From an uncultured Bacteroidales bacterium (GTDB taxonomy: Bacteria; Bacteroidota; Bacteroidia; Bacteroidales; Muribaculaceae), in NCBI GenBank assembly GCA_902787185.1, contig CADAFP010000006.1, positions 55,177-119,176 on the forward strand: DNA of 64,000 nucleotides, read 5' to 3'. The stretch's first letter is position 1, and the number at the start of each line of letters is the position of its first letter. This document shows, one piece after another, positions 1-64,000 of this stretch. The position numbers and the translations under genes are program-made. The notes beneath the pieces are model-generated. The model was given only the letters and a program-made list of their open reading frames with translations. It was not told the origin of the DNA and did no database searches.

Positions 1-2186
1 AAACCAGCCTCAAACTCGGTCGTCATCTCAGGCTTCAGATTGCTGGAACCAGCGGTGGTCGATGCCTGGAATGCGTTGATACCGTTGAACGGGAACGTCA
101 GGTCGGTGCCGCTGTAGTAACCGTAGGCGAAACCTTGAACGAAGCGCGGGTTAACCATGTAGGGATCGGCGTCGTTACCGGTGCGACCGTAAGCCAGACG
201 GGCCTTACCGAAGTTCAGGATGCTATTCTGGGGAATCAAGCGGGTGAAAATCCAGCTCAAGGTTGCGCCAGGATAGAAGAAGCTGTTGGCATTGATGGGC
301 AGGGTGGATGACCACTCGTTGCGGCCCGTGAGGTTCAGGAACAGCATGTCGTCCCAACCCAGGGTGATATCACCGAACAGGGCCACCTGGCGGCGCTTGG
401 TCTGCGACTCGCTAATAGTGGTCTTGGTGGCACCGTTACTCAGATCCCAGAAACCGGTCTCGAAGGTCAGACCGTTGGTCTGGCCCACCATCGAGGTGTA
501 ATAACGCTCATTGAGGTTCACACCTGCAATAGCGGCCAAGCTCAACTTGTTGTCAATGAAGTTTCTTGTATAGTCAGCCAGGAAGTCGTGGTTCAACTCA
601 TAGCGGCGGCCATAAGCCGAATACACATAGCCCTCCTGATTCATGTGGCTGGGAGCGTAGCCAAAGTCATCGTTGATGAGAGCATCATCAAGGGCAATTT
701 CGGGCTCACCGATCTTGCGGTCAAAGTCGGTGTAGTCAAAGCCGAAGCGGTAGGTGAAGGTCAGGTCATTGATCGGAGAGATGTCGGCCTGGATCTTGCC
801 ATGCATCTGCTTGGAGTCAACGTGGTTGTAGTTGTTCTCGATAGCCCAGTAGGGGTTGGTGATGCCGTAGGGGGTGAAGTAAGCCTCGGGGGTAAAGAAC
901 GCACTGCTGGTGTTCTTCATATCCACGATGTTCACGTCACGAGGCATCTCCAGCAGACCGTCGATCATTGACGTACCCTGATAGCTTCCCACCATGTCGT
1001 TCTCAGACTTAGCGTAGCTGACACTTGAGGTGAGTTTCAACCAATCGGTGGCCTCAAATCCGCTACGGAAGTCGAAGGTGTGACGGGTGTAGGTATCCTT
1101 GTCATAAGGGAGGATACCATCATCGCCCAGGTAGTTATAGGACAGGTAATAATTCACCTTCTTGTCATTGGAAACGCCGCTGAAAGCTACACTGTGGTTG
1201 TGTGACCAACCAATGTCGAAGAAGTCGCGAACGTTGTTCTTCTTGGCAATGTAGTCGTGAATCAGCTGCTGATGGTTCCAGATGGGACCATAAATCTGGC
1301 GGCTGCCGTCAAGGGCGGGACCCCACGAACCGTTCTCAATGAAGGTCTGGGTACCGTTCCAACCCTGGCCCCAACCGTTCTGCATCTTGGGCAGCAGTGA
1401 GATCTGGCGGGCCTGGAGGCTACCGTTGTACTCAATCGAGAAGTTCTTGCCTTCACCCATGGCACCCTGCTTGGTGGTCACGATGATGACACCGTTGGCG
1501 GCACGGCTACCATACAATGCGGTAGCGGCGGCGCCCTTCAGCACGGTCATGCTCTGGATGTCGTTGGGCGAGATGCTGGCGATACCACCGGCGGCCTGGG
1601 CGTGACCCTGACCGGTCAGCGTAGTGCTCTGCAAGGGCACACCGTCAACAACGTACAGCGGCTGGTTGCTACCGTTGATGGAGCTGAAACCACGGATGAT
1701 AACCGAGTTAGCAGCACCGGGGTCGCTTGAGGTGTTCTGCACCTGCAGACCGGCCACCTTACCGCTCAGCGAACTCATCGCCTCACCGGTGTGTGCTCCG
1801 GTAATGTCCTCGGCCTTCACCTGTTGGGCGGCATAACCGAGCGACTTCTGCTTACGGGTAATACCCATGGCGGTGACTACCACCTCTTCGAGGGTGGTGT
1901 TGTCCTCCTCGAGGGCTACCGTTAAATAACTCTTGACGCCAACGACCTGGGACTTGTAGCCCACGCAGCTAATCTTGAGCTGCGTGACATTGTCGTTGAC
2001 AGTCACTGTAAATTCACCATTAAGGTCGGTGGCAGTACCCTGCGATGAGCCGACAGCCTGAACGGTGGCACCGATCAGCGGTTCATTGTCAACAGCACTG
2101 ACGACTTTACCATTAATGGTCTTGTTGGCCCATGCACTCATCGTGATGAGGCATATAGCCATCAGAGTTGATAAAAGTCTCTTCAT
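1..2186 (-). CDS. SusC-family TonB-dependent outer-membrane receptor (third in region, 3' end missing)
   Basis: This is an outer-membrane glycan importer of the SusC/RagA type, truncated by the left edge; 728 codons are present. The frame is open from the ATG at 2184-2186 to base 1. The product starts with a signal peptide (MKRLLSTLMAICLITMSAWA), then a CarboxypepD_reg-like domain (NGKVVSAVDNEPLIGATVQA), the TonB box region and a plug domain carrying IRGFSSINGSNQPLYVVDGV and NGVIIVTTKQG, and then the beta-barrel. It differs clearly in sequence from the two SusC proteins upstream, so the substrate is probably different. A SusD partner would be expected just beyond the window. It is preceded by an unusually long leader. 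The family call is secure; the substrate is unknown. Confidence 0.93.
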   Translation of the reverse strand, partial: MKRLLSTLMAICLITMSAWANKTINGKVVSAVDNEPLIGATVQAVGSSQGTATDLNGEFTVTVNDNVTQLKISCVGYKSQVVGVKSYLTVALEEDNTTLEEVVVTAMGITRKQKSLGYAAQQVKAEDITGAHTGEAMSSLSGKVAGLQVQNTSSDPGAANSVIIRGFSSINGSNQPLYVVDGVPLQSTTLTGQGHAQAAGGIASISPNDIQSMTVLKGAAATALYGSRAANGVIIVTTKQGAMGEGKNFSIEYNGSLQARQISLLPKMQNGWGQGWNGTQTFIENGSWGPALDGSRQIYGPIWNHQQLIHDYIAKKNNVRDFFDIGWSHNHSVAFSGVSNDKKVNYYLSYNYLGDDGILPYDKDTYTRHTFDFRSGFEATDWLKLTSSVSYAKSENDMVGSYQGTSMIDGLLEMPRDVNIVDMKNTSSAFFTPEAYFTPYGITNPYWAIENNYNHVDSKQMHGKIQADISPINDLTFTYRFGFDYTDFDRKIGEPEIALDDALINDDFGYAPSHMNQEGYVYSAYGRRYELNHDFLADYTRNFIDNKLSLAAIAGVNLNERYYTSMVGQTNGLTFETGFWDLSNGATKTTISESQTKRRQVALFGDITLGWDDMLFLNLTGRNEWSSTLPINANSFFYPGATLSWIFTRLIPQNSILNFGKARLAYGRTGNDADPYMVNPRFVQGFAYGYYSGTDLTFPFNGINAFQASTTAGSSNLKPEMTTEFEAG

Positions 2187-2781
2187 ACAGTAAACAATTA
2201 ATTAACTCATTGACACAACCCGGCGAGCGCCAACCCGGTTTTGCCAATTACAAGTTGTTGATTAATTTTAAATTGTTGTGAGACAGTAAGTGCGCTCTGC
2301 TTACTGATTTTTATATAGTTTTTGTTTGGTTGCCATGCTTCACCCTCACCTACCCATGCAACAATAGCGGCACCACACCATGTGGCGCCCCCACAATCGC
2401 GATGATCATGGTACAGAAGCCTTGAGTTGAGGCGCCCGCCTTGGGACAGTCCGCTGTGGCGGCGCTCGACGGCATCAGTTGCCGATATGTAAAGTTTCTT
2501 CAGCATTAGAAATCCCGTTCAGATAAAAAAACGTGAGTGGATACTTAGATAGCGTTGAGAAATCAGCCCTGACCTCTATAAAAGGGCTTGTCGGCACAAA
2601 CCTCCATTCTCATTGACGCTCTCGTGGATTCTACCAACTACAACATCCTTTTTAACAGGCACCCCTCAAGCCAAACGATATGTCTTGAGTTTGGTTTTAT
2701 GCCAGTTACAATACTCCAGGTGGTGATTTGAGAGCTACTGAGCAAGTATCCAAAAGTCACGTATTCAAATCGAACACGCTG

Positions 2782-2789
2782 CAAAGATA
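2782..2789 (-). promoter_or_regulatory. Bacteroidota -7 box for the third susC
   Basis: Read on the minus strand the element is TATCTTTG, matching the TAnnTTTG consensus. No closer match was found before the susC ATG at 2186, so the implied leader is about 590 nt. Confidence 0.5.
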
Positions 2790-2899
2790 AACATTTTTTT
2801 AGAAAACAATGCCTTTTGAGAAAAAATTCAACAGAAAAATACATTTTACCATACCAATGTTAATTAATTCCCCTCATTCAGGCACCCCCTAAGCGAAAA

Positions 2900-2931
2900 G
2901 AGGTGCGGCCTCCACACGAAGACCGCACCTC
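2900..2931 (-). terminator. Hairpin terminator after the second susD
   Basis: GAGGTGCGG (2900-2908) pairs with CCGCACCTC (2923-2931) in a perfect 9-bp stem. On the minus strand it is followed by TTTTCGC. It lies about 30 bp past the susD stop. Confidence 0.7.
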
Positions 2932-2959
2932 AGTGCTAAATCAGTAAGCAATCACCTCA

Positions 2960-4441
2960 TCATTTGGGGAAGGTTTCTGCCCAACCCTCGGTCTGGGTTA
3001 CACCCCAGTTGGCGTTAATCTCGCTCTCGGGAATCGGGTAAACGAGATTGCTGATGTCGTAATTGTTGTAACGGAATGCGATGTTGGGAGCATTGTAAGC
3101 CTCAACCTGTGCGGGATCACCCCAACGACGGAGGTCCCACAGACGCAGACCTTCCTGGAAGAGCTCGCGGGCGCGCTCGTCCTTCAAGAAGGCATACAGG
3201 CCAGCGGCATCAGCGGGCAGGTCGTTCACGCCGGTGATGGCCAGGTTACGCTTGGCAACAACGAGCAGAGCCTGCTGAGCAGCATTCAGATCATTGAGCT
3301 TGAGGTTGGCCTCGGCGAGAATCAGGAACATCTCGGGAGCGTTAACCAGATAGTTGGTAGCGTAAGCAGGATTCTTTGAGCTGTAGTGCGAGAACTTACC
3401 ACCGGCATAAACGGGAACCGTTGCAGACGAGTTAGAAGCCATATCCATGATGGAACGGCGAACATCCTGGTCACCATACATGGCCTGCAGCTTGGGGCTG
3501 GGCGAGAAGTTATAGGTGGTCCACAGGGTACCGCAGGAGTTAGCACTCCAGTTGTTGCTCGGGTTGATGTCGAGATAGAAGTAGCTCTCGGTGTTGGAGC
3601 TGCCACCGTTGTACAGGCTGTGGTAACCGTCGGCGGTGTAGGTCAGCGAGGCAACACCACCGTCGGCAATAGCCTCGGCAGCATAGGTCTTGGCATCCTG
3701 CCAGTTCTCCATGTACAGGCTCACGCGTGCGAGCAGACCCTCGACAGCGGCAACGTTCATGTAGCACTTGTCGCCACGGTCGCCACCGGCCTTTTCAAAG
3801 TGCTCGAGCGATCTCTTCAGGTCTCTAACAATCTGGTCGTAGCACTGGCCCACGGTGGAGCGCTCTACATGAGTCAGAGCAGCGATGGGCTCTTCAGAGA
3901 TGACGATACCGGGCTTGTCTGAGTAGTCACGGCCGTTCACCTTGATCTGGTGGCCATAGACGTTGGTCATGTACAGGTAAGCGTAGGCACGAAGGGCATA
4001 GGCCTCGGCCATGCACTGGTCAAGCGTCAGCTTGTCGGTCTCGGTAGCATCGGCATAAATCTCGTTACCAGCCTTGATGATGCGTGACGAGTAGTCAGCC
4101 ACCTTGTAACCATACTCCCAAATGAAATCCAGATAGTTGTCGGTGGTGGTTACCGAGTAACGGTAAATGCCGTCCCAGTGACCGGTCAGGTTGTTCCAGT
4201 AGCTCAAGTCGGTGGGAATGTCACCAATCATGGTAGCATAGTTACCGGCTGCATAGCGCTCAAACAGGGCATTGTAGGCACCCGTCAATGCGATAGACAC
4301 ATTCTTGGCGCTGTTCAAGCCGCCATCCACGTCGATGCCCCTGTAGTAATCGGTGTCGAGAAAGCTGTCTCCACAACCTGTCATGCCCACACACAATGCT
4401 GCGGCAAGCAGACCTTTAAAAATATATTGTTTCATAATCAT
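2960..4441 (-). CDS. SusD/RagB-family glycan-binding lipoprotein (second pair)
   Basis: This is the surface lipoprotein partner of the SusC encoded just upstream; it would form the lid of the SusCD transporter. The 493-aa product begins with a lipoprotein signal ending in VGMTGC, so Cys is the predicted lipidated residue. The helical SusD fold is indicated by TPR-like stretches such as AEAYALRAYAYLYMTNVYG and the conserved C-terminal ARELFQEGLRLWDLRRWGD block. The start could be the ATG at 4441 or the one two codons later at 4435; both precede the signal peptide. The gap to susC is 46 bp, consistent with one transcript. No SusE/F gene follows, and the glycan specificity cannot be read from the sequence. 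Confidence 0.93.
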   Translation of the reverse strand: MIMKQYIFKGLLAAALCVGMTGCGDSFLDTDYYRGIDVDGGLNSAKNVSIALTGAYNALFERYAAGNYATMIGDIPTDLSYWNNLTGHWDGIYRYSVTTTDNYLDFIWEYGYKVADYSSRIIKAGNEIYADATETDKLTLDQCMAEAYALRAYAYLYMTNVYGHQIKVNGRDYSDKPGIVISEEPIAALTHVERSTVGQCYDQIVRDLKRSLEHFEKAGGDRGDKCYMNVAAVEGLLARVSLYMENWQDAKTYAAEAIADGGVASLTYTADGYHSLYNGGSSNTESYFYLDINPSNNWSANSCGTLWTTYNFSPSPKLQAMYGDQDVRRSIMDMASNSSATVPVYAGGKFSHYSSKNPAYATNYLVNAPEMFLILAEANLKLNDLNAAQQALLVVAKRNLAITGVNDLPADAAGLYAFLKDERARELFQEGLRLWDLRRWGDPAQVEAYNAPNIAFRYNNYDISNLVYPIPESEINANWGVTQTEGWAETFPK

Positions 4442-4487
4442 TATATCTTATTTAATCTATTAGAATTTAAGTCGCTGTGAATTAAGA

Positions 4488-7481
4488 TTAGAAGGTAACT
4501 TGGAGACCAGCCATCAGCGTGGTGTTGGCGGGATACTGCCATGCGATCTGACCACTGGCGAAGGTCTCGGGATTGTAACCTACGAAGTCCTTAGCGGTCC
4601 AGGTGTACAGGTTGTCAGCCGACAGATAGATGCGAACCTTCTCCATATAAGCCTTGCTGGTGAGCAGGCTGGGCAGCGTGTAACCAATCTGGATATTGCT
4701 CAACTTCAGATAGTTGCCGCTCATCAAGAAGCGGGTCGAACGCTCGGTTGACTTGTTGGGGTCACCATAGAGGAACTGAGGATACTTAGCATTGGGATTC
4801 TCGGGAGTCCAAGAATTCTCAGCAACGGTTACGAGAGGCGTGCGGCCTGCCATACCCCAACCGGTGAACTTGGCGCCAGTGTCAAACACCTTGCCGCCCA
4901 TACGGTAGTTGAAGGCGAGGCTTGCATCGAAGCCCTTCCAGCGGAAGTTAGTACCGAAACCACCGAGAACCTTAGGCTCGGCAGCGCCTACATAGCGCTT
5001 GGCAGCTGCATTGTAGTCGCTGGTGGTCTCATCACCCTCCTCATTGAGGTACCACAGCGGCTTACCGTTGGTAGCGTCAACGCCGGCCCACTCCTTCATG
5101 TAGAACTGGGTAACGGGGTGACCGGGCTCAACGATGCTCCAGGCGCCCTCGAGAGGCTCGTCGGTTGCGAGCTCGAGCACTCTGTTCTGGTTGAAGGTCA
5201 TGTTGGCATAAGCCGTCCAGTTGATGTCACGGTTGCTGATGATACCGGCATTGATACCGACCTCGACACCGCGGTTGCGCATCTTACCGATGTTCTGCAT
5301 AACAGAAGTCATACCCGTAGTCCTTGACAGGGGCACCTCCATCAGCATGTCGGTAGTTACTTCGTTATAGAAGTCGAGGGTCAAGTGCAGACGGTGGATG
5401 AATGACAGGTCAACACCAACGTCAAACTTGTTAGAGGTCTCCCAAGTCAGGTTGCGGTTGCTGATCGAACCGGGAACCATACCCGAGGTGCCATGGTAGT
5501 TGCTACCGGCAGTGTAGAAACCGCGGGCTGCATACCAACCGATATCCTGGTTACCCACGGTACCGTAAGATACACGCAGCATACCATTGGTCAGGACGTT
5601 GTTCTCTTTCCAGAAGGGCTCGGCAGTGAAGCGCCACTTGGCACCTACCGACCAGAAGTTACCCCAGCGCTTGTCAGCACCGAATACCGACGAACCGTCG
5701 TGACGGAAGGCAAACGAAGCGTAGTACCTGTTGTCGAAATCATAGTGTGCATCCAGGAAGTAGGAAGCAATGCGAGCCTCGCTCTTGTTGTACTCAGAGT
5801 CGTTCCAGGCACCGCAGGTGGACATGTCGCGCATGCCGGAGTCGGCAAACGGGAAGTCATAACCACTGTAGTAGTCATACCAGTAATCCTTGCGTACGCT
5901 CTCCTGACCCAGCATCAAGCCGAGGTTGTGGAGCTCGTTGAAGGTGTAGTTCCAGCCCAGCAGGTTGGTCCAGGTGATGGTCTTGGTCTCAGAGTTGTAC
6001 TGCTGACCGAGGCCGGGGTAGTCCATACCCTGGGGGTTGTAAACTGCACTCCAGTAGTCATACTGACGCAGGTTGTAGATGTTCACACCGAGGGTGGTCT
6101 TGAAATAGATACCCTTGCCGAAATCTACGCGCAAATACGGGGTCAGGTTGATGGTCGTGGTCTTGTTCTCGTTCATGTCACCCAGCTTGCTGTCTTGCAA
6201 AGCGAGGGGGTTGTACATATCAACGTTGGCATAGGTGCCATCCTCGTTATAGAACGGGAGGAAGGGACGCATCGACGATACAGCAGCAACAATGGGGCTG
6301 GACATCGAACCGCTAGTGCTCTGCGAGAAACCGTTCTTCACAGCAAACGAGTAGGATGCCGTGGTACCGAAAGTGAAGGCTTTGAACTTGCTGTTGACGT
6401 TGGCACGGCCGCTATAGCGCTTGAAGTCCGAACCAATCACCAGACCCTCAGAGCTCAGGTAGCCGCCGCTCACATAGTAGCTGGTGCTACCGGTCTGGCC
6501 GCTCACGCTCAGGTTATAGTCCTGATAGTAGCCCTTGCGAGTCACCTTGTCAATCCAGTCATAGCTCGACTTGCCGTCCCACTCCCAATACTCGGTCCAG
6601 TAGTCACGCCAGTACTCGGGGGTTTCGCCATTGACAGCGGCGGTACCGCTAGCTAACAATTCCATGGTCTGCTCAGCATTGGCAAACTTCATGTTGTTGT
6701 TGCCCACGGTCACAAAACCCTGCTTGATGTCGAGATTGATGTTGTGCTTGCCCTGCTTACCCTGCTTGGTGGTGATGACAATCACACCATTACCGGCACG
6801 CGAACCATAGATGGCAGTAGCGGCAGCATCCTTCAGCACCGTGACACTCTCAATGTCGTTGGGGTTGATGGAGGCCATGGGGTCCATCTGGTTGTTGTAG
6901 GTAGAGCTCATGGCATCGGCATCAGAGTTCACGGGGATACCATCGACTACATACAGAGGCTGGGTACCCGAGTTAAGAGAACCGCGGCCACGCACGTAGA
7001 TGGAGCTCCAGGTACCGGGCATGCTGGTCGAGTTGTTCATCTGAACACCGGTAACAGAACCCTCGAGGGCCTTCACAAAGTTAACGTCAGCCTTCTTCTC
7101 AAGCACCGAACCGTCGAGCGTCGAGGCGGCACCAGTAAAGGCGGCACGCTTAACCGAACCATAACCGGTAACAACGACCTCGCTCAGCGTCTGGTCGTTA
7201 GCTTTCAGTCTGACAACCATGCCATCCTGTACAGCTGCCTGCTGGGCCTCATAGCCCACGTAGGAAACGTTCACAGCCTTGACATTGTCAGGCAACACGA
7301 TGGTGAAAGCACCATTGAAATCGGTGGCAGTACCCTTGGCTGCCCCAACAGCCTGAATGGTGGCTCCGATGAGGGGATCACCGTTGGCTGCATCTAACAC
7401 ATGCCCGCTAATTGTGCGGTCGGCATAGGCCGAGAGTGCCATCAGGCACGTCGCAATAAGCAATAGAAAAACTTTTTTCAT
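4488..7481 (-). CDS. SusC-family TonB-dependent receptor (second pair)
   Basis: This 997-aa outer-membrane receptor imports oligosaccharides with energy supplied through TonB. It has a signal peptide (MKKVFLLLIATCLMALSAYA), a CarboxypepD_reg-like domain (ISGHVLDAANGDPLIGATIQ), a plug domain with YVRGRGSLNSGTQPLYVVDG and VTVLKDAAATAIYGSRAGNG, and a long beta-barrel ending in an aromatic-rich C-terminus (TLMAGLQVTF). It is followed by its SusD. A -7 box lies about 115 bp upstream and a terminator closes the previous operon, so the pair is an independent unit. The first SusC in the window is only distantly similar, so this pair probably handles another glucan or glycan. Confidence 0.95.
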   Translation of the reverse strand: MKKVFLLLIATCLMALSAYADRTISGHVLDAANGDPLIGATIQAVGAAKGTATDFNGAFTIVLPDNVKAVNVSYVGYEAQQAAVQDGMVVRLKANDQTLSEVVVTGYGSVKRAAFTGAASTLDGSVLEKKADVNFVKALEGSVTGVQMNNSTSMPGTWSSIYVRGRGSLNSGTQPLYVVDGIPVNSDADAMSSTYNNQMDPMASINPNDIESVTVLKDAAATAIYGSRAGNGVIVITTKQGKQGKHNINLDIKQGFVTVGNNNMKFANAEQTMELLASGTAAVNGETPEYWRDYWTEYWEWDGKSSYDWIDKVTRKGYYQDYNLSVSGQTGSTSYYVSGGYLSSEGLVIGSDFKRYSGRANVNSKFKAFTFGTTASYSFAVKNGFSQSTSGSMSSPIVAAVSSMRPFLPFYNEDGTYANVDMYNPLALQDSKLGDMNENKTTTINLTPYLRVDFGKGIYFKTTLGVNIYNLRQYDYWSAVYNPQGMDYPGLGQQYNSETKTITWTNLLGWNYTFNELHNLGLMLGQESVRKDYWYDYYSGYDFPFADSGMRDMSTCGAWNDSEYNKSEARIASYFLDAHYDFDNRYYASFAFRHDGSSVFGADKRWGNFWSVGAKWRFTAEPFWKENNVLTNGMLRVSYGTVGNQDIGWYAARGFYTAGSNYHGTSGMVPGSISNRNLTWETSNKFDVGVDLSFIHRLHLTLDFYNEVTTDMLMEVPLSRTTGMTSVMQNIGKMRNRGVEVGINAGIISNRDINWTAYANMTFNQNRVLELATDEPLEGAWSIVEPGHPVTQFYMKEWAGVDATNGKPLWYLNEEGDETTSDYNAAAKRYVGAAEPKVLGGFGTNFRWKGFDASLAFNYRMGGKVFDTGAKFTGWGMAGRTPLVTVAENSWTPENPNAKYPQFLYGDPNKSTERSTRFLMSGNYLKLSNIQIGYTLPSLLTSKAYMEKVRIYLSADNLYTWTAKDFVGYNPETFASGQIAWQYPANTTLMAGLQVTF

Positions 7482-7594
7482 AAAAATGATGTTTATTAAT
7501 ATTACAATTAGTTAAAAATGTGTTTTTACTATCAGTTACTGTAAGCTATCGACTGGTGTTCTTCTTTGGACGCAATCAATAAATTACAAGTATG

Positions 7595-7602
7595 CAAAAT
7601 TA
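7595..7602 (-). promoter_or_regulatory. Bacteroidota -7 box for the second susCD pair
   Basis: The minus-strand sequence is TAATTTTG, followed by C. The predicted leader to the susC ATG at 7481 is roughly 105 nt. Confidence 0.55.
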
Positions 7603-7931
7603 GCCCAAAAATGTGAATTGGGCAAAACGAATGGAACACTTTAACTTTATGGCGGCATTTTCTATCTATTTGTCAAAAACAGCATTATTTTGAAAATATA
7701 TAATAAATAAAATACTCATCTGTGCGCCAAACTACTAAAAGATAATAGGTTAAATCTGTTTTTGCCCATTCCGGCCCATCATGGTAAGTAAAAAATCAAA
7801 ATGTTAAATACAACAGGATTTAACAATCCCGTTTTAACAAATTCAGACCGTTCCACACGCCCTCCAGCTCTTAAAAACAGCCATTTTTAAAGGTTTCCTC
7901 AAGCAAAAGCCCCTCCGTTCGAGGATAAAAA

Positions 7932-7975
7932 CAAGCAGGCACACCCACCTGTCTCGCGTGGAATGTGCCTGCTTG
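7932..7975 (-). terminator. Rho-independent terminator after the GH97 gene
   Basis: CAAGCAGGCACA (7932-7943) pairs perfectly with TGTGCCTGCTTG (7964-7975). On the minus strand it is followed by TTTTTATCC. It separates the GH97 gene from the downstream susCD pair. Confidence 0.8.
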
Positions 7976-8002
7976 AAATCAGTAATATCTAACTATCAAC
8001 TC

Positions 8003-9985
8003 CTAATTCTTGATGATTTGGATGGCTGCACCGCCACCAGGCGCCAAGTGAAGATGCAGAACGCTGGTGTTGTCCACATCCAGGCGACGGATCGTCATCG
8101 GATAAGGATTAGTGCGGTAATCGGCATCAGGACCGTCCTCATAGATGATGGCCATGAAACGGCCGTCGGCAAGGAAGTCCAGCGCCAAATCCAGGTCGCG
8201 GGCCTCGGCGTCGGTCACACTGCCGATGTACCAGTTGTCGGTGCCACGCTCTTGACGGGCATAGGTCACATACCTGCCCATCGCGGCATGGGGCACGAGG
8301 GTGCGCTCCCAGTTGGTGGGGACGTCCTCGATAAACTTGAAGGCCGGCTGGTGCTCGTAGTTCTCAATCAGGTCGGCAGCCATGTGTCCCGGGCTGTAGA
8401 TGACGATGTACTCGGCCAGCTGATGGGCCAGCGTGTTCTGCGGGCGTGTGCCGGGCACCGCATCGTTGCGGTATTCAAAGATGCCGGGCGTGAAGTCCAT
8501 CGGACCACCCAATCCGCGCGTGAACGGCAGGATGCACTCGTGGTAAGGCGGATTGCCGCCACGGCGGTCAAACGCGTTGTACTCCTGACCGCGCATGCTC
8601 TCGGTGGCGATGAGGTTGGGCCACGTGCGCTGGATGCCGCTGGGCATGGCGCCCTCGTGGTTGACAATCATCAGGTGGTAACGTGCGGCGGTCTCGATGA
8701 CCTTGCGGAAGTGTTGCACACCCCACTGTGAATGCTGCAATTCGCCGTTGTAGAAGTGGGAATTGACATATCCTGTCTTGACCGTGTTGATGCCCAGCGA
8801 TTCGTACAGCTTGTAAGCATCCTCGAGCTGATTCTCGTAGTTCTGAGCCGCGCCACCGGTCTCGTTATGGGCGATGATGCGCACACCGCGTTCGGCAGCA
8901 TAACGGCACAGTCCCTTCAAGTCATAGTCGGGATAGGCACGTGTAAAACTGAAGCCGTCACCGTGCTTGGTCCAGTCGGTGTCCCAGCCATAGTTCCAAC
9001 CCTCGACCAGCACACCGCCCAAGCCGTGACGCGCGGCAAAGTCGATGTAGCGCTTGGTGTTGGCGGTAGTGGCACCGTGGCGTTCGCCCTGGGACCAGGT
9101 CCAGTTCTGTTTCTGCAATGCCCACCAGATGCCGACGTACTTGGTCGGCTTAATCCATGAGGTATCCTCAATCTTGCACGGGTCGTTGAGGTTCAAGGCC
9201 ATGCGCGAGAGCAGGATATCGGCAGCCTTGCGACCGATGATGACGGCACGCCAGGGCGAGACGCGGGTGTCCCCCACCCTCACTTTGTCGCCGTTTTGCC
9301 AGGGCACGAGGTCCACCTTGAGTGTCGTCCCCTGGGGAGCGAAATTCATCGTCGTGTAGTCGGTGAGGTTGGCATCCATGATTGCCATGTAGAGCGACGG
9401 ATTGACCTCGAGGGCTACAGGACCCGACATCTTGCCCTTCTTGCTCAAGGGCTCGCAGGTGTAAATGCCTTCGTAGTAGGCCGTCAGGGCGGGTATCGAC
9501 CACGCCTGTGCGTCGCTGGGCAGGGCAAACTCGGTCGCCTCGTCCATGATGACGAAGTCCTGCAGGCCCCGCTGGCGCGGGTACTCGTAGCGGAAGGCGA
9601 TACCGTCGTCAAAGGCGCGGAACACCACACCCAACTGACGCTTCATGCCGCCCTTCTCCTGTAAGGTCACCCTCAGCTCGTTGTAATGGTTGCGCACTTG
9701 GGCGTCCTCGCCCCAAGGTTGGCTCCAAGTCTCGTCAAGACTCGTGCGGGCTACCTTGCCCATCTTGAAGTTGTCCTTGAAGTCGCCATCGCTGAGCACA
9801 AGGCCCAATGCCGAGCGGCCAATGACGGTCTCACCGCCTCGCATCACCTGATACCAGGCCTTGCCGCCGTCCACGCCCACGGTCACCGTCAGCGCCCCGT
9901 CGGGCGAGGTAACAGTCACGTCCTTTGCAACAGCCAACACATTGACGAGCAGGCATATTAAAGCAAAAAATAGTGTCCTTCTCAT
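8003..9985 (-). CDS. susB: GH97 alpha-glucosidase, SusB type (inverting)
   Basis: The 660-aa enzyme releases glucose from the non-reducing ends of malto-oligosaccharides, probably in the periplasm. It has a signal peptide (MRRTLFFALICLLVNVLAVA), an N-terminal beta-sandwich and a catalytic barrel. Glu375 (HNET), Glu444 (VNHEG) and Glu468 (RGQE) have the same spacing (69 and 24 residues) as Glu439, Glu508 and Glu532 of Bacteroides thetaiotaomicron SusB, which predicts the inverting mechanism. It follows susE in the same direction, but a terminator and its own -7 box lie between them, so it may be expressed separately. It is shorter than SusB (about 738 aa) mainly before the catalytic domain. 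The assignment is strong. Confidence 0.93.
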   Translation of the reverse strand: MRRTLFFALICLLVNVLAVAKDVTVTSPDGALTVTVGVDGGKAWYQVMRGGETVIGRSALGLVLSDGDFKDNFKMGKVARTSLDETWSQPWGEDAQVRNHYNELRVTLQEKGGMKRQLGVVFRAFDDGIAFRYEYPRQRGLQDFVIMDEATEFALPSDAQAWSIPALTAYYEGIYTCEPLSKKGKMSGPVALEVNPSLYMAIMDANLTDYTTMNFAPQGTTLKVDLVPWQNGDKVRVGDTRVSPWRAVIIGRKAADILLSRMALNLNDPCKIEDTSWIKPTKYVGIWWALQKQNWTWSQGERHGATTANTKRYIDFAARHGLGGVLVEGWNYGWDTDWTKHGDGFSFTRAYPDYDLKGLCRYAAERGVRIIAHNETGGAAQNYENQLEDAYKLYESLGINTVKTGYVNSHFYNGELQHSQWGVQHFRKVIETAARYHLMIVNHEGAMPSGIQRTWPNLIATESMRGQEYNAFDRRGGNPPYHECILPFTRGLGGPMDFTPGIFEYRNDAVPGTRPQNTLAHQLAEYIVIYSPGHMAADLIENYEHQPAFKFIEDVPTNWERTLVPHAAMGRYVTYARQERGTDNWYIGSVTDAEARDLDLALDFLADGRFMAIIYEDGPDADYRTNPYPMTIRRLDVDNTSVLHLHLAPGGGAAIQIIKN

Positions 9986-10026
9986 ATCATTTCCAGTTTC
10001 ATTTGTTAATTCAAAATTTACAAATG

Positions 10027-10034
10027 CAAATATA
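10027..10034 (-). promoter_or_regulatory. Bacteroidota -7 box for the GH97 gene
   Basis: The minus-strand sequence is TATATTTG followed by C, about 45 nt upstream of the GH97 ATG at 9985. It lies downstream of the terminator at 10093-10125. Confidence 0.55.
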
Positions 10035-10092
10035 GCGCTTATTCTTCAATCAGCACCACAATTTGCCCATAAATCTGAATTCCTTATAAAAA

Positions 10093-10125
10093 ATGGGGGG
10101 CATTGCGATAGTTTTTACCCCCCAT
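10093..10125 (-). terminator. Rho-independent terminator after the SusE/F-like gene
   Basis: ATGGGGGG (10093-10100) pairs with CCCCCCAT (10118-10125), and the minus strand continues with a T-run (TTTTTTAT). A second perfect hairpin, GTCAGGGCAG (10134-10143) with CTGCCCTGAC (10168-10177), lies just before it, close to the stop of the gene. The pair probably lowers readthrough into the GH97 gene. Confidence 0.8.
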
Positions 10126-10192
10126 TCATATCCGTCAGGGCAGAGCCACAGAAGCAGGTAAGACGCCCTGCCCTGACATGGGGTAATAGGAT

Positions 10193-11611
10193 TTACTTGG
10201 GTGTCACGCCTTCAGCTGTCACCGTGAGGAAGTAGTCACGGTCCAGAACGACGTCAAAGTCGGGTGTCTGCATGCCGCCACCGCTGTTGTTGAAGATGAG
10301 ATGCTCGGTCTCGCCAGCGCTGGTGAATTCCCAGTAGATATAGTCCACACCGTCAACGGTCTTGCTACCCGTGGGAGCAACACCAGGCCAGTTGCCGAAG
10401 AACTCCTTGTCGCCCCAAGCATACAGCGAGATGGCATCCCAACCCGACTGATTATCGACGTAGATGTAATGCAGGCCGCTAGGCTGGGGCTCGGGGGTAT
10501 CACCACCGGTGTAGTTGTTGGGATCAATCTCGGTCACACCGCTTGAGGTCACCTCCAGATAGACGTCATGGTCGATGGTGTAAGCATAGTCGGCCAACTG
10601 ATTGCCCGCACCGTTGTTGTTGAAGATGAGGTTCTCGCTCAAGCCCGTGTTGGCCTCACCCATGTCAAAGTAGGTGTAGGTCACGCCCTTGATGGTCTGC
10701 TCACCCGTGGGCTGCATACCCGGCCAACCGCCGTTGAGGTCGTTCACGTCACCCCACATGTACAGGGCAATCTCGTCCCAACCCGTCTTGTTGACGATGA
10801 ACACGGCATAGCCGTCATGCTCCACAACCACAGGCTCGACCATCTCCTCGACGCCACTCGCGGTGACACGCAGATAGAGGTCGTGATCGATGGTGAAGTT
10901 GAAGTCGGCCAGTTGGCTGCCCTCGCCGTTATTGAAGATGAGGTTCTCGTTCAAGCCCGTGTTGGCCTCACCCATGTCGAAGTAGGTGTACTCGGTACCG
11001 CCAATCTTCTGCTTGCCGGTAGGCGTCATGCCCGGCCAACCACCGTTCAGGTCGTTGACGTCGCCCCACATGTACAGGTTCAGGTTGGCCCAGCCCGTCT
11101 CGTCGAGCACATAGACCACATAGCCGTCGTGCTCAATCTCGGGGCCGTCACCGCTCCAATAGTAGCTCTCCCAGCGCTCACCCCACACGTTGGTGAAGGT
11201 GCCCACGCCGGGATTGTCGGTGTGGTTGGCCATTTCACCCTTGACGGTGAACTCGGTGCCTTGGGTAGCGCTGTAGAAGCGGAAACCGTCGGCAAGCGTC
11301 TTGCCCGACACAAAGGTAGCGGGATCAAGATAGATGCCCCACTTGATGTCGCTGCCAGGGGCCTTCATGAGCTTCCACTCTTCCTTGCGCATCGACGCAC
11401 TATCGCCGTTAAAGGCACCCATGATGTAGATCTCCTCATCCACAGCCGTGCCATAGGGGGCGATGAACTCGAGCAGGATGCGGTCGGCACGCGTCTCGAA
11501 CTGCTGACGCTCGTGGTCAAAAACGATATCCTCGTCCTTGGAGCAACTGGTCATCACTGTCAAGGCGGCCAGCAGCACCACAATCAGACTATATATATTC
11601 CTTGTTTTCAT
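10193..11611 (-). CDS. SusE/SusF-like surface starch-binding lipoprotein with three tandem starch-binding modules
   Basis: The 472-aa lipoprotein (lipobox VMTSC, Cys23) is predicted to sit on the cell surface and hold starch near the SusCD transporter. Residues about 30-155 form a SusE-like N-terminal domain. Three repeated modules follow at about 162-256, 265-361 and 380-471, each with a W-G-D...WPG signature (GWPG at 191 and 295, NWPG at 407) and an L-I-F-N-N motif. They resemble CBM26-type starch-binding modules. Modules 1 and 2 are nearly identical; module 3 is more diverged. The gene follows susD by 27 bp and is the last gene before a terminator. Name and role are inferred from position and modules. 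Confidence 0.88.
   Translation of the reverse strand: MKTRNIYSLIVVLLAALTVMTSCSKDEDIVFDHERQQFETRADRILLEFIAPYGTAVDEEIYIMGAFNGDSASMRKEEWKLMKAPGSDIKWGIYLDPATFVSGKTLADGFRFYSATQGTEFTVKGEMANHTDNPGVGTFTNVWGERWESYYWSGDGPEIEHDGYVVYVLDETGWANLNLYMWGDVNDLNGGWPGMTPTGKQKIGGTEYTYFDMGEANTGLNENLIFNNGEGSQLADFNFTIDHDLYLRVTASGVEEMVEPVVVEHDGYAVFIVNKTGWDEIALYMWGDVNDLNGGWPGMQPTGEQTIKGVTYTYFDMGEANTGLSENLIFNNNGAGNQLADYAYTIDHDVYLEVTSSGVTEIDPNNYTGGDTPEPQPSGLHYIYVDNQSGWDAISLYAWGDKEFFGNWPGVAPTGSKTVDGVDYIYWEFTSAGETEHLIFNNSGGGMQTPDFDVVLDRDYFLTVTAEGVTPK
10529..11128 (-). repeat. Tandem duplication of a roughly 300-bp starch-binding module
   Basis: Modules 1 and 2 of the SusE/F-like gene repeat at DNA as well as protein level; for example CCCGTGTTGGCCTCACCCAT occurs in both (plus-strand reading). 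The period is about 104 codons. This points to a recent internal duplication. Confidence 0.75.
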
Positions 11612-11638
11612 ATCGTTGTCTTTTATTTGTAGTTACGA

Positions 11639-13468
11639 TTAATAATTGGGATTCTGGATGAGACCAGGATTAACGGTCAATGCCGACTGCGGCAGCGGAT
11701 ACCACTCATACTTGGTATTGCGCTGAGCGGGCAGGTCGATGCCAGCCTCGGTAGCACGGCCCCAGAACCACCAGGTGCCCTGGGTGAACTTGTTGAAGCG
11801 GCGCAGGTCGGTGCGGCGGCGGTTGCCCTCGCCCAGATATTCCTTACCCCACTCGCTCAACATCCAGTCCATGTCAAAGCTTGAGAAGCCAGGTCCGGGA
11901 ATCGAGAGGGCGCTGGCACGGTTGGCAGCGGTAAAGTAGCGCTGACGCACAGCGTCAACATAGTTGCGAGCCTCGCCGCTGTTGCCCTTGCGCATCTCAC
12001 ACTCGGCCACGTTGTAATAGGCCTCAGCAAGACGGAACTGCACATCGTCAATCGACTTGAAGCCACCGGCATCGTCGTTGGGATAGAGGGGATACTTCAC
12101 CAGACGCACACCCGAGTTGGTCTCACCCCAGCGGGGGCTCATCACGGTCTCGAGGTTGCGGCCCTGGTTCAGGAAGGTACCCACCTGATCCACATAGACC
12201 AGATCCTGACCATCGCGGTCGGCATCAGCCTTGAGGACATCACCCGTGCCGAAGTTGGCACGCATCAGGCCCTTGAGGAACATACCGGGTCCGTGGGTCT
12301 TGGTCGTCACATTATATACATAATTCTGCTTGCGGATGTCGCGGTCGTCAAAGCGCTCGTAGGGAGCACCCAACTTGTCGTTGTAGGGAGCGTCCAGGAA
12401 GCACGTGGCGCCCTCGGTACCACCCGTGGGCAATACAGTACCCGAGTTGTCGTAGCTGGGCACGAGGCAAACGCAGTTCCATGCGCCAATACCGTCATAG
12501 GACTGTCCGAAGTAGTCGGCATAGCCATACCACATGCCCACCATGGTGCGCACGTTGCTGATGGCGTTGGCGGCACCTTGACCGTCCTCGGCAGCGAGAG
12601 CGAAGATCACCTCGGGGCACTTCACGTTGTCGATGCTGTACAGGTCACGGTAGTTGTCGGCCAGACGGTAAGTACCGAAGTCACCGTTGATGATCTGCTT
12701 GGACAGGGCCTCGCACTCGTCATAGTGAGCCTCATTGATGAAGACCTCGGCATTGAGCAGCAGACGGGCCTTCAGCAGGCGGTTCATCGCCTGGTTGGCA
12801 CGGTTAACGGTGCTGCGGCTGCCGTCCTCGCGAGCGAGTTGCATATAGGTCTCGTCAAGCTCCTGTGCGATGAAATCATAGATTTTTCTGCACGAGGTGT
12901 CCCAATCGGCGTCAGCGGTACCGGGCACCTCACTGCCCGACTTAATGTTCAAGGGCAGAGCGCCACCCCACAACTCAAACAGGCAGTAATAGTTCCAGGC
13001 GCGGATGGTGCGCACCTCGGCGACATACTGGTTGAGTTTTTCCTGAGCCATGCCCAGGTCGGCAGCGTTAAGGCTTTCCAGGTCATTCAGCAGCAGGTTG
13101 GCAAGGCCCACGGCAGTCCATGCGCCCGACCAGGCATTTTGGATAATGGTGGACTCACTGTTCCAGTTGTGCCACGAGAGCACCGTCTTCATGGCCTCAT
13201 CCCAACCCCACTGGCCTCCGTTCCACACGCGCCAGGTGATCTGGTCGCTGGGATACTCGCTCAAGTGGAAGAAATTCTCGCCGGCAAGGGTCGAAGACGT
13301 CTGGTTGTAGATAGCGGCTACGGCACCCTTGACACTGGCTTCGCTCTGGTAATACACGGTGGCGTCGATGCGGTCGTTGACCTTCTCATCCAGGTCGGTA
13401 CATGAAGCCAGACCTAACACGCTCACTGCAAGTGCTATGATGATATATTTTAAATCTTTCATAATCAT
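11639..13468 (-). CDS. susD: SusD-family starch-binding lipoprotein (first pair)
   Basis: The 609-aa surface lipoprotein is the partner of the SusC encoded 15 bp upstream and would bind malto-oligosaccharides over the pore. The signal ends in VLGLASC, the predicted lipidation site. Typical SusD features are the helical N-terminal half (VRTIRAWNYYCLFELWG) and the C-terminal RLAEAYYNVAECEMRKG and RRTDLRRFNKFTQG segments. Two in-frame ATGs (13468, 13462) precede the signal peptide. The gene name is given because the neighbours (SusC, starch-binding SusE/F, GH97, amylase, SusR) match the starch utilisation system; the protein itself only proves SusD family. Confidence 0.92.
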   Translation of the reverse strand: MIMKDLKYIIIALAVSVLGLASCTDLDEKVNDRIDATVYYQSEASVKGAVAAIYNQTSSTLAGENFFHLSEYPSDQITWRVWNGGQWGWDEAMKTVLSWHNWNSESTIIQNAWSGAWTAVGLANLLLNDLESLNAADLGMAQEKLNQYVAEVRTIRAWNYYCLFELWGGALPLNIKSGSEVPGTADADWDTSCRKIYDFIAQELDETYMQLAREDGSRSTVNRANQAMNRLLKARLLLNAEVFINEAHYDECEALSKQIINGDFGTYRLADNYRDLYSIDNVKCPEVIFALAAEDGQGAANAISNVRTMVGMWYGYADYFGQSYDGIGAWNCVCLVPSYDNSGTVLPTGGTEGATCFLDAPYNDKLGAPYERFDDRDIRKQNYVYNVTTKTHGPGMFLKGLMRANFGTGDVLKADADRDGQDLVYVDQVGTFLNQGRNLETVMSPRWGETNSGVRLVKYPLYPNDDAGGFKSIDDVQFRLAEAYYNVAECEMRKGNSGEARNYVDAVRQRYFTAANRASALSIPGPGFSSFDMDWMLSEWGKEYLGEGNRRRTDLRRFNKFTQGTWWFWGRATEAGIDLPAQRNTKYEWYPLPQSALTVNPGLIQNPNY

Positions 13469-13483
13469 TGGTCGATTAATTGA

Positions 13484-16441
13484 TTAGTGGAAACGAACGG
13501 TCACGCCAAGGGTGAACTGGAAGGCCTGGGGATAGGCACTGTTGGAGTCGATACCCGGGGTGATACCTGTCGAAGTGACAATCGAGGGATCGTTGCCCTT
13601 GTAGCTGGTGAGAGTGAACAGGTTCTTGGCCGACAGATAGACGCGCAAGCTCTCGAGCAGGTTGCGCTTCTTGGGCAAGAAGGTGTAACCCAGGGTCACG
13701 TTGTCGAGCTTGAAGTGGTCACCTTTCTCGAGGAAATAGCTCGAGATGATGCTACCGCCGGCGTTCACGTCAGCATAGTCGGTGTAAGCGTCGGCCAGCA
13801 CGTTGTCGGTACCACAGCCCTTGAGGCCCATACCATAGCGGCGCATGTTGAAGATCTTGTAGCCAAAGGCACCACGCATCAGCATGCTCAGGTCCCAATT
13901 CTTCCAGGTGAAAGTGTTAGTCCATGACAGGAAGTGCTTGGGAGCACCGTTGCCGATGTTGCGCTTCCAAGAGGGGTCAGCCTGTGCGGCGGGCACGGCA
14001 TTACCGTCGTTGTCATAAACCAGGAACAGGCCGTTCTCGTCGATACCGGCATGCTCAAAGCCGTAATACTGGCCAATCAGACCACCCTCCTCGACGCGGA
14101 AGAAGTATTCACTCGTTCCCACGCCGGGCTTGCGGTAGAGGTCCAGATAACTCATCTGATAGACATCGCTCGAGAGTTTAGTGAGCTTGGTCTTGCCCGT
14201 GCTCCAGTTGATGCCCGTGGTCCACTTGACGGCGGTATTGGCCAGCACGTCATAGTCGAGCACAACCTCAACACCGGTGTTCTTGGTGGTACCCACGTTC
14301 ACGAGAATGGAGTTGTAGATGAACGGGGGCTGCGGGGCGGTGTAGTTATAGAGCAGGTCCTGTGAGCGGCGGTCATAGTACTCGACGCTACCGCGCAGGC
14401 GGCTGGCAAGGGCGACGAAGTCAACACCGACGTTGAAGGCCGTAGATTTCTCCCAAGCCAGGTCGGGGTTAGCGTTCACCGAGGGGGCATATCCGCTGAT
14501 CCACTCGCCGTCGATGTAGTAGGCACCATAGCCGCTGTAGGTCGAGAGCGACTGGTAGGCGTTGAAGTCACTGCGGCCCGTCACACCATAGGAGATACGG
14601 GGCTTCAAGCTCTGGAAGATATGGGAAAGGCCTTCGGCAAAGGGCGTGCGGGTGATTTCCCAAGCCAGTGAAGCAGAGGGGAAGTTACCCCACTTCTTGT
14701 TGGCACCGAACTTGGTGCTGCCCTCATGACGCATCGATGCTGAGGCGAAGAGCATATCCCTGTAGTTATAGTTCAAACGGCCAAAGAAACCGATGAGGGT
14801 CGATTCGGACGAGCCGGCCCACATGTTGGCCTTGCCGTCGCGCAGGTAGGTACCGTTGGCAATGCCATGATAGCTCATGCTGTCATACACAAAGCCCATG
14901 TTCTCGTTGCCACTCTGTTCCCAGCGGGTGCGCTCCCATGAGTAGCCCACCACAGCTTTGAGCTGATGGTCATCGAGGGTGAGGGTGTAATTGCCCAACC
15001 ACTCCAGGCGATTGGTCCACCACTTCTGGTAATTGATGTTGGCGCGACCTGCATAACCGTTCCAGTAGCTCTCGCTCGAGGTGCTGGGGGTGTAGAAGTT
15101 GGACTTCAGGTCATTGTACTGCAAGGCGTAGCTCAACGACGTGTTCAGCAGGTGATGGTCGCTACGGATGAGGTTGACCTTAACGTCTCCGTTACCCAGC
15201 AGGTAGATGCGGTCACCGTTGCTCACATTGTTCTTCAAGTCGTTCACCGGGTTGTGGATATCGGTGGGGCTATTGGGCTGGTAGTAGGAGCCGTCCTCGT
15301 TGAATATGGGAATGGTGGGGTTCATCGTCAGCGCCGTGTCAAACAGGCCGTCGTTGCCCCATTTCTCATGCACCTTGCGACCCGAGAGCGAAGCGTTGAA
15401 CTGCAAGAAATTGTCCAGCACACGCTGCTCGCCCACAAAGCGGGCACCATACTCCTCGCGGCCCGACACGATGTCAAGACCGTTACCACGCTTGTAGTTG
15501 ACCGAAGCGCCAAAGTAGCCGTTCTTGGTCGAGCTGTCGATCGACAGGTACTGGTTCAGGTTGTAGGCGACAGGGCGGGTGATCTCGTCCCACCAGTTGG
15601 TGTCACCGCCATAGTCCTGGCCGCGGCGCGAACGACGGAACTCGTCGGTCGTCAGGATGCGGGGCTTGGGCTTGGCAAAGTTGCCTGCGATGTAGCTGTC
15701 ATAGGTCACCGTGGTCACACCGGGAGCGCCAGCACCCTTCTTGGTGGTCACGAGTATGACACCGTTGGCGCCACGCGTACCATAGATAGCTGCCGAACCG
15801 GCATCCTTGAGGACGGTGATGCTCTCAACGTCCTGGGTGGCGATGTTGCGCAGGTCACCACCGGCGATACCGTCGATGACAATGAGCGGACCGTTGGACG
15901 CGGTGAGCGAACCGGCACCACGCACCTGGAAGTCGGTCATTGAGTTGGGGTTGGCGGCAGCGGCAGTGCTCACGTTAAGGCCCGCCACCTTACCTGCCAC
16001 GAGGGCGAGGGGGTCACTGGCGACACCCTGGTTGAACTGCTTCTTGTCGATTTGAACCACCGAACTCGAAATCTCCTTCTTGGCCAGTGAGCCGTAACCC
16101 ACAACCACCACCTCGTTGAGTTGCGAACGCTCCTCGACAAGGATGATTTCAAAGTTGGTCTTGCCATTGATGGCTACTTCCTGGGTCTCATAACCGATGT
16201 AAGAGAAAACCAGGGTTCCGTTACTCGGAGCGTTCTCGATGGTGAATCGACCATCAAAGTCAGTAACGCTTCCCTTAGATGTGCCCTTGACCGAGACGCT
16301 GGCACCAATCAGATCCTCACCGTTTTCATCCACAACGTGGCCAGTGATGGTCTGGGTCTGCGCCGAAATGCCTAAGGCAAGCATCAGTGCAGCGCACACC
16401 AGCAGTGCGCGTTGCAACATTCCTGTTTTACATTTCTTCAT
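13484..16441 (-). CDS. susC: SusC-family TonB-dependent receptor for starch oligosaccharides (first pair)
   Basis: This outer-membrane importer is 985 aa when started at the ATG at 16441. An upstream in-frame ATG at 16507 lies at the -7 box and would encode no signal peptide, so it is rejected. The chosen start gives a signal peptide (GMLQRALLVCAALMLALGIS), then a CarboxypepD_reg domain (ITGHVVDENGEDLIGASVSV), a TonB box region (LNEVVVVGYG) and a plug with DFQVRGAGSLTASNGPLIVI and VTVLKDAGSAAIYGTRGANG. The barrel ends in FTLGVTVRFH with terminal aromatic character. It begins the susCDE operon. Specificity for starch is inferred from the neighbouring starch-binding and amylolytic genes. Confidence 0.94.
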   Translation of the reverse strand: MKKCKTGMLQRALLVCAALMLALGISAQTQTITGHVVDENGEDLIGASVSVKGTSKGSVTDFDGRFTIENAPSNGTLVFSYIGYETQEVAINGKTNFEIILVEERSQLNEVVVVGYGSLAKKEISSSVVQIDKKQFNQGVASDPLALVAGKVAGLNVSTAAAANPNSMTDFQVRGAGSLTASNGPLIVIDGIAGGDLRNIATQDVESITVLKDAGSAAIYGTRGANGVILVTTKKGAGAPGVTTVTYDSYIAGNFAKPKPRILTTDEFRRSRRGQDYGGDTNWWDEITRPVAYNLNQYLSIDSSTKNGYFGASVNYKRGNGLDIVSGREEYGARFVGEQRVLDNFLQFNASLSGRKVHEKWGNDGLFDTALTMNPTIPIFNEDGSYYQPNSPTDIHNPVNDLKNNVSNGDRIYLLGNGDVKVNLIRSDHHLLNTSLSYALQYNDLKSNFYTPSTSSESYWNGYAGRANINYQKWWTNRLEWLGNYTLTLDDHQLKAVVGYSWERTRWEQSGNENMGFVYDSMSYHGIANGTYLRDGKANMWAGSSESTLIGFFGRLNYNYRDMLFASASMRHEGSTKFGANKKWGNFPSASLAWEITRTPFAEGLSHIFQSLKPRISYGVTGRSDFNAYQSLSTYSGYGAYYIDGEWISGYAPSVNANPDLAWEKSTAFNVGVDFVALASRLRGSVEYYDRRSQDLLYNYTAPQPPFIYNSILVNVGTTKNTGVEVVLDYDVLANTAVKWTTGINWSTGKTKLTKLSSDVYQMSYLDLYRKPGVGTSEYFFRVEEGGLIGQYYGFEHAGIDENGLFLVYDNDGNAVPAAQADPSWKRNIGNGAPKHFLSWTNTFTWKNWDLSMLMRGAFGYKIFNMRRYGMGLKGCGTDNVLADAYTDYADVNAGGSIISSYFLEKGDHFKLDNVTLGYTFLPKKRNLLESLRVYLSAKNLFTLTSYKGNDPSIVTSTGITPGIDSNSAYPQAFQFTLGVTVRFH

Positions 16442-16504
16442 TGTTAATAGTGTTTTTAAAAAATATATGGATTGTAAATATCGTTGGCTATGGGTTAAGC
16501 ATCG

Positions 16505-16512
16505 CAAATTTA
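16505..16512 (-). promoter_or_regulatory. Bacteroidota -7 box for susCDE
   Basis: The minus-strand sequence is TAAATTTG followed by C, giving a leader of about 55 nt to the ATG at 16441. SusR-type regulators act at such susC promoters; no operator can be defined here. Confidence 0.55.
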
Positions 16513-16738
16513 CTATGTACGCGTGGCCCCCAAAAGGGCTTCAAACAAAAATCAAACTTTGATTCAAACACAACATATTGATTTACAGTATATTCAAAAA
16601 CCATTCATCCAACAAAAATCTAACTGATTATTAAAGCTATCAATTGGCTCAGAGCCGCATTTTTCGTTCAATTCCGAAGGGCACAATCCAGGATTTAACT
16701 CACCTGATTACCCTTTGGCCATCGCGCTGATAGACTGG

Positions 16739-18394
16739 TTAGCAATCGATGGCCTTGACGCGGTTCTCAAAGTTGTCCTTGTCAATGGCACGGGCCTTGA
16801 GCTTGGAACGGTAGGTGTAGATGGTCGTCAGGCTGGCGCGCAGGATGTTGGCGATACTCTGGTTGTCGGTAATGCCGATACGGATGAGGGCCAGCACACG
16901 CGACTCGGTGGTGAGGCGCTTGCCCTGCCTGACCTCAATCTTGCCGTCATCGCGCAGCAGTTTGTTCACCTCATCGACAAAGGTCGGGTAGATGTTGAGG
17001 AAGGCGTTGTCGAAGTTTTCGTAGAAGAGTTGGGCGTTTTCGTTGGCAAGGTGGGTGCTCTTGAGCTCCCGCGCCAAGTCCTCACTCTTGCGGTCGCGGT
17101 GCAGGCGGTACAATGCCTTGCGCTGCTCCTCGCCACGGTCGATAAAACGGCTCGAGAGGGTTAAGAATCGGGCGATGTACTCTTCTTTCAATTTCTCGCG
17201 TTCACGCAACAGACCGTTGCTCTCATGCAACTGCTCCACGGTGTCGCCCAGTTGGGCATTGACCTGCCGCAGTTGCTCGTTGATGGCCTTCTTCTGCTCA
17301 TTCAGGCGGCGGTAGCGCTTCAACAGCTGATAGATAGCGAAGACACCCACCACAAGCATCACCGCAATGACCGAGATAATGCCAAGCAGCCACATCATGC
17401 TGCGATGGTTGCGGTCCTGCTTGGTCTGATAGGCATTCAGGATTTTGGGCACGATGCGCGACGACTGGATGTTGCGCAGGCGCGTACCATAGAAGTTGGC
17501 ATCATCCACCGCCACGCGCATATAGCGGTAGGCGCGGTCGATATCCCCTTCGTCAAACAGCAGGTCGGCAATCGTCCTGAGCGACGTGTTCTCGCGTATG
17601 CAACCCTCCAGGTCACTCTCAGAGCTGAGGATGAGGTAGCGCATCTGCGCCTCCTTATCGCCCTTCTGGGAGTAATAGAAGGACATCATGCTCGTGATGA
17701 TTGAATACAGGCGATCGCCACTGCCGTAATGGCGCATCAGGCTGTCGAGCATGGCAATGGCGCTGTCATACCGCTGCGCGTCGGCCTCACACTCGGCAAT
17801 AGTGACCAGGTAGCTCACGTCGTCGTGCGGCAAGTCCATCGCCTTGATGCTGCGTCGCATTTCAATCAACTTGTCGATATAGATAGGGGAATACTGGGTA
17901 CCTTGCACATACTCAGCCTGGTAGATGTAGAGGTCAGTCTGCGTTCGGCGGTACTGCAGCAACTGCGTTGGTGCCAAGTGAGCGGTATCAATCAGGTTGA
18001 GCGTCTGTTGCGCCCTCTCCATCAGGCAGGCAGTCGAGAGGATGTGTGCCAGGTTAAGCCTTGACTCGTTCAGCAGTCTGACGTCACCCATCGACTCGGC
18101 CAACCGAATGCACTGTGCCACGTAGGCATAGGCCGAGTCGTACTGATAGGCGGAATACTGCTCATACAGGGCTTTGAGAAGCCCATAGCGCTCTTGAGGG
18201 GTTTGAGCCTTGCCAAGCTGCTGCTTCATCGACGCCAGCCGCTTTTCCTTGTCAGCCACAAGCTGCGGCTGTGCGGCAATCAAGCTGTCCAAGCGGGCGA
18301 ACTTGTCACCCGACGAAGCCCTCACGCCGCCCACCGTGCAGGCAAGCAGCACCAACGCCATGAGGCACCTGAGAGTCAAAACCCTGAGCATCAT
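16739..18394 (-). CDS. susR: SusR-type transmembrane starch regulator (TPR sensor, coiled coil, C-terminal HTH)
   Basis: The 551-aa protein has the layout of SusR/DUF6377 regulators, which span the inner membrane and activate sus genes when maltose-type sugars bind the periplasmic side. It has a signal-like N-terminus, TPR-like helices at about 50-300, one membrane segment at about 333-357 (WLLGIISVIAVMLVVGVFAI), a cytoplasmic coiled coil at 360-405 and a helix-turn-helix of LuxR character at about 500-535 (GITDNQSIANILRASLTTIY). It starts 13 bp after the amylase stop and ends about 230 bp before the susC promoter. Co-transcription with the amylase is likely. The start could also be the second Met. 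Confidence 0.85.
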   Translation of the reverse strand: MMLRVLTLRCLMALVLLACTVGGVRASSGDKFARLDSLIAAQPQLVADKEKRLASMKQQLGKAQTPQERYGLLKALYEQYSAYQYDSAYAYVAQCIRLAESMGDVRLLNESRLNLAHILSTACLMERAQQTLNLIDTAHLAPTQLLQYRRTQTDLYIYQAEYVQGTQYSPIYIDKLIEMRRSIKAMDLPHDDVSYLVTIAECEADAQRYDSAIAMLDSLMRHYGSGDRLYSIITSMMSFYYSQKGDKEAQMRYLILSSESDLEGCIRENTSLRTIADLLFDEGDIDRAYRYMRVAVDDANFYGTRLRNIQSSRIVPKILNAYQTKQDRNHRSMMWLLGIISVIAVMLVVGVFAIYQLLKRYRRLNEQKKAINEQLRQVNAQLGDTVEQLHESNGLLREREKLKEEYIARFLTLSSRFIDRGEEQRKALYRLHRDRKSEDLARELKSTHLANENAQLFYENFDNAFLNIYPTFVDEVNKLLRDDGKIEVRQGKRLTTESRVLALIRIGITDNQSIANILRASLTTIYTYRSKLKARAIDKDNFENRVKAIDC

Positions 18395-18407
18395 CTATAG
18401 TATATTA

Positions 18408-20297
18408 TTAATGGGAAATGATGATTTCAATGATATCGGAGATATCGACGATATTCACCGAGTGGTCGCCATTGACGTCGGCACGCGCGTACACGTCGTC
18501 ATCGACATGGGTTCCCAGGATGATGTCAACCACGAGGGAGACATCGACGATATTCACACTGCCATCGCCGTTCACGTCACCCACATAATAGTCGGAAAGG
18601 GGCTCACCCTTGACATAGACCTTGAAGCCTCCGGCGGGAATGGTGAAGCTCTGCGTGGCGTTGAGCTGCACGGGCTCCGAGGTCAGGCCCTGGGAAATGT
18701 TATTGACATCAATCGCCAGTTTCCATTCACCCGCGTCAATGCCCGATACCACACTGCTCACTTGAGAACTGCCCAAATTGAGCACCACCAGGCACTTCTG
18801 GTCATTGTGGCTGCGGGTATAGGCCACGAGGTTGTTGTTGCCCGTGTTGTGGAAGTTCACCTCGAGGGCGCGGTTGCCATTGTCGATAAGGGCGTCGCAG
18901 CTGTGCTTGAGGGCCGTCAAAGCCTTGACGGTGTTGAGCATCTTGTTGTCAACACTGTTCCAGTTGATGGGGGTGCGGTTGAAGTAATCCAGCTTGCGCG
19001 ACAACAGGTAACCCGTCTCCTGGCCGTTGTAGAGCATCGGCATACCGTAGAGGGTGAAAGTGAGCACGGTGAAGGCATAGACGTTGCCACCATACTGCGT
19101 GTTCATCGAGCTACTGTAGTTCTGGTCGTGGTTAGTGAGATAGACCATGCGGCTCATGTCGATGAAACGCATGTCGCCCACCAGGTTGCGGCATTGCGAG
19201 AGCACACCCGACGGGTTGTTCTTGTTGTTGACCAGCGACGACTGGAAGCCCCAGGCGTAGTCATAGTCCCAGCCGCACTCGAGCAGGCGCTGTACGCTGT
19301 TGGCCATGTCGCCCTCGCCCAGCATGGTGACGTTCTTGCCGGGCTTGAAACTCTTCAACTCACTGATGCAACGGGTCCAGAAACTTGTCGGGATGGTATT
19401 GCTGCTGACGTAGTCGCAACGGAAACCGTCGATGTCGGCCTGATCCACCCAGTATTCCATCGCCTGAATCATCGCCACCTGGGTAGCCTCCTTGCTGTAG
19501 TCGAGCTGATAGACGTCGCCATAGCCGTTGGGGCTGGTGAGCGTGGAGTTATAGTAGTTGCGGTGCTGGGTAATCCACACGTTATCCTTAGCGGTGTGGT
19601 TTGCGACCCAGTCGAGCCACACCTGCATACCGCGCTGATGGGCGGCAGCGACAAACGCCTGCAGGTCGGACATGGTGCCAAAGTCACTATTCACAGCATA
19701 ATAGTCGCGCGGGGCGTAAGGGCTGCCCAGCGAACCGATGCGACCTTGCACGCCACGGGGATGAATGGGCATGAGCCAGATAATGTCGATACCCAGGTCC
19801 TTGAGGTAGTCCAGACGCTGCTGGGCAGCGGTAAGGGTTCCGGCGCTGGTGAAGTTGTACAGGTCCAGCTGGTAGATGACATTCTGGTTGGGCACATAGT
19901 TGCTCTCGAACCCGCCAATCACCTCGCTTAATTGACCCATCACATAATAACCATGATTGGTAAAAGTGCCGTCAACTCGGCCACTTTGGTCATTCCAGGT
20001 GAAAATAAGTCCCGTTGGGGTTGCCAACGTGCCTGTATAGGTCCATTTGTAGATTTTGTTGCCACTTTGGGTATCGCCCATGTAGGTCATTTCCGGTCCA
20101 GGCCAATCGGTACCCACATAGCTACGTCCGTCGGTGTTACCCTCCCACGCCCAGATGTTGGGAGCGCCATTGACCGAACTGTTGGCTTCAAAGAACACAC
20201 ATACTTCGCTATCGCTCGTCAACGAGGGCTCATAGACTGCAGCCTGAACGAGCAATGCCACCATCATCAAGATGGAAATTGATAAGAATCGCTTCAT
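18408..20297 (-). CDS. Secreted GH13 alpha-amylase with N-terminal starch-binding module and C-terminal dockerin-like tail
   Basis: The 629-aa enzyme hydrolyses internal alpha-1,4 bonds of starch. It has a signal peptide (MKRFLSISILMMVALLVQA), a CBM26-like module at about 30-125 (WAWEGN, DWPGPEM), and a GH13 barrel with Asp295 (GFRCD) as nucleophile, Glu328 (MLGEGD) as acid and Asp391 (LTNHD). Residues about 570-629 carry two dockerin type I-like calcium loops (GDVNGDGSVNIVDV and ADVNGDHSVNIVDI). The start at 20297 is preferred; the ATG at 20306 is possible, while the longer frame beginning at 20342 overlaps the -7 box. It heads the cluster before susR. Confidence 0.9.
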   Translation of the reverse strand: MKRFLSISILMMVALLVQAAVYEPSLTSDSEVCVFFEANSSVNGAPNIWAWEGNTDGRSYVGTDWPGPEMTYMGDTQSGNKIYKWTYTGTLATPTGLIFTWNDQSGRVDGTFTNHGYYVMGQLSEVIGGFESNYVPNQNVIYQLDLYNFTSAGTLTAAQQRLDYLKDLGIDIIWLMPIHPRGVQGRIGSLGSPYAPRDYYAVNSDFGTMSDLQAFVAAAHQRGMQVWLDWVANHTAKDNVWITQHRNYYNSTLTSPNGYGDVYQLDYSKEATQVAMIQAMEYWVDQADIDGFRCDYVSSNTIPTSFWTRCISELKSFKPGKNVTMLGEGDMANSVQRLLECGWDYDYAWGFQSSLVNNKNNPSGVLSQCRNLVGDMRFIDMSRMVYLTNHDQNYSSSMNTQYGGNVYAFTVLTFTLYGMPMLYNGQETGYLLSRKLDYFNRTPINWNSVDNKMLNTVKALTALKHSCDALIDNGNRALEVNFHNTGNNNLVAYTRSHNDQKCLVVLNLGSSQVSSVVSGIDAGEWKLAIDVNNISQGLTSEPVQLNATQSFTIPAGGFKVYVKGEPLSDYYVGDVNGDGSVNIVDVSLVVDIILGTHVDDDVYARADVNGDHSVNIVDISDIIEIIISH

Positions 20298-20331
20298 TTT
20301 GGTCATCACATTAATAGTTGTTGATTTTTCA

Positions 20332-20339
20332 CAAAGGTA
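20332..20339 (-). promoter_or_regulatory. Bacteroidota -7 box for the amylase-susR transcript
   Basis: The minus-strand sequence is TACCTTTG, about 35 nt before the ATG at 20297. It overlaps the farthest in-frame ATG and so rules that start out. Confidence 0.6.
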
Positions 20340-20537
20340 CATATATTTTATTCTTCATATCTATATCAAAGAAAAAATCTAAACTAATATAAAAACTATT
20401 TATCAGTAATTCAATATATTAGCACAACTACGAAAAACCAAAAATCTAAATCGATTTCGTTGAAGTTTTCCGTTAACAAGGAGAGTCCAAGCGCATGAAA
20501 AATCTCATTTTTTCATAACAACCGAAGAAAAAACAAC

Positions 20538-20545
20538 TACCTTTG
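20538..20545 (+). promoter_or_regulatory. Bacteroidota -7 box for the lipoprotein gene at 20575
   Basis: TACCTTTG followed by C lies 30 bp before the start codon, giving a leader of about 25 nt. Confidence 0.6.
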
Positions 20546-20574
20546 CAAAGTAATTAACCTATCAAGTGATTTAA

Positions 20575-21372
20575 ATGACGATGAAAGAGATGAAACTATG
20601 GCTGATGCTTGCCGCCGTGATGGTCATGTGCGGCACGATGACGGGTTGCAAGGGCGCCCCACAAAACCCCGTGAACGGAACGATGGAAGAAGCCGTTGCA
20701 ACTGGCGACGCACCCAAGGCGGTGCAAGACCTGATGAAGCGGGTGAACATCGATGATCGCTATGAGACGCTCATGGAAGACAAGAAGAACGGCGTGAGCG
20801 TGTGGAGCCTGCTGAAGTGCTCGGATACGATTTCCAGCGAGGGCTACGGCATGGTCATTGCCAAGGGCGACGTGAAGACCGCCATGCCCAACATGCTGCA
20901 CGGTAGGATGCCGCGGGCGCACTATGACTCCGCTACTGGCGAGCTGCTGATTGCCGCGGGAGCCATCGAGGGAACGGGCGTCAACGTCGAGCGCGTCTAT
21001 ATGCTGAACTTTGGTGACGACGGCTATGCCAGCATCACCAACTCCATCGAGCCTTACGAGATGCAGGAGGCCTGGCGCAAGGTGCTGACCTACAGCATCG
21101 ACGGACAAGACATCACATTCTATGTCGATGGCAAACCGATGACCACCGTGACCAACCACATCGACGACATGGGTGGATTTATGGACGACGCCATCTATAT
21201 CGGCGAACAGATTGCCTACAGCATCGAGGGGCCGATAAGGGTTCTCGTCACCCCTGGCGTGAATTTTGTGGTAGGTAAAGTGCTGACCTATGATGACATG
21301 CCCACCATCAGCGCGGCAGTCACCATGGGCGAAGGCGGTCCCCAGTTAAGCGACTTCAAGGTAGAACAGTAA
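20575..21372 (+). CDS. Predicted lipoprotein of unknown function
   Basis: The 265-aa product begins with a signal peptide and lipobox (GTMTGC), so it should be an envelope lipoprotein. The start may be 20575 or 20581 (second Met); both suit the signal. The mature part is mixed alpha/beta without a family that I recognise. It includes a short YSIDGQDITFYVDGKPMTTV stretch resembling a beta-sandwich strand pair. It has its own promoter and stands between the divergent amylase and the SDR gene. No function is proposed. Confidence 0.8.
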   Translation: MTMKEMKLWLMLAAVMVMCGTMTGCKGAPQNPVNGTMEEAVATGDAPKAVQDLMKRVNIDDRYETLMEDKKNGVSVWSLLKCSDTISSEGYGMVIAKGDVKTAMPNMLHGRMPRAHYDSATGELLIAAGAIEGTGVNVERVYMLNFGDDGYASITNSIEPYEMQEAWRKVLTYSIDGQDITFYVDGKPMTTVTNHIDDMGGFMDDAIYIGEQIAYSIEGPIRVLVTPGVNFVVGKVLTYDDMPTISAAVTMGEGGPQLSDFKVEQ

Positions 21373-21493
21373 TTGCCACATCCGGAGCCTAAAAATGCCA
21401 TCAATCGGGCTATCCCATTGATGACATAGAAGCCCCGCAGAAAAAAACTGAACTTTTTTGCGCTCGGCTTGCACTGTTTTTAATAATATTGTG

Positions 21494-21501
21494 TATTTTT
21501 G
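21494..21501 (+). promoter_or_regulatory. Bacteroidota -7 box for the SDR gene
   Basis: TATTTTTG lies about 50 bp upstream of the ATG at 21550. Confidence 0.5.
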
Positions 21502-21549
21502 TGGCTTGATTAGAAAACATAAACCTGAACATAAAATTTAGAGACTACA

Positions 21550-22509
21550 ATGAAAAATATCCTTATCATCGGCTCGACAGGACAAATCGGTTCGGAGCTG
21601 ACAATGAAGTTGAGAGGCATCTACACAGGGAATGTCGTTGCTGGTTATATCCCTGGTGCCGAACCTAAGGGCGAACTCGCTGAGAGTGGTCCCTCGGAAA
21701 TCGTTGATATCACCAATGCCGCACAGATCGGCGCCGTTGTTGACAAGTACAACATCGACACCATCTACAACCTGGCAGCTCTGCTGAGCGCCGTTGCCGA
21801 GAACAAGCCCCAACTGGCATGGCACATCGGCATCGACGGACTGATGAACGTGCTGGAAGTGTCGCGCGAGAAAAAGTGCGCTGTCTTCACCCCCAGCAGC
21901 ATCGGCTCCTTCGGTCCCAATGCGCCCAAGGACGGCACCCCTCAGGACACCATCCAACAGCCCCGCACGATGTACGGCGTGACCAAGGTCACCGGTGAAT
22001 TGCTGAGCAACTATTATGCATTGAAGTTTGGTGTTGACACCCGTTCGGTGCGCTTCCCCGGTCTGATCAGCTACGTCACCCCTCCGGGCGGCGGTACCAC
22101 CGACTATGCCGTGGACATCTATTACAGCGCCGTTCAGGGCAAGAAGTTTGTCTGCCCCATCGCTGCCGGCACGCTGATGGACATGATGTACATGCCTGAC
22201 GCCCTGCGCGCTGCCATCGAGATCATGGAGGCCGACCCGAGCCGCCTGATTCACCGCAACTCGTTCAACATCGCCTCGATGAGCTTCGACCCCGAGGTCA
22301 TCTATCACAAGATCAAGGAGTACATCCCCGAGTTTGAGATGGTCTATGAAGTTGACCCGCTGCGCCAAAGCATCGCCGACAGCTGGCCCAACAAGCTGGA
22401 TGACACCTGCGCCCGCATGGAGTGGGACTGGAAGCCCGAGTATGACCTCGACGGCATGACCGTTGACATGATCGAGAAGCTGCGCATCAAGTTCGGCATC
22501 AAGAAATAA
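21550..22509 (+). CDS. NAD-dependent epimerase/dehydratase-family SDR, probable L-threonine 3-dehydrogenase
   Basis: The 319-aa protein is an extended short-chain dehydrogenase. It has the Rossmann motif GSTGQIG at 8-14, a catalytic Ser at 116-117 (TPSSIG) and Tyr142-x3-Lys146 (YGVTK). The length and the sections NLAALLSAVAENKPQLAW and RFPGLISYVTPPGGGTTDYA match the UDP-galactose-epimerase-like L-threonine 3-dehydrogenases common in Bacteroidota, which oxidise threonine to 2-amino-3-oxobutyrate. The usual partner, glycine C-acetyltransferase (kbl), is not adjacent, so the substrate call stays inferred. A small lipoprotein gene follows 30 bp downstream and may be co-transcribed. Confidence 0.85.
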   Translation: MKNILIIGSTGQIGSELTMKLRGIYTGNVVAGYIPGAEPKGELAESGPSEIVDITNAAQIGAVVDKYNIDTIYNLAALLSAVAENKPQLAWHIGIDGLMNVLEVSREKKCAVFTPSSIGSFGPNAPKDGTPQDTIQQPRTMYGVTKVTGELLSNYYALKFGVDTRSVRFPGLISYVTPPGGGTTDYAVDIYYSAVQGKKFVCPIAAGTLMDMMYMPDALRAAIEIMEADPSRLIHRNSFNIASMSFDPEVIYHKIKEYIPEFEMVYEVDPLRQSIADSWPNKLDDTCARMEWDWKPEYDLDGMTVDMIEKLRIKFGIKK

Positions 22510-22539
22510 GGTGTTGACCGTTCGGTATTTCCACTAACG

Positions 22540-22896
22540 ATGAAGAAGTGCCTGAGCCTGCTGATGATTGCCATCTGCCTACTGTTGGGCGGATGCAATG
22601 GCGACAGCTACAAGTTGGCCAAGGACTACGCCTCGACCGACACTTTCGGCTTCCTCGTGTTTGTCAGCGAATCGGGCAAGCAATATGACGACCTGTGGGT
22701 CAACATTTCTGGCCTCGACAAGACGTTCCTCGCCTCGACCGCCGAGATTGTGGACGGAGAGGTCAAGGGAATGCGCTACGGAGCCCAGCAAGGCACGCGC
22801 CGAGTGATGATCCGACAGAAGAACGAGCGCTTGCTCTTCCAAGACGTTGTTGAGCTGCGGGCTGGCGAGGACACCATCATCAAGTTCAAGGACTGA
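22540..22896 (+). CDS. Small predicted lipoprotein
   Basis: The 118-aa product has a short signal peptide with lipobox (LLLGGC) and a mature domain of about 100 residues rich in beta-strand patterns. I do not recognise the family. It follows the SDR gene by 30 bp in the same direction, and a strong hairpin lies just after it. Confidence 0.75.
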   Translation: MKKCLSLLMIAICLLLGGCNGDSYKLAKDYASTDTFGFLVFVSESGKQYDDLWVNISGLDKTFLASTAEIVDGEVKGMRYGAQQGTRRVMIRQKNERLLFQDVVELRAGEDTIIKFKD

Positions 22897-22936
22897 ATCC
22901 TTCTTCACACAACTAACGACAACATCACCAACATCA

Positions 22937-22969
22937 ACGAGGGACAATTTCTGAGAAATTGCCCCTCGT
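22937..22969. terminator. Bidirectional hairpin terminator between convergent genes
   Basis: ACGAGGGACAATTTC (22937-22951) pairs with GAAATTGCCCCTCGT (22955-22969) with one mismatch and a 3-nt loop. It separates the plus-strand lipoprotein gene from the minus-strand sirtuin gene. Confidence 0.75.
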
Positions 22970-22999
22970 CGTTTGATGAACGCCATGATGCCTGAAACC

Positions 23000-23710
23000 T
23001 CACTGCCTGAGCAGGCTGATGAGCTCGGCAACGCCTTGCGTGGCGGGTTTGGGAATGACATGCACCCAACTGGGTACCGAGGCAGGCTTGGGGTCGATGT
23101 AATAGATGGGCACTCCGCGCTTGACATACTGGATAAGCGCCGCCGCAGGATAAACCACGAGCGAGGTGCCGATGACGACAAAGATGTCGGCATCATGCGC
23201 CAGTTGTGCCGCGGCTTCCATGTTGGGCACCGCCTCGCCAAAGAACACGATGTGGGGCCTCACGTGGTCGCCGTAGGGGTCCAACGTGTCCACACTGGTC
23301 TCCAGTCCCTTGTCGGTCAACTCGTCGCAGGGCAAGGTGTACTCGCGTTCCTCATGCCTGAGCGAGCGCACCTTCATCAACTCGCCGTGCAAGTGCAAGA
23401 CACTGGAACTGCCAGCACGCTCATGCAGGTCGTCCACGTTCTGGGTAATCACCCTCACGTCATAGTCCTTTTCCAGCTCGACCAGCCCCTCGTGTGCAGC
23501 ATTGGGCTTGGCATCCTGCAATTTCTTGCGCAGCATGTTGTAGAAGTTATGGATGAGGGCAGGGTCACGCAGGAAACCCTCATGGCTCGCCACATCCATC
23601 ACGGGATAGTTTTCCCACAAGCCATCGGCATCGCGAAAGGTCTTGATACCGCTCTCGGCACTGATGCCAGCGCCCGATGAAATCACTAATTTCTTCTTGC
23701 TCATAGTCAT
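23000..23710 (-). CDS. Sir2-family NAD-dependent protein deacylase
   Basis: The 236-aa sirtuin removes acyl groups from protein lysines using NAD. It shows the NAD-binding GAGISAESGI motif at about 13-22, TQNVDDLHERAG at 89-100 and the catalytic His108 (LHLHGE), followed by RPHIVFFGE. The zinc-binding CxxC pairs of classical sirtuins are not visible in the small domain, as in several bacterial class III/U members. The start may be the ATG at 23710 or at 23704. It is divergent from the FKBP cluster with opposing -7 boxes about 45 bp apart. Confidence 0.9.
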   Translation of the reverse strand: MTMSKKKLVISSGAGISAESGIKTFRDADGLWENYPVMDVASHEGFLRDPALIHNFYNMLRKKLQDAKPNAAHEGLVELEKDYDVRVITQNVDDLHERAGSSSVLHLHGELMKVRSLRHEEREYTLPCDELTDKGLETSVDTLDPYGDHVRPHIVFFGEAVPNMEAAAQLAHDADIFVVIGTSLVVYPAAALIQYVKRGVPIYYIDPKPASVPSWVHVIPKPATQGVAELISLLRQ

Positions 23711-23754
23711 TGGTTTATTTGGTTGAATAGTGCTTTTTTTATATAATGTGAAAG

Positions 23755-23762
23755 CAAAAATA
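23755..23762 (-). promoter_or_regulatory. Bacteroidota -7 box for the sirtuin gene
   Basis: The minus-strand sequence is TATTTTTG followed by C, about 45 nt before the start. Confidence 0.55.
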
Positions 23763-23805
23763 GTAAAATTTTTCTAAAAACGTGCACCCTAATCAAGGAA
23801 ATCAC

Positions 23806-23813
23806 TATCTTTG
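23806..23813 (+). promoter_or_regulatory. Bacteroidota -7 box for the FKBP cluster
   Basis: TATCTTTG followed by CA lies upstream of the first FKBP gene. The leader to the preferred ATG at 23914 is about 95 nt. Confidence 0.6.
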
Positions 23814-23913
23814 CACCGTTTTTTACAAAATTTACGCAAACCGAACACCATGAAGCCCTGCTTCGATGGTTGAAGTGTCGCAAAATTCATACAAAAAAAA
23901 TAGACTTTTTTCA

Positions 23914-24501
23914 ATGGATAAACTGAGTTACGCATTAGGCTTGAGCATGGGTGGAAACTTCATTGGCTCAGGCATCAAGAAACTGGATATCAACGATTTC
24001 GCCGACGGACTGAGAGCCATCTTTGAAGGCGCAGAGCAGAAGATGACTTTTGACGAGGCCAAGCAGATTGTCACCGACTTTTTCACCAACCTCGAGAAGC
24101 AGGGCGCAGAGCAGAACGAGCGCCTGGGTCGCGAGTTCCTGGAGAAGAACAAGGATGTCGAGGGCGTGAAGGTCACCGAGAGCGGCTTGCAATATCAGGT
24201 CGTGAAAGAGGGTGACGGCCTCCAGCCTGGTCCCAACGACGTGGTTACCGTACACTATACCGGCAAGCTGATCGACGGCACCGTGTTTGACAGCAGCGTT
24301 GAGCGCGGCGAGCCCGCCACCTTCGCTGTCGGTCAGGTCATCCCCGGCTGGGTCGAGGGTCTGCAACTGATGCGTGAGGGTGCCGCCTACAGGCTGTTCA
24401 TCCCCTCCAACCTCGCCTACGGCCCCCATGGCACGGGCCCCATCCAACCCAACTCGACACTGATCTTTGACGTGCAGTTGCTCAAGGTAGAGAAGAAGTA
24501 A
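23914..24501 (+). CDS. FKBP-type peptidyl-prolyl isomerase, cytoplasmic (first of three)
   Basis: The 195-aa protein catalyses cis-trans isomerisation of prolyl bonds. An FKBP_N dimerisation region (about 1-75, starting MDKLSYALGLSMGG) precedes the FKBP domain (about 85-193: [41 protein letters not shown]). No signal peptide is seen, so it should be cytoplasmic. The start at 23914 is preferred because the FKBP_N domain begins there; an in-frame ATG at 23866 would add 16 unrelated residues. The next FKBP gene follows after 42 bp and shares a 48-bp identical stretch. Confidence 0.9.
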   Translation: MDKLSYALGLSMGGNFIGSGIKKLDINDFADGLRAIFEGAEQKMTFDEAKQIVTDFFTNLEKQGAEQNERLGREFLEKNKDVEGVKVTESGLQYQVVKEGDGLQPGPNDVVTVHYTGKLIDGTVFDSSVERGEPATFAVGQVIPGWVEGLQLMREGAAYRLFIPSNLAYGPHGTGPIQPNSTLIFDVQLLKVEKK

Positions 24502-24543
24502 ACAGTGACCAAACGATCACATCACAACTCTTGATAGACAACA

Positions 24544-25074
24544 ATGAAGAAGTTTTTATCCTTTGCCATGGCAGCGCTGATGCTTGCTGGCATGACAAGC
24601 TGCAACAACAACAGCAACACCGAGAACACCACGAGCACCGAGGAGACCGCTCCCGATAACGACACGCAGGTCAAGGACAACAAGACCGTGGGACGTGAGT
24701 TCCTGGAAAAGAATGCCAAGAACGACAGCGTTGTTCAAACCGAAAGCGGCCTGCAGTATATGGTGCTGAAAGAAGGCACAGGTGCCAAGCCCGGTCCCAC
24801 CGACGAGGTTACCGTACACTACACCGGCAAGTTGCTCGATGGCACCGTGTTTGACAGCAGCGTTGAGCGCGGCGAGCCCGCCACCTTCCCTCTGGACAAG
24901 GTGATTCCAGGCTGGACCGAGGGTCTGCAGCTCATGAGCGAGGGCTCCAAGTACCGCCTGTTCATCCCCAGCGAGCTGGCTTACGGCGAGCGTGGTGCCG
25001 GTGAAGACATCCTTCCCAACTCGACGCTTATCTTTGACGTGGAGCTGATTAAAGTCAACAAGAAAAATCAATAA
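24544..25074 (+). CDS. FKBP-type peptidyl-prolyl isomerase, lipoprotein (second of three)
   Basis: The 176-aa product has a lipoprotein signal (lipobox AGMTSC), a Thr/Asn/Glu-rich linker to about residue 45, and one FKBP domain (about 60-172: [41 protein letters not shown]). It would assist protein folding in the periplasm. It lacks the FKBP_N dimerisation region of the first gene, but its domain is closely related, including 48 identical bases. It probably shares the transcript of the first gene. Confidence 0.92.
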
Positions 25075-25121
25075 ATATTTTTAACAACATTCAATTTATC
25101 AAAAAAACTGGTTTTATTATT

Positions 25122-25994
25122 ATGAAGAAGATTTTAGCAATTGCTGCAGCCGGTCTTTTGACCATTGGTTTTGTAGGTTGCAACAGCAAGGGTGCTGCAG
25201 GCAGCAGCGAGTCGATGGACTCCTTGAGCATGGCATTTGGTGACCTCTACGGCGCCGGTATGGGCCAGCAGCTGCGCGGCATGGACTCTACCATCAACAT
25301 GGAGAAGGCCCTCAAGGGTATCGAGTACATCGCCAATGCCGACACCAGCAAGAATTTCATGGCAGGTCTGCAGCTGGGTATGCAGATTGCTCAACTCTAT
25401 CAGGGTATCGAGCAGCAGTGCGGTATGCCCATGAACAAGAGCCTGTTCATGAAGCACCTGCGTGATGGTCTGATGAAGGCCACTCCCATGGGTCAGGAAG
25501 ACATGATGGCCCTGCAGAGCAAGATTGAGCCCCTGTTGAAGAAGACCATGGAGCAGTCACCCAAGGCTATCGCCAACAAGAAGAAAGGCGAGGAATACAT
25601 GAGCAAGATCAAGAGCGACAAGAGCTACACCTTCACCAAGAGCGGTATCGCCTACAAGGTGCTGGCCGCTGGCGAGGGCAAGAACTTCAGCGACAGCGAC
25701 GTGGTTAAGGTGAACTACGTTGGCCGCCACATCGATGGCACTGAGTTTGACAAGAGCGGTGACAACCCCGTTCCCTTCAACCTCAAGCAAGTCATCCCCG
25801 GCTTCGCTGAGATGATTCAGCTCATGAAGCCCGGCAGCAAGGTTACCGTTGTCATCCCCGGTGAGCTGGCTTACGGCCCCGAGGGCAACCGTGGCATCGA
25901 GCCCAACGAGACCCTGATTTTCGACATCGAGACCGTAGGTCTGGACGATAGCCCCAAGCCCGCCCGTCCCGTGATGCCCGCTATGAAGAAGTAA
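25122..25994 (+). CDS. FKBP-type peptidyl-prolyl isomerase, lipoprotein with FKBP_N domain (third of three)
   Basis: The 290-aa product has a lipoprotein signal (lipobox IGFVGC), an FKBP_N-like helical region (about 35-165), and a C-terminal FKBP domain (about 180-272: VVKVNYVGRHIDGTEFDKSG, VIPGFAEMIQLM, ELAYGPEGNRGI). The layout resembles Mip/FkpA periplasmic isomerases, which are dimeric chaperones. The tail is proline- and lysine-rich. The gene ends the cluster and is followed by a clear terminator. Confidence 0.92.
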   Translation: MKKILAIAAAGLLTIGFVGCNSKGAAGSSESMDSLSMAFGDLYGAGMGQQLRGMDSTINMEKALKGIEYIANADTSKNFMAGLQLGMQIAQLYQGIEQQCGMPMNKSLFMKHLRDGLMKATPMGQEDMMALQSKIEPLLKKTMEQSPKAIANKKKGEEYMSKIKSDKSYTFTKSGIAYKVLAAGEGKNFSDSDVVKVNYVGRHIDGTEFDKSGDNPVPFNLKQVIPGFAEMIQLMKPGSKVTVVIPGELAYGPEGNRGIEPNETLIFDIETVGLDDSPKPARPVMPAMKK

Positions 25995-26014
25995 TTAAAA
26001 CAAGACAGAATAGG

Positions 26015-26052
26015 AACCGCTTGAGCTCAACGCCCCAAGCGGTTTCTTTTTT
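26015..26052 (+). terminator. Rho-independent terminator after the FKBP cluster
   Basis: AACCGCTTG (26015-26023) pairs with CAAGCGGTT (26036-26044) and is followed by TCTTTTTTTT. Confidence 0.85.
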
Positions 26053-26156
26053 TACACACTATTAGCATCATTGCCTGGGCAGCAATCACAGCATGGCAAA
26101 TTTCTCATTCACAACCAATTGATATTGTGCATTGTTGGTGTTCTATAAAAAATTAT

Positions 26157-26164
26157 TACCTTTG
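26157..26164 (+). promoter_or_regulatory. Bacteroidota -7 box for the CotH gene
   Basis: TACCTTTG followed by C lies about 65 bp upstream of the ATG at 26228. Confidence 0.6.
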
Positions 26165-26227
26165 CGGCAAAATTAGAGACGCGTTTTAGGCATTATCGTT
26201 CACATTTATATTCTTAACATTCTATTT

Positions 26228-28105
26228 ATGAGATCTTTACTGATTATTCTGTTGAGCTGTTTATGCACTTTCGGGGCTATGGCTGACTCAAAGTTATCTG
26301 GAACCATTATCGGTACCGAATTGTCCTATAACTTTGTGACGGGATCAAGTTCCACGGTCATCAACGGCAAGCCAAGAGCCTTTGATGGTAACCCTAACAC
26401 ATACTTCGCCTCTTACGAGAAGAGCTATACCTGGGTGGGACTTGACTTGGGTGAGCCACATATCATCACTCGTGTGGGTTTCATGCCACGCAATTCCGCT
26501 GATGGTCCCCAGAGTTTAATACTGGGCATATTTGAAGGAGCCAACAGCGAGGATTTCATGGATGCTGTTCCTCTCTACATGATTGATTCAGAATGCCATG
26601 TCCAACAGATGTCCTATGCCGACGTGAATGTCAGCAAGGGTTTCCGATATGTGCGTTATGTGGGACCCAGTGAAGCCCGATGCCTCATCGCCGAACTTGA
26701 GTTCTACGGCCATCCTGGTGAGGGCGACGACTCGCATTATTATCGCCTGACAAATCTGCCCACTGTGACCATCCACACCCTGGACGGCGTGATTCCCTTT
26801 GACAAGGAGACCCAGATTGTTTCCCAATTGACAGTTCTGGGCGATGACGGCCACGCAGAGATTCTGACAGGACCCGGCACAATCAAAGAGCGCGGCAATG
26901 CGTCACGTCTGTATCCCAAGCGTCCTTACCGAATTAAGTTTGACAGCAAAGAGAGGGTTCTGGGCTCTCCCGCTAAAGCTAAAAAGTGGACCCTTATACC
27001 CAACTACAGCGACAAGACATTGGTGCGCAACATGCTCGCCTTTGAAATCAGCCGCCAACTTAAGATGCCCTACACACCATTCTGCACCCTTGTTGACGTG
27101 ATGCTCAATGGAGAATACAAGGGTTGCTACCAACTTACCGACCAAGTGGAGATCAACAAGAATCGCGTTAACATCACCGAGATGTCTCCGGAGGACAACA
27201 GTGGTGAAGCGCTTACCGGCGGTTATCTGTTTGAAATTGATGCCTACGCAACCGAGGAGGCCTCATATTTCATCTCGTTCTGCGGCAATCCTGTAACCAT
27301 CAAATCTCCAGACGAAGAAGAAATCACCACTGAGCAATATAACTACATCAAAACTCATTTCAACAAGATGGAGCAAAACAAGAAGAAGTACCTCGACATG
27401 TACTCCTTCTTGCGCCATTTTCTTGTGGGTGAGTTATCAGGCAACACAGACACTTATTGGAGCACCTATATGTACAAGCAGCGCTCCAATGACACCATCT
27501 ACACCGGCCCTGTATGGGACTTTGACCTCGCTTTCGACAACGACCAGCGAACTTATCCCGTTAACAGGTTGAAAGACTATGTCTATCGCACTAAGGGCAG
27601 CGAAGCTGGTAACATGATCGTCTTTGTGGACCAATTAGTGTACTATGACAATGACATCAAGCAACAATTAAGAGAGACTTGGCGCCACGCTCGTCACAAA
27701 GGGTTCACGCCAGACAACATGATTGCCTATTTAGACTCGCTCGAAACAGTGATTCAACAATCTCAAAGATTAAATTTCATACGCTGGGACATCATGAACA
27801 CTTACGTTCAACAAAACCCGGTTCTTTGGGGCAGTTATGAGGCCGAAGTTCAGAATGTGAGAAGATTTATCGCTGAACGTTTTCAATGGATGGACACCAA
27901 GCTGGAGAACACCACTGGAGACCATGCCCTGCGTGGTGACGTGAACGACGATGGACTCATCGACATCGGTGACATCGCCATGATGATTGACTACATACTG
28001 GGCACAGCTAATGATATCTACATTGACGCAGCCGACATGGACAACAATGGAGAGATTAACGTTGCCGACGTGACAACACTCATCGACTACGTGCTACACC
28101 TTTGA
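26228..28105 (+). CDS. Secreted CotH-family protein with discoidin-like N-terminus and dockerin-like tail
   Basis: The 625-aa product has a signal peptide (MRSLLIILLSCLCTFGAMA), an F5/8-type-C-like (discoidin) region at about 25-165, and a CotH domain at about 180-510 with RGNASRLYPKRPYRIKF, LMLN-type DVMLNGEYKGCYQLTDQV and VWDFDLAFDND. CotH proteins are atypical protein kinases in spore formers and occur in bacterial secreted proteins of unclear role. Residues about 568-625 form two dockerin type I-like loops (GDVNDDGLIDIGDI and ADMDNNGEINVADV). It is a single-gene transcript with its own promoter and terminator. The kinase activity here is not shown. Confidence 0.88.
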   Translation: MRSLLIILLSCLCTFGAMADSKLSGTIIGTELSYNFVTGSSSTVINGKPRAFDGNPNTYFASYEKSYTWVGLDLGEPHIITRVGFMPRNSADGPQSLILGIFEGANSEDFMDAVPLYMIDSECHVQQMSYADVNVSKGFRYVRYVGPSEARCLIAELEFYGHPGEGDDSHYYRLTNLPTVTIHTLDGVIPFDKETQIVSQLTVLGDDGHAEILTGPGTIKERGNASRLYPKRPYRIKFDSKERVLGSPAKAKKWTLIPNYSDKTLVRNMLAFEISRQLKMPYTPFCTLVDVMLNGEYKGCYQLTDQVEINKNRVNITEMSPEDNSGEALTGGYLFEIDAYATEEASYFISFCGNPVTIKSPDEEEITTEQYNYIKTHFNKMEQNKKKYLDMYSFLRHFLVGELSGNTDTYWSTYMYKQRSNDTIYTGPVWDFDLAFDNDQRTYPVNRLKDYVYRTKGSEAGNMIVFVDQLVYYDNDIKQQLRETWRHARHKGFTPDNMIAYLDSLETVIQQSQRLNFIRWDIMNTYVQQNPVLWGSYEAEVQNVRRFIAERFQWMDTKLENTTGDHALRGDVNDDGLIDIGDIAMMIDYILGTANDIYIDAADMDNNGEINVADVTTLIDYVLHL

Positions 28106-28127
28106 TATTACCAACATAGTAGATTGT

Positions 28128-28167
28128 AAAAACCAGGATTTGAATGAATTGTCAAATCCTGGTTTTT
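28128..28167 (+). terminator. Rho-independent terminator after the CotH gene
   Basis: AAAAACCAGGATTTG pairs with CAAATCCTGGTTTTT across a 10-nt loop. Confidence 0.85.
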
Positions 28168-28292
28168 ATTCTTTCCGCCTGACTAACACACCGCACTTTT
28201 ATTAATTGCCATGAAATAAAAAGACATCAATCTGCGTTAATTCAAAAGAGAGTAATGCTGAAATATCTTAACTTCAAATAATCTATAATATT

Positions 28293-29375
28293 ATGAGACA
28301 TCACCTCTTCTTCACATTTTTGATCGCATTGCTGGCGCTCACCGCCTGCAACGACGAACCCGAAAGCTCCATCGATACGGCTCATGTTGATGTATTTGTC
28401 ACCATTACCGACAATGGACAAGATTATATCTACAACCTGAATGGTGAGATGATATATCAGGCTGAACCAGGCAGTACAATCAACCAGCTTGCAGCCGACG
28501 GTCAAGATTGGTATGCTGTCGTCACGACGCTGAACCATAAGAGTTCTGTCATTAAGAACGGTACAACCATCTATTCAACCACGATTAATCGCATCTCTGG
28601 ACTTGCTGCAGGCAATGGCGAATACTACACGCTCGAAGGAGAACCTAAGTACACAGATGACATCCACTGGCCATCAGAATACGCCCGCTTTTACAGCATT
28701 CACAAGAATGGCACTTTGCTTTACGACCTCGGCCTAATGTTAGACGACCCATTCAAAAGGCTCAGATTGTGTCCGTCATCCAACAGTAAACCTAATGTTG
28801 TCGTTGAGTACCACTCAGGTTTTGATCATCAACTGTGGGTCAACGGCAAGGAATACCCGTTACCCGAGTTATATGTTGACCCAGACCATTTGGCCGACCT
28901 TGATATTGAGAATAACGACGTGCTCATCCTCTATTGGGAACTATATGAGGGCAAGCACAGATTTAAGTACTGGCACAACAACCGAACGAATTGGGTCGAT
29001 AAAGATTTAACTATAGGAGACTCCGGTTTACGTCAAGGCAAGGTTTATATTCTCGGCACAATCTATCGTGAAGAGAAACAAGATGGGTTAACATACCAGG
29101 CCACGCAACCCGCGCTCTACGTCAATGGCAAGAAAAAGACTTTTGACACTAAAAGCGGCACCAATCAAGTCGCCCAAAAGATGCATTTTCATGGCAACAG
29201 CATCTACGTGCTAACGGCTGATGATAATTCTTATACGGGACAATCCTACATCTATAAAGACTTGAAGCCAATGAAGACTGACAGCATCTACTTGCAGTCC
29301 AAAGGCAAAAAAGTCTTACTCGGTGACCTTAAATTCAATGATTTTATCGTTGTGGATAAGCCTACAGCACAATAG
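28293..29375 (+). CDS. Predicted surface or periplasmic lipoprotein of unknown function
   Basis: The 360-aa product has a signal peptide and lipobox (LALTAC). The mature part consists of repeated beta-rich stretches with the pattern of a propeller-like fold (for example VFVTITDNGQDYIYNLNG, DGQDWYAVVTTLN, YVNGKKKTF). No family is recognised. Codon use is less GC-rich than in the neighbouring metabolic genes. The gene stands alone between two terminators. Confidence 0.78.
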   Translation: MRHHLFFTFLIALLALTACNDEPESSIDTAHVDVFVTITDNGQDYIYNLNGEMIYQAEPGSTINQLAADGQDWYAVVTTLNHKSSVIKNGTTIYSTTINRISGLAAGNGEYYTLEGEPKYTDDIHWPSEYARFYSIHKNGTLLYDLGLMLDDPFKRLRLCPSSNSKPNVVVEYHSGFDHQLWVNGKEYPLPELYVDPDHLADLDIENNDVLILYWELYEGKHRFKYWHNNRTNWVDKDLTIGDSGLRQGKVYILGTIYREEKQDGLTYQATQPALYVNGKKKTFDTKSGTNQVAQKMHFHGNSIYVLTADDNSYTGQSYIYKDLKPMKTDSIYLQSKGKKVLLGDLKFNDFIVVDKPTAQ

Positions 29376-29402
29376 CCCCGCTTAAAGTAACTGCATCACA
29401 TC

Positions 29403-29435
29403 ATGCCATCATCGGTAATAACCTGATGATGGCAT
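29403..29435. terminator. Hairpin terminator between convergent genes
   Basis: ATGCCATCATC (29403-29413) pairs perfectly with GATGATGGCAT (29425-29435) and is followed on the plus strand by TTTCGTTTTTAT. It serves the lipoprotein gene and possibly the opposing operon. Confidence 0.8.
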
Positions 29436-29443
29436 TTTCGTTT

Positions 29444-30148
29444 TTATAGCCACAGGAGGAAGTCCTCGCGCTGGAGTTTGGGGTTGGGATTGAGAATGGC
29501 GATTTTATCATTGCCATAGGTCTGCCCCATCGGCATGTACTGGCAACAGGTGTCAAACAGCGCTTGCATCGCCTCGTCCCGTTTCAGGTTGCGCATCACG
29601 ACGATGCAGCGGGCCTCAATCAGGCGTTTTAACATGGTTTCATCGAAGGGAGTGTTGACGAGCGCCAGCATAGGGGCCTCATCGTCATTTCCTGCCTCCA
29701 ACAACTCATCAATAGCCACCCTAATGTCGTCATAGCACTCTACCCTATCGAGTTGGCTCTGCAGCACACGCACCGCCAGTGCATTTTGTTCAATGTTGGG
29801 TTCGTAGAGGTACAGACGGCTCTCATGGCTCACCTCCAGCATCGTGACGCTCTCGATGCCCGTGGCAGCCCCCACCTGCAGAATATGGCGAGGGTTGAAG
29901 AAATTGGTCACCCTGAACAATAGCCTCGCCTCCGGTTTGCTGATGAGGTCCATCATGCGGCGTTGCTGCCGTGTGGTGCTTGTCCTGACGGTGTCAATCA
30001 ACTGGTGAATGCCGCTGTAGGCATAATAGGGCAGGCGCTGTCGCCACACATTGCGCACGAACCGATAGGCATAAGGCGAATGTATGCCGAAGCCGCCACT
30101 ACGGTGGTGGCGGCTCCAGGCAGTCATGTATCGTTTAAAATTGTTCAA
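29444..30148 (-). CDS. Class I SAM-dependent methyltransferase-like protein
   Basis: The 234-aa protein shows a glycine-rich SAM-binding strand-loop (ILQVGAATGIESVTML, about residues 89-104) followed by an acidic strand end (LYLYEPN), typical of class I methyltransferases. The N-terminal GIHSPYAYRFVRNVW motif is characteristic of a Bacteroidota group of these proteins. The substrate is unknown. It is the last gene of a minus-strand operon, starting 5 bp after the stop of the DUF4251 lipoprotein. Confidence 0.75.
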   Translation of the reverse strand: MNNFKRYMTAWSRHHRSGGFGIHSPYAYRFVRNVWRQRLPYYAYSGIHQLIDTVRTSTTRQQRRMMDLISKPEARLLFRVTNFFNPRHILQVGAATGIESVTMLEVSHESRLYLYEPNIEQNALAVRVLQSQLDRVECYDDIRVAIDELLEAGNDDEAPMLALVNTPFDETMLKRLIEARCIVVMRNLKRDEAMQALFDTCCQYMPMGQTYGNDKIAILNPNPKLQREDFLLWL

Positions 30149-30153
30149 AGGGC

Positions 30154-30642
30154 TTATTGAGGCAGTTTCAGCATCCCGTCAAACGAGATGGCATCCCGGT
30201 CACGTGCGATGACATCGATGACGGCTTTGCCGTTGTTGAAGATGTCGATTCGATAGTGGAAAACGTCCTCGTCATTAGCCACGTTAAACTCAATGACATA
30301 ACGGTTGCGAGTAGTCATCTGCATGATGAAGTCAGTCACCGTCCCCTTGAAATTCAAGCCCTTGGAGCCGCCGTACGGCAAGCGGTAGGCCTCACCGACA
30401 TAGGGCAGATAACTGTCTAGCTGATCCCCGTTGAGCGTGAGCTCATAGTTAGAGTTGACATGGCGCGGTGTACCGCCCAAGGGGCGCATCCAGTCCACCT
30501 CGATGGAGAAGGTGCGGTTACTGAGAAGGCTATCCACCTGACGGGCCACCAATGCGGCCCTCTCGGCCTTGCTCAAGCCTCCTGTCGTTCCACATGCTGC
30601 CAGCATCAGGGCCAGCATCGCGGCAGTCAATAAAACTCTCAT
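30154..30642 (-). CDS. DUF4251-like lipoprotein
   Basis: The 162-aa product starts at the ATG at 30642, which gives a signal peptide with lipobox (LMLAAC); the longer frame upstream overlaps yfhO in another frame and encodes no signal. The mature domain (FSIEVDWMRPLGGTPRHVNS, GLNFKGTVTDF) resembles the DUF4251 family of Bacteroidota envelope proteins, whose function is unknown. It lies 5 bp after the yfhO stop and just before the methyltransferase gene, so all three are likely co-transcribed. Confidence 0.8.
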   Translation of the reverse strand: MRVLLTAAMLALMLAACGTTGGLSKAERAALVARQVDSLLSNRTFSIEVDWMRPLGGTPRHVNSNYELTLNGDQLDSYLPYVGEAYRLPYGGSKGLNFKGTVTDFIMQMTTRNRYVIEFNVANDEDVFHYRIDIFNNGKAVIDVIARDRDAISFDGMLKLPQ

Positions 30643-30647
30643 TGTTT

Positions 30648-33167
30648 TCACGACTCTTCTTCTTTTTTGCGCAGTTTGTTGCCGAAGATAGCGTAGTTCA
30701 GCGCCAGCAAGAGCAGCACATAGATGGCGATAACGGCCACCTTGGCCCACGTCTGCGTCTTGTTCACCTCATCGGGAACGTACTTGAAGTCAATCTCGTG
30801 GTCGCCAGCGGGCAACTGCAGGGCACGCAGCACATAATTCACACGTCCCATCTCGGCGGGCTTGCCATCAACAGTCACCTTCCAGCCCCAGGGGAAGTAA
30901 ATCTCGCTGAAGACCGCCAGGCCACCGTTAGCGCTGTGGCTCTTGTAGGTGAGGTGGTTGGGGGCATAGGCCGTCTCATAGATGGTGTCGCCAGGCTGTA
31001 CAGCCTTAGCCTCGCCCAACTGCTGACGGAACTTAGCATCGGCAACGGCACTCGTAGCGGGATTGAAGTCGTCGAGGAATGCCATCTCGGCATCGGCATT
31101 GTCCACATAGGTGAGTGAATCGACAAACCAAGCATTACCCAGAGCATCGGGGTTGCGCTGTACCGTTTGGTCATCCATGATGAAATAACGGGCATTGAGC
31201 ATGTTGAGCACAGCCATGTTGTTCTTGGTAATCTGGTTGTTGATGAGGTCGTTGTAGCGTGTCAGCTTAGCGGCATGATAACCGCCGATGGTCTTGTGGA
31301 AATAGCTGGGCATCGCCTCGCCGAAGTGTTGCAGATCCATCACGCGGTAGTTCATATCCTTGTCTTGCAGAATCTGGGTATCAACAGGACGCGGTGCGAA
31401 CTGCTGCTCGGGCACCTCATAGCGCGAGGTGAAGGTGTCACTGTTGATGTAACGCTTGTTCACGGCATACATATCCACCAGCACAACTGCGGCGACGATG
31501 AGCGTTGCCGTCAGCTCGTTGATTTTGCCCTTGAGATAGACCATGATGACCGCAAAGCCCAAGACGATGATGCCGAGGCTGCGCCAAGCGTCACCGCTCA
31601 CCAGAGCGCCACGCACGGCAGCGATGGCTGCATCCACGCTGGGGAATTGCTGGATTTGTCCCGAGGCCACAAGCTGCTCGTTTTCCTGAGCTGAGAAGTG
31701 GCCGAAGATATCCGGGAAGATAGCGGTCAGCAGGCAAATGAATGCACACAGGCCAAAGGAGATGATTAACGGCAACTTGTGCTTACGCCAGCCGTCAGGC
31801 TCCTTGAAGAGTTCGCGCAGGCCGAGCACTGCCAAGATAGGCATGGCAATCTCGGCAATGACGAGAATCGACGCCACGGTGCGGAACTTATTGTACATCG
31901 GGAAGTGGTCAATCATCCAGTCGGTGAGCCACATCATGTTGTGGCCCCACGAGAGCAGGATGCTGATGATGGTGGCAATGAGCAGCGCCCACTTCACCGG
32001 ACCTTTCACGATGAGACAGCCCAGCAGGAACAAGGCGCAAATCAGGGCGCCCACATAGACGGGGCCATTGGTCATGGGCTGGTCACCGAAGTACTGCGGG
32101 AACTGTCCCAGCAACTGATAATCCTGCTGGCTCATCTCGCCGGTATTGACCATATTCTCGGCCTTAGAGGTAGCACTCAGCGTGAGCATGGTGTTGTCGC
32201 CGTGCTCGGGCTTGAGAGTGGCACCACCCTTCACATTAGGCATGAGCAGGGTGAAAGTCTCGCCCTTGCCGTAGCTCCACTGGGTGATGTAATCCTTGTC
32301 CAGACCGCCCTTGGTGGGCTTGGAGGTTGCGGCTTCCTCAGCGCTGGGCGTGAGTTCGCTGTGACCGCCACGCATGGTCTCCTGGGAGTACTTGTAGGTC
32401 ATGTACAGGTTGGGCGAATTGGCTGCCAGCGCGAGCAGGGCGGCAACCACAAGACAAGCCGTTGAGATGCACCAGCGGCCCACCTGCTTGTCGATAATGG
32501 CCTTGACCAAGTAGGCGATGACCAGCGGCACGATGAGGAACATCGAGTAATAGGTCATCTGCACATGGTTGCTGGCCAACTGCAGTGCGGCAAACAGCGC
32601 AGCCACAGCCGCACCACCCAGGTACTTGCCACGGTAACACCAAACGATACCGGCAATCGTGGGCGGGATATAGGCGAGCACCATCAGTTTCCAGATGTGT
32701 CCTGCACCCATGAGGATGAAGAAATAGCTCGAGAAGGCATAGCCGATGGCACCCAGCACAGCATAGTACCATTTGACCTTAAACGCCAGCATCAGGATAA
32801 AGAAGCCCAGCATCAGGATGAAGAGCCAGCTCACCGGCGTGGGGAAATAGAGGCGATACAGTGCCGAAACGGGATTGAGCATCGTCGTTCCCTCGTAGGA
32901 AGGAGCAATCTGGAACGTGGGCATACCGCCAAAGAGCGAGTTAGTCCACCAAGACTTTTCACCGGTTTGCTCCTGCATCGAGTTGATTTCCTGGCTGTTG
33001 GCGACACCTTGCATAACGTCGTGCTGCTGCATGACATCGCCATTCACATCGTTAGGATAGAAATAAATCCACGATATGGCGGCAAACACGATGACTGCAA
33101 TCGCAAAATGAATCACGTCGGCCAGCGACAGTGACCCAATCAATTTCTTGTCTAAATTACCTTTCAT
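30648..33167 (-). CDS. YfhO-family multi-pass membrane protein
   Basis: The 839-aa protein has about a dozen hydrophobic membrane segments (first at about 12-33) and a large outside domain in the C-terminal half, followed by a last membrane helix near the end (VAVIAIYVLLLLALNYAIFG). This matches bacterial YfhO proteins, which are related to polytopic GT-C glycosyltransferase-like proteins and are linked to lipoteichoic acid glycosylation in Firmicutes. The role in Bacteroidota is not established. It is the first gene of the operon, with its own -7 box. Confidence 0.88.
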   Translation of the reverse strand: MKGNLDKKLIGSLSLADVIHFAIAVIVFAAISWIYFYPNDVNGDVMQQHDVMQGVANSQEINSMQEQTGEKSWWTNSLFGGMPTFQIAPSYEGTTMLNPVSALYRLYFPTPVSWLFILMLGFFILMLAFKVKWYYAVLGAIGYAFSSYFFILMGAGHIWKLMVLAYIPPTIAGIVWCYRGKYLGGAAVAALFAALQLASNHVQMTYYSMFLIVPLVIAYLVKAIIDKQVGRWCISTACLVVAALLALAANSPNLYMTYKYSQETMRGGHSELTPSAEEAATSKPTKGGLDKDYITQWSYGKGETFTLLMPNVKGGATLKPEHGDNTMLTLSATSKAENMVNTGEMSQQDYQLLGQFPQYFGDQPMTNGPVYVGALICALFLLGCLIVKGPVKWALLIATIISILLSWGHNMMWLTDWMIDHFPMYNKFRTVASILVIAEIAMPILAVLGLRELFKEPDGWRKHKLPLIISFGLCAFICLLTAIFPDIFGHFSAQENEQLVASGQIQQFPSVDAAIAAVRGALVSGDAWRSLGIIVLGFAVIMVYLKGKINELTATLIVAAVVLVDMYAVNKRYINSDTFTSRYEVPEQQFAPRPVDTQILQDKDMNYRVMDLQHFGEAMPSYFHKTIGGYHAAKLTRYNDLINNQITKNNMAVLNMLNARYFIMDDQTVQRNPDALGNAWFVDSLTYVDNADAEMAFLDDFNPATSAVADAKFRQQLGEAKAVQPGDTIYETAYAPNHLTYKSHSANGGLAVFSEIYFPWGWKVTVDGKPAEMGRVNYVLRALQLPAGDHEIDFKYVPDEVNKTQTWAKVAVIAIYVLLLLALNYAIFGNKLRKKEEES

Positions 33168-33205
33168 TATATTGATGATTTGTTGGTTTTCTTGAATTCA
33201 ACCTG

Positions 33206-33213
33206 CAAAAATA
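33206..33213 (-). promoter_or_regulatory. Bacteroidota -7 box for the yfhO operon
   Basis: The minus-strand sequence is TATTTTTG followed by C, about 40 nt before the yfhO start. Confidence 0.55.
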
Positions 33214-33242
33214 GACAAAATTATTCAGTCATCAACGATGAA

Positions 33243-33278
33243 CCTCGGTTTTTTAGGTAAACCCACCCAAAACCGAGG
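33243..33278 (-). terminator. Probable terminator after the YhcG-type gene
   Basis: CCTCGGTTTT (33243-33252) pairs with AAAACCGAGG (33269-33278). It lies about 90 bp beyond the stop of the nuclease gene. A following T-run is missing, so the strength is uncertain. Confidence 0.5.
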
Positions 33279-33366
33279 CTCAAGATATCACTAATACAAA
33301 AATTCCAATACGCTCACCCCCAGCCCAAACCACAACTGCGTCTATCCATGAAAACCGCACACACCG

Positions 33367-34566
33367 CTATTGATTCAGGAATTCGCTGCGGTCAATATTT
33401 TCCATCAGGTAATTGCGTATCTCGTCTTCTGAAGGCAATTGCAAGCGGTACTTGCTCACGAACAAGTTTTGAGACAAACCTTCAGTAGCATACTTGACAG
33501 TGGTCTCCCCATAGTCGGTGCAAAGCAACAGACCGATAGGAGGATTATCATCGGGCTGCATCACCTCATGACGGTAATAATTGAGATATAGATTCAACTG
33601 CGAGGCATACTCGTGGCGAAAGCGGTCAATCTTCAAGTCAACGATGATATGGCACTTCAAGATGCGGTGATAGAAGATAAGGTCAGCCTTAAAGTAGTCT
33701 TGATCCACCAAGATGCGGCGCTGCCGCGCTTCAAAGCAAAAGCCCTTGCCCATCTCGAGCAGGAAGTGCTGCAAATGATTAAGAATCTCGCTTTCCAGTT
33801 TGCTCTCGGTGAAGACATCCTGTTGCTGCAATCCCAAAAACTCCAACGTCACCGGGTCATGGATAGCATGTTGAGGTTGTAAAGTATCAGCACCTGTTTC
33901 AACATATTTCCTCAACGCCAATTTATCCTTTGACAGTCCCATACGTTCAAAATAGAGGGACGACACCTGGCGGTCAAGCTCCTTGACAGTCCAACAGCCA
34001 GCGATAGCTTCCTGTTCATAGAAAGCCCGCTTGAGGTCATCTTCTATTGAAGATAGATATAATAGACTTGAGTAATTGAGTCGTTGGAACAGCTTGCTGG
34101 GCGGTGTTTGATATTGTTCCAATTTGGCGGATGGCATCCGCCAAATCTCATTTTCTTGATTCTCAATGCTTTGCAATTTGGCGGTCGACATCCGCCAAAT
34201 ATCATGGGCCAATGTGAGTTGATTCCCCTTCAACAATTTGCCAAGGAAGGTAATCACTTCAGTGCCCATTTGAGGATAGCAACTATAGAATAGTCTGAAT
34301 TCTCTCAATCGGCGTGCATCTAGGCCTCGACGATTGATTCTAACAGCAAGTTTATTGAGCAACTGGGTACCATACTGGGCACGATCTTGACCATGCTGTT
34401 CATACTCGACAATGTAGTGTCCGATGAGCCAATTACGAGCTGTGAGCGATAGATTTACGGCATGTGAGGCCTGCACTTGCATCACATCCTGCACTTGGAC
34501 AATCTGCTGCGAAAGTTGTTCAATCGTCACTCCGACCTGATGATTTGTAGAAAACTGTTGTTCCAT
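33367..34566 (-). CDS. YhcG/DUF1016-type PDDEXK nuclease-domain protein
   Basis: The 399-aa protein has an N-terminal DUF1016 helical domain (LTARNWLIGHYIVEYEQHGQ) and a C-terminal PD-(D/E)XK-like core (FYHRILKCHIIVDLKIDRFR, then YASQLNLYLNYYRHEV and PIGLLLCTDYGE). Family members are putative nucleases or DNA-binding factors of unclear role. The ATG at 34566 is preferred because the longer frame from 34587 overlaps the -7 box; the leader would then be only a few nucleotides. Between the domains the frame contains two copies of an IWRM-x2-AKL peptide encoded by palindromes. It stands alone, with no restriction-modification genes next to it. Confidence 0.85.
   Translation of the reverse strand: MEQQFSTNHQVGVTIEQLSQQIVQVQDVMQVQASHAVNLSLTARNWLIGHYIVEYEQHGQDRAQYGTQLLNKLAVRINRRGLDARRLREFRLFYSCYPQMGTEVITFLGKLLKGNQLTLAHDIWRMSTAKLQSIENQENEIWRMPSAKLEQYQTPPSKLFQRLNYSSLLYLSSIEDDLKRAFYEQEAIAGCWTVKELDRQVSSLYFERMGLSKDKLALRKYVETGADTLQPQHAIHDPVTLEFLGLQQQDVFTESKLESEILNHLQHFLLEMGKGFCFEARQRRILVDQDYFKADLIFYHRILKCHIIVDLKIDRFRHEYASQLNLYLNYYRHEVMQPDDNPPIGLLLCTDYGETTVKYATEGLSQNLFVSKYRLQLPSEDEIRNYLMENIDRSEFLNQ
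34122..34200. repeat. Two 25-bp palindromes inside the YhcG-type coding sequence
   Basis: Palindrome 1 (34122-34146) and palindrome 2 (34176-34200) both have arms ATTTGGCGG and CCGCCAAAT. Their starts are 54 bp (18 codons) apart, so the reading frame is kept. They encode the IWRMSTAKL and IWRMPSAKL peptides. Confidence 0.85.
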
Positions 34567-34571
34567 AACTG

Positions 34572-34579
34572 CAAAGATA
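34572..34579 (-). promoter_or_regulatory. Bacteroidota -7 box for the YhcG-type gene
   Basis: The minus-strand sequence is TATCTTTG followed by C. It ends 6 bp before the preferred ATG at 34566, which would make the message almost leaderless. Confidence 0.55.
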
Positions 34580-34716
34580 CACAACAATCACGTGTTTCTT
34601 GGAGTCTTCAAGTAAAAAATGCAAGTATATTGATGAACCATTGACAATCCTTGCGATTGAGGACATCATACTCACCAATTTGATTCAGTGACAATGGGAA
34701 GGCACAATAATAGTTG

Positions 34717-34755
34717 AGAACGATGAAGTGCGGGGCTATAGCACTTCATCGTTCT
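34717..34755 (-). terminator. Hairpin after the second amylase gene
   Basis: AGAACGATGAAGTGC (34717-34731) pairs perfectly with GCACTTCATCGTTCT (34741-34755) around a 9-nt loop. It lies about 30 bp past the stop. It lacks a strong T-run. Confidence 0.65.
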
Positions 34756-34786
34756 ATCAAATGAAACAAAAAGTCTGACGTGTGGG

Positions 34787-36871
34787 TTATGCGCCGGCGA
34801 GGATTCGGTCGATGATGTCGGTGACGTCGGCGATGCCGATGAGGCCGTCATTTGTGACGTCAGCAGCCTCGATGATAAACGGCTGGGGATCACCGCCCAG
34901 GATATAATCAATCAGGTCGGTCACGTCAGCGATGCCGACAACACCGTCACCATTCACGTCACCCATGATGAAATCACCGTTGAGCAGTGGCAGGTAGGTG
35001 TCGGTCACGTCGCGCACCTGGTACTTGTTGGTCTGGGTGGTCACCTCAAAGAAGGCCGTCTCCCTCACGCCTGTCACGTCAACCGTCTGGTGACTGCTGG
35101 CCGTGCTGCCACCCTGATTGAAGACGAAATTCACGTAATACTGGCTGCCAGTGATGGTGAAGGTCTTGTAATAGAACATCTCGCCGCCCACCATGCGGGT
35201 ATCGGTAATCGTCTCGCCGGGCCAGTTGCCGCACTGCTGCACGTCGTTGCTGTCCCAGCAGTAATAGGTTACACGGGGCCAATTGTTGGGGGCAACGGTC
35301 GGATCCTTGAGATAGACGGTGATTTCGTAGGCATCATACACCTCGTTCACAACCGTGTAATTGCGGGTGATGACACCCGTCACCACACCGTTAATCAGCA
35401 AACCGGCCTTCATGGTCAGGCAGCGGTCGATTCTGACGTTGCTGCCGCTGGCAATGATGGTGCCGTTGGTGGCTGTGGGCTCGCTACCGTCAAGGGTATA
35501 GACTATCTGTGCGCCAGCGGTCTGGCTCACGGCGGTCAATGTGACGTCGAAGGGGTCCACACGCTTGCCACTGGGAACGCTTGCCCAAGCGGTTTCGGTT
35601 GTCTTGCTCAAGGCCAGGCGGTAGTTGGTGCCGCTGGCGACAAGGACGTAGCTTGAGGGAATCGAATAGGTAGTGCTACCCATCGCGGCCAACAGTATTC
35701 CACGCGAACCTGTAGTGCGCTGGGCATAGTAGTTATTCATCGAACTGGAAACCTGTTGGGCGGTCACGCTGGTGTTGGTAATGCCTGCCAACTGACGGGC
35801 ATAAATCATCTGCTTGATGCTCTCCTTATAGTCCATCCAGTGCCTGAGGAAGACGCACGGCGTGCCCGGCAAGGCCAGCAGATAGGCATTGGCGGCCTCG
35901 ACATACTGGTTGAGGGGATCCTGCGGGTTGTTGGAGTCACGGTACTGCGTGTCGTGGTTCTCGACGAAGGTTACCGCATAACGGCGGTAGTTGGCATCCA
36001 TAATCATGCCCCTGCCCGAGAGGTTGGACCACTTGTTGTTGTTGACCGCGTCGCGCACACCATAGCGGAAGGGGAAGTCAAAGGCAGCGCTCTGCACCAC
36101 GTTATTCACCTTGGTGCCATCGATCCACGCCTTGACGGCGCTCACATTGCCGTCCCAGTACTCGCCCACCGAATAGGTGGGAACGGCATAGGCGTTATAC
36201 TGGCCCGTGTAGCTGGCGGCATAGCCTCTGGTCATATCGTAGCGGAAGCCCGCGTAGCCCAGGTCGTTGAGCAGCATATTGAGGTAGGCCTTGACGTTTG
36301 TCTGAACGTTGGCGCTGGCGTGATCCAGGTCGCGCATGCCGCCCCAGTCCTCGCCGCTGTCGTTGTTGCTGCTCAGTGAGTAGCCGTGCGAGGTAGCCCA
36401 ATTGAGCGCCTCGCCCCCGTCATCATCGCGGCAGATGTCGGTCGATTTCAGCTGATAGGTCACGCCATTATAGGTCTCGGCGGGGAAGTCCACCCAATTG
36501 GAAACATTCTTGCGGTGGTTGATGACCACATCGGCGATGGTACCGATGCCCTTGTTCTTAAAGGTGTTGATCATCGACTGCAGTTGCGTTTTGTTGCCAA
36601 ACGAGCTGTTATAGTTGGTGAACCAGTACAGGGGATCATACCCCATCGAGTTGTAGCCACTGCAATAGCCGCTCTGCGGTATCCACACGAGGCTGAAAAA
36701 CTCAGCCAGTTCATCGGCCTGAGCCTCAAGGTTGGTCCACTTGCTGTCGTTGTAGGAGTCCCAATAGAAGCCCTGCAACATCACGCCGCCATAGTTCGAC
36801 GGCCAGCCCTGCCCCAGCATCACAACTGGCAGCGCCATCAAAATCATAATACTATAAATCCGTTTCATCAT
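34787..36871 (-). CDS. Secreted GH13 alpha-amylase with C-terminal starch-binding-like module and dockerin-like tail
   Basis: The 694-aa enzyme cleaves alpha-1,4-glucans. It has a signal peptide (IYSIMILMALPVVMLG) and a GH13 barrel with Asp212 (GFRYD), Glu237 (SVGEYW) and Asp307 (VENHD). After the barrel come a chitobiase-C-like beta domain (VYTLDGSEPTATNG), a module with a CGNWPGE signature, and two dockerin-like loops at about 636-694 (GDVNGDGVVGIADV and ADVTNDGLIGIADV). The ATG at 36871 is chosen because a near-perfect Shine-Dalgarno (AAGGAGGT) lies 4-5 bases upstream, which is rare in this group. It is a monocistronic unit far from the sus cluster. Confidence 0.9.
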   Translation of the reverse strand: MMKRIYSIMILMALPVVMLGQGWPSNYGGVMLQGFYWDSYNDSKWTNLEAQADELAEFFSLVWIPQSGYCSGYNSMGYDPLYWFTNYNSSFGNKTQLQSMINTFKNKGIGTIADVVINHRKNVSNWVDFPAETYNGVTYQLKSTDICRDDDGGEALNWATSHGYSLSSNNDSGEDWGGMRDLDHASANVQTNVKAYLNMLLNDLGYAGFRYDMTRGYAASYTGQYNAYAVPTYSVGEYWDGNVSAVKAWIDGTKVNNVVQSAAFDFPFRYGVRDAVNNNKWSNLSGRGMIMDANYRRYAVTFVENHDTQYRDSNNPQDPLNQYVEAANAYLLALPGTPCVFLRHWMDYKESIKQMIYARQLAGITNTSVTAQQVSSSMNNYYAQRTTGSRGILLAAMGSTTYSIPSSYVLVASGTNYRLALSKTTETAWASVPSGKRVDPFDVTLTAVSQTAGAQIVYTLDGSEPTATNGTIIASGSNVRIDRCLTMKAGLLINGVVTGVITRNYTVVNEVYDAYEITVYLKDPTVAPNNWPRVTYYCWDSNDVQQCGNWPGETITDTRMVGGEMFYYKTFTITGSQYYVNFVFNQGGSTASSHQTVDVTGVRETAFFEVTTQTNKYQVRDVTDTYLPLLNGDFIMGDVNGDGVVGIADVTDLIDYILGGDPQPFIIEAADVTNDGLIGIADVTDIIDRILAGA

Positions 36872-36874
36872 TTT

Positions 36875-36883
36875 TACCTCCTT
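36875..36883 (-). promoter_or_regulatory. Unusually strong Shine-Dalgarno site of the second amylase
   Basis: The minus-strand sequence before the ATG at 36871 reads AAGGAGGTAAAAATG. Other genes in the window show only A-rich sequence before the start. The site decides the start at 36871 rather than the longer frame from 36946. Confidence 0.75.
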
Positions 36884-36905
36884 ATCTTTTTGATTAATTT
36901 CGCCA

Positions 36906-36913
36906 CAAATGTA
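36906..36913 (-). promoter_or_regulatory. Bacteroidota -7 box for the second amylase
   Basis: The minus-strand sequence is TACATTTG, about 35 nt before the ATG at 36871. Confidence 0.5.
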
Positions 36914-37024
36914 ACAATTATCCCGCAATCGGCCATCATCTTGCACACAAAATCGACCCCGGCAACGTGATGTTACCGGGGTCGAAGATATCTGATTGTC
37001 TTTATTTTATTATATAAAACCTAA

Positions 37025-37753
37025 TCAGTTGCGGTTGCCCAGGATGCGCAGCAGGTGCAAGAACAGGTTGATGAAGTCGAGGTACAGCATCAAGGCACCC
37101 ATGGTGGCCACCTTGCCCACCATCGTGGAATCGGCCTCGGCACACATGCGCTTGATGGCTTGCGTGTCCCATGCGGTGAGACCCACAAAGATGAGAACAC
37201 CAGCAACACTGATGAGGAATGTCATCATCGAGCTGTGCAAGAAGAAGTTGACAATCATGCACAGGATGAGACCGATAAGCGCCATGAACATGAAGGCGCC
37301 AAACTTGGAGAGGTCCTGACGGGTGGTATAACCCACAATGGACATCACGCCAAATACGCCTGCCGTGATGGCAAAGGTCAGTGCGATGCTGGTCCCCGTG
37401 TAAATCAAGAAGATGGGGGCCAAGGTGATGCCGTTCAAGATGCTATATAGATAGAACAGCACCGTAGCCGTTGTGCTACTCATCTTGCCGATGCGGGCAC
37501 TGAGGTAAATTACCACTCCTAACTCAGCAAACGCCAAGGCATAGAAAGTGATCGGGGAGGACAAGAAGATGCTCATCAGCAACTCGCTCGACACTACCAA
37601 GAAGGCGGCGAGCGCCGTCACCAGCAATCCCAACGTCATTTTGCCATACACTTTGCGCATCACGTCGGCGACGTAGCGCTGAAGCGTCATCTCGTTCTCA
37701 GCTTGAGCGGCGGTCTGATAGCCGTTCTGATTATTTTCAATCCAGTTGTTCAT
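37025..37753 (-). CDS. Bax inhibitor-1/YccA-family membrane protein
   Basis: The 242-aa protein has an approximately 40-residue cytoplasmic N-terminus and seven hydrophobic segments from about residue 42 to 235 (for example MTLGLLVTALAAFLVVSSEL and ATVLFYLYSILNGITLAPIF). This is the fold of the BI-1/YccA/YetJ family, some of which conduct calcium; the bacterial role is unclear. It lies 104 bp downstream of argS on the same strand, with a 7-bp repeat array between them, so readthrough transcription is possible. Confidence 0.92.
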   Translation of the reverse strand: MNNWIENNQNGYQTAAQAENEMTLQRYVADVMRKVYGKMTLGLLVTALAAFLVVSSELLMSIFLSSPITFYALAFAELGVVIYLSARIGKMSSTTATVLFYLYSILNGITLAPIFLIYTGTSIALTFAITAGVFGVMSIVGYTTRQDLSKFGAFMFMALIGLILCMIVNFFLHSSMMTFLISVAGVLIFVGLTAWDTQAIKRMCAEADSTMVGKVATMGALMLYLDFINLFLHLLRILGNRN

Positions 37754-37813
37754 ATTTAGTTGCGTTTTTAGTTGTCAATTTCAGTTACATACTGCAATTT
37801 CCATGCCAACCAA

Positions 37814-37855
37814 AATATCTAATATCTTTTATCTAATATCTCTTATCTAATATCT
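37814..37855. repeat. Six-unit 7-bp tandem array at the argS stop (AATATCT type)
   Basis: The units are AATATCT, AATATCT, TTTATCT, AATATCT, CTTATCT and AATATCT, in perfect 7-bp register. The array ends 2 bp from the argS stop codon (minus strand). Confidence 0.9.
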
Positions 37856-37857
37856 AA

Positions 37858-39642
37858 CTACATCCTCTCGGGCATCTCGATGCCGAGGAGCGACATGCCG
37901 CGCTTGATGACGTCGGCCACGGTCTCGCTCAACAGCTGGCGGAAACAGCGAACGGCGGTGTCCTGCTCCTTAAGGATGCTGCAGTCGTGATAGAACTGGT
38001 TGTATTCCTTGGCCAAGTCATAGACGTAGTTGGCGATGAGTGCGGGGCTGTAGTTACGGCCTGCATCGGCAACGACGGTGGTGAAGTCAGCGAGGCGCTG
38101 GATGAGCGACGTCTCCTTCTCGTTGGGAGCCACAGCGCTGATATCCACGGCCTTGTAGTCCTCACAGCACTTGCGCAGCACCGACTGGATGCGGGCATAG
38201 GTATATTGGATGAAGGGGCCGGTGTTGCCGTTGAAGTCGATAGACTCGCTGGGGTCGAATAGCATGGTCTTCCTGGGATCCACCTTGAGGATGAAATACT
38301 TCAAGGCACCCAAGCCAATCATGCGCAGCACATTGTCGCGCTCATCCTCGGGGACGCCCTGCAGACGGCCAGGCTCATTGGCCATGTCGGTCGCGGTGGC
38401 AATCATCTCGTCCATCAACTCGTCGGCATCGACAACGGTGCCTTCGCGGGACTTCATCTTGCCGTTGGGCAACTCCACCATGCCATAAGAGAAGTGTACC
38501 AGGTCCTTGCCCCACTTGAAGCCCAGTTTGTCGAGCAGCAGCGAGAGCACCTGGAAGTGGTAGTTCTGCTCATTGCCCACGACATAAATCATGCGGTCGA
38601 TGGGATAGTCCTTGTAGCGCAGCTGAGCGGTGCCGATGTCCTGCGTCATATAGACCGAGGTGCCGTCGCTGCGCAGCAACAGCTTGTGGTCCAAGCCGTC
38701 AGCCGTGAGGTCGGCCCACACGCTATTGTCCTCCTTGCGGTAGAACAGGTCCTTGGCGAGGCCCTCGAGCACGGTGTCGCGGCCCACCAGATAGGTGTCG
38801 CTCTCGTAGTAGATTTTGTCGAACGAGACGCCCATGCGGCGGTAGGTCTCGTCAAAGCCAGCATATACCCAATTGTTCATCTTTTCCCACAGGGCGCGCA
38901 CCTCGGGGTCTCCAGCCTCCCAGCGGCGCAGCATGTCGTGTGCCTCCTGGATGAGCGGCGCCTGCTTTTCGGCCTCCTCGGGAGTCATACCCTTCTCGAC
39001 GAGTTCCTTGATTTCGGCCTTGTAGTGCTTGTCAAATGCCACATAGAAGTCGCCAATCAGGTGGTCGCCCTTCTTGCCGGTGGACTCGGGCGTGGCGCCG
39101 TTGCCCCACTTGAGCCAGGCGAGCATCGACTTGCAGATGTGGATGCCGCGGTCGTTGACGATATTGGTCTTGACCACCTTGTAGCCGTTAGCCTCCATGA
39201 TGCATGACAGGCTGTAACCCAGCAGGTTGTTGCGCACATGGCCCAGGTGCAACGGTTTGTTGGTGTTGGGCGACGAGTACTCAATCATCACCAGTTGGCT
39301 GTCGTCGGTCACCTCCTTGAAGCCATAGTTGGGCGTTGAGGCCACATGCTTGAGCACGCTGGTCCAGAACGACGGCTTGATGGTGATGTTCAGGAAGCCC
39401 TTGATGACGTTGAACTTCTCAACCGCCTCGCAGTGGGCCAGCATGTGCTCACCAATCTCCTGTGCCGTCACGTCGGGCGCCTTGCGCGACGCCTTCAAGA
39501 ACGGGAACACGACTATCGTCTCGTTACCCTCAAACTCCTTCTTGGTCGTTTGGGGAACAATCTTCTCGGCGGGAAAGTCCACGCCATACAACTCTTTCAC
39601 CGCCAATGCGGTAGCCTCAGCCAATATCTGATCAATCGACAT
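37858..39642 (-). CDS. argS: Arginine--tRNA ligase
   Basis: The 594-aa cytoplasmic enzyme charges tRNA-Arg. It has the N-terminal Add-1-like domain, the class I HIGH motif in the form HLGH (SSPNTNKPLHLGHVRNNLLG, about residues 126-145), a KMSKS-like site (KMKSREGTVVDADELMDEM) and the C-terminal anticodon-binding helical domain. Length matches the family. Short-period repeat arrays flank the gene on both sides: the upstream one lies just behind its -7 box, and the downstream one abuts its stop codon. Confidence 0.97.
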   Translation of the reverse strand: MSIDQILAEATALAVKELYGVDFPAEKIVPQTTKKEFEGNETIVVFPFLKASRKAPDVTAQEIGEHMLAHCEAVEKFNVIKGFLNITIKPSFWTSVLKHVASTPNYGFKEVTDDSQLVMIEYSSPNTNKPLHLGHVRNNLLGYSLSCIMEANGYKVVKTNIVNDRGIHICKSMLAWLKWGNGATPESTGKKGDHLIGDFYVAFDKHYKAEIKELVEKGMTPEEAEKQAPLIQEAHDMLRRWEAGDPEVRALWEKMNNWVYAGFDETYRRMGVSFDKIYYESDTYLVGRDTVLEGLAKDLFYRKEDNSVWADLTADGLDHKLLLRSDGTSVYMTQDIGTAQLRYKDYPIDRMIYVVGNEQNYHFQVLSLLLDKLGFKWGKDLVHFSYGMVELPNGKMKSREGTVVDADELMDEMIATATDMANEPGRLQGVPEDERDNVLRMIGLGALKYFILKVDPRKTMLFDPSESIDFNGNTGPFIQYTYARIQSVLRKCCEDYKAVDISAVAPNEKETSLIQRLADFTTVVADAGRNYSPALIANYVYDLAKEYNQFYHDCSILKEQDTAVRCFRQLLSETVADVIKRGMSLLGIEMPERM

Positions 39643-39671
39643 AATATCTCTTCTTTTCTTTTTTCAATCTG

Positions 39672-39679
39672 CAAAGGTA
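39672..39679 (-). promoter_or_regulatory. Bacteroidota -7 box for argS
   Basis: The minus-strand sequence is TACCTTTG followed by C. The -33 region would fall inside the GACTTTA array. Confidence 0.6.
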
Positions 39680-39686
39680 GTAAAAA

Positions 39687-39714
39687 GACTTTAGACTTTA
39701 GACCTTAGACCTTA
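39687..39714. repeat. Four-unit 7-bp tandem array upstream of argS (GACTTTA/GACCTTA)
   Basis: Units are GACTTTA, GACTTTA, GACCTTA and GACCTTA without gaps. The array occupies the expected -33 region of the argS promoter. Confidence 0.9.
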
Positions 39715-39748
39715 GTTTTTTAGTTGGCATCCACAAAACTTATCCCCA

Positions 39749-39772
39749 CGCTAAGGCGCAAAGCCGCTAAAA
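39749..39772. repeat. Three-unit 8-bp repeat (CGCTAAGG CGCAAAGC CGCTAAAA)
   Basis: This intergenic repeat has a close copy at 55904-55927 on the same strand. Both start with CACGCTAAGGCGCAA. Confidence 0.75.
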
Positions 39773-39903
39773 TTTCTTACCATCGAATTAAGGGAATACC
39801 TATTCAAAAAGCTATGTAGTAGTTAACACGATTAATGATTCCTTCGCTCGCTGTCGCATCCCAAAAAACTATGAATGATATTGCATTCTTCACCGAAAAG
39901 AAT

Positions 39904-39911
39904 TACCTTTG
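39904..39911 (+). promoter_or_regulatory. Bacteroidota -7 box for the C10 protease gene
   Basis: TACCTTTG followed by C lies about 55 bp before the ATG at 39965. Confidence 0.6.
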
Positions 39912-39964
39912 CAAAATATTATTCCTATCTACCTAATTATTATTAGACATAAATCGAAATAATT

Positions 39965-42307
39965 ATGAGAATACAAAAACTACTTTTAATCATGGTTTGC
40001 ATAGCGGTTGTGTGTCCCTCGTGGGCTGAGACCGTCAGTGAGAGTGAGGCTAGTCAGGTTGCCTTGAGTTTTATGTCCAGACACTTTAAGGCTGGCAGCA
40101 ATGCCGGGTTGCGGCTTGCCCATCGGGCGCCAGCCATCAGGGCGGGAAAACCATCACCCTTCTATGTGTTTAACGCAGAAAACACCAATGGCGGCTATGT
40201 CATCGTGGCGGGTGACGACCGCGTGCCGCAGGTGCTTGGCTACAGCGACGAGGGCACCTTTGACATCAACAATATACCTGAAGCCATGCAAGAGTGGCTT
40301 GACGGCTATACCGCACAGATTGCGGCACTCGACGAGGGGGGGATGATGGCGTCCCACATCACGTCAAGCCAGCCCATTGCCCCACTGGTGAAAGCTGCGT
40401 GGGCACAACGGAATCCCTATAACATCTTGCTGCCATTCCGCCCCAATGGCGAACACGCCCTTACGGGCTGTGTGGCAACGGCCATGGCCCAGGTGATGCA
40501 CTACTGGCAATGGCCTCAGCGCCCCTCAGATGCCATTCCTGCCTATGAGACCGAAACGCTGCATTTTAACATGCCTGCACTCCCCCCTGTAGATTTCAAC
40601 TGGAAGGCAATGCAGGACACTTATTTCACGACCGACACCGTCAGTGCTGGGGCGCAAGCTGTCGCAACCTTGTTGCTCTACTGTGCCCAAGCGGTTCAAA
40701 TGGACTTCAAGGAGAAGACTTCATCGGCTACCACTTCCGATATCTGTGAAATGTTGCCAAAATACTTCGGCTATTCTCCCGAAACCCATTTCATACAACG
40801 CACATACTACACCAGCGAGCAATGGGAATCGATTATCCTTGACGAGCTGAAGGCCCGCCGACCCGTCATCTACAGTGCCAGTCAAATCCCTGGAGGACAC
40901 GCATTTATCTGTGACGGATATAACGGTAACGGCATGTTCCACTTCAACTGGGGCTGGAATGGTTCGGATAACGGCTACTTCCTGCTGAATCTCCTGAACC
41001 CGGATCTTGATGACCCGGGCAACGGCTACCTCATGAGACAAGGCATCATTGTGGGACTCAAACCTGGCACTGCAACGAATGTGAAGCCTGAAGTGCACGG
41101 CAGGCGTATTGAGATCAAGGATTACACGAACACCCGCACCTCGACCAGCCAAGATTTCACGGTGACCCAAGAGACGCAGTTCCTGAATGGCATGGAGCGA
41201 TCCATCTCTTTCAATTATGCATGGGGCTTGTACCAAGGTAACCAACTCGTCAAAATCTTGGAACCTGGCGTCAAAGAAGACCTGCAAAGCTGGTATTACT
41301 TCTACATAACAAAGACATTGTCGCTGGGCAGCGGCATCTCAAACGGCACCTTCCGCATCATTCCCCTCTATTGCGAACTGAATTCCAATGAGTGGAGGCC
41401 CTGTACTGGCAGCGACATCAACTTTATCGAGGTCACCATCAACGGCAACAATTGCAGCTTCACCTGCTACGGTACTGCCATGATGCCCGACTATAAGGTC
41501 AACAACATCAGCATCGAGGGCAATATGCACCCCAATCGGCCTGTATATGTCACCCTCAACGTGACGAACAAGGGTTATACCCGCAACGACATCATCTACA
41601 TGTTTGCCAATAACAAACTTGTATCGTCCTACTTCGTCGATGTGCCTAATGCCGAGACATGCAATGTCACTTCCCAATATTTGCCCACAAGCACCGGCAT
41701 AGTCAACCTGAAGTTCACCCTTGACCAGGAAGGGAATAATGTGTTGGCAACCCAGGATATCACTATCAACCAGATGCCTTCGGCATACCTGACAGGCTCT
41801 GCAAGTGTGCTCAACGTCACAGATAATACCAAGATGATCATCACGGCCAACGAATTTGGCATCAAGGCGAGAGTCATCAACTCTGGAACAACGACTTATG
41901 ACGAAGATATCACGGTAGATCTTTACAAATGGATCTATGAAAACCGAGGTACGTTGGTTCAGTCTCAGACCCAACATCTGGTACTCCTTCCCCACAAAAC
42001 AACAGAATTAACCTTCCATCTTGATAACGTATCCGACGGCTGGAACTACTTTGCAAGAGTCAATTACTACAGCAACGGCGAAAAGACCGAGTTGGCAAGA
42101 ATCAAGACCCACACCGTCGTCTTCCCCCAGGCTGGCGTCACAGGTGACGTCAATAACGATGGCGTGGTGAACATCAGCGACATCAACGTCCTGGTCAACA
42201 TGATATTGACTAACAATCAGTCTCCCGCTGGTGATGTGAACGGCGATGGACAAGTGAACATCAGTGATATCAACGCCACCATCAACATCATCCTGAAGGG
42301 CAGCTGA
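39965..42307 (+). CDS. Secreted C10 (streptopain/Spi-like) cysteine protease with dockerin-like tail
   Basis: The 780-aa product has a signal peptide (MRIQKLLLIMVCIAVVCPSWA), a Spi-like propeptide with YVIVAGDDRVPQVLGYSDEG (about 77-96), and a peptidase C10 domain with nucleophile Cys169 (TGCVATAMAQVMHYW) and His312 (GGHAFICDGY). A long beta-sandwich region of unknown function follows, and two dockerin-like loops close the protein at about 724-780 (GDVNNDGVVNISDI and GDVNGDGQVNISDI). Secreted proteases of this family are active after removal of the propeptide. It is a monocistronic gene divergent from argS. Confidence 0.9.
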   Translation: MRIQKLLLIMVCIAVVCPSWAETVSESEASQVALSFMSRHFKAGSNAGLRLAHRAPAIRAGKPSPFYVFNAENTNGGYVIVAGDDRVPQVLGYSDEGTFDINNIPEAMQEWLDGYTAQIAALDEGGMMASHITSSQPIAPLVKAAWAQRNPYNILLPFRPNGEHALTGCVATAMAQVMHYWQWPQRPSDAIPAYETETLHFNMPALPPVDFNWKAMQDTYFTTDTVSAGAQAVATLLLYCAQAVQMDFKEKTSSATTSDICEMLPKYFGYSPETHFIQRTYYTSEQWESIILDELKARRPVIYSASQIPGGHAFICDGYNGNGMFHFNWGWNGSDNGYFLLNLLNPDLDDPGNGYLMRQGIIVGLKPGTATNVKPEVHGRRIEIKDYTNTRTSTSQDFTVTQETQFLNGMERSISFNYAWGLYQGNQLVKILEPGVKEDLQSWYYFYITKTLSLGSGISNGTFRIIPLYCELNSNEWRPCTGSDINFIEVTINGNNCSFTCYGTAMMPDYKVNNISIEGNMHPNRPVYVTLNVTNKGYTRNDIIYMFANNKLVSSYFVDVPNAETCNVTSQYLPTSTGIVNLKFTLDQEGNNVLATQDITINQMPSAYLTGSASVLNVTDNTKMIITANEFGIKARVINSGTTTYDEDITVDLYKWIYENRGTLVQSQTQHLVLLPHKTTELTFHLDNVSDGWNYFARVNYYSNGEKTELARIKTHTVVFPQAGVTGDVNNDGVVNISDINVLVNMILTNNQSPAGDVNGDGQVNISDINATINIILKGS

Positions 42308-42362
42308 GCCGCCAGCATCAAGGACTGATGACACCCTCGACGGAGGCGGAGCCTCCGCCCAC

Positions 42363-42418
42363 AGGACAGCAGGACAGCAGGACAACGAGACCACAAGACA
42401 ACAAGCTAACGAGACAGC
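42363..42418. repeat. Seven-unit 8-bp tandem array between the C10 protease gene and murF
   Basis: Units are AGGACAGC, AGGACAGC, AGGACAAC, GAGACCAC, AAGACAAC, AAGCTAAC and GAGACAGC. The register is exact while the sequence drifts. A palindrome, CGGAGGC-GGA-GCCTCCG, lies just before it (42341-42357). Confidence 0.85.
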
Positions 42419-42453
42419 CCCTCACGTGAGATGAGGGGCTGTTACCTTTTTTA
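42416..42453. terminator. Bidirectional terminator between the C10 protease gene and murF
   Basis: AGCCCCTCA (42416-42424) pairs with TGAGGGGCT (42432-42440), followed on the plus strand by a T-rich tract (CCTTTTTTATTT). It lies between two convergent genes. Confidence 0.75.
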
Positions 42454-42464
42454 TTTGGAGAGGG

Positions 42465-43781
42465 TTATAGCAATTCCGGGAGCTGGAACAGGCGGTTGCC
42501 GTTTGAGCCCTTGATGAGGATGTAATGACCTTCGGGGCGGTTCTCGGCGATGGCGGCCTTGACCTGCTCAACGTCCTTGAACTTGCGGTAGGGGCAATCG
42601 ATGTCCTTGAACTCGTCACCCACGAGCCACACCTCGTCAAACGGGCAGCTCTTGAGACGCTCCACCATGCGGCGGTGCTCTTCGGCACTGCTGTCACCCA
42701 GTTCGCGCATCTCGCCCAGGATGGCCATCTTGGGGGCGACATCCATGAGGCAGAAGTTGTCGAGCGCAGCAGCCATCGAGGTGGGATTGGCGTTATAGGC
42801 ATCCACAATGAGGTGGTTATGCTCAGTCTCGGTGAGTTGGGAGCGGTTGTTGGAAGGCACGTAACTCTCCAGGGCGTGGCAGATTTGCTCGGGGGTGACC
42901 TCGAAATGCAGGCCCACGGTGACCGCTGCCAAGGCATTGTCGAGGTTGTAGCTGCCAATGAGGTGCGTTGTCACCTCGTGCCAGTCGCCACTGATCCCGC
43001 TACGCCACTTGAAGCGCAGGAACGGGTCACAGGCGATTAACTGGCCATAGACGCTCGCCCCTGCCTTGTTCTCGTCCTGAGAGTAGCACTCGGTCTTGAC
43101 ACCCTGGGGCAGGATGCCCATCAGGTGCTCGTTGTCGGCATTGACAAAGATAACGCTGCCGGGGCGCTGCGCCAGGTTGTCATAGAGTTCGCCCTTGGTG
43201 CGGATAACGCCCTCGAGCGAGCCGAAGCCCTGCAGGTGCGCCTTGCCCACGTTGGTGATGAGGCCGCAGGTGGGCTCAGCGGTTTCGGCAAGGGTTTTGA
43301 TGTCACCAGGATGGCTGGCGCCCATCTCGATAATGGCAATCTCACTCTGTACACTCAGGCGGAACAGCGTCTTGGGCACGCCCACATCGTTATTGTAATT
43401 GCCCTCGGTCGCCATCTCGTCATAGCGCTCGGCAATGACGGCACGCACGAGTTCCTTGGTCGTCGTCTTGCCGTTGGTGCCCGTGATGCCGATGACAGGG
43501 ATATCAAAGCGGCGGCGGTGCTCGCGCGCCATGTCCTTGTAGGCCTGCAGCGCGTTGGGAACGAGAATCATCCGTCCCGAGCCCTTGTAGTCGTTATATA
43601 CCTGTTCGTCATCAACGATGGCGACGGCGCAACCCTTTTCCAGCGCTTGGGCGGCGAACTTGTTACCATCAAAACTGTCGCCCTTCAAGGCGATGAAGAT
43701 GCTGCCCTTGGGGCACTCGCGGCTATCGGTGGTGATGACCGGATGTTGCTCGTAGATTGTGTAAAGTTCCTTGCTATCCAT
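42465..43781 (-). CDS. murF: UDP-N-acetylmuramoyl-tripeptide--D-alanyl-D-alanine ligase
   Basis: The 438-aa enzyme adds D-Ala-D-Ala to the UDP-MurNAc-tripeptide in peptidoglycan synthesis. It has the Mur ligase P-loop GITGTNGKTTTKE at about 98-110, the central-domain IIEMGASHPGDI stretch, and the C-terminal VDAYNANPTSM motif typical of MurF. The ATG at 43781 is preferred; the longer frame starting at 43823 begins upstream of the -7 box. It is divergent from ddl, which makes its dipeptide substrate, and the two promoters face each other within about 25 bp. Confidence 0.96.
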   Translation of the reverse strand: MDSKELYTIYEQHPVITTDSRECPKGSIFIALKGDSFDGNKFAAQALEKGCAVAIVDDEQVYNDYKGSGRMILVPNALQAYKDMAREHRRRFDIPVIGITGTNGKTTTKELVRAVIAERYDEMATEGNYNNDVGVPKTLFRLSVQSEIAIIEMGASHPGDIKTLAETAEPTCGLITNVGKAHLQGFGSLEGVIRTKGELYDNLAQRPGSVIFVNADNEHLMGILPQGVKTECYSQDENKAGASVYGQLIACDPFLRFKWRSGISGDWHEVTTHLIGSYNLDNALAAVTVGLHFEVTPEQICHALESYVPSNNRSQLTETEHNHLIVDAYNANPTSMAAALDNFCLMDVAPKMAILGEMRELGDSSAEEHRRMVERLKSCPFDEVWLVGDEFKDIDCPYRKFKDVEQVKAAIAENRPEGHYILIKGSNGNRLFQLPELL

Positions 43782-43803
43782 ATTGACGTCTGTTATTTTG
43801 CTG

Positions 43804-43811
43804 CAAAAATA
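43804..43811 (-). promoter_or_regulatory. Bacteroidota -7 box for murF
   Basis: The minus-strand sequence is TATTTTTG followed by C, about 25 nt before the ATG at 43781. Confidence 0.6.
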
Positions 43812-43834
43812 CAACAAAAGCACAAAAAATTGTG

Positions 43835-43842
43835 TAATTTTG
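43835..43842 (+). promoter_or_regulatory. Bacteroidota -7 box for ddl
   Basis: TAATTTTG followed by C lies 14 bp before the ATG at 43856. The murF box is 23 bp away on the other strand. Confidence 0.6.
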
Positions 43843-43855
43843 CACCCGAATTTTA

Positions 43856-44875
43856 ATGTGTGCGCAAAAAATGAATTTCATCAAAAGAACCATAGCCATC
43901 GTATGTGGTGGCGACTCCTCAGAGTATGAGGTATCCCTGCGTTCGGCTCAGGGCATTGACTCAGCATTTGACCACAACCGTTACGACGTTTATATCGTTT
44001 TAATCAGGAAAGAGGATTGGCATGTGAACTTGCCCGACGGCAGCACTCCCAAAATCGACAAGAACGACTTCTCGTTTATCAAAGACGGACAGAAAATCCG
44101 TTTTGACTATGCCTATATCACCATCCACGGCACTCCCGGCGAGAATGGCGTGCTGCAAGGCTATTTTGACATGATCGATCTGCCCTACTCGACCTGCAAC
44201 GTGCTGGTCGAGGCGCTCACGTTCCACAAGTTCGCGCTGAACAACTACCTCAAGGCCTTCGGCTGCTCGGTGCCCGACAGCATCCAGGTGCGCCGCGGCG
44301 TGCCCCATGGCTGGACGGCCGAGAAGGTCAAGGACTATCTGGGTATGCCCTGCTTTGTGAAGCCTACTGCCGACGGGTCAAGCTTCGGCGTGACTAAAGT
44401 AAAGAGTTGTGACCAGCTGGACGATGCCATGGAGTTCGCCTTCAAGCAGTGCGACAACGTGATGATTGAGCGCTTCCTGGACGGCACCGAGGTTACCGTT
44501 GGCTGCTACAAGACCAAGGAGAAATCGGTCGTCTTCCCGGTCACCGAGGTAGTAACCGACAACGAGTTCTTTGACTACGACGCCAAATACAACGGTCAGG
44601 TGGAAGAAATCACCCCTGCCCGCATCAGTGACGAGTTGACCGCCGCCTTGCAAGCCGAGACGTCGCGCATCTACGACATCCTGCACTGCAACGGCATCAT
44701 CCGCATCGACTACATCATCACCAAGAACCCCGACGGCACCGACCACATCAACCTGCTGGAAATCAACACCACTCCCGGCATGACCGCCACCAGCTTCATC
44801 CCCCAGCAAGTCCGCGCCGCCGGCATCTCCCTGACCGACGTCCTCACCGACATCGTCGAGAACCAGTTTTCCTGA
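43856..44875 (+). CDS. ddl: D-alanine--D-alanine ligase
   Basis: The 339-aa ATP-grasp enzyme joins two D-alanines for peptidoglycan. Visible marks are the N-terminal IAIVCGGDSSEYEVSLRSAQ, the HGTPGENGVLQGYFDMIDLP segment, the ATP-binding FVKPTADGSSFGVTKV and the metal-binding LLEINTTPGMTATSF. The start may be 43856 or the ATG five codons later (43871). The stop codon TGA lies in the ACGGA-type repeat that precedes the FHB-suffix gene 30 bp downstream, so the latter is probably read from the same transcript. Confidence 0.96.
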   Translation: MCAQKMNFIKRTIAIVCGGDSSEYEVSLRSAQGIDSAFDHNRYDVYIVLIRKEDWHVNLPDGSTPKIDKNDFSFIKDGQKIRFDYAYITIHGTPGENGVLQGYFDMIDLPYSTCNVLVEALTFHKFALNNYLKAFGCSVPDSIQVRRGVPHGWTAEKVKDYLGMPCFVKPTADGSSFGVTKVKSCDQLDDAMEFAFKQCDNVMIERFLDGTEVTVGCYKTKEKSVVFPVTEVVTDNEFFDYDAKYNGQVEEITPARISDELTAALQAETSRIYDILHCNGIIRIDYIITKNPDGTDHINLLEINTTPGMTATSFIPQQVRAAGISLTDVLTDIVENQFS

Positions 44876-44895
44876 CGGAAACTGGAGGAAACGGA
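44875..44895 (+). repeat. Short ACGGA-type repeat between ddl and the first FHB-suffix gene
   Basis: Two ACGGA cores (44875-44879 and 44891-44895) with degenerate GGA variants between them lie just after the ddl stop codon and in front of the FHB-suffix start. The same core forms the array behind the FHB gene. The array is short and irregular, so confidence is moderate. Confidence 0.6.
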
Positions 44896-44905
44896 TAATA
44901 ATGCG

Positions 44906-45592
44906 ATGGAAGAGCAGAAGAAACCAAAGATTCATCATTATGATGATGGGACGGCAAGTTCGTTGCGGCGAAGGACGAGATACACCGAGTTGCGCTTCTA
45001 TCAGCGCAGTGATGTGCTGTACCAATTGACACAAGTATTTGTCCAGCGTTTCTTGAAACCTTATGGTGACCGAACTGTTGACCAAATGGTTCAAGCTGCT
45101 CGCAGTTCCAAGCAAAATATTGTTGAGGGAAGTAGCGATGGTGAAACTTCACTTGAGAGTGAATTGAAGTTGTTGGGTTTCGCTCGCGGTAGTAACAAAG
45201 AACTGTTGGAAGACTATCAAGACTACATCAAGCGCAAGGGATACACTGAATGGTATGGCAAGCATCCCCGATACAAAGCCATGCTTGACTTTTGCCGCAA
45301 GCATTGGCAGTTTGAAGACTACAAGGACCTGCTACCCAAGATGAATGATGAAGAGATGGCAAATATGGCCATCTGCCTGTGCCATCAGGTGGATGCGGCG
45401 ATGAATAAGTACATTGAGAGGAAAGACCGTGAATTCACTACCGAGGGCGGTGTGCGCGAGCGCATGACTGCCGCTCGCCTGGACCAACGCGGTACTCAAC
45501 GTGAAATCATCGAGCGTCAAGCACGTGAAATAGCAGCCCTCAAGCAGGAAATCGCCCGCCTAAATGCCCTGCTCGACCAAAGAAACGGATAG
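44906..45592 (+). CDS. Four-helix-bundle suffix-domain protein (first copy)
   Basis: The 228-aa protein has an S23/IVP-type four-helix bundle at about 28-170 (GDRTVDQMVQAARSSKQNIV, LLEDYQDYIKRKG) and a C-terminal suffix (GGVRERMTAARL) ending in a predicted coiled coil (IAALKQEIARLNALL). The family is related to proteins encoded in 23S rRNA intervening sequences and to the Avd protein of diversity-generating retroelements, which bind nucleic acid; its own function is unknown. A paralogue lies at 51967. The gene starts 30 bp after ddl and is followed by a large inverted ACGGA/TCCGT array that includes its own stop codon. Confidence 0.85.
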   Translation: MEEQKKPKIHHYDDGTASSLRRRTRYTELRFYQRSDVLYQLTQVFVQRFLKPYGDRTVDQMVQAARSSKQNIVEGSSDGETSLESELKLLGFARGSNKELLEDYQDYIKRKGYTEWYGKHPRYKAMLDFCRKHWQFEDYKDLLPKMNDEEMANMAICLCHQVDAAMNKYIERKDREFTTEGGVRERMTAARLDQRGTQREIIERQAREIAALKQEIARLNALLDQRNG

Positions 45593-45735
45593 AACTTGAC
45601 GGATTAACGGATATAACGTACTGAACGGATATAACGGAGGGAACGGGAATGCCCGTCACCTCCGTTTATTCCGTATTATCCGTTTATTCCGTATTATCCG
45701 TTAACTCCGTAATTATCCGTTACATCCGTCAATCA
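45585..45735. repeat. Large inverted 9-bp repeat array behind the first FHB gene (ACGGA arm and TCCGT arm)
   Basis: The left arm has ACGGA-type cores at 45585, 45599, 45607, 45616 (ACGTA), 45625, 45634 and 45643 (ACGGG). The right arm has eight TCCGT cores at 45661, 45670, 45679, 45688, 45697, 45706, 45716 and 45725. Spacing is 9 bp with single exceptions of 8, 10 and 14. The arms are inverted, so the transcript can fold into a long hairpin. The stop codons of both convergent genes lie within the arms. It may act as a terminator. Confidence 0.92.
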
Positions 45736-47655
45736 GTTGTGGAGGATTATCGCACTTTGGGCGGGGACGGTTACCTTGCCGTCTTTGGCCTTGATGGTGG
45801 TGAGGCCGGCCTGGTCGCACTTGATGTTGCGGCAGACGATGGTGTAGGTGCCGTCGGGGACCTCGATTGTGCGGGCTCGCTTGTGGGCGTTGAAGGCGAC
45901 GTAGATGTCACCCCAGGTCTCGCCGGGGACATTGCGGCCGTTGATGTGATAGGCTACCAGGCAGTTGCCGCCAGGCAGGAAGTCGAGGTTGCGGCGCACC
46001 AGGTCGGCACTACCCATGTGGAAGGCGGGATGTGCCTTGCGCAGGGCAATCAGGTTCTTGTAGTAGTCCATCACCTGCGGGTAACGCTCGAGATTGTCCC
46101 AGTCGAGATGATTGATGCTGTCAGGGCTCTCGTAGCTGTTGTGAACGCCCTTCTTGTCGCGGAGCATTTCCTCGCCGCTGAGCATGAAAGGTACGCCCTG
46201 AGAGGTCATCACCACGGTCTGTGCCAACAGGTCGAGGCGGATGAGTTCATCGATGGTGATGTCCTTGACGCTGGCCTTGAGGCGATCCACGAGGCACATA
46301 TCATCGTGACAGCTGACGTAGGCTATCATCTGAGTCGGCTCGTTGGCATAAGGCGCTTTGCTGTAGTTCACCAGACTGTAGTCCACACCAGGATGCTGGA
46401 TGGCTCCAACGATACCGAACTTGATGCTCTCCTCGTTGCCCTTGACGCCGCCCAGGAAGGCTGCCTTGCTGTTGCTGTCCCACGGTCCACGCAATGCATC
46501 GCGTATCTCGTCACTGAAGGCGGCGATACCCGGCATCTTGTTGATGTTGGCCTTCATGGCCAACTCTCCTGAATAAGCGCAGCTGCCTGCACTCCAGCCC
46601 TCGCCATAGATGAAGATGTCGTTGGGCACAGCGGCACGGATAGCGTTCATCGTCTCGACATCATGCACGCCCATCAAGTCAAAGCGGAAGCCGTCGATGT
46701 GGTATTCGTCAACCCAATATTTGACACTCTCAATCATGAAATCACGCATTCCCTCGCGCTCGCTGGCCGTCTCGTTGCCGCAACCGCTGCCATTGCTGTA
46801 ACTGCCATCGGCATTCTTGCGGTAAAAGTAGTCGGGACGCGTGCGCTGGAAATTGCTCTCGTCGATGTTCCAGGTGTGGTTATACACCACATCAAGAATC
46901 ACCTTGATGCCAGCCTTGTGCAGAGCCTGTACCATCTGCTTGAACTCTTTGATGCGCACCTCGGGCTTGTAGGGGTCGGTAGAGTAACCGCCCTCAGGCA
47001 CATTGTAGTTCACAGGGTCATAACCCCAGTTGTACTGCGGTTCGTCGAGACGTGTCTCATTGACCGAGGCATAGTCAAACGACGGGAGAATGTGCACCGC
47101 ATTCACGCCCAACGCCTTCAAGTGGCTGATGGCTCGGGGCTCGGTCAAAGCAAGGAATTTGCCCTTGTTGGCAAAACCGCCCGACTCGTCGATGGAGAGG
47201 TCGCGATGGTGCATCTCATAGATAATGAGGTCCTTGGGAGCTATTGCGGGACGCTTGTCGGCATTCCAGCCCTGCGGGTCGGTCTGCGCCATGTCAACGA
47301 TGGCGCCTCGCATGCCGTTAACACCCACTGCAGTGGCCCAAATGCCGGCGCACTCGCCGCGGAACTTGCCTCCGTACTTCACATCAAAAGTATAGAACTT
47401 GCCCTTCAAGTCTCCCTTGACGGTGGCTTGCCACAAGGTGCCACCCGCCTGACTGCGCTTCATGTTGACCGTTTTGACGGGCTTGCCACCCAGGCCCACG
47501 TTGTAGATGCGCAGTTTCACCTGCTGGGCGTCACTATTCGTTTCAACCGAAAAGGCGCTCGCGCCGGGGCTGTAATTGACCCCAGTGCGAGCGTTAATGA
47601 TTTGTGGAACGAGTAATGCCATGATTATCGTTACCAGTTGAATCAGATGTTTCAT
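45733..47655 (-). CDS. Secreted type I pullulanase-like GH13 enzyme
   Basis: The 640-aa enzyme should debranch alpha-1,6 links in limit dextrins. It has a signal peptide (ending in PQIINA), a CBM48-like domain at about 24-125, and a GH13 barrel carrying the type I pullulanase hallmark YNWGYDP at 208-214. Asp326 (DGFRFD) is the nucleophile and Glu352 (YGEGW) the acid; VSCHDD supplies the third acidic residue. It overlaps the stop of the upstream glucanotransferase gene by one base (TAATG), so translation is coupled. With the MFS and GH77 genes it forms a maltodextrin operon. No dockerin-like tail is present. Confidence 0.9.
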   Translation of the reverse strand: MKHLIQLVTIIMALLVPQIINARTGVNYSPGASAFSVETNSDAQQVKLRIYNVGLGGKPVKTVNMKRSQAGGTLWQATVKGDLKGKFYTFDVKYGGKFRGECAGIWATAVGVNGMRGAIVDMAQTDPQGWNADKRPAIAPKDLIIYEMHHRDLSIDESGGFANKGKFLALTEPRAISHLKALGVNAVHILPSFDYASVNETRLDEPQYNWGYDPVNYNVPEGGYSTDPYKPEVRIKEFKQMVQALHKAGIKVILDVVYNHTWNIDESNFQRTRPDYFYRKNADGSYSNGSGCGNETASEREGMRDFMIESVKYWVDEYHIDGFRFDLMGVHDVETMNAIRAAVPNDIFIYGEGWSAGSCAYSGELAMKANINKMPGIAAFSDEIRDALRGPWDSNSKAAFLGGVKGNEESIKFGIVGAIQHPGVDYSLVNYSKAPYANEPTQMIAYVSCHDDMCLVDRLKASVKDITIDELIRLDLLAQTVVMTSQGVPFMLSGEEMLRDKKGVHNSYESPDSINHLDWDNLERYPQVMDYYKNLIALRKAHPAFHMGSADLVRRNLDFLPGGNCLVAYHINGRNVPGETWGDIYVAFNAHKRARTIEVPDGTYTIVCRNIKCDQAGLTTIKAKDGKVTVPAQSAIILHN

Positions 47656-50336
47656 TAGCGTCCACTTTGAGAGATGATTTCCTTGAGGTGGTTATTGAAA
47701 GCATCAGCCTTCATCAGCTGCTCAATAGTCATGTGCATGCGGTAGCGCCAATAGTGGCGGGGATTGGCGGGGATGTTGATGCGCTCGGCATCGGCATCGG
47801 CCAGTCGCATGTTCTCATCGATGGCGAGCCAATCCTGCAACGAGAGCAGGCACAGCATCGACGGGCTGGCGAGGTGGGCGCGCACGATGTCGTCGGCCAA
47901 CCAGCCGGGGAGCGGATGAGGTGCGGCCTCACTGTGCCACAGCGAGGTGTTGAAGTAGTCCTGGGTGCGGTCCCAGTCCTCGTCCCACCACTGCCTCAAC
48001 GTGGGCATATCGTGGGTCGAGATGGTGGCGACACTGCGGTAGGGATTGGCGTTAAGGTTGCCGAACTTGATGTGGTTATCCTTGGGCATCGACTGGATTT
48101 CGAGGCTCAGGATGCGCAACTCGTTCATCACCCATGCCACGCAGTCGGGCACCATACCGAGGTCCTCGGCGCACACGAGCATACGGGTAGCCTGCACCAG
48201 TTTGGGCAGTTTCTTCATCGCCTCGTGATACCAGAAGTCGTTGTTGCGGTGATAGTAGTACTCGTTGTAGAGTTTGTTGAACGCCGCCTTGTCGTTATCG
48301 TAGAGTGTCTCATAGATGAAGTCGAACTGCACCGAGATGCGCGGGTGATACAGGGCGGGATTCTTGCGGTCGCGCACAAACAGCACGTCACTGATGAGGG
48401 CATACAGCCCGTCGCGCAACCAGATATCCTCATCTTTCTCCTTGCCCTGGAATGCAGCCTCAATCTTGCGCTGAGTGTCATACTCGGGCTTCATGCGATA
48501 GATGTCGTCATGCACACGCTCAACATACGTCTTGCGCACCAGGTCGGCACGTTCGCCAAAGATGCGGTCCAGCACCCAGTCGGCGATAAAGGGCTCGGTC
48601 ATCAGCTTCTCCTGGAAGTTGAGGCCATAGCTGCGGATCTCGTCAGCGCTCATACCTTGTGAGGGCGAGAACTGGCCCAGCAGACCATGGACAGCATTGA
48701 TGGGGATTTCCCAGATGCGGAAGAATCCGAGCACATGATCAATGCGGTAAGCATCAAAGTACTGCGCCATTTTGCGGAAACGTTTTACCCACCACTTGCA
48801 GCCATCGGCAAGCATCACGTCCCAGTTGTAGGTCGGGAAGCCCCAATTCTGACCATTGGTCGAGAAGGCATCGGGCGGAGCACCGGCTTGGCCATTGAGG
48901 TTGAAATACTTGGGCTCTACCCACGCCTCGACGCTGTCGCGGCTGATGCCGATGGGGATATCACCCTTGAGGATGACATGCTTGCTTTGGGCATATTCAT
49001 GGGCTGCGCGCATCTGCTTGTCAAGGTAGTACTGTACATAATACCACAGGCTGACCTCTTTAAAGGCCTTGGTGCGCGAATTGGCCATCGCTGCCCTCTC
49101 CTCGTCGCTGAAGGTGTGGTGTGTGGGCCACTTCGAGAAAGATGCTGTGCCGTACATGTCACGGTAGTGACTGAAGGCGGCATAGGGCACCAGCCAATCC
49201 TCGTTGGCGACGAAGAACAACTTGAACTCGTTGCTCTTGAGCACCTCGGCACCCTCCTGTTCAAACAGGAGTTTCATGTAGTCGCGCTTGGCATTGTTCA
49301 CGCGTTCATAGTCGATCTGCGGCAGGGCATTCAGTTCCTTGCGCAGCTTCTCAAACTCGGCGGCACGCTTTTTGTCGGTCAATTTAGGCAGTTGGCGCAA
49401 GTCCAGATATTGGGGATGCAAAGCGTAGATGCTGATGCTGTTATAAGGATAGCTGTCGCTCCAACTGTGAGTGATAGTGGTGTCGTTGATGGGCAACACC
49501 TGCAGGGCGCGCTGGCCTGTGCTGGCCACCCAGTCCACCATCAGTTTGAGGTCACCAAAGTCACCCACACCGAAGCTGCCCTCGCTACGCAACGAGAAGA
49601 TGGGCACCACGGTGCCTGCGAGTTTGACGGGATAGAGCGGGAAATAGGCCTGTGAGAGCTCATAGACGATGTGTTCACCCTCCTTGAGTACCGGCAGCAA
49701 CACGGTGCGGTTGTCGCCCGTTTCCCAGATAGTGGATTTTTCCTTGCTTCCCAGAATGACGAACTTAAACTCAACGAAGGCCTTCCTGAACGCGCTGCCG
49801 TCGAGCGAGATGACCCACTCGTTGTGGTTGTGCTCTGTCATCTTGAGCGCCTTGGCCTCGTCCCAGTCGCCCAGCGTCGGCTCGTTGCCCACCACGGCCA
49901 GGGTCTCGCCCGAGCGCAGTTGCGGCACACGCACCTTCAACTGGATAATGGTGGGGAACTTGCTCTTGGCGACTGGCTCATGCTTGCGCAGGGCTACGCA
50001 GTCGGTGAAGGCCGAACTGTAGAGGTAGCTGTCATCAGGCATGTCATTCCAGTGGTCATAGCAGTTATAGCGGGTAGCCTTGGCAGCGTTCAGGTCCAGG
50101 CGGTGAGGAACGACTGTCCACTCGTGGCGCTTAGGCTTGCCGTCAATTTCCACGCTATAATAATAGTCGATGTGTCCAGCCTTAGCGGGAATATCCAAGT
50201 CACACTTCCACGTCTTGTTGGTGGCAGGTTTCATGGCGTGGCTTGAGAGCAGCTCGCCATCGACACTATTCACGATATTGAGTACAAGGTTTTCACCATA
50301 AACGGTACCGTACTCGATGTTGAATCTAACTTTCAT
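47655..50336 (-). CDS. malQ: GH77 4-alpha-glucanotransferase with two N-terminal CBM20 modules (DPE2-like)
   Basis: The 893-aa enzyme transfers glucan chains between maltodextrins. Two CBM20-like starch-binding modules occupy about 1-115 and 125-235 (second: LRSGETLAVVGNEPTLGDWD). The GH77 catalytic domain follows with AYRIDHVLGFFR (nucleophile Asp), CAEDLGMVPDCV (acid Glu) and STHDMPTLRQWW (Asp). Tandem CBM20 plus a long catalytic domain is the plant DPE2-like form common in Bacteroidota. There is no signal peptide, so it is cytoplasmic, while the coupled downstream pullulanase has one. It lies 27 bp after the MFS transporter gene. Confidence 0.94.
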   Translation of the reverse strand: MKVRFNIEYGTVYGENLVLNIVNSVDGELLSSHAMKPATNKTWKCDLDIPAKAGHIDYYYSVEIDGKPKRHEWTVVPHRLDLNAAKATRYNCYDHWNDMPDDSYLYSSAFTDCVALRKHEPVAKSKFPTIIQLKVRVPQLRSGETLAVVGNEPTLGDWDEAKALKMTEHNHNEWVISLDGSAFRKAFVEFKFVILGSKEKSTIWETGDNRTVLLPVLKEGEHIVYELSQAYFPLYPVKLAGTVVPIFSLRSEGSFGVGDFGDLKLMVDWVASTGQRALQVLPINDTTITHSWSDSYPYNSISIYALHPQYLDLRQLPKLTDKKRAAEFEKLRKELNALPQIDYERVNNAKRDYMKLLFEQEGAEVLKSNEFKLFFVANEDWLVPYAAFSHYRDMYGTASFSKWPTHHTFSDEERAAMANSRTKAFKEVSLWYYVQYYLDKQMRAAHEYAQSKHVILKGDIPIGISRDSVEAWVEPKYFNLNGQAGAPPDAFSTNGQNWGFPTYNWDVMLADGCKWWVKRFRKMAQYFDAYRIDHVLGFFRIWEIPINAVHGLLGQFSPSQGMSADEIRSYGLNFQEKLMTEPFIADWVLDRIFGERADLVRKTYVERVHDDIYRMKPEYDTQRKIEAAFQGKEKDEDIWLRDGLYALISDVLFVRDRKNPALYHPRISVQFDFIYETLYDNDKAAFNKLYNEYYYHRNNDFWYHEAMKKLPKLVQATRMLVCAEDLGMVPDCVAWVMNELRILSLEIQSMPKDNHIKFGNLNANPYRSVATISTHDMPTLRQWWDEDWDRTQDYFNTSLWHSEAAPHPLPGWLADDIVRAHLASPSMLCLLSLQDWLAIDENMRLADADAERINIPANPRHYWRYRMHMTIEQLMKADAFNNHLKEIISQSGR

Positions 50337-50363
50337 GACAAATGTTTTTTAGGTTTTTAGAGT

Positions 50364-51701
50364 TTAGTCGATAGACTGTTTGCGTTTCTTGTCCTCGATG
50401 ATGAAAACACAGGCGGCGCCCACGATGAGCAGGATGCCTGCCAGCAAGAGCATATTGCCCTGCACACTGCCCATGGCAGCCAGCAGCACGCCACCCAGAG
50501 CGGCAGCGATAATCTGCGGTAAGCAGATGGTGCAGTTGAACAGACCCAGTGCAGTGCCCATGCGGCTGCTACCCTCAAAGGCGTTGGTCACAAGGGTAAA
50601 CGGCATGGCGAGCATGGCAGCCCAGGCGAAACCGATGAGGAAGTAAGGCACAAACAGCATGTACTGGTTGTGGATATAAGGCACCATGGCAAAGCCGATG
50701 CCGCCAATAACCAAGCTCAGCGCATAAGCCACTTTGAGGTTCTTGAACTGAGGCAGCACGACGGCCCACAGCACGCTGCCGATGGCCTGAACGGCGAACA
50801 GAATGCCCACCCAGTTGCCGGCCTTCTGGTAACCCTCGCTGGCAGCGTCGGTAGTGCCCCAAACGGTGTCGGCGATGGTGCCGTTGGTATAGGTCCACAT
50901 GTACATGAAGGCAGCCCAGCAGAAGAACTGAACCAGGCCCACCTCAAGGAACACCCTGATGGCGTGTTTCTTTTGGCTCGGGCTCATTTCAGCAGCGGCC
51001 TGCACGTCCTGTCCCTCAGCATTAGCTGCGGCATTGAACTCGGCCATCTCCTGCGGCGTGTATTCCTTCACATTGCTGATGGTGTACAGGACACACAAGA
51101 TAAGAATGGCGGCGCCTGCATAGAACGACCACTTCACACTATCGGGGACAACGCCCTCGGGGGCGATGTTGGCAATACCGATGGCAGTGAACAGGAAGGG
51201 GAATACGTAACCCACCAGCGAACCCGCGTTGCACAGGAAGCTCTGGATACTGTAGGCCTTAGCCTTTTGTTTCTCGTTGACCATGTCGCCCACCATCATC
51301 TTGAAGGGCTGCATCGCCATGTTGATGCTCGTGTCGAGGAACATCAATGCTATCAATCCGAAAATCATCGCTCCGGCGATGGTCAGGCCAAACGAGCCCG
51401 CATTAGGCAACAAGCACATCACAATGATGGCGGCCAGGGCGCCAATGAGCAGATAAGGGATGCGGCGGCCCCAACGGCCCAGCCAAGTCTTGTCACTGAA
51501 GTAACCCACCAGCGGCTGCACCACCATACCCATCAACGGCGGCAGAATCCAGAAATAACTCAAGTCATGCGGGTCGGCACCAAGCGTAGCAAAAATGCGG
51601 CTGATGTTGGCACTCTGCAGGGCATAAGCAATCTGCACCCCAAAGAAACCAAAGCTGATATTCCACAGCTGGTTGAATTTCAAATCCGGTTTAGTTCTCA
51701 T
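50364..51701 (-). CDS. MFS sugar transporter, SLC45/maltose-sucrose type
   Basis: The 445-aa protein has twelve predicted membrane helices. The N-terminal NISFGFFGVQIAYALQSANI segment and the loop GYFSDKTWLGRWGRRIPYLL carry the RxGRR-type signature of glycoside-cation symporters related to SLC45 proteins. In Bacteroidota such transporters sit with GH77 and amylolytic genes and bring maltose or maltodextrin into the cytoplasm. It is the first gene of the operon with malQ and the pullulanase gene. A -7 box and a LacI-type palindrome lie upstream. Confidence 0.9.
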   Translation of the reverse strand: MRTKPDLKFNQLWNISFGFFGVQIAYALQSANISRIFATLGADPHDLSYFWILPPLMGMVVQPLVGYFSDKTWLGRWGRRIPYLLIGALAAIIVMCLLPNAGSFGLTIAGAMIFGLIALMFLDTSINMAMQPFKMMVGDMVNEKQKAKAYSIQSFLCNAGSLVGYVFPFLFTAIGIANIAPEGVVPDSVKWSFYAGAAILILCVLYTISNVKEYTPQEMAEFNAAANAEGQDVQAAAEMSPSQKKHAIRVFLEVGLVQFFCWAAFMYMWTYTNGTIADTVWGTTDAASEGYQKAGNWVGILFAVQAIGSVLWAVVLPQFKNLKVAYALSLVIGGIGFAMVPYIHNQYMLFVPYFLIGFAWAAMLAMPFTLVTNAFEGSSRMGTALGLFNCTICLPQIIAAALGGVLLAAMGSVQGNMLLLAGILLIVGAACVFIIEDKKRKQSID

Positions 51702-51760
51702 AATCGATTATATTTTAAGTGTTATGTGATAATTTCAATGTTAATCATGTTAAACACCTA

Positions 51761-51768
51761 CAAAAATA
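51761..51768 (-). promoter_or_regulatory. Bacteroidota -7 box for the maltodextrin operon
   Basis: The minus-strand sequence is TATTTTTG, about 60 nt upstream of the MFS start. Confidence 0.5.
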
Positions 51769-51821
51769 ACACATTATCGTCCTGATTGGTAATAAACAAT
51801 GTGCTTCAAGTAAAAAAATTT

Positions 51822-51839
51822 AATGCAACCGATTGCATT
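51822..51839. promoter_or_regulatory. Palindromic operator of LacI-family type between the maltodextrin operon and the second FHB gene
   Basis: AATGCAACCGATTGCATT has perfect 7-bp arms (AATGCAA, TTGCATT) around CCGA, with the central CG and GCAA/TTGC half-sites usual for LacI-family regulators. It lies 54 bp upstream of the MFS -7 box and just in front of the -7 box of the FHB gene on the other strand. No LacI-type gene is in the window. Confidence 0.6.
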
Positions 51840-51853
51840 ATATCAAAAAAAAG

Positions 51854-51861
51854 TATCTTTG
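51854..51861 (+). promoter_or_regulatory. Bacteroidota -7 box for the second FHB gene
   Basis: TATCTTTG followed by C. The TCTAG array (51885-51947) would be transcribed as part of the leader. Confidence 0.55.
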
Positions 51862-51884
51862 CCCCAATATTTACATCTATTATG

Positions 51885-51947
51885 TCTAGTAAATCTAGAA
51901 AATCTAGTATATCTAGAAATTCTAGATAATCTAGGCTTTCTAGAAAA
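51885..51947. repeat. Seven-unit 9-bp tandem array before the second FHB gene (TCTAG core)
   Basis: Units are TCTAGTAAA, TCTAGAAAA, TCTAGTATA, TCTAGAAAT, TCTAGATAA, TCTAGGCTT and TCTAGAAAA in exact register. The core is constant and the last four bases vary. The array ends 19 bp before the ATG. Confidence 0.95.
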
Positions 51948-51966
51948 AAGCTAAACTTTTATTGTT

Positions 51967-52662
51967 ATGGAACAGGATAATCCCGCAAAAGAAATCGAGA
52001 GCGTTCTTAGGCGACAAACCAATTGGAAAAACTTATGGTTTTACCAAAAAACGGTTGTATTATACCAAATGACTTACGTCTTCACTCGTCGCTTTTTCCC
52101 AAAGTTTGGAGACCGCACAGTGGACCAAATGGTACAAGCAGCGCGATCAGGGAAACAGAACATTATCGAAGGCTCAGCCGACGGTGTGACGTCAATGGAA
52201 ATGGAACTTAAATTGCTGAATGTCGCCCGTTCTAGCATCCAAGAGTTGCTGGAGGATTATGAGGACTACATCATCAGCCACAAATTGAAGAAATGGCTTC
52301 CAGGACATGAACGATACGAGGCGCTGCTAACTTTTTGCCGGGATCATAATCTGCTCCAAGACTATGAAATCTATTTTGAGCGCTGGTCTGATGAAGAGAC
52401 CGCCAATACCGCCATCACCCTTTGTCACATGGTTGACAAAATGATGATGAATTACCAAAAGAAAAAAGAAGAAGAATTTGTAACCCAGGGGGGCATACGT
52501 GAGAGAATGACCGCCGCACGACTGGGATATCGAACCAATCAACGCGAGGCCCTGGAAGCAGCAAACCGCGAAATCGATATTCTCAAGAACCAGATTCATG
52601 CCCTTGAACAAGAGAACCTGCGCCTCAAGGAACACATCAACCATCTGACCAGTAAAATGTAG
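51967..52662 (+). CDS. Four-helix-bundle suffix-domain protein (second copy)
   Basis: The 231-aa paralogue of the protein at 44906 shares GDRTVDQMVQAARS-x-KQNI, ELLEDYxDYI and the suffix GGxRERMTAARL, and again ends in a predicted coiled coil (IDILKNQIHALEQENLRL). It has the S23/IVP-type four-helix bundle at about 25-170. The function is unknown; relatives bind RNA or DNA. It has its own promoter, and 9-bp TCTAG arrays lie on both sides, one in the leader and one after the stop. The start is supported by the absence of other in-frame ATGs before the conserved region. Confidence 0.85.
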   Translation: MEQDNPAKEIESVLRRQTNWKNLWFYQKTVVLYQMTYVFTRRFFPKFGDRTVDQMVQAARSGKQNIIEGSADGVTSMEMELKLLNVARSSIQELLEDYEDYIISHKLKKWLPGHERYEALLTFCRDHNLLQDYEIYFERWSDEETANTAITLCHMVDKMMMNYQKKKEEEFVTQGGIRERMTAARLGYRTNQREALEAANREIDILKNQIHALEQENLRLKEHINHLTSKM

Positions 52663-52675
52663 TACCAGCAAACTA

Positions 52676-52747
52676 GCTAGATAATCTAGATAATCTAGAT
52701 GTTCTAGATAGTCTAGATAGTCTAGATAGTCTAGAGAATCTAGTTTT
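52676..52747. repeat. Eight-unit 9-bp tandem array after the second FHB gene (TCTAG core)
   Basis: Units are GCTAGATAA, TCTAGATAA, TCTAGATGT, TCTAGATAG (three times), TCTAGAGAA and TCTAGTTTT in exact 9-bp register. The array begins 14 bp after the stop and uses the same core as the array in front of the gene. Confidence 0.95.
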
Positions 52748-52791
52748 CTTATAAAAACTGTGCTGGCTTTGGTGATTACCGAGATTATTTG

Positions 52792-52799
52792 TATCTTTG
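52792..52799 (+). promoter_or_regulatory. Bacteroidota -7 box for the acyl-CoA synthetase gene
   Basis: TATCTTTG followed by C lies about 34 bp before the ATG at 52833, just after the TCTAG array. Confidence 0.6.
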
Positions 52800-52832
52800 C
52801 CGATTAGTTGAATCATTAAGCATCTTAGCCCT

Positions 52833-54689
52833 ATGAACAGATTTGTAGAACTGATTCCACAACAGTGCGCCAAGTATGGTGACAGGGAAGCGTTGCGTTT
52901 CCGTGACTATGAGACTCAAGTGTGGTCTTCAATCACATGGAAAGGATTTGCCGAGCAGATTAACCGCGCTGCAGGTGCGTTATATACTGGCGGCATCGAG
53001 CCTCATGGCCGCGTGTGCCTGTTTACCCAGAACTGTCCCGAGGTGTTGATTATCCATTTTGGTGCTTTCTATAACCGTGCGATTCCCGTTCCCATCTACG
53101 CTACGAGCAGCAAGGACGAGGCCGCCTATATAGTGAACGACTCCGAAGCCAACATCCTGTTTGTCGGTGACCAGGGCCATTATGACATCGCCCGCCAAAT
53201 CATCGACGACTGCCCCTCGCTCAAGTTCATCGTTACGCTCAATCCGACGGTGAAGCGCGATGCCGACGACAGGACCACGCTGAATTGGGAAGAGTTCCTC
53301 TCCACTGGTGACAAACTCAGCAAAGAGGTGACCAAGGCCATCGATCAACGCAAGCAGGCAGGTGAGGGTACCGACATCATGTACCTGATTTACACCTCAG
53401 GAACGACCGGTGTTCCCAAGGGCGTGATGCTCACTCACAACAACATGAGTGCGGCGATGGACGCCCACATCGAGCGTTTTGCCCCCATGATCGATGACCA
53501 GAATGACGTGTCGTTGAGTTTCCTGCCCTTCAGCCACGTGTTTGAGTTGGGCTGGACCATGGTGTGCATGTGCACAGGCATACGCGTCGCCATCAACTAC
53601 AACCCCAAGGAAATCCAGCGTGCCGTTAAGGAAGTGCAGCCCAACTACATGTGCAGCGTGCCCCGCTTCTGGGAAAAAGTCTATACCGCCGTCAACGACA
53701 ACCTCGCTGGCGCCAAGCCCGTGGTGCGCATGATGGTCAAGCAGGCCATCCGCATCGGTAAAGTGCGCAACATGAAATATACGCGCCTGGGCAAGAAGGC
53801 TCCCGCTGTGATAGAGAGGCAGTACCAATACTTTGAGAAAAAAGTCTATAGCAAGCTGCGCGGCGCCATCGGCGTGACCGACGGCAAGCTGTTCCCCACT
53901 GCCGGCGCGATGCTGAGCGACAATATCACCGAGTTCCTGCACGCCGTGGGCATCAACATCTGCATCGGCTACGGCCTGAGCGAGACCAACGCGTCGGTGA
54001 GTTTCTTCAAGCCTGGAGAGTGGACGCTGGGTACCATCGGCATGCCCATCTCCAGCATCGAGGTGAAAATCGGCGACAAGAACGAAATTCTGGTCAAGGG
54101 TCCCACCGTGATGAAGGGTTATTACAACAAACCGAAGGAAACCGCCGAGGCGATTGACGCCGACGGCTGGTTCCACACCGGCGACTGCGGCGAGATCGCT
54201 CCCACGGGAGAACTCATCCTCACCGAGCGTCTGAAGGACCTGTTCAAGACCAGTAACGGCAAGTACATCGCACCGCAAGTGCTCGAGACGATGCTGGGTC
54301 AAGACAAGTTCATCGAACAGGTTGCCATCATCGGAGACGGACGCAAGTATGTGTCGGCACTCATCGTGCCCGCCTTTGAAGAGCTTGGCGCCTATGCCGA
54401 CAAGAAGCACATCGAGCACCGCAACATCGAGGAACTGGTCAACAATCCCGACATCCGCAAGATGATTGAGGAGCGCATCAATGACTACCAGAAGGGGCTT
54501 GCCAGCTATGAGCAAATCAAACGCTTTGTACTGCTGCCCAAGGCCTTTACCATGGAGAGCGGCGAACTGACCAACACGCTGAAAATCAGGCGAGCAGTCA
54601 TCAATAAGCGCTACCGTCCGCTCATCGACGCGATGTACGCTGCCGACTACCGTAAGAAAAAAACGGCCGACAAGCAGGTTGAGGAGTAG
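52833..54689 (+). CDS. Long-chain acyl-CoA synthetase (AMP-forming)
   Basis: The 618-aa ANL-superfamily enzyme activates fatty acids to acyl-CoA through an acyl-adenylate. It shows the phosphate-binding loop YTSGTTGVPKGVMLTH (about 189-204), the GYGLSETNASVSF motif, GWFHTGDCGEI and the C-terminal RLKDLFKTSNGKYIAPQVLE with the catalytic lysine region. Length is typical for FadD/ACSL-like proteins. The stop TAG is also the first triplet of a 7-bp repeat array leading to prfB. Confidence 0.93.
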   Translation: MNRFVELIPQQCAKYGDREALRFRDYETQVWSSITWKGFAEQINRAAGALYTGGIEPHGRVCLFTQNCPEVLIIHFGAFYNRAIPVPIYATSSKDEAAYIVNDSEANILFVGDQGHYDIARQIIDDCPSLKFIVTLNPTVKRDADDRTTLNWEEFLSTGDKLSKEVTKAIDQRKQAGEGTDIMYLIYTSGTTGVPKGVMLTHNNMSAAMDAHIERFAPMIDDQNDVSLSFLPFSHVFELGWTMVCMCTGIRVAINYNPKEIQRAVKEVQPNYMCSVPRFWEKVYTAVNDNLAGAKPVVRMMVKQAIRIGKVRNMKYTRLGKKAPAVIERQYQYFEKKVYSKLRGAIGVTDGKLFPTAGAMLSDNITEFLHAVGINICIGYGLSETNASVSFFKPGEWTLGTIGMPISSIEVKIGDKNEILVKGPTVMKGYYNKPKETAEAIDADGWFHTGDCGEIAPTGELILTERLKDLFKTSNGKYIAPQVLETMLGQDKFIEQVAIIGDGRKYVSALIVPAFEELGAYADKKHIEHRNIEELVNNPDIRKMIEERINDYQKGLASYEQIKRFVLLPKAFTMESGELTNTLKIRRAVINKRYRPLIDAMYAADYRKKKTADKQVEE

Positions 54690-54714
54690 GCTTTAGGTGT
54701 TAGGCTTTAGGAAA
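54687..54714. repeat. Four-unit 7-bp array overlapping the acyl-CoA synthetase stop codon (TAGGCTT type)
   Basis: Units are TAGGCTT, TAGGTGT, TAGGCTT and TAGGAAA. The first TAG is the stop codon of the gene. Confidence 0.85.
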
Positions 54715-54736
54715 TAATTAAATCGTCAATTCAAAT

Positions 54737-54771
54737 ACTAGAAACTAGAAACTAGGGACTAGAAACTAAAA
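54737..54771. repeat. Five-unit 7-bp array directly before prfB (ACTAGAA type)
   Basis: Units are ACTAGAA, ACTAGAA, ACTAGGG, ACTAGAA and ACTAAAA. The array ends 1 bp before the prfB ATG, so it occupies the translation initiation region. Confidence 0.92.
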
Positions 54772-54772
54772 A

Positions 54773-55882
54773 ATGATAACTCAAGAACAACTCAAGGAAT
54801 TACAACAACGCAAAGACGACCTGAAACGCTATTTGGACATCGATGGCAAAAAAATCGAGGTCGAGGAAGAAGAACTGCGAACCCATGTGCCCGACTTCTG
54901 GCAGGACCAGAAGGCTGCCGAAGCACAGATGAAGAAAATCAAGTCGCTACGCAACTGGATTAACGGCTGCGAGGAGGTGGAACTTGCTGTTGATGAGGTC
55001 TCCACTGGATTTGACTTTGTCAAAGAGGGACTCGTCGAGGAAAGCGAACTCGACGCACTCTACAGCAAGGCACTGGCCATGCTCGAGAAAATGGAGCTGC
55101 GCAACATGCTGCGCCATGACGAGGACAAGATGGACGCGATTCTGAAAATCAACTCGGGCGCCGGCGGCACCGAGAGCCAGGACTGGGCCTCGATGCTGAT
55201 GCGCATGTACCTGCGCTGGTGTGAGCGACACGGCTACAAAACTGCCATTGAGCACCTTATCGACGGTGACGAGGCTGGCATCAAGAGCGTGACCATCAGC
55301 ATTGAGGGCGACTTTGCCTATGGCTACCTCAAGAGCGAGAACGGCGTGCACCGTCTGGTGCGCGTGTCGCCCTATAATGCCCAAGGCAAACGCATGACGT
55401 CGTTTGCCTCGGTCTTTGTCACTCCAATGGTCGATGACACCATCGAAATCACCCTGGATCCGGCGAGAATCTCGTGGGACACCTTCCGCAGTGGCGGCGC
55501 CGGTGGCCAGAACGTGAACAAGGTTGAATCGGGTGTGCGCGTCCGCTACCAATATAAGGATCCCTACACGGGCGAGGAGGAGGAAATCCTGGTCGAGAAC
55601 ACTGAGACGCGCGACCAGCCCAAGAACCGCGAGAACGCCCTGCGCAACCTGCGCTCTATCCTCTATAACAAGGAGTTGCAGCACCGCCAGGAAGAGCAGC
55701 GCAAAGTGGAAGACAGCAAGAAGAAGATTGAATGGGGTAGCCAGATACGCAGCTACGTCTTTGACGACCGCCGCGTGAAGGATCACCGCACCAACCACCA
55801 GACCAGCGACGTGGGCGGCGTGATGGACGGAGACCTGGACGACTTCATCAAGGCCTACCTCATGGAGTTCGCCGAGACTTAA
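54773..55882 (+). CDS. prfB: Peptide chain release factor 2
   Basis: The 369-aa factor releases proteins at UGA and UAA codons. It has the GGQ motif at 244-246 (SGGAGGQNVNKVES), which triggers peptidyl-tRNA hydrolysis. The stop-codon recognition tripeptide reads SPY (199-201) instead of the usual SPF of RF2. The gene is continuous: the programmed frameshift at about codon 25 known from Escherichia coli prfB is absent. The start sits directly behind a 7-bp repeat array. RF2 identity is supported by overall length and the SP- tripeptide (RF1 has PxT). Confidence 0.95.
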   Translation: MITQEQLKELQQRKDDLKRYLDIDGKKIEVEEEELRTHVPDFWQDQKAAEAQMKKIKSLRNWINGCEEVELAVDEVSTGFDFVKEGLVEESELDALYSKALAMLEKMELRNMLRHDEDKMDAILKINSGAGGTESQDWASMLMRMYLRWCERHGYKTAIEHLIDGDEAGIKSVTISIEGDFAYGYLKSENGVHRLVRVSPYNAQGKRMTSFASVFVTPMVDDTIEITLDPARISWDTFRSGGAGGQNVNKVESGVRVRYQYKDPYTGEEEEILVENTETRDQPKNRENALRNLRSILYNKELQHRQEEQRKVEDSKKKIEWGSQIRSYVFDDRRVKDHRTNHQTSDVGGVMDGDLDDFIKAYLMEFAET

Positions 55883-55903
55883 ACCACGTCCCAATCATCG
55901 TCA

Positions 55904-55927
55904 CGCTAAGGCGCAACACCGCCAAGT
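55904..55927. repeat. Three-unit 8-bp repeat (CGCTAAGG CGCAACAC CGCCAAGT)
   Basis: It is the second copy of the intergenic repeat seen at 39749-39772, on the same strand. Confidence 0.75.
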
Positions 55928-55955
55928 TTTTTTACGCAGTATGGTCTAACCATCA

Positions 55956-55990
55956 ACTAAGAACTTGAAACCAAAAACTCAAGACTAATA
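55956..55990. repeat. Five-unit degenerate 7-bp array directly before argB (ACTAAGA type)
   Basis: Units are ACTAAGA, ACTTGAA, ACCAAAA, ACTCAAG and ACTAATA. The register matches the array in front of prfB, and it too ends 2 bp before the start codon. Confidence 0.7.
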
Positions 55991-55992
55991 AA

Positions 55993-56763
55993 ATGAACGA
56001 GAAATTCACCATTGTCAAGGTCAGCGGCAAGATTGTCGAGAAAGCTGACGAGTTGCGCACTTTTGTCAAGGCTTTCGCCTCCATCAAGGGCAAAAAGATG
56101 CTTATCTTCAGCGGTAACATGATGGCTCAAGAGATTGGTAACAAGTTGGGCATCAAGACAAAACTCATCGATGATCGCCCCGTGGTGGATGCTGGAACGC
56201 TCAAACTGCTCACCATGGTCTATGGCGGACTGGTGAGCCGCCTGTTTGTATCGTTGCTCCAGGGCAACAAAGTCAATGCCCTGGGAGTTACTGGTGCCGA
56301 CATGAACCTGATCACCAGTGCCAGGCTGACCGACGGCAAACTTGGTGACACCGGACAAGTGCGCCATGTGAACACCGCCGGCATCGCCCAATTGGTTGAC
56401 GCCGGCATCGTGCCAGTTTTCGCCCCCATCACCCACGATGGTCGCGGCAACCTGCTCTTTAACGAGACCGACGCTATGGCGGCCGAGATTGCGCGTGCCC
56501 TGGCATTGCGCTATGACATCACGCTCATCTACTGCTTTGAGAAGAAAGGCGTGCTGCTCAATCACCATGACCCCGACAGCGTGATTGCCAACCTGCGCCG
56601 CACGCAGTACAAGACGCTGCTCGACATGGAAATCATCAAAGATTGGTTCGGCAACAAGGTGGACAACGCCTTTACGGCTGTTGAACACGGCGTGAAAGAG
56701 GTCATCATCACCAGTCCCGCTGGACTGGGCAATCCCGACAAGGGCACCCACATCAAGGGCTAA
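55993..56763 (+). CDS. argB: Acetylglutamate (or succinylglutamate) kinase
   Basis: The 256-aa amino-acid kinase phosphorylates the N-acylglutamate in arginine synthesis. It shows the KVSGK phosphate-binding strand at 9-13, the TGADMNLITSARL and FAPITHDGRGNLLFNETDAM segments and a C-terminal SPAGLGNPDKGTHI. Bacteroidota use N-succinylglutamate in this pathway, so that substrate is possible; the sequence alone does not settle it. Compared with typical ArgB the N-terminal Gly-Gly is VSGK. No other arginine gene apart from argS is in the window. Confidence 0.9.
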   Translation: MNEKFTIVKVSGKIVEKADELRTFVKAFASIKGKKMLIFSGNMMAQEIGNKLGIKTKLIDDRPVVDAGTLKLLTMVYGGLVSRLFVSLLQGNKVNALGVTGADMNLITSARLTDGKLGDTGQVRHVNTAGIAQLVDAGIVPVFAPITHDGRGNLLFNETDAMAAEIARALALRYDITLIYCFEKKGVLLNHHDPDSVIANLRRTQYKTLLDMEIIKDWFGNKVDNAFTAVEHGVKEVIITSPAGLGNPDKGTHIKG

Positions 56764-56853
56764 GCCACGCACAGCGGTTGGCACGGGATTTGCATATCCC
56801 CACATTGTGATTATTTTATCTTATTAACCATTATACAAATATTAGAATAAACA

Positions 56854-57864
56854 ATGAAGGTTGCGATTGTTGGCGCCAGCGGCGCCGTGGGACAAGAGTT
56901 CATGCGTGTCCTCGATGAGCAAAATTTCCCCGTTACTGAACTTGTCCTCTTTGGGTCGGAACGCAGTGCCGGACGCATTTTCACGTTCCGCGGCAAGGAT
57001 TACGTAGTGAAACTGCTGCAGCACAACGATGACTTCAAGGACATCGACATCGCCTTTGTGGCCATGGGCGCAGGACCTGCCCGCGAGTTTGCCCCCACCA
57101 TCACCAAGCACGGCTGCATCATGATTGACAACAGCAGTGCCTTCCGCATGGACGATGACGTGCCCCTGGTGGTGCCCGAGGTCAACGGCGAGGACGCCCT
57201 CAACACCCCACGCAACATCATTGCCAACCCCAACTGCTCGACCATCATCATGGTCGTGGCGCTCAAGCCGCTCGACAACCTGTCACACATCAAGAACGTA
57301 CAGGTGGCTACCTATCAGGCAGCGAGTGGTGCCGGCATGGAGGCGATGTATGAGTTGGCGCTCCAGACCAGCGAAATTGCTGTCGGCAAGGAGGAACTGA
57401 CCGTTCGCCACTTCCAACACGAGCTGGCCTACAACGTCATCCCTCACATCGACATCTTTCAGGACAACGACTACACCCGTGAGGAGATGAAGATGGTCAA
57501 GGAGACCTGCAAAATCATGCACAGCGACATCCGCGTGAGTGCCACGTGCGTGCGCGTGCCCGTCATGCGCGCCCACAGCGAGGCCGTCTGGATCGAGTGC
57601 GAGAATCCCATCACCCCCGAGGAGGCCCGTGCCGCCCTGCAACTGGCTCCCGGCGTAGTCGTCGTGGATGACCCGCGCAGCAACCGCTATCCCATGCCCA
57701 TCGACTGCTCGGGCAAGGATCCCGTCTATGTGGGCCGCATCCGCGAGGACACCAGCAGCGACAACGGCCTGACCTTCTGGCTCTGCGGTGACCAGATTAA
57801 GAAAGGCGCCGCCCTCAATGCTGTCCAAATCGGCCAGTACCTCATTGCCCACCGCAAGAAGTAA
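56854..57864 (+). CDS. asd: Aspartate-semialdehyde dehydrogenase
   Basis: The 336-aa enzyme makes aspartate semialdehyde for lysine, threonine, methionine and diaminopimelate synthesis. It has the NADP-binding [10 protein letters not shown] (7-16), the catalytic Cys128 (NPNCSTIIM) and the [14 protein letters not shown] stretch. Length and motifs match the Bacteroidota form. It lies 90 bp after argB on the same strand and is followed 39 bp later by a small membrane protein gene. Confidence 0.95.
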
Positions 57865-57903
57865 TAACAATTCATCACAATTTTCAACAATAAGAGTATC
57901 ATT

Positions 57904-58311
57904 ATGGCAAAACCAACTGACACGAGAGCGACTCTTCTGGCAACATCACTTTTCATTGCATTCATCCTGGCAATCATTGCCGCCTTCATGTTTGGATATC
58001 CCAGATACAAAGTATGGCAGCAGGAAATGGACGGAAAAGCCGAGTTTGCCAAGGCTGAACAGAACCGCAAAATCAGGATTGAGGAGGCCCGCGCCAACCT
58101 CGAAGCCGAGAAACTCAACGCGCAGGCCGAAATCGAGCGCGCCAAGGGTGCCGCCAAGGCCATCGAGATTGAGAACGGCAGCATCACGCCCACCTATATC
58201 CAATACCTGTGGGTGCGCCAGCAGACCGACCTCAGCGACAAGACGGTCATCTACATCCCCACCGAGGGCAACCTGCCCATACTGGAAGCTGGCCGCAGCG
58301 CCAACAGGTAA
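57904..58311 (+). CDS. Small membrane-anchored coiled-coil protein (prohibitin/stomatin-tail-like)
   Basis: The 135-aa product has one membrane segment (about 12-32, LATSLFIAFILAIIAAFMFG) and then a charged helical coiled coil (about 48-88: EEARANLEAEKLNAQAEIER). The pattern recalls the C-terminal helix of SPFH/prohibitin proteins, but the SPFH domain itself is missing. It ends with a conserved-looking TVIYIPTEGNLPILEAGR segment. It is probably co-transcribed with asd. The function is unknown. Confidence 0.75.
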   Translation: MAKPTDTRATLLATSLFIAFILAIIAAFMFGYPRYKVWQQEMDGKAEFAKAEQNRKIRIEEARANLEAEKLNAQAEIERAKGAAKAIEIENGSITPTYIQYLWVRQQTDLSDKTVIYIPTEGNLPILEAGRSANR

Positions 58312-58358
58312 CCGACGGCACCGCCTCGATGAGGTGATAAATATATAACCGCACAAGT

Positions 58359-58400
58359 GAAGTGCCCCATAAAGTTTTTGCAGACTTTATGGGGCACTTC
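58359..58400 (+). terminator. Strong hairpin terminator after the asd transcript
   Basis: GAAGTGCCCCATAAAGT (58359-58375) pairs perfectly over 17 bp with ACTTTATGGGGCACTTC (58384-58400). A T-rich tract with a run of seven T follows about 18 bp later. Confidence 0.8.
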
Positions 58401-58549
58401 ATGGTTTTATGATAATGTTTTTTTCTGGCAAAAAAGTGAATCTAATGAGAAGACGGGGCGAGATAAATCGAGAGCTTTGACAGCGATAAAAAATAGCCTC
58501 TTAAATAATAAAAAAACGCGTTTCTCTTGATTATGCCAATAAAAATGCG

Positions 58550-58557
58550 TAATTTTG
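58550..58557 (+). promoter_or_regulatory. Bacteroidota -7 box for the secreted protein gene at 58626
   Basis: TAATTTTG lies about 70 bp before the ATG. Confidence 0.5.
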
Positions 58558-58625
58558 GCTTTTGATTTATCTAAGAAAAAACAATCTATTTCACATAAAA
58601 CATTAATACTCAAACTATAACAATT

Positions 58626-60269
58626 ATGAAGAACCTATCACTACTTATTCTATCGTTAATCATTGCCCTATCGGCAATGGCCGACGCCAAATCAGGTGCG
58701 CCACTGCGATTTGACGGCTCAGAGGGCATTTTTGGTGAGGAGTATTCCATTTATCAGCGTTCCAATCAAGGCAGCGCCATCAACCCTGAGACCCATACCT
58801 CAATGGTACCGCAAGACGGCACCCTTGAGATTGTCTTTTCAAAAGCCGAGAAGAAGGCTTATATCAAGAACATCGTTTATGGAGCCGTTAAGGAGTTAGG
58901 CGAATACTGGGTTGAAGGTGAATGGAATGATACCACCCAGACAATCACTATCCCTATAGAACAAGACATTTACATCAAGTACGCGTCCGGAAGGTTTGTC
59001 AAGAGTGCCACCAGTGCTGCTCTGACGTGGGGTACTGTCCACCACGATGCTGCCAGCGGGACCACCTCATTTGATCGTGATCTCAAGACTCAAACGATTA
59101 TTTACCAGATAGAAGGCGGCACCATCGTCATTGAGCATACAAGCGGCCCTGTTGCAGTCGATTCCCATGATGATTATTCCTTCGACGCCACTGGTCCCGC
59201 CATCATCTGGATGGATGAAGGCAGCGAAGACGGCTATATCTGGGCTGGCTACTGCGAGTGGGGAACCATTTCCGACATCACTACCCCCTATATCATTGAT
59301 TGGCAGCCCGAGGGAGAATCGAGAACCTACAATCGCACCAGTGATTGCATCCACTACACAGAATACACCAACAGCAAGGGGACCCTTCCCACATTCAGCA
59401 CCGAAAAGTTGTCTGACAAATGCGAAATCGTGTTTGATAAAGATGGCAGGACGGTTTATATGAAAGACCCGTTACTGTCATTGAAGAAGAACACCTGGGT
59501 GAAAGGAAGTCTTAACAACAACGTCATCGAGGTCGAGCTGCCCCAATATCTCTGCTACAATGATTATGATTTACCCTTGGTAATAAGGCAAGCTAATTGC
59601 TGGATAAAAAACGCCTTTGTTTACCCCAGCACATACTTCGATGCCTTATATGCCGAAGTTCGAGAAGAGTACCACACAATATCTTTCATTGTTGATGGCA
59701 ATACCATCACATTGTGTGACACCTATGCTGATTTTAATGCACCATATCCCGACAATTTCAAAGGACGCGGCCTCCATGTCTATGATCCTGATACCAACAT
59801 GGGAGTTCTCGAAGCCAACATCGTTTACGTCCTGGACTCTGACACTCCTACCGAACCTACAGAGAAGACCAGCGCTCCCGTCATCAACGGCTACTCAGAG
59901 AACGACGGCCATGCCTATCGCATTGAAGTGACCCCGACTGAGCCCAGCACCATCTACGTGCGCACACTGTATTCCAATGGCTACTCAGAGTGGTTACCTT
60001 ACAGTGCCCCCATCTGGTTCACGACCGCAGGCGAATACGTTGTCGAGGCTTATGCCCTTGCTGACGGCAAGTTAGCCAGTGACATTGTTTCACACGAGTT
60101 CGAGGTATCCACTTCAACCAGCATCAACGAGACAACGACCAGCAAGCAGATTGTCAACACGCGTTACTTCAATGCCATGGGCCAAGAAATGCAACAGCCC
60201 AACGGCATGACCATTGTTGTCACCACCTACAGCGACGGAACTACCACCGCAGTGAAGGTCATGAAGTAA
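58626..60269 (+). CDS. Secreted protein of unknown function with T9SS-like C-terminal tail
   Basis: The 547-aa product has a signal peptide (MKNLSLLILSLIIALSAMA) and a beta-rich body with repeated segments around CEIVFDKDGRTVYMKD and LEIVFSKAEKKAYIKN, which look like two copies of one unit of about 240 residues. A region near 425-500 resembles a fibronectin- or chitobiase-C-like domain. The last 35 residues (RYFNAMGQEMQ, then YSDGTTTAVKVMK) look like a type IX secretion C-terminal sorting domain. No enzymatic motif is seen, so no function is proposed. It is convergent with the TPR gene. Confidence 0.8.
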   Translation: MKNLSLLILSLIIALSAMADAKSGAPLRFDGSEGIFGEEYSIYQRSNQGSAINPETHTSMVPQDGTLEIVFSKAEKKAYIKNIVYGAVKELGEYWVEGEWNDTTQTITIPIEQDIYIKYASGRFVKSATSAALTWGTVHHDAASGTTSFDRDLKTQTIIYQIEGGTIVIEHTSGPVAVDSHDDYSFDATGPAIIWMDEGSEDGYIWAGYCEWGTISDITTPYIIDWQPEGESRTYNRTSDCIHYTEYTNSKGTLPTFSTEKLSDKCEIVFDKDGRTVYMKDPLLSLKKNTWVKGSLNNNVIEVELPQYLCYNDYDLPLVIRQANCWIKNAFVYPSTYFDALYAEVREEYHTISFIVDGNTITLCDTYADFNAPYPDNFKGRGLHVYDPDTNMGVLEANIVYVLDSDTPTEPTEKTSAPVINGYSENDGHAYRIEVTPTEPSTIYVRTLYSNGYSEWLPYSAPIWFTTAGEYVVEAYALADGKLASDIVSHEFEVSTSTSINETTTSKQIVNTRYFNAMGQEMQQPNGMTIVVTTYSDGTTTAVKVMK

Positions 60270-60300
60270 ACCGTTATCACAGTCTATCTTAATTCCAAGA

Positions 60301-60354
60301 AACGCTATCGGCCGAGACCAAGTCCTATAAAGGACCGTCTCGGCCGACAGCGTT
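60301..60354. terminator. Bidirectional hairpin terminator between convergent genes
   Basis: AACGCTATCGGCCGAGAC (60301-60318) pairs with GTCTCGGCCGACAGCGTT (60337-60354) with one mismatch. It lies between the secreted protein gene and the TPR gene. Confidence 0.85.
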
Positions 60355-60389
60355 TATTATATTAGCCCGCTTGAATCGTGGACTAACTG

Positions 60390-62900
60390 TTACTGATTAT
60401 TCTGCTCCTTCCATTGCTTGTAGGCCTGATTAATCTGCTGTTTTTCTTCTTTGGTAATCTGTTTCACGCCGAAGGTGAAACCCAACCTTTTCTCAAAATG
60501 ATGACTAGAAATAACTCCGTTTTGCATCAACACAAGGTCCTTGGGAGAGTCACTCAGTTCTCTGATTTTGTCAAGCATATAGGTCTCACTGTCCTGATTC
60601 CAATCGGCAAACTCCAGCAAGATATATTCGCCTGTCAGTCCCTTAGTCGATGCTGCATATCCACCAGCATTCACAGTAGCGGTAAAGCAATGGTTCGTCA
60701 TGAAACCTTTGAGCTTACCTTTGGACAAGGCCTGCTTATACTGTGTCATGAGAATATAATTATTGAGCGATACGGCCTGCTTGCTGTTCTCACTTTTGAG
60801 AGCGACCATGACATCTAAGGCTTTCTGATAATAATCCAGTGCCTTGTCATAGTCAGCCAATCCGTCATAGGCATCGGCAATCTTCCAGCAAGTCTGGGCT
60901 GTGGCTTGATGGTTGCCTTGAACCTGCTCACGAATGGCAACTCCTTTCAACAGATAATCCAACGCTTGGTCAAATTCCCCTCTTCTACAGAGCACCGTGC
61001 CCATATTGTCATAGGCATCGGCCAGTCTCAGCTTGTCGTCGCTGTGAGCGGTTTCTCGGGCATTCAAGACACGAGAGTAATAATCCAGTGCATGGTTATA
61101 ATCCTTTTGGACAAAATAGATTTTGCCCATGTTCTCAAATGAGTTAATTGTCGATGGATGATTGTCACCAAACATTTTCTGCTTGATGTCAAGCGATTTA
61201 CCATACCACTCTAATGCCTTATCAAGGTCGCGCTGGTGCTCATAGACCTGACCGATGTTATTATAGCAGATGGCCACATCAGGGTGTATGTTTCCCATGA
61301 CCTTCTCGGTAATCTCCAAAGCCTTGGTGTAGCAGTCCAGCGCCTTGTCATAGTCGGACATGTCCAAATAGGCCGCCCCCATGTCAATAATAGTTTTTGC
61401 TACATCGGGATGGGTACCACCAAACACTTTCTGGCGAATATCAAGCGCTCGTGTGAAGTACTCTAGCGCTCGGGCATTATCACCCATGGCATTGTATACC
61501 GAACCGATATTGCTATAGTTCCTAGCCAAGCCAGGATGGTTGGCATCGAGTTTTTTCTCGTTAATAGCCAACGACTTCTCGAAACACTCCATGGCTTTGT
61601 CAAGATTGCCAAGAGAGTAATATAGCATACCGAGATTATTATATGAAGTAGCCACTTCTGGATTGTTATCACCCAACACCTTTTCCAATATAGCATTAGC
61701 CTTTATATAATGTTCCATCGACTGGGATGTATTACCCTCTTTTTCCATGAGAAGGCCCATGCTGCTATAGACTCTGGCAGTCTGAACATGCTCTTTTCCT
61801 AACGAACTCTCGCTGAGGGATAGAGCCTTACTGTAATTGTCCACCACCTGGTCATATTTTCCCATTCTGAGGTTAATGTCACCTATTCTCAAACATAGCT
61901 TGACCACATTCTCGGCATTATTCTGGTCGTTGGCTAGGGACAAGGCACGGTTAAAATACTCAAGTGCTGCAGGATAATCGGCCATGTAGTCACCCGCAAA
62001 AATTCCGGCCTCGACAAGCCACGACACATTGGTGGAATCGAGCATGACGCGTTGAGCCAGATAATAGGCCGCTGAGTCGTTGTTATGCTCCAACTTGAAT
62101 TTCTCGAAGAAATGGTAACAGTCCAGTGCGATGTCTTCCTTAGAGGCTTGCGTGCCAGCCATGCTCTGTTCCAGCATCTTCTGACGCTCGGCAATCTCGG
62201 CTGCCTCGGCTGCCTCGATGGCCTCGGCCTTATGAACTGCCGCAATGCGGTCCTGGATATCGCCCTTGGTGCGCAGCAACGAGTCGGCCTCGGCAAGACG
62301 TCCCTCGATAATGCAGTCACTGATGCGCCTATTGAACTCGTCAAGCAGATCATAATCTATCTGGGAATAGCGCTCGGCCATTTCACCGATGAGTTTCTCG
62401 TTTGTCTCCTGCTCGGCATAGAGTTTTTGCAGGGCATTCTGATACTCCTCACGGGTGATCTTGTTCTGCTCCTTGAGGTCCTCGATTTCGTCTTCACGCT
62501 GCTGAAGCTGACGTTGCAACGTACGGCGTATCTTGCGCTCCGAGGCCAGTTTGTCGTCGGTTTGCTGCTCAGGAGTTTCCAGCACCATAATCAAGGGATT
62601 GGTGGAGTAAATATATTGCTTGGCCAGCACCTCAGGGTCTATCAGAACATACCCTTGTTTTTTCACATTCTGGATATAGTACTTTTTGGCGGGAACCGGG
62701 AAAGAGAACGTGCCATTGGCCTGAGTGACCACCGCATTGCCTCCCTTGACCTGAACTGTAGCCCCGGTAATGCGCTTGCCCGGCACAACGGCTCCATTAC
62801 TGCCCCTGCGCCCTTTGGTCTTGACATAGCCCTGCTGAGTTTGCGCCGTTGCACACAACGCCAACATTAGGCATAGAGATAACCATAATATCCTTTTCAT
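60390..62900 (-). CDS. Large TPR protein with carboxypeptidase-regulatory-like N-terminus and coiled coil
   Basis: The 836-aa product (ATG at 62900; an earlier in-frame ATG at 62924 would lengthen the signal peptide) has a signal peptide (MKRILWLSLCLMLALCATAQ), a CarboxypepD-reg-like beta domain (about 30-110), a coiled coil (about 120-250) and then kinesin-light-chain-like TPR repeats of 42 residues (about 330-700), for example YNNLGMLYYSLGNLDKAMEC and YNNIGQVYEHQRDLDKALEW. A final domain of about 100 residues is not recognised. Such proteins act as scaffolds; the partner here is unknown. It is a single-gene transcript. Confidence 0.85.
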   Translation of the reverse strand: MKRILWLSLCLMLALCATAQTQQGYVKTKGRRGSNGAVVPGKRITGATVQVKGGNAVVTQANGTFSFPVPAKKYYIQNVKKQGYVLIDPEVLAKQYIYSTNPLIMVLETPEQQTDDKLASERKIRRTLQRQLQQREDEIEDLKEQNKITREEYQNALQKLYAEQETNEKLIGEMAERYSQIDYDLLDEFNRRISDCIIEGRLAEADSLLRTKGDIQDRIAAVHKAEAIEAAEAAEIAERQKMLEQSMAGTQASKEDIALDCYHFFEKFKLEHNNDSAAYYLAQRVMLDSTNVSWLVEAGIFAGDYMADYPAALEYFNRALSLANDQNNAENVVKLCLRIGDINLRMGKYDQVVDNYSKALSLSESSLGKEHVQTARVYSSMGLLMEKEGNTSQSMEHYIKANAILEKVLGDNNPEVATSYNNLGMLYYSLGNLDKAMECFEKSLAINEKKLDANHPGLARNYSNIGSVYNAMGDNARALEYFTRALDIRQKVFGGTHPDVAKTIIDMGAAYLDMSDYDKALDCYTKALEITEKVMGNIHPDVAICYNNIGQVYEHQRDLDKALEWYGKSLDIKQKMFGDNHPSTINSFENMGKIYFVQKDYNHALDYYSRVLNARETAHSDDKLRLADAYDNMGTVLCRRGEFDQALDYLLKGVAIREQVQGNHQATAQTCWKIADAYDGLADYDKALDYYQKALDVMVALKSENSKQAVSLNNYILMTQYKQALSKGKLKGFMTNHCFTATVNAGGYAASTKGLTGEYILLEFADWNQDSETYMLDKIRELSDSPKDLVLMQNGVISSHHFEKRLGFTFGVKQITKEEKQQINQAYKQWKEQNNQ

Positions 62901-62969
62901 ATCGAACGTCCTATTAACAATCAAATATCATTTCATCATAATGGCTTCAAAATAGCCTAAATCAAATCG

Positions 62970-62977
62970 CAAATGTA
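62970..62977 (-). promoter_or_regulatory. Bacteroidota -7 box for the TPR gene
   Basis: The minus-strand sequence is TACATTTG followed by C, about 70 nt before the ATG at 62900. Confidence 0.5.
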
Positions 62978-63069
62978 CAGAAAAAACATAAAACATCACT
63001 CATTTCGATAAAAATTCATCTCATGTACCTACTGCTGGCCATGAACTTGCATCGGTGTCGCAAATGCCG

Positions 63070-63077
63070 TATCTTTG
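63070..63077 (+). promoter_or_regulatory. Bacteroidota -7 box for the small gene at 63104
   Basis: TATCTTTG followed by C lies 26 bp before the ATG at 63104 and rules out the longer frame that begins at 63023. Confidence 0.6.
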
Positions 63078-63103
63078 CAACAAGAAAAAAAAAGAATGAC
63101 CGC

Positions 63104-63388
63104 ATGAAAACGCAAGATGTAATAGCACTGTGCCATTACTACAAGGGTGAGGATGAGGACAAATGCCCCTTCACCGACAAGGCAAAGGCTCAATTGTGGG
63201 CAGCCGAGATGATGGCTTGCACCCACCTCATCGGCATGATTGGTGACGAGCACCCGCTGGACGACCTGCACCATGCTGTCTTCGCCCTGGTATCCAAGTG
63301 GAACCCCTATGATTTCAGGAAGACACTCGACGAATATATCCAAATAGCCAACCCCAAAGCACAAATCATCAAAACCTACTACAATTAA
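63104..63388 (+). CDS. Small conserved-looking protein of unknown function
   Basis: The 94-aa product starts at the ATG at 63104; the frame is open further upstream, but the -7 box lies inside that extension. It is helical and acidic with HYYKGEDEDKCPF near the N-terminus and WNPYDFRKTLDEYI near the C-terminus, no signal peptide and no recognised domain. Its well-placed promoter supports it as a real gene. It precedes the sigma factor gene by 99 bp. Confidence 0.7.
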   Translation: MKTQDVIALCHYYKGEDEDKCPFTDKAKAQLWAAEMMACTHLIGMIGDEHPLDDLHHAVFALVSKWNPYDFRKTLDEYIQIANPKAQIIKTYYN

Positions 63389-63407
63389 TCCTTTTGTCAT
63401 GGAATAG

Positions 63408-63415
63408 TAGTTTTG
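63408..63415 (+). promoter_or_regulatory. Bacteroidota -7 box for the ECF sigma factor gene
   Basis: TAGTTTTG lies about 70 bp before the ATG at 63488. Confidence 0.45.
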
Positions 63416-63487
63416 TGAAAAAAGTCTCACCTGAGTGTGAAAAAACGTACGGTTCATGTGTCATTACTATAGAACGAAGACACTGAC

Positions 63488-63925
63488 ATGAATGACAAGA
63501 GCATACTTGAGGGCCTATTCAGGCAACATTACGGCAAGATGACACATCTGGCCAGAACCTTGCTGCACGATGATGCCGAGGCCCAGGACGTGGTCCAGGA
63601 CGTGTTTGCCCGCCTGCTGATGAGCGCCGTGCGCAACGGCTGCTTCAACCACATCAGGAAAATGCAGTTGCGGGAGCGGTTCAAGCACCTCCATCCACTG
63701 GAGGAGACGGATGACTCACGCCCCATCGAGGAAGTGCTGGCCGAACTTGACCAGATCAACGCCATCGTCGATGGCCAAATCGAGGAGCCGCAACGGACCA
63801 TCTTCCGACTGCGCTTTGACGAGGAATTGACTTTCCAGGAAATCGCCACACGCCTTGACATGAGCGTGGGTGCCGTCTATAAGTACTTGCATCAGTGTAT
63901 TAATCGCATCAAGAGTTTAATCTAA
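63488..63925 (+). CDS. ECF-type RNA polymerase sigma factor, short region 2
   Basis: The 145-aa protein has the sigma-70 region 2 start (LFRQHYGKMTHLARTLLHDD, EAQDVVQDVFARLL), region 2.4 (SAVRNGCFNHIRK) and region 4 with a helix-turn-helix (LTFQEIATRLDMSVGAVYKY). It is shorter than usual ECF factors (about 160-190 aa): some 15-18 residues normally between the QDVF block and the AVRN block are missing, near codons 43-46. The stop overlaps the next start (TAATG), pointing to coupling with a partner protein. Targets are unknown. Confidence 0.88.
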   Translation: MNDKSILEGLFRQHYGKMTHLARTLLHDDAEAQDVVQDVFARLLMSAVRNGCFNHIRKMQLRERFKHLHPLEETDDSRPIEEVLAELDQINAIVDGQIEEPQRTIFRLRFDEELTFQEIATRLDMSVGAVYKYLHQCINRIKSLI

Positions 63926-64000
63926 TGACACCAACCGCAATGGAAACGAACAACAACATCGACCGTCTGCTGGCAATGCTGGATCATCCCGAGCGTTACA
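63925..64000 (+). CDS. Start of a gene coupled to the sigma factor (possible anti-sigma or membrane partner), cut by the window edge
   Basis: The frame starts at the ATG overlapping the sigma stop and stays open to the edge (25 codons). It contains NNIDRLLAMLDHPERY, the kind of N-terminus seen in Bacteroidales proteins encoded next to such sigma factors. The role as anti-sigma is inferred from position only. Confidence 0.6.
   Translation, partial: MTPTAMETNNNIDRLLAMLDHPERY

Follow-up and report, generated by a model that had tools for sequence, protein, structure and literature searches.

A four-helix-bundle suffix gene between two 9-bp arrays, a probable copy of a widespread insertion unit

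In the genome of an uncultured Bacteroidales bacterium, one small gene is enclosed by two tandem arrays of 9-bp units with the same core, which raises the question of whether array, gene and array form a single unit and of what kind this unit might be. The window analyzed here is the whole stretch of 64,000 nucleotides around this locus. The open reading frame 51967-52662 on the forward strand (231 amino acids) was confirmed as a four-helix-bundle (FHB) 'suffix' gene, and the locus consists of three features:

51885..51947, no strand assigned: 5' array of seven exact TCTAGNNNN units with a period of 9
51967..52662, + strand: FHB-suffix gene (TIGR04258 and TIGR02436) of 231 amino acids, from profile matches and a structure model
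52676..52747, no strand assigned: 3' array of one GCTAG unit and seven exact TCTAGNNNN units with a period of 9

On the 5' side, TCTAG is found at 51885, 51894, 51903, 51912, 51921, 51930 and 51939, and on the 3' side at 52685, 52694, 52703, 52712, 52721, 52730 and 52739, preceded by the GCTAG unit at 52676. The gene and the seven exact 9-bp units before it had been described in a sequence-only reading of this DNA, and both are present. That reading had also counted eight exact TCTAG units behind the gene, where eight units do carry an exact CTAG but TCTAG is exact in only seven of them. The longest exact period-9 chain amounts to seven units on each side of the gene, and chains of at least four units occurred in 0/2000 first-order Markov resamples of each gap. 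TCTAG is depleted in the window, with 33 matches on both strands as compared to 65 expected, and 25 of these 33 fall within the two arrays. One neighbor of the gene is an MFS gene and the other a 618-amino-acid open reading frame, presumably an acyl-CoA ligase. An Rfam scan of the window gave 0 matches, and the unit does not lie inside an rRNA gene. When genome samples were scanned for any gene between matched arrays, the window gene and three weak, clustered matches in L264 were obtained.

Only two profiles scored above their cut-offs in the window protein, namely TIGR04258 'four helix bundle suffix' (E 4.5e-19, residues 142-189, 68.1 bits, cut-off 40) and TIGR02436 (E 3.6e-8, residues 26-96, 33.6 bits, cut-off 24), and Pfam PF05635 stayed with 26.4 bits under its cut-off of 33.8. 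The profile scans detected no transposase from the unit, and no nuclease or transposase domain above cut-off in any of the FHB proteins scanned. In the structure model (mean pLDDT 78.7, pTM 0.60), a helix bundle is followed by a long C-terminal helix formed by residues 142-230. The eight top PDB matches of this model were chains of the S23-family entries 2gsc and 2rld (probability 1.00), with a best E-value of 0.014 and none below 0.001; both entries contain 5 chains each. The model of the window protein has the four-helix fold of S23, extended by this long helix at the C-terminus. The title of a 2006 report by Lin names five four-helix bundles. Searches of the window protein against padloc and PHROGs gave only weak, chance-like matches, and phage records gave none. 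A toxin-antitoxin or defence gene was considered and rejected, as neither the profiles nor padloc provided a convincing family match.

Four genes of the FHB-suffix family are present in the same genome, two of them in the window (cores CTAG and ACGGA) and two elsewhere (L001, core CTATAG; L004, core TCGA). The second window gene shows the following arrangement:

44875..44895, no strand assigned: two ACGGA before the second gene, merely 16 bp apart and not a proper period-9 array
44906..45592, + strand: second FHB-suffix gene of 228 amino acids, core ACGGA/TCCGT
45585..45729, no strand assigned: 3' arrays of the second gene, with ACGGA units in uneven register, a spacer and then inverted TCCGT units mostly at period 9

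Arrays with the ACGGA/TCCGT core are thus developed on the 3' side only, and because a 5' array is lacking, this gene failed the scan for matched arrays. L004 scores under the family cut-off, and since its TCGA units read by eye at period 8, it was counted as lacking period 9.

In the taxonomic family of the window, the suffix domain was encountered in 108 of 198 sampled genomes. For a study of flanks, 94 suffix loci were assembled, four from the own genome, 30 from the listing of the domain search and 60 picked by hand from it, so that they do not represent a random draw; the suffix gene was located in 93 of them, and L097 was dropped as no FHB was found there. The 5' flanks hold 52.7 exact 5-mer pairs at period 9 per kb and the 3' flanks 33.1, as compared to 4.4-12.0 (5') and 0.5-3.3 (3') per kb at other periods, the multiple 18 excepted, and to 2.3 (5') and 4.1 (3') per kb at period 9 in control stretches. 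By a lenient test requiring at least 3 period-9 pairs, 68 of 90 5' flanks and 57 of 93 3' flanks passed; among controls 5/57 and 19/87 passed, the latter figure being that for downstream stretches, so that the controls are not clean. The sequence-only reading had suggested looking for arrays on both sides of suffix genes. Both flanks passed the test in only 39/93 loci, and homologues devoid of arrays, named in that reading as evidence against it, were rare, as only 5/93 loci failed on both flanks and one of those is L004 with its period of 8. Among the 39 loci with a signal on both sides, 28 have a common core on the two flanks, compared to 19% of cross pairs, or 25 compared to 9.6% when counted more strictly. 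The relative orientation of 5' and 3' arrays is mixed in the suffix set, so inverted ends are not general. Cores and proteins were compared for 73 suffix proteins, 20 of the 93 loci being left out because the gene was split, its translation was short or interrupted, or period-9 pairs numbered less than 4. For pairs without similar DNA context, core similarity followed protein identity (Mantel r 0.305, 0/999 permutations), with the mean core cosine rising from 0.005 at less than 35% identity (17 pairs) to 0.30 at more than 70% (88 pairs). This correlation could also arise simply because gene and array are inherited together.

Plain FHB genes (S23/IVP) are more widely distributed. In the Bacteroidota, the phylum of the window, to which a shared gene or site also links a Prevotella record and named Flavobacterium loci, 185 of the 247 genomes sampled have a TIGR02436 match. 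Around 70 plain Bacteroidota loci, the flank periods are 7, 14, 8 and 16 and not 9, with 24.5/22.4 pairs per kb (5'/3') at period 7, 13.8/8.9 at period 8 and 1.05/0.67 at period 9. In a named set of 80 plain loci from many phyla, the best 80 of at least 585 relatives, period 7 reached 44.0/27.7 pairs per kb (5'/3') compared to 3.5/5.6 in controls; L406, a plain FHB at period 9, is an exception to the rule of period by type. From set A3, L407 and L413 were left out due to internal stops, as were further loci of the same search to limit its size. In a common flank test, from which 3 of the 80 named loci were dropped because of short flanks, at least one flank passed in 66/77 named, 49/70 plain and 83/92 suffix loci, and both flanks passed in 43 (n = 77), 23 (n = 70) and 32 (n = 92), respectively. 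When seven other periods were put to this test, 8 named, 9 plain and 22 suffix loci passed on one flank or more, and control stretches passed in 15/70 cases for the plain set and 14/71 for the suffix set, with both flanks in 1 case each. Around plain FHB genes of both sets (70 Bacteroidota and 80 named loci), the 3' array mostly repeats the 5' array in inverted orientation; inverted 6-mer sharing amounted to 9.97 within the same locus, 4.78 across loci and 6.53 at control positions for the 70 Bacteroidota loci, and to 10.97, 3.84 and 6.90, respectively, for the 80 named loci. Fourteen FHB genes of cyanobacterial plasmids, chosen among 42 matching plasmid records, were inspected by eye, and such an array was seen on at least one side in 13 of them. 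Inverted arrays lie on both sides in L339, L340, L344-L347 and L349, arrays of the same orientation on both sides in L343, an array on one side and a short one or none on the other in L341, L342, L348, L350 and L351, and no clear array was seen in L352. Related genes in many phyla are likewise located between short arrays, with units of 7, 8 or 9 bases. With neighbors called from open reading frames only, plain FHB genes mostly lie in same-strand gene runs, both neighbors being co-directional at 56/67 named and 54/61 Bacteroidota loci, with median gaps of 68-78 bp on the 5' and 47-48 bp on the 3' side; for suffix genes this is the case at 33/72 loci, with gaps of 159 (5') and 125 (3').

Comparison of orthologous sites shows that the array-gene-array unit is gained or lost as a whole. 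For a site in the genus of G303, 30 loci, the best-matching ones of 61 genomes, were compared, with the masked L336 left out. When a chain of at least 2 units was required on both sides, using a motif that had been chosen after the sequences were seen, 17/18 loci with an FHB gene had arrays on both sides and 0/11 loci without FHB had any array (Fisher p 3.5e-7). Exactly 4 units precede the gene in 15 of the 18 gene-bearing loci. By eye, nine loci whose FHBs are 59-65% identical to the reference have CAAAG on both sides, and eight loci with FHBs 67-100% identical to it have CTAAG on both sides. In the own genome, only 3 bp separate the HsdS-domain gene from the HsdR_N-domain gene at L260, and a TCTAG unit occupies this place in G095 and G040; the array boundaries are too blurred to read a target-site duplication. 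Similarly, the gap at L277 measures 34-38 bp in the own genome as compared to 526-539 bp in G135 and G122, which harbor plain FHBs with different arrays at this site. At the site of the window gene, 927 bp are opposed to 96 bp in G205, where a seemingly decayed array is left (by eye); among the loci compared, this MFS-ligase neighborhood is common to the own genome and G205 only. In G193 and G205, a plain FHB with GATTAG arrays occupies the Ddl-amylase gap, which contains a suffix FHB in the window, and in G187 a close relative of this suffix FHB adjoins the same Ddl gene. Different FHBs thus use the same intergenic gaps. In L398, L401 and L419, the FHB site is what we take to be the carA-carB gap. 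The proposal of the sequence-only reading that array, gene and array are one unit is borne out by their joint presence or absence at orthologous sites, by a core that is common to the two flanks of one locus much more frequently than to flanks from separate loci, and by the way in which core similarity follows protein identity.

On these grounds, that is, the anatomy of the loci, the period by protein type, the shared cores, the core-protein correlation and the presence or absence of whole units, we consider it probable (roughly 0.6) that the window gene is a copy of an insertion unit of wide distribution whose arrays are its ends and the recognition sites of its own protein. Such an insertion unit would consist of an S23/IVP four-helix-bundle gene with short tandem arrays on both sides and would insert between neighboring genes, often in operon gaps, with the arrays traveling along. 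The length of the array unit goes with the protein type, plain FHBs having mostly 7 or 8 bp and suffix FHBs 9 bp, and the core sequence with the individual protein. The pentameric protein would bind the arrays as its cognate sites, this binding may drive movement or array spread, and a host enzyme would presumably cut or copy the DNA; loss of the gene, or copying of the ends alone, would leave gene-less arrays dispersed over the genome. We further infer a relationship of these units to 23S rRNA intervening sequences.

A regulatory role of the arrays is possible, though on balance unlikely as the main explanation. Arrays would then be operators or mRNA leader elements bound by an FHB ring, the gene would regulate itself, dispersed arrays near start codons would control other genes and movement would be incidental. 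The TRAP protein binds repeated triplets. Gaps from stop to start codon are often filled by arrays, and the copy number is fixed at the orthologous site, with the same four 5' units in most gene-bearing loci. Translational control through an unknown repeat-binding protein is also proposed in the accessible part of MacGregor (2015; PMC4679880). However, whole units come and go, and the 3' array of plain FHBs is mostly inverted, so that only one of the two arrays would be recognizable to a protein that binds RNA of one strand. It is unlikely, too, that the unit is primarily an RNA intervening sequence, in which the transcript forms a stem between the 5' and 3' arrays, RNase III cuts this stem and the FHB cistron leaves the operon mRNA. 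Mean duplex energies between 5' and 3' flanks were indeed lower within than across loci for the 70 plain (-29.7 versus -20.8 kcal/mol; shuffled -22.3) and for 78 named loci (-43.0 versus -26.9 kcal/mol; shuffled -30.9), and cleavage by RNase III is described for 23S rRNA intervening sequences with terminal inverted repeats in the accessible part of PMC4990558. However, only 21/70, 27/78 and 16/92 (suffix) loci lie under the 5th percentile of cross-locus energies, and suffix loci show little difference (-54.0 versus -46.7, shuffled -46.5). Neither the regulatory role nor the RNA stem need exclude the insertion unit.

An origin as retroelement, in which the FHB would assist, in the manner of Avd, a reverse transcriptase writing arrays on the basis of an RNA template, is improbable; the plain FHB L279 weakly matches Avd (NF033474, E 2.3e-5, 24.6 bits, cut-off 80; PHROG Avd, E 1.6e-7), but the window protein gave no match to an Avd family, either among profile matches at E up to 1 or in PHROGs. 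Polymerase slippage generating repeats in gaps where FHB genes merely sit, although proposed for 7-mers in literature cited by the accessible part of PMC4679880, is very improbable, as the period depends on protein type, the core is kept while spacer bases vary, cores match on both sides and track the protein, and gene-less gaps at the tested site are free of arrays.

The insertion unit resembles several known systems. REP sequences with a RAYT transposase comprise a gene between its repeats and dispersed gene-less copies. The FHB unit is similar in that a gene is flanked by its own repeats with gene-less copies dispersed, but differs by the absence of a transposase domain over cut-off and by ends that are tandem arrays with a variable core. 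The heptamer arrays of cyanobacteria are called STRR. The arrays of plain FHBs are mostly inverted, those of the suffix set are mixed in orientation, and the CTAG core of the window gene is palindromic. According to the accessible parts of PMC4990558 and PMC11270868, the 23S rRNA intervening sequence carries a gene of the same protein family (S23/IVP) within terminal inverted repeats and spreads by insertion, as is proposed for our units, and its origin is called unclear in PMC4990558. In contrast, it sits inside rRNA, whereas the window unit lies between protein genes, has tandem arrays as ends and possesses the suffix domain and the 9-bp unit in addition. The heptamer arrays TAACTGA (MacGregor, 2015) and GGGAATC/GGGGAYT (Rehm, 2015) are, in the accessible text, likewise short, tandem, mostly intergenic and dispersed over genomes. 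The accessible portions of this literature tie no gene to these arrays, with 0 occurrences of 'four helix' and S23 in PMC4679880 and of S23 and XCC0516 in PMC4692102. A link between FHB/S23 genes and flanking tandem arrays was not found in titles and abstract openings of the papers listed, a coverage with subscription journals and preprints mostly outside, or in the accessible parts of PMC4679880, PMC4990558, PMC4692102, PMC6344855, PMC8700078, PMC3936711, PMC10053308 and PMC11270868. The accessible part of PMC3936711 lists IVP genes among CRISPR-Cas-associated functions in a passage without mention of arrays, and genes of the same family are found between cas genes there as in L340, L342 and L349. 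In these three cyanobacterial plasmid loci, the FHB gene lies between cas6/cas4 or cas10/cmr3, and one of its sides or both bear a short-repeat array.

An equal frequency of same-core arrays away from FHB genes had been named in the sequence-only reading as evidence against a link of array and gene, and this is partly borne out: triple TCTAG units occur at nine places in the own genome, two beside the window gene and 7 elsewhere, and many are found in relatives. Such a distribution would agree with a unit whose copies without the gene are scattered over the genome. Triple TCTAG units were found in 16/198 genomes, with 223 forward and 222 reverse hits in G135; the counts include the flanks of the gene itself and overlapping units, and a reversed pattern gives few. 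Among the 12 genomes with at least 10 TCTAG hits, 7 have a suffix FHB with TCTAG core among the loci examined, and in G017, G122, G180, G187 and G001 such a gene was absent among the loci examined. ACGGA arrays matched in 21/198 genomes, 5 of them with at least 10 hits, and a matching FHB is known for two of these five (G000, G187); the predicted match failed for G168, G176 and G102, where none was found at 8 suffix-FHB loci or six plain FHBs checked. Intergenic arrays numbered 39 of period 7 and 6 of period 9 in a 400 kb sample of the own genome, 20 and 11 in 294 kb of G135, and 0 and 1 in 400 kb of G173; TIGR02436 detects nine FHBs in G135, counting those with the suffix, and none in G173. 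Although period-7 arrays are numerous in the own genome, a plain FHB was not found in its 81%-complete assembly. For 43 of 45 own period-7 arrays (464 kb), the core matches a period-7 core beside plain FHBs of relatives, the comparison set being 27 plain FHBs, 21 from the own genus and 6 from another genus of the family. Random sets from the 70 Bacteroidota loci gave 22.0 core matches on average and 39 at most (500 draws), but contain fewer distinct cores (134 versus 218), and some of the excess may therefore reflect size.

These data allow a bolder proposal, which we put forward tentatively and at somewhat less than even odds, that FHB/S23 proteins are the missing agents of dispersed 7-, 8- and 9-bp arrays, each writing or spreading its own core with the architecture setting the unit length, and that they represent a new class of mobile elements with protein-matched micro-array ends, of which the rRNA intervening sequence would be a special case. 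The FHB link may connect a protein with short tandem repeats of bacteria for which no cause had been known, and a gene family often bounded by arrays, with period by type and core by protein, is a directly testable candidate. If the insertion unit is correct, the 23S rRNA intervening sequence would be set within a larger class.

Some minor observations were made on individual loci. L004, L493 and L503 form a divergent suffix-FHB group with TCGA or CGATA units of about period 8 by eye, and the C-terminus of L004 is cysteine-rich and looks like a zinc ribbon. In the window, period-7 intergenic arrays occur in gaps without FHB at 37814-37857, 39686-39715, 54687-54711 and 54737-54772, with cores such as TATCT, TTAGA, TTAGG and ACTAG. 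G168, G176 and G102 have many ACGGATTAC-like period-9 arrays, in G168 often as inverted pairs, and the suffix FHBs L491 (G176) and L492 (G168) lie among repeated CCTTTG/TGTGGGAGC modules of different make-up. At L275:8030-8200, L266:14340-14470 and L268:10220-10330 of the own genome, an array is followed by a GGCATCCGCCA-bearing spacer and an array of opposite orientation, and a similar GGCATCCGC spacer adjoins the FHB L506 in G205.
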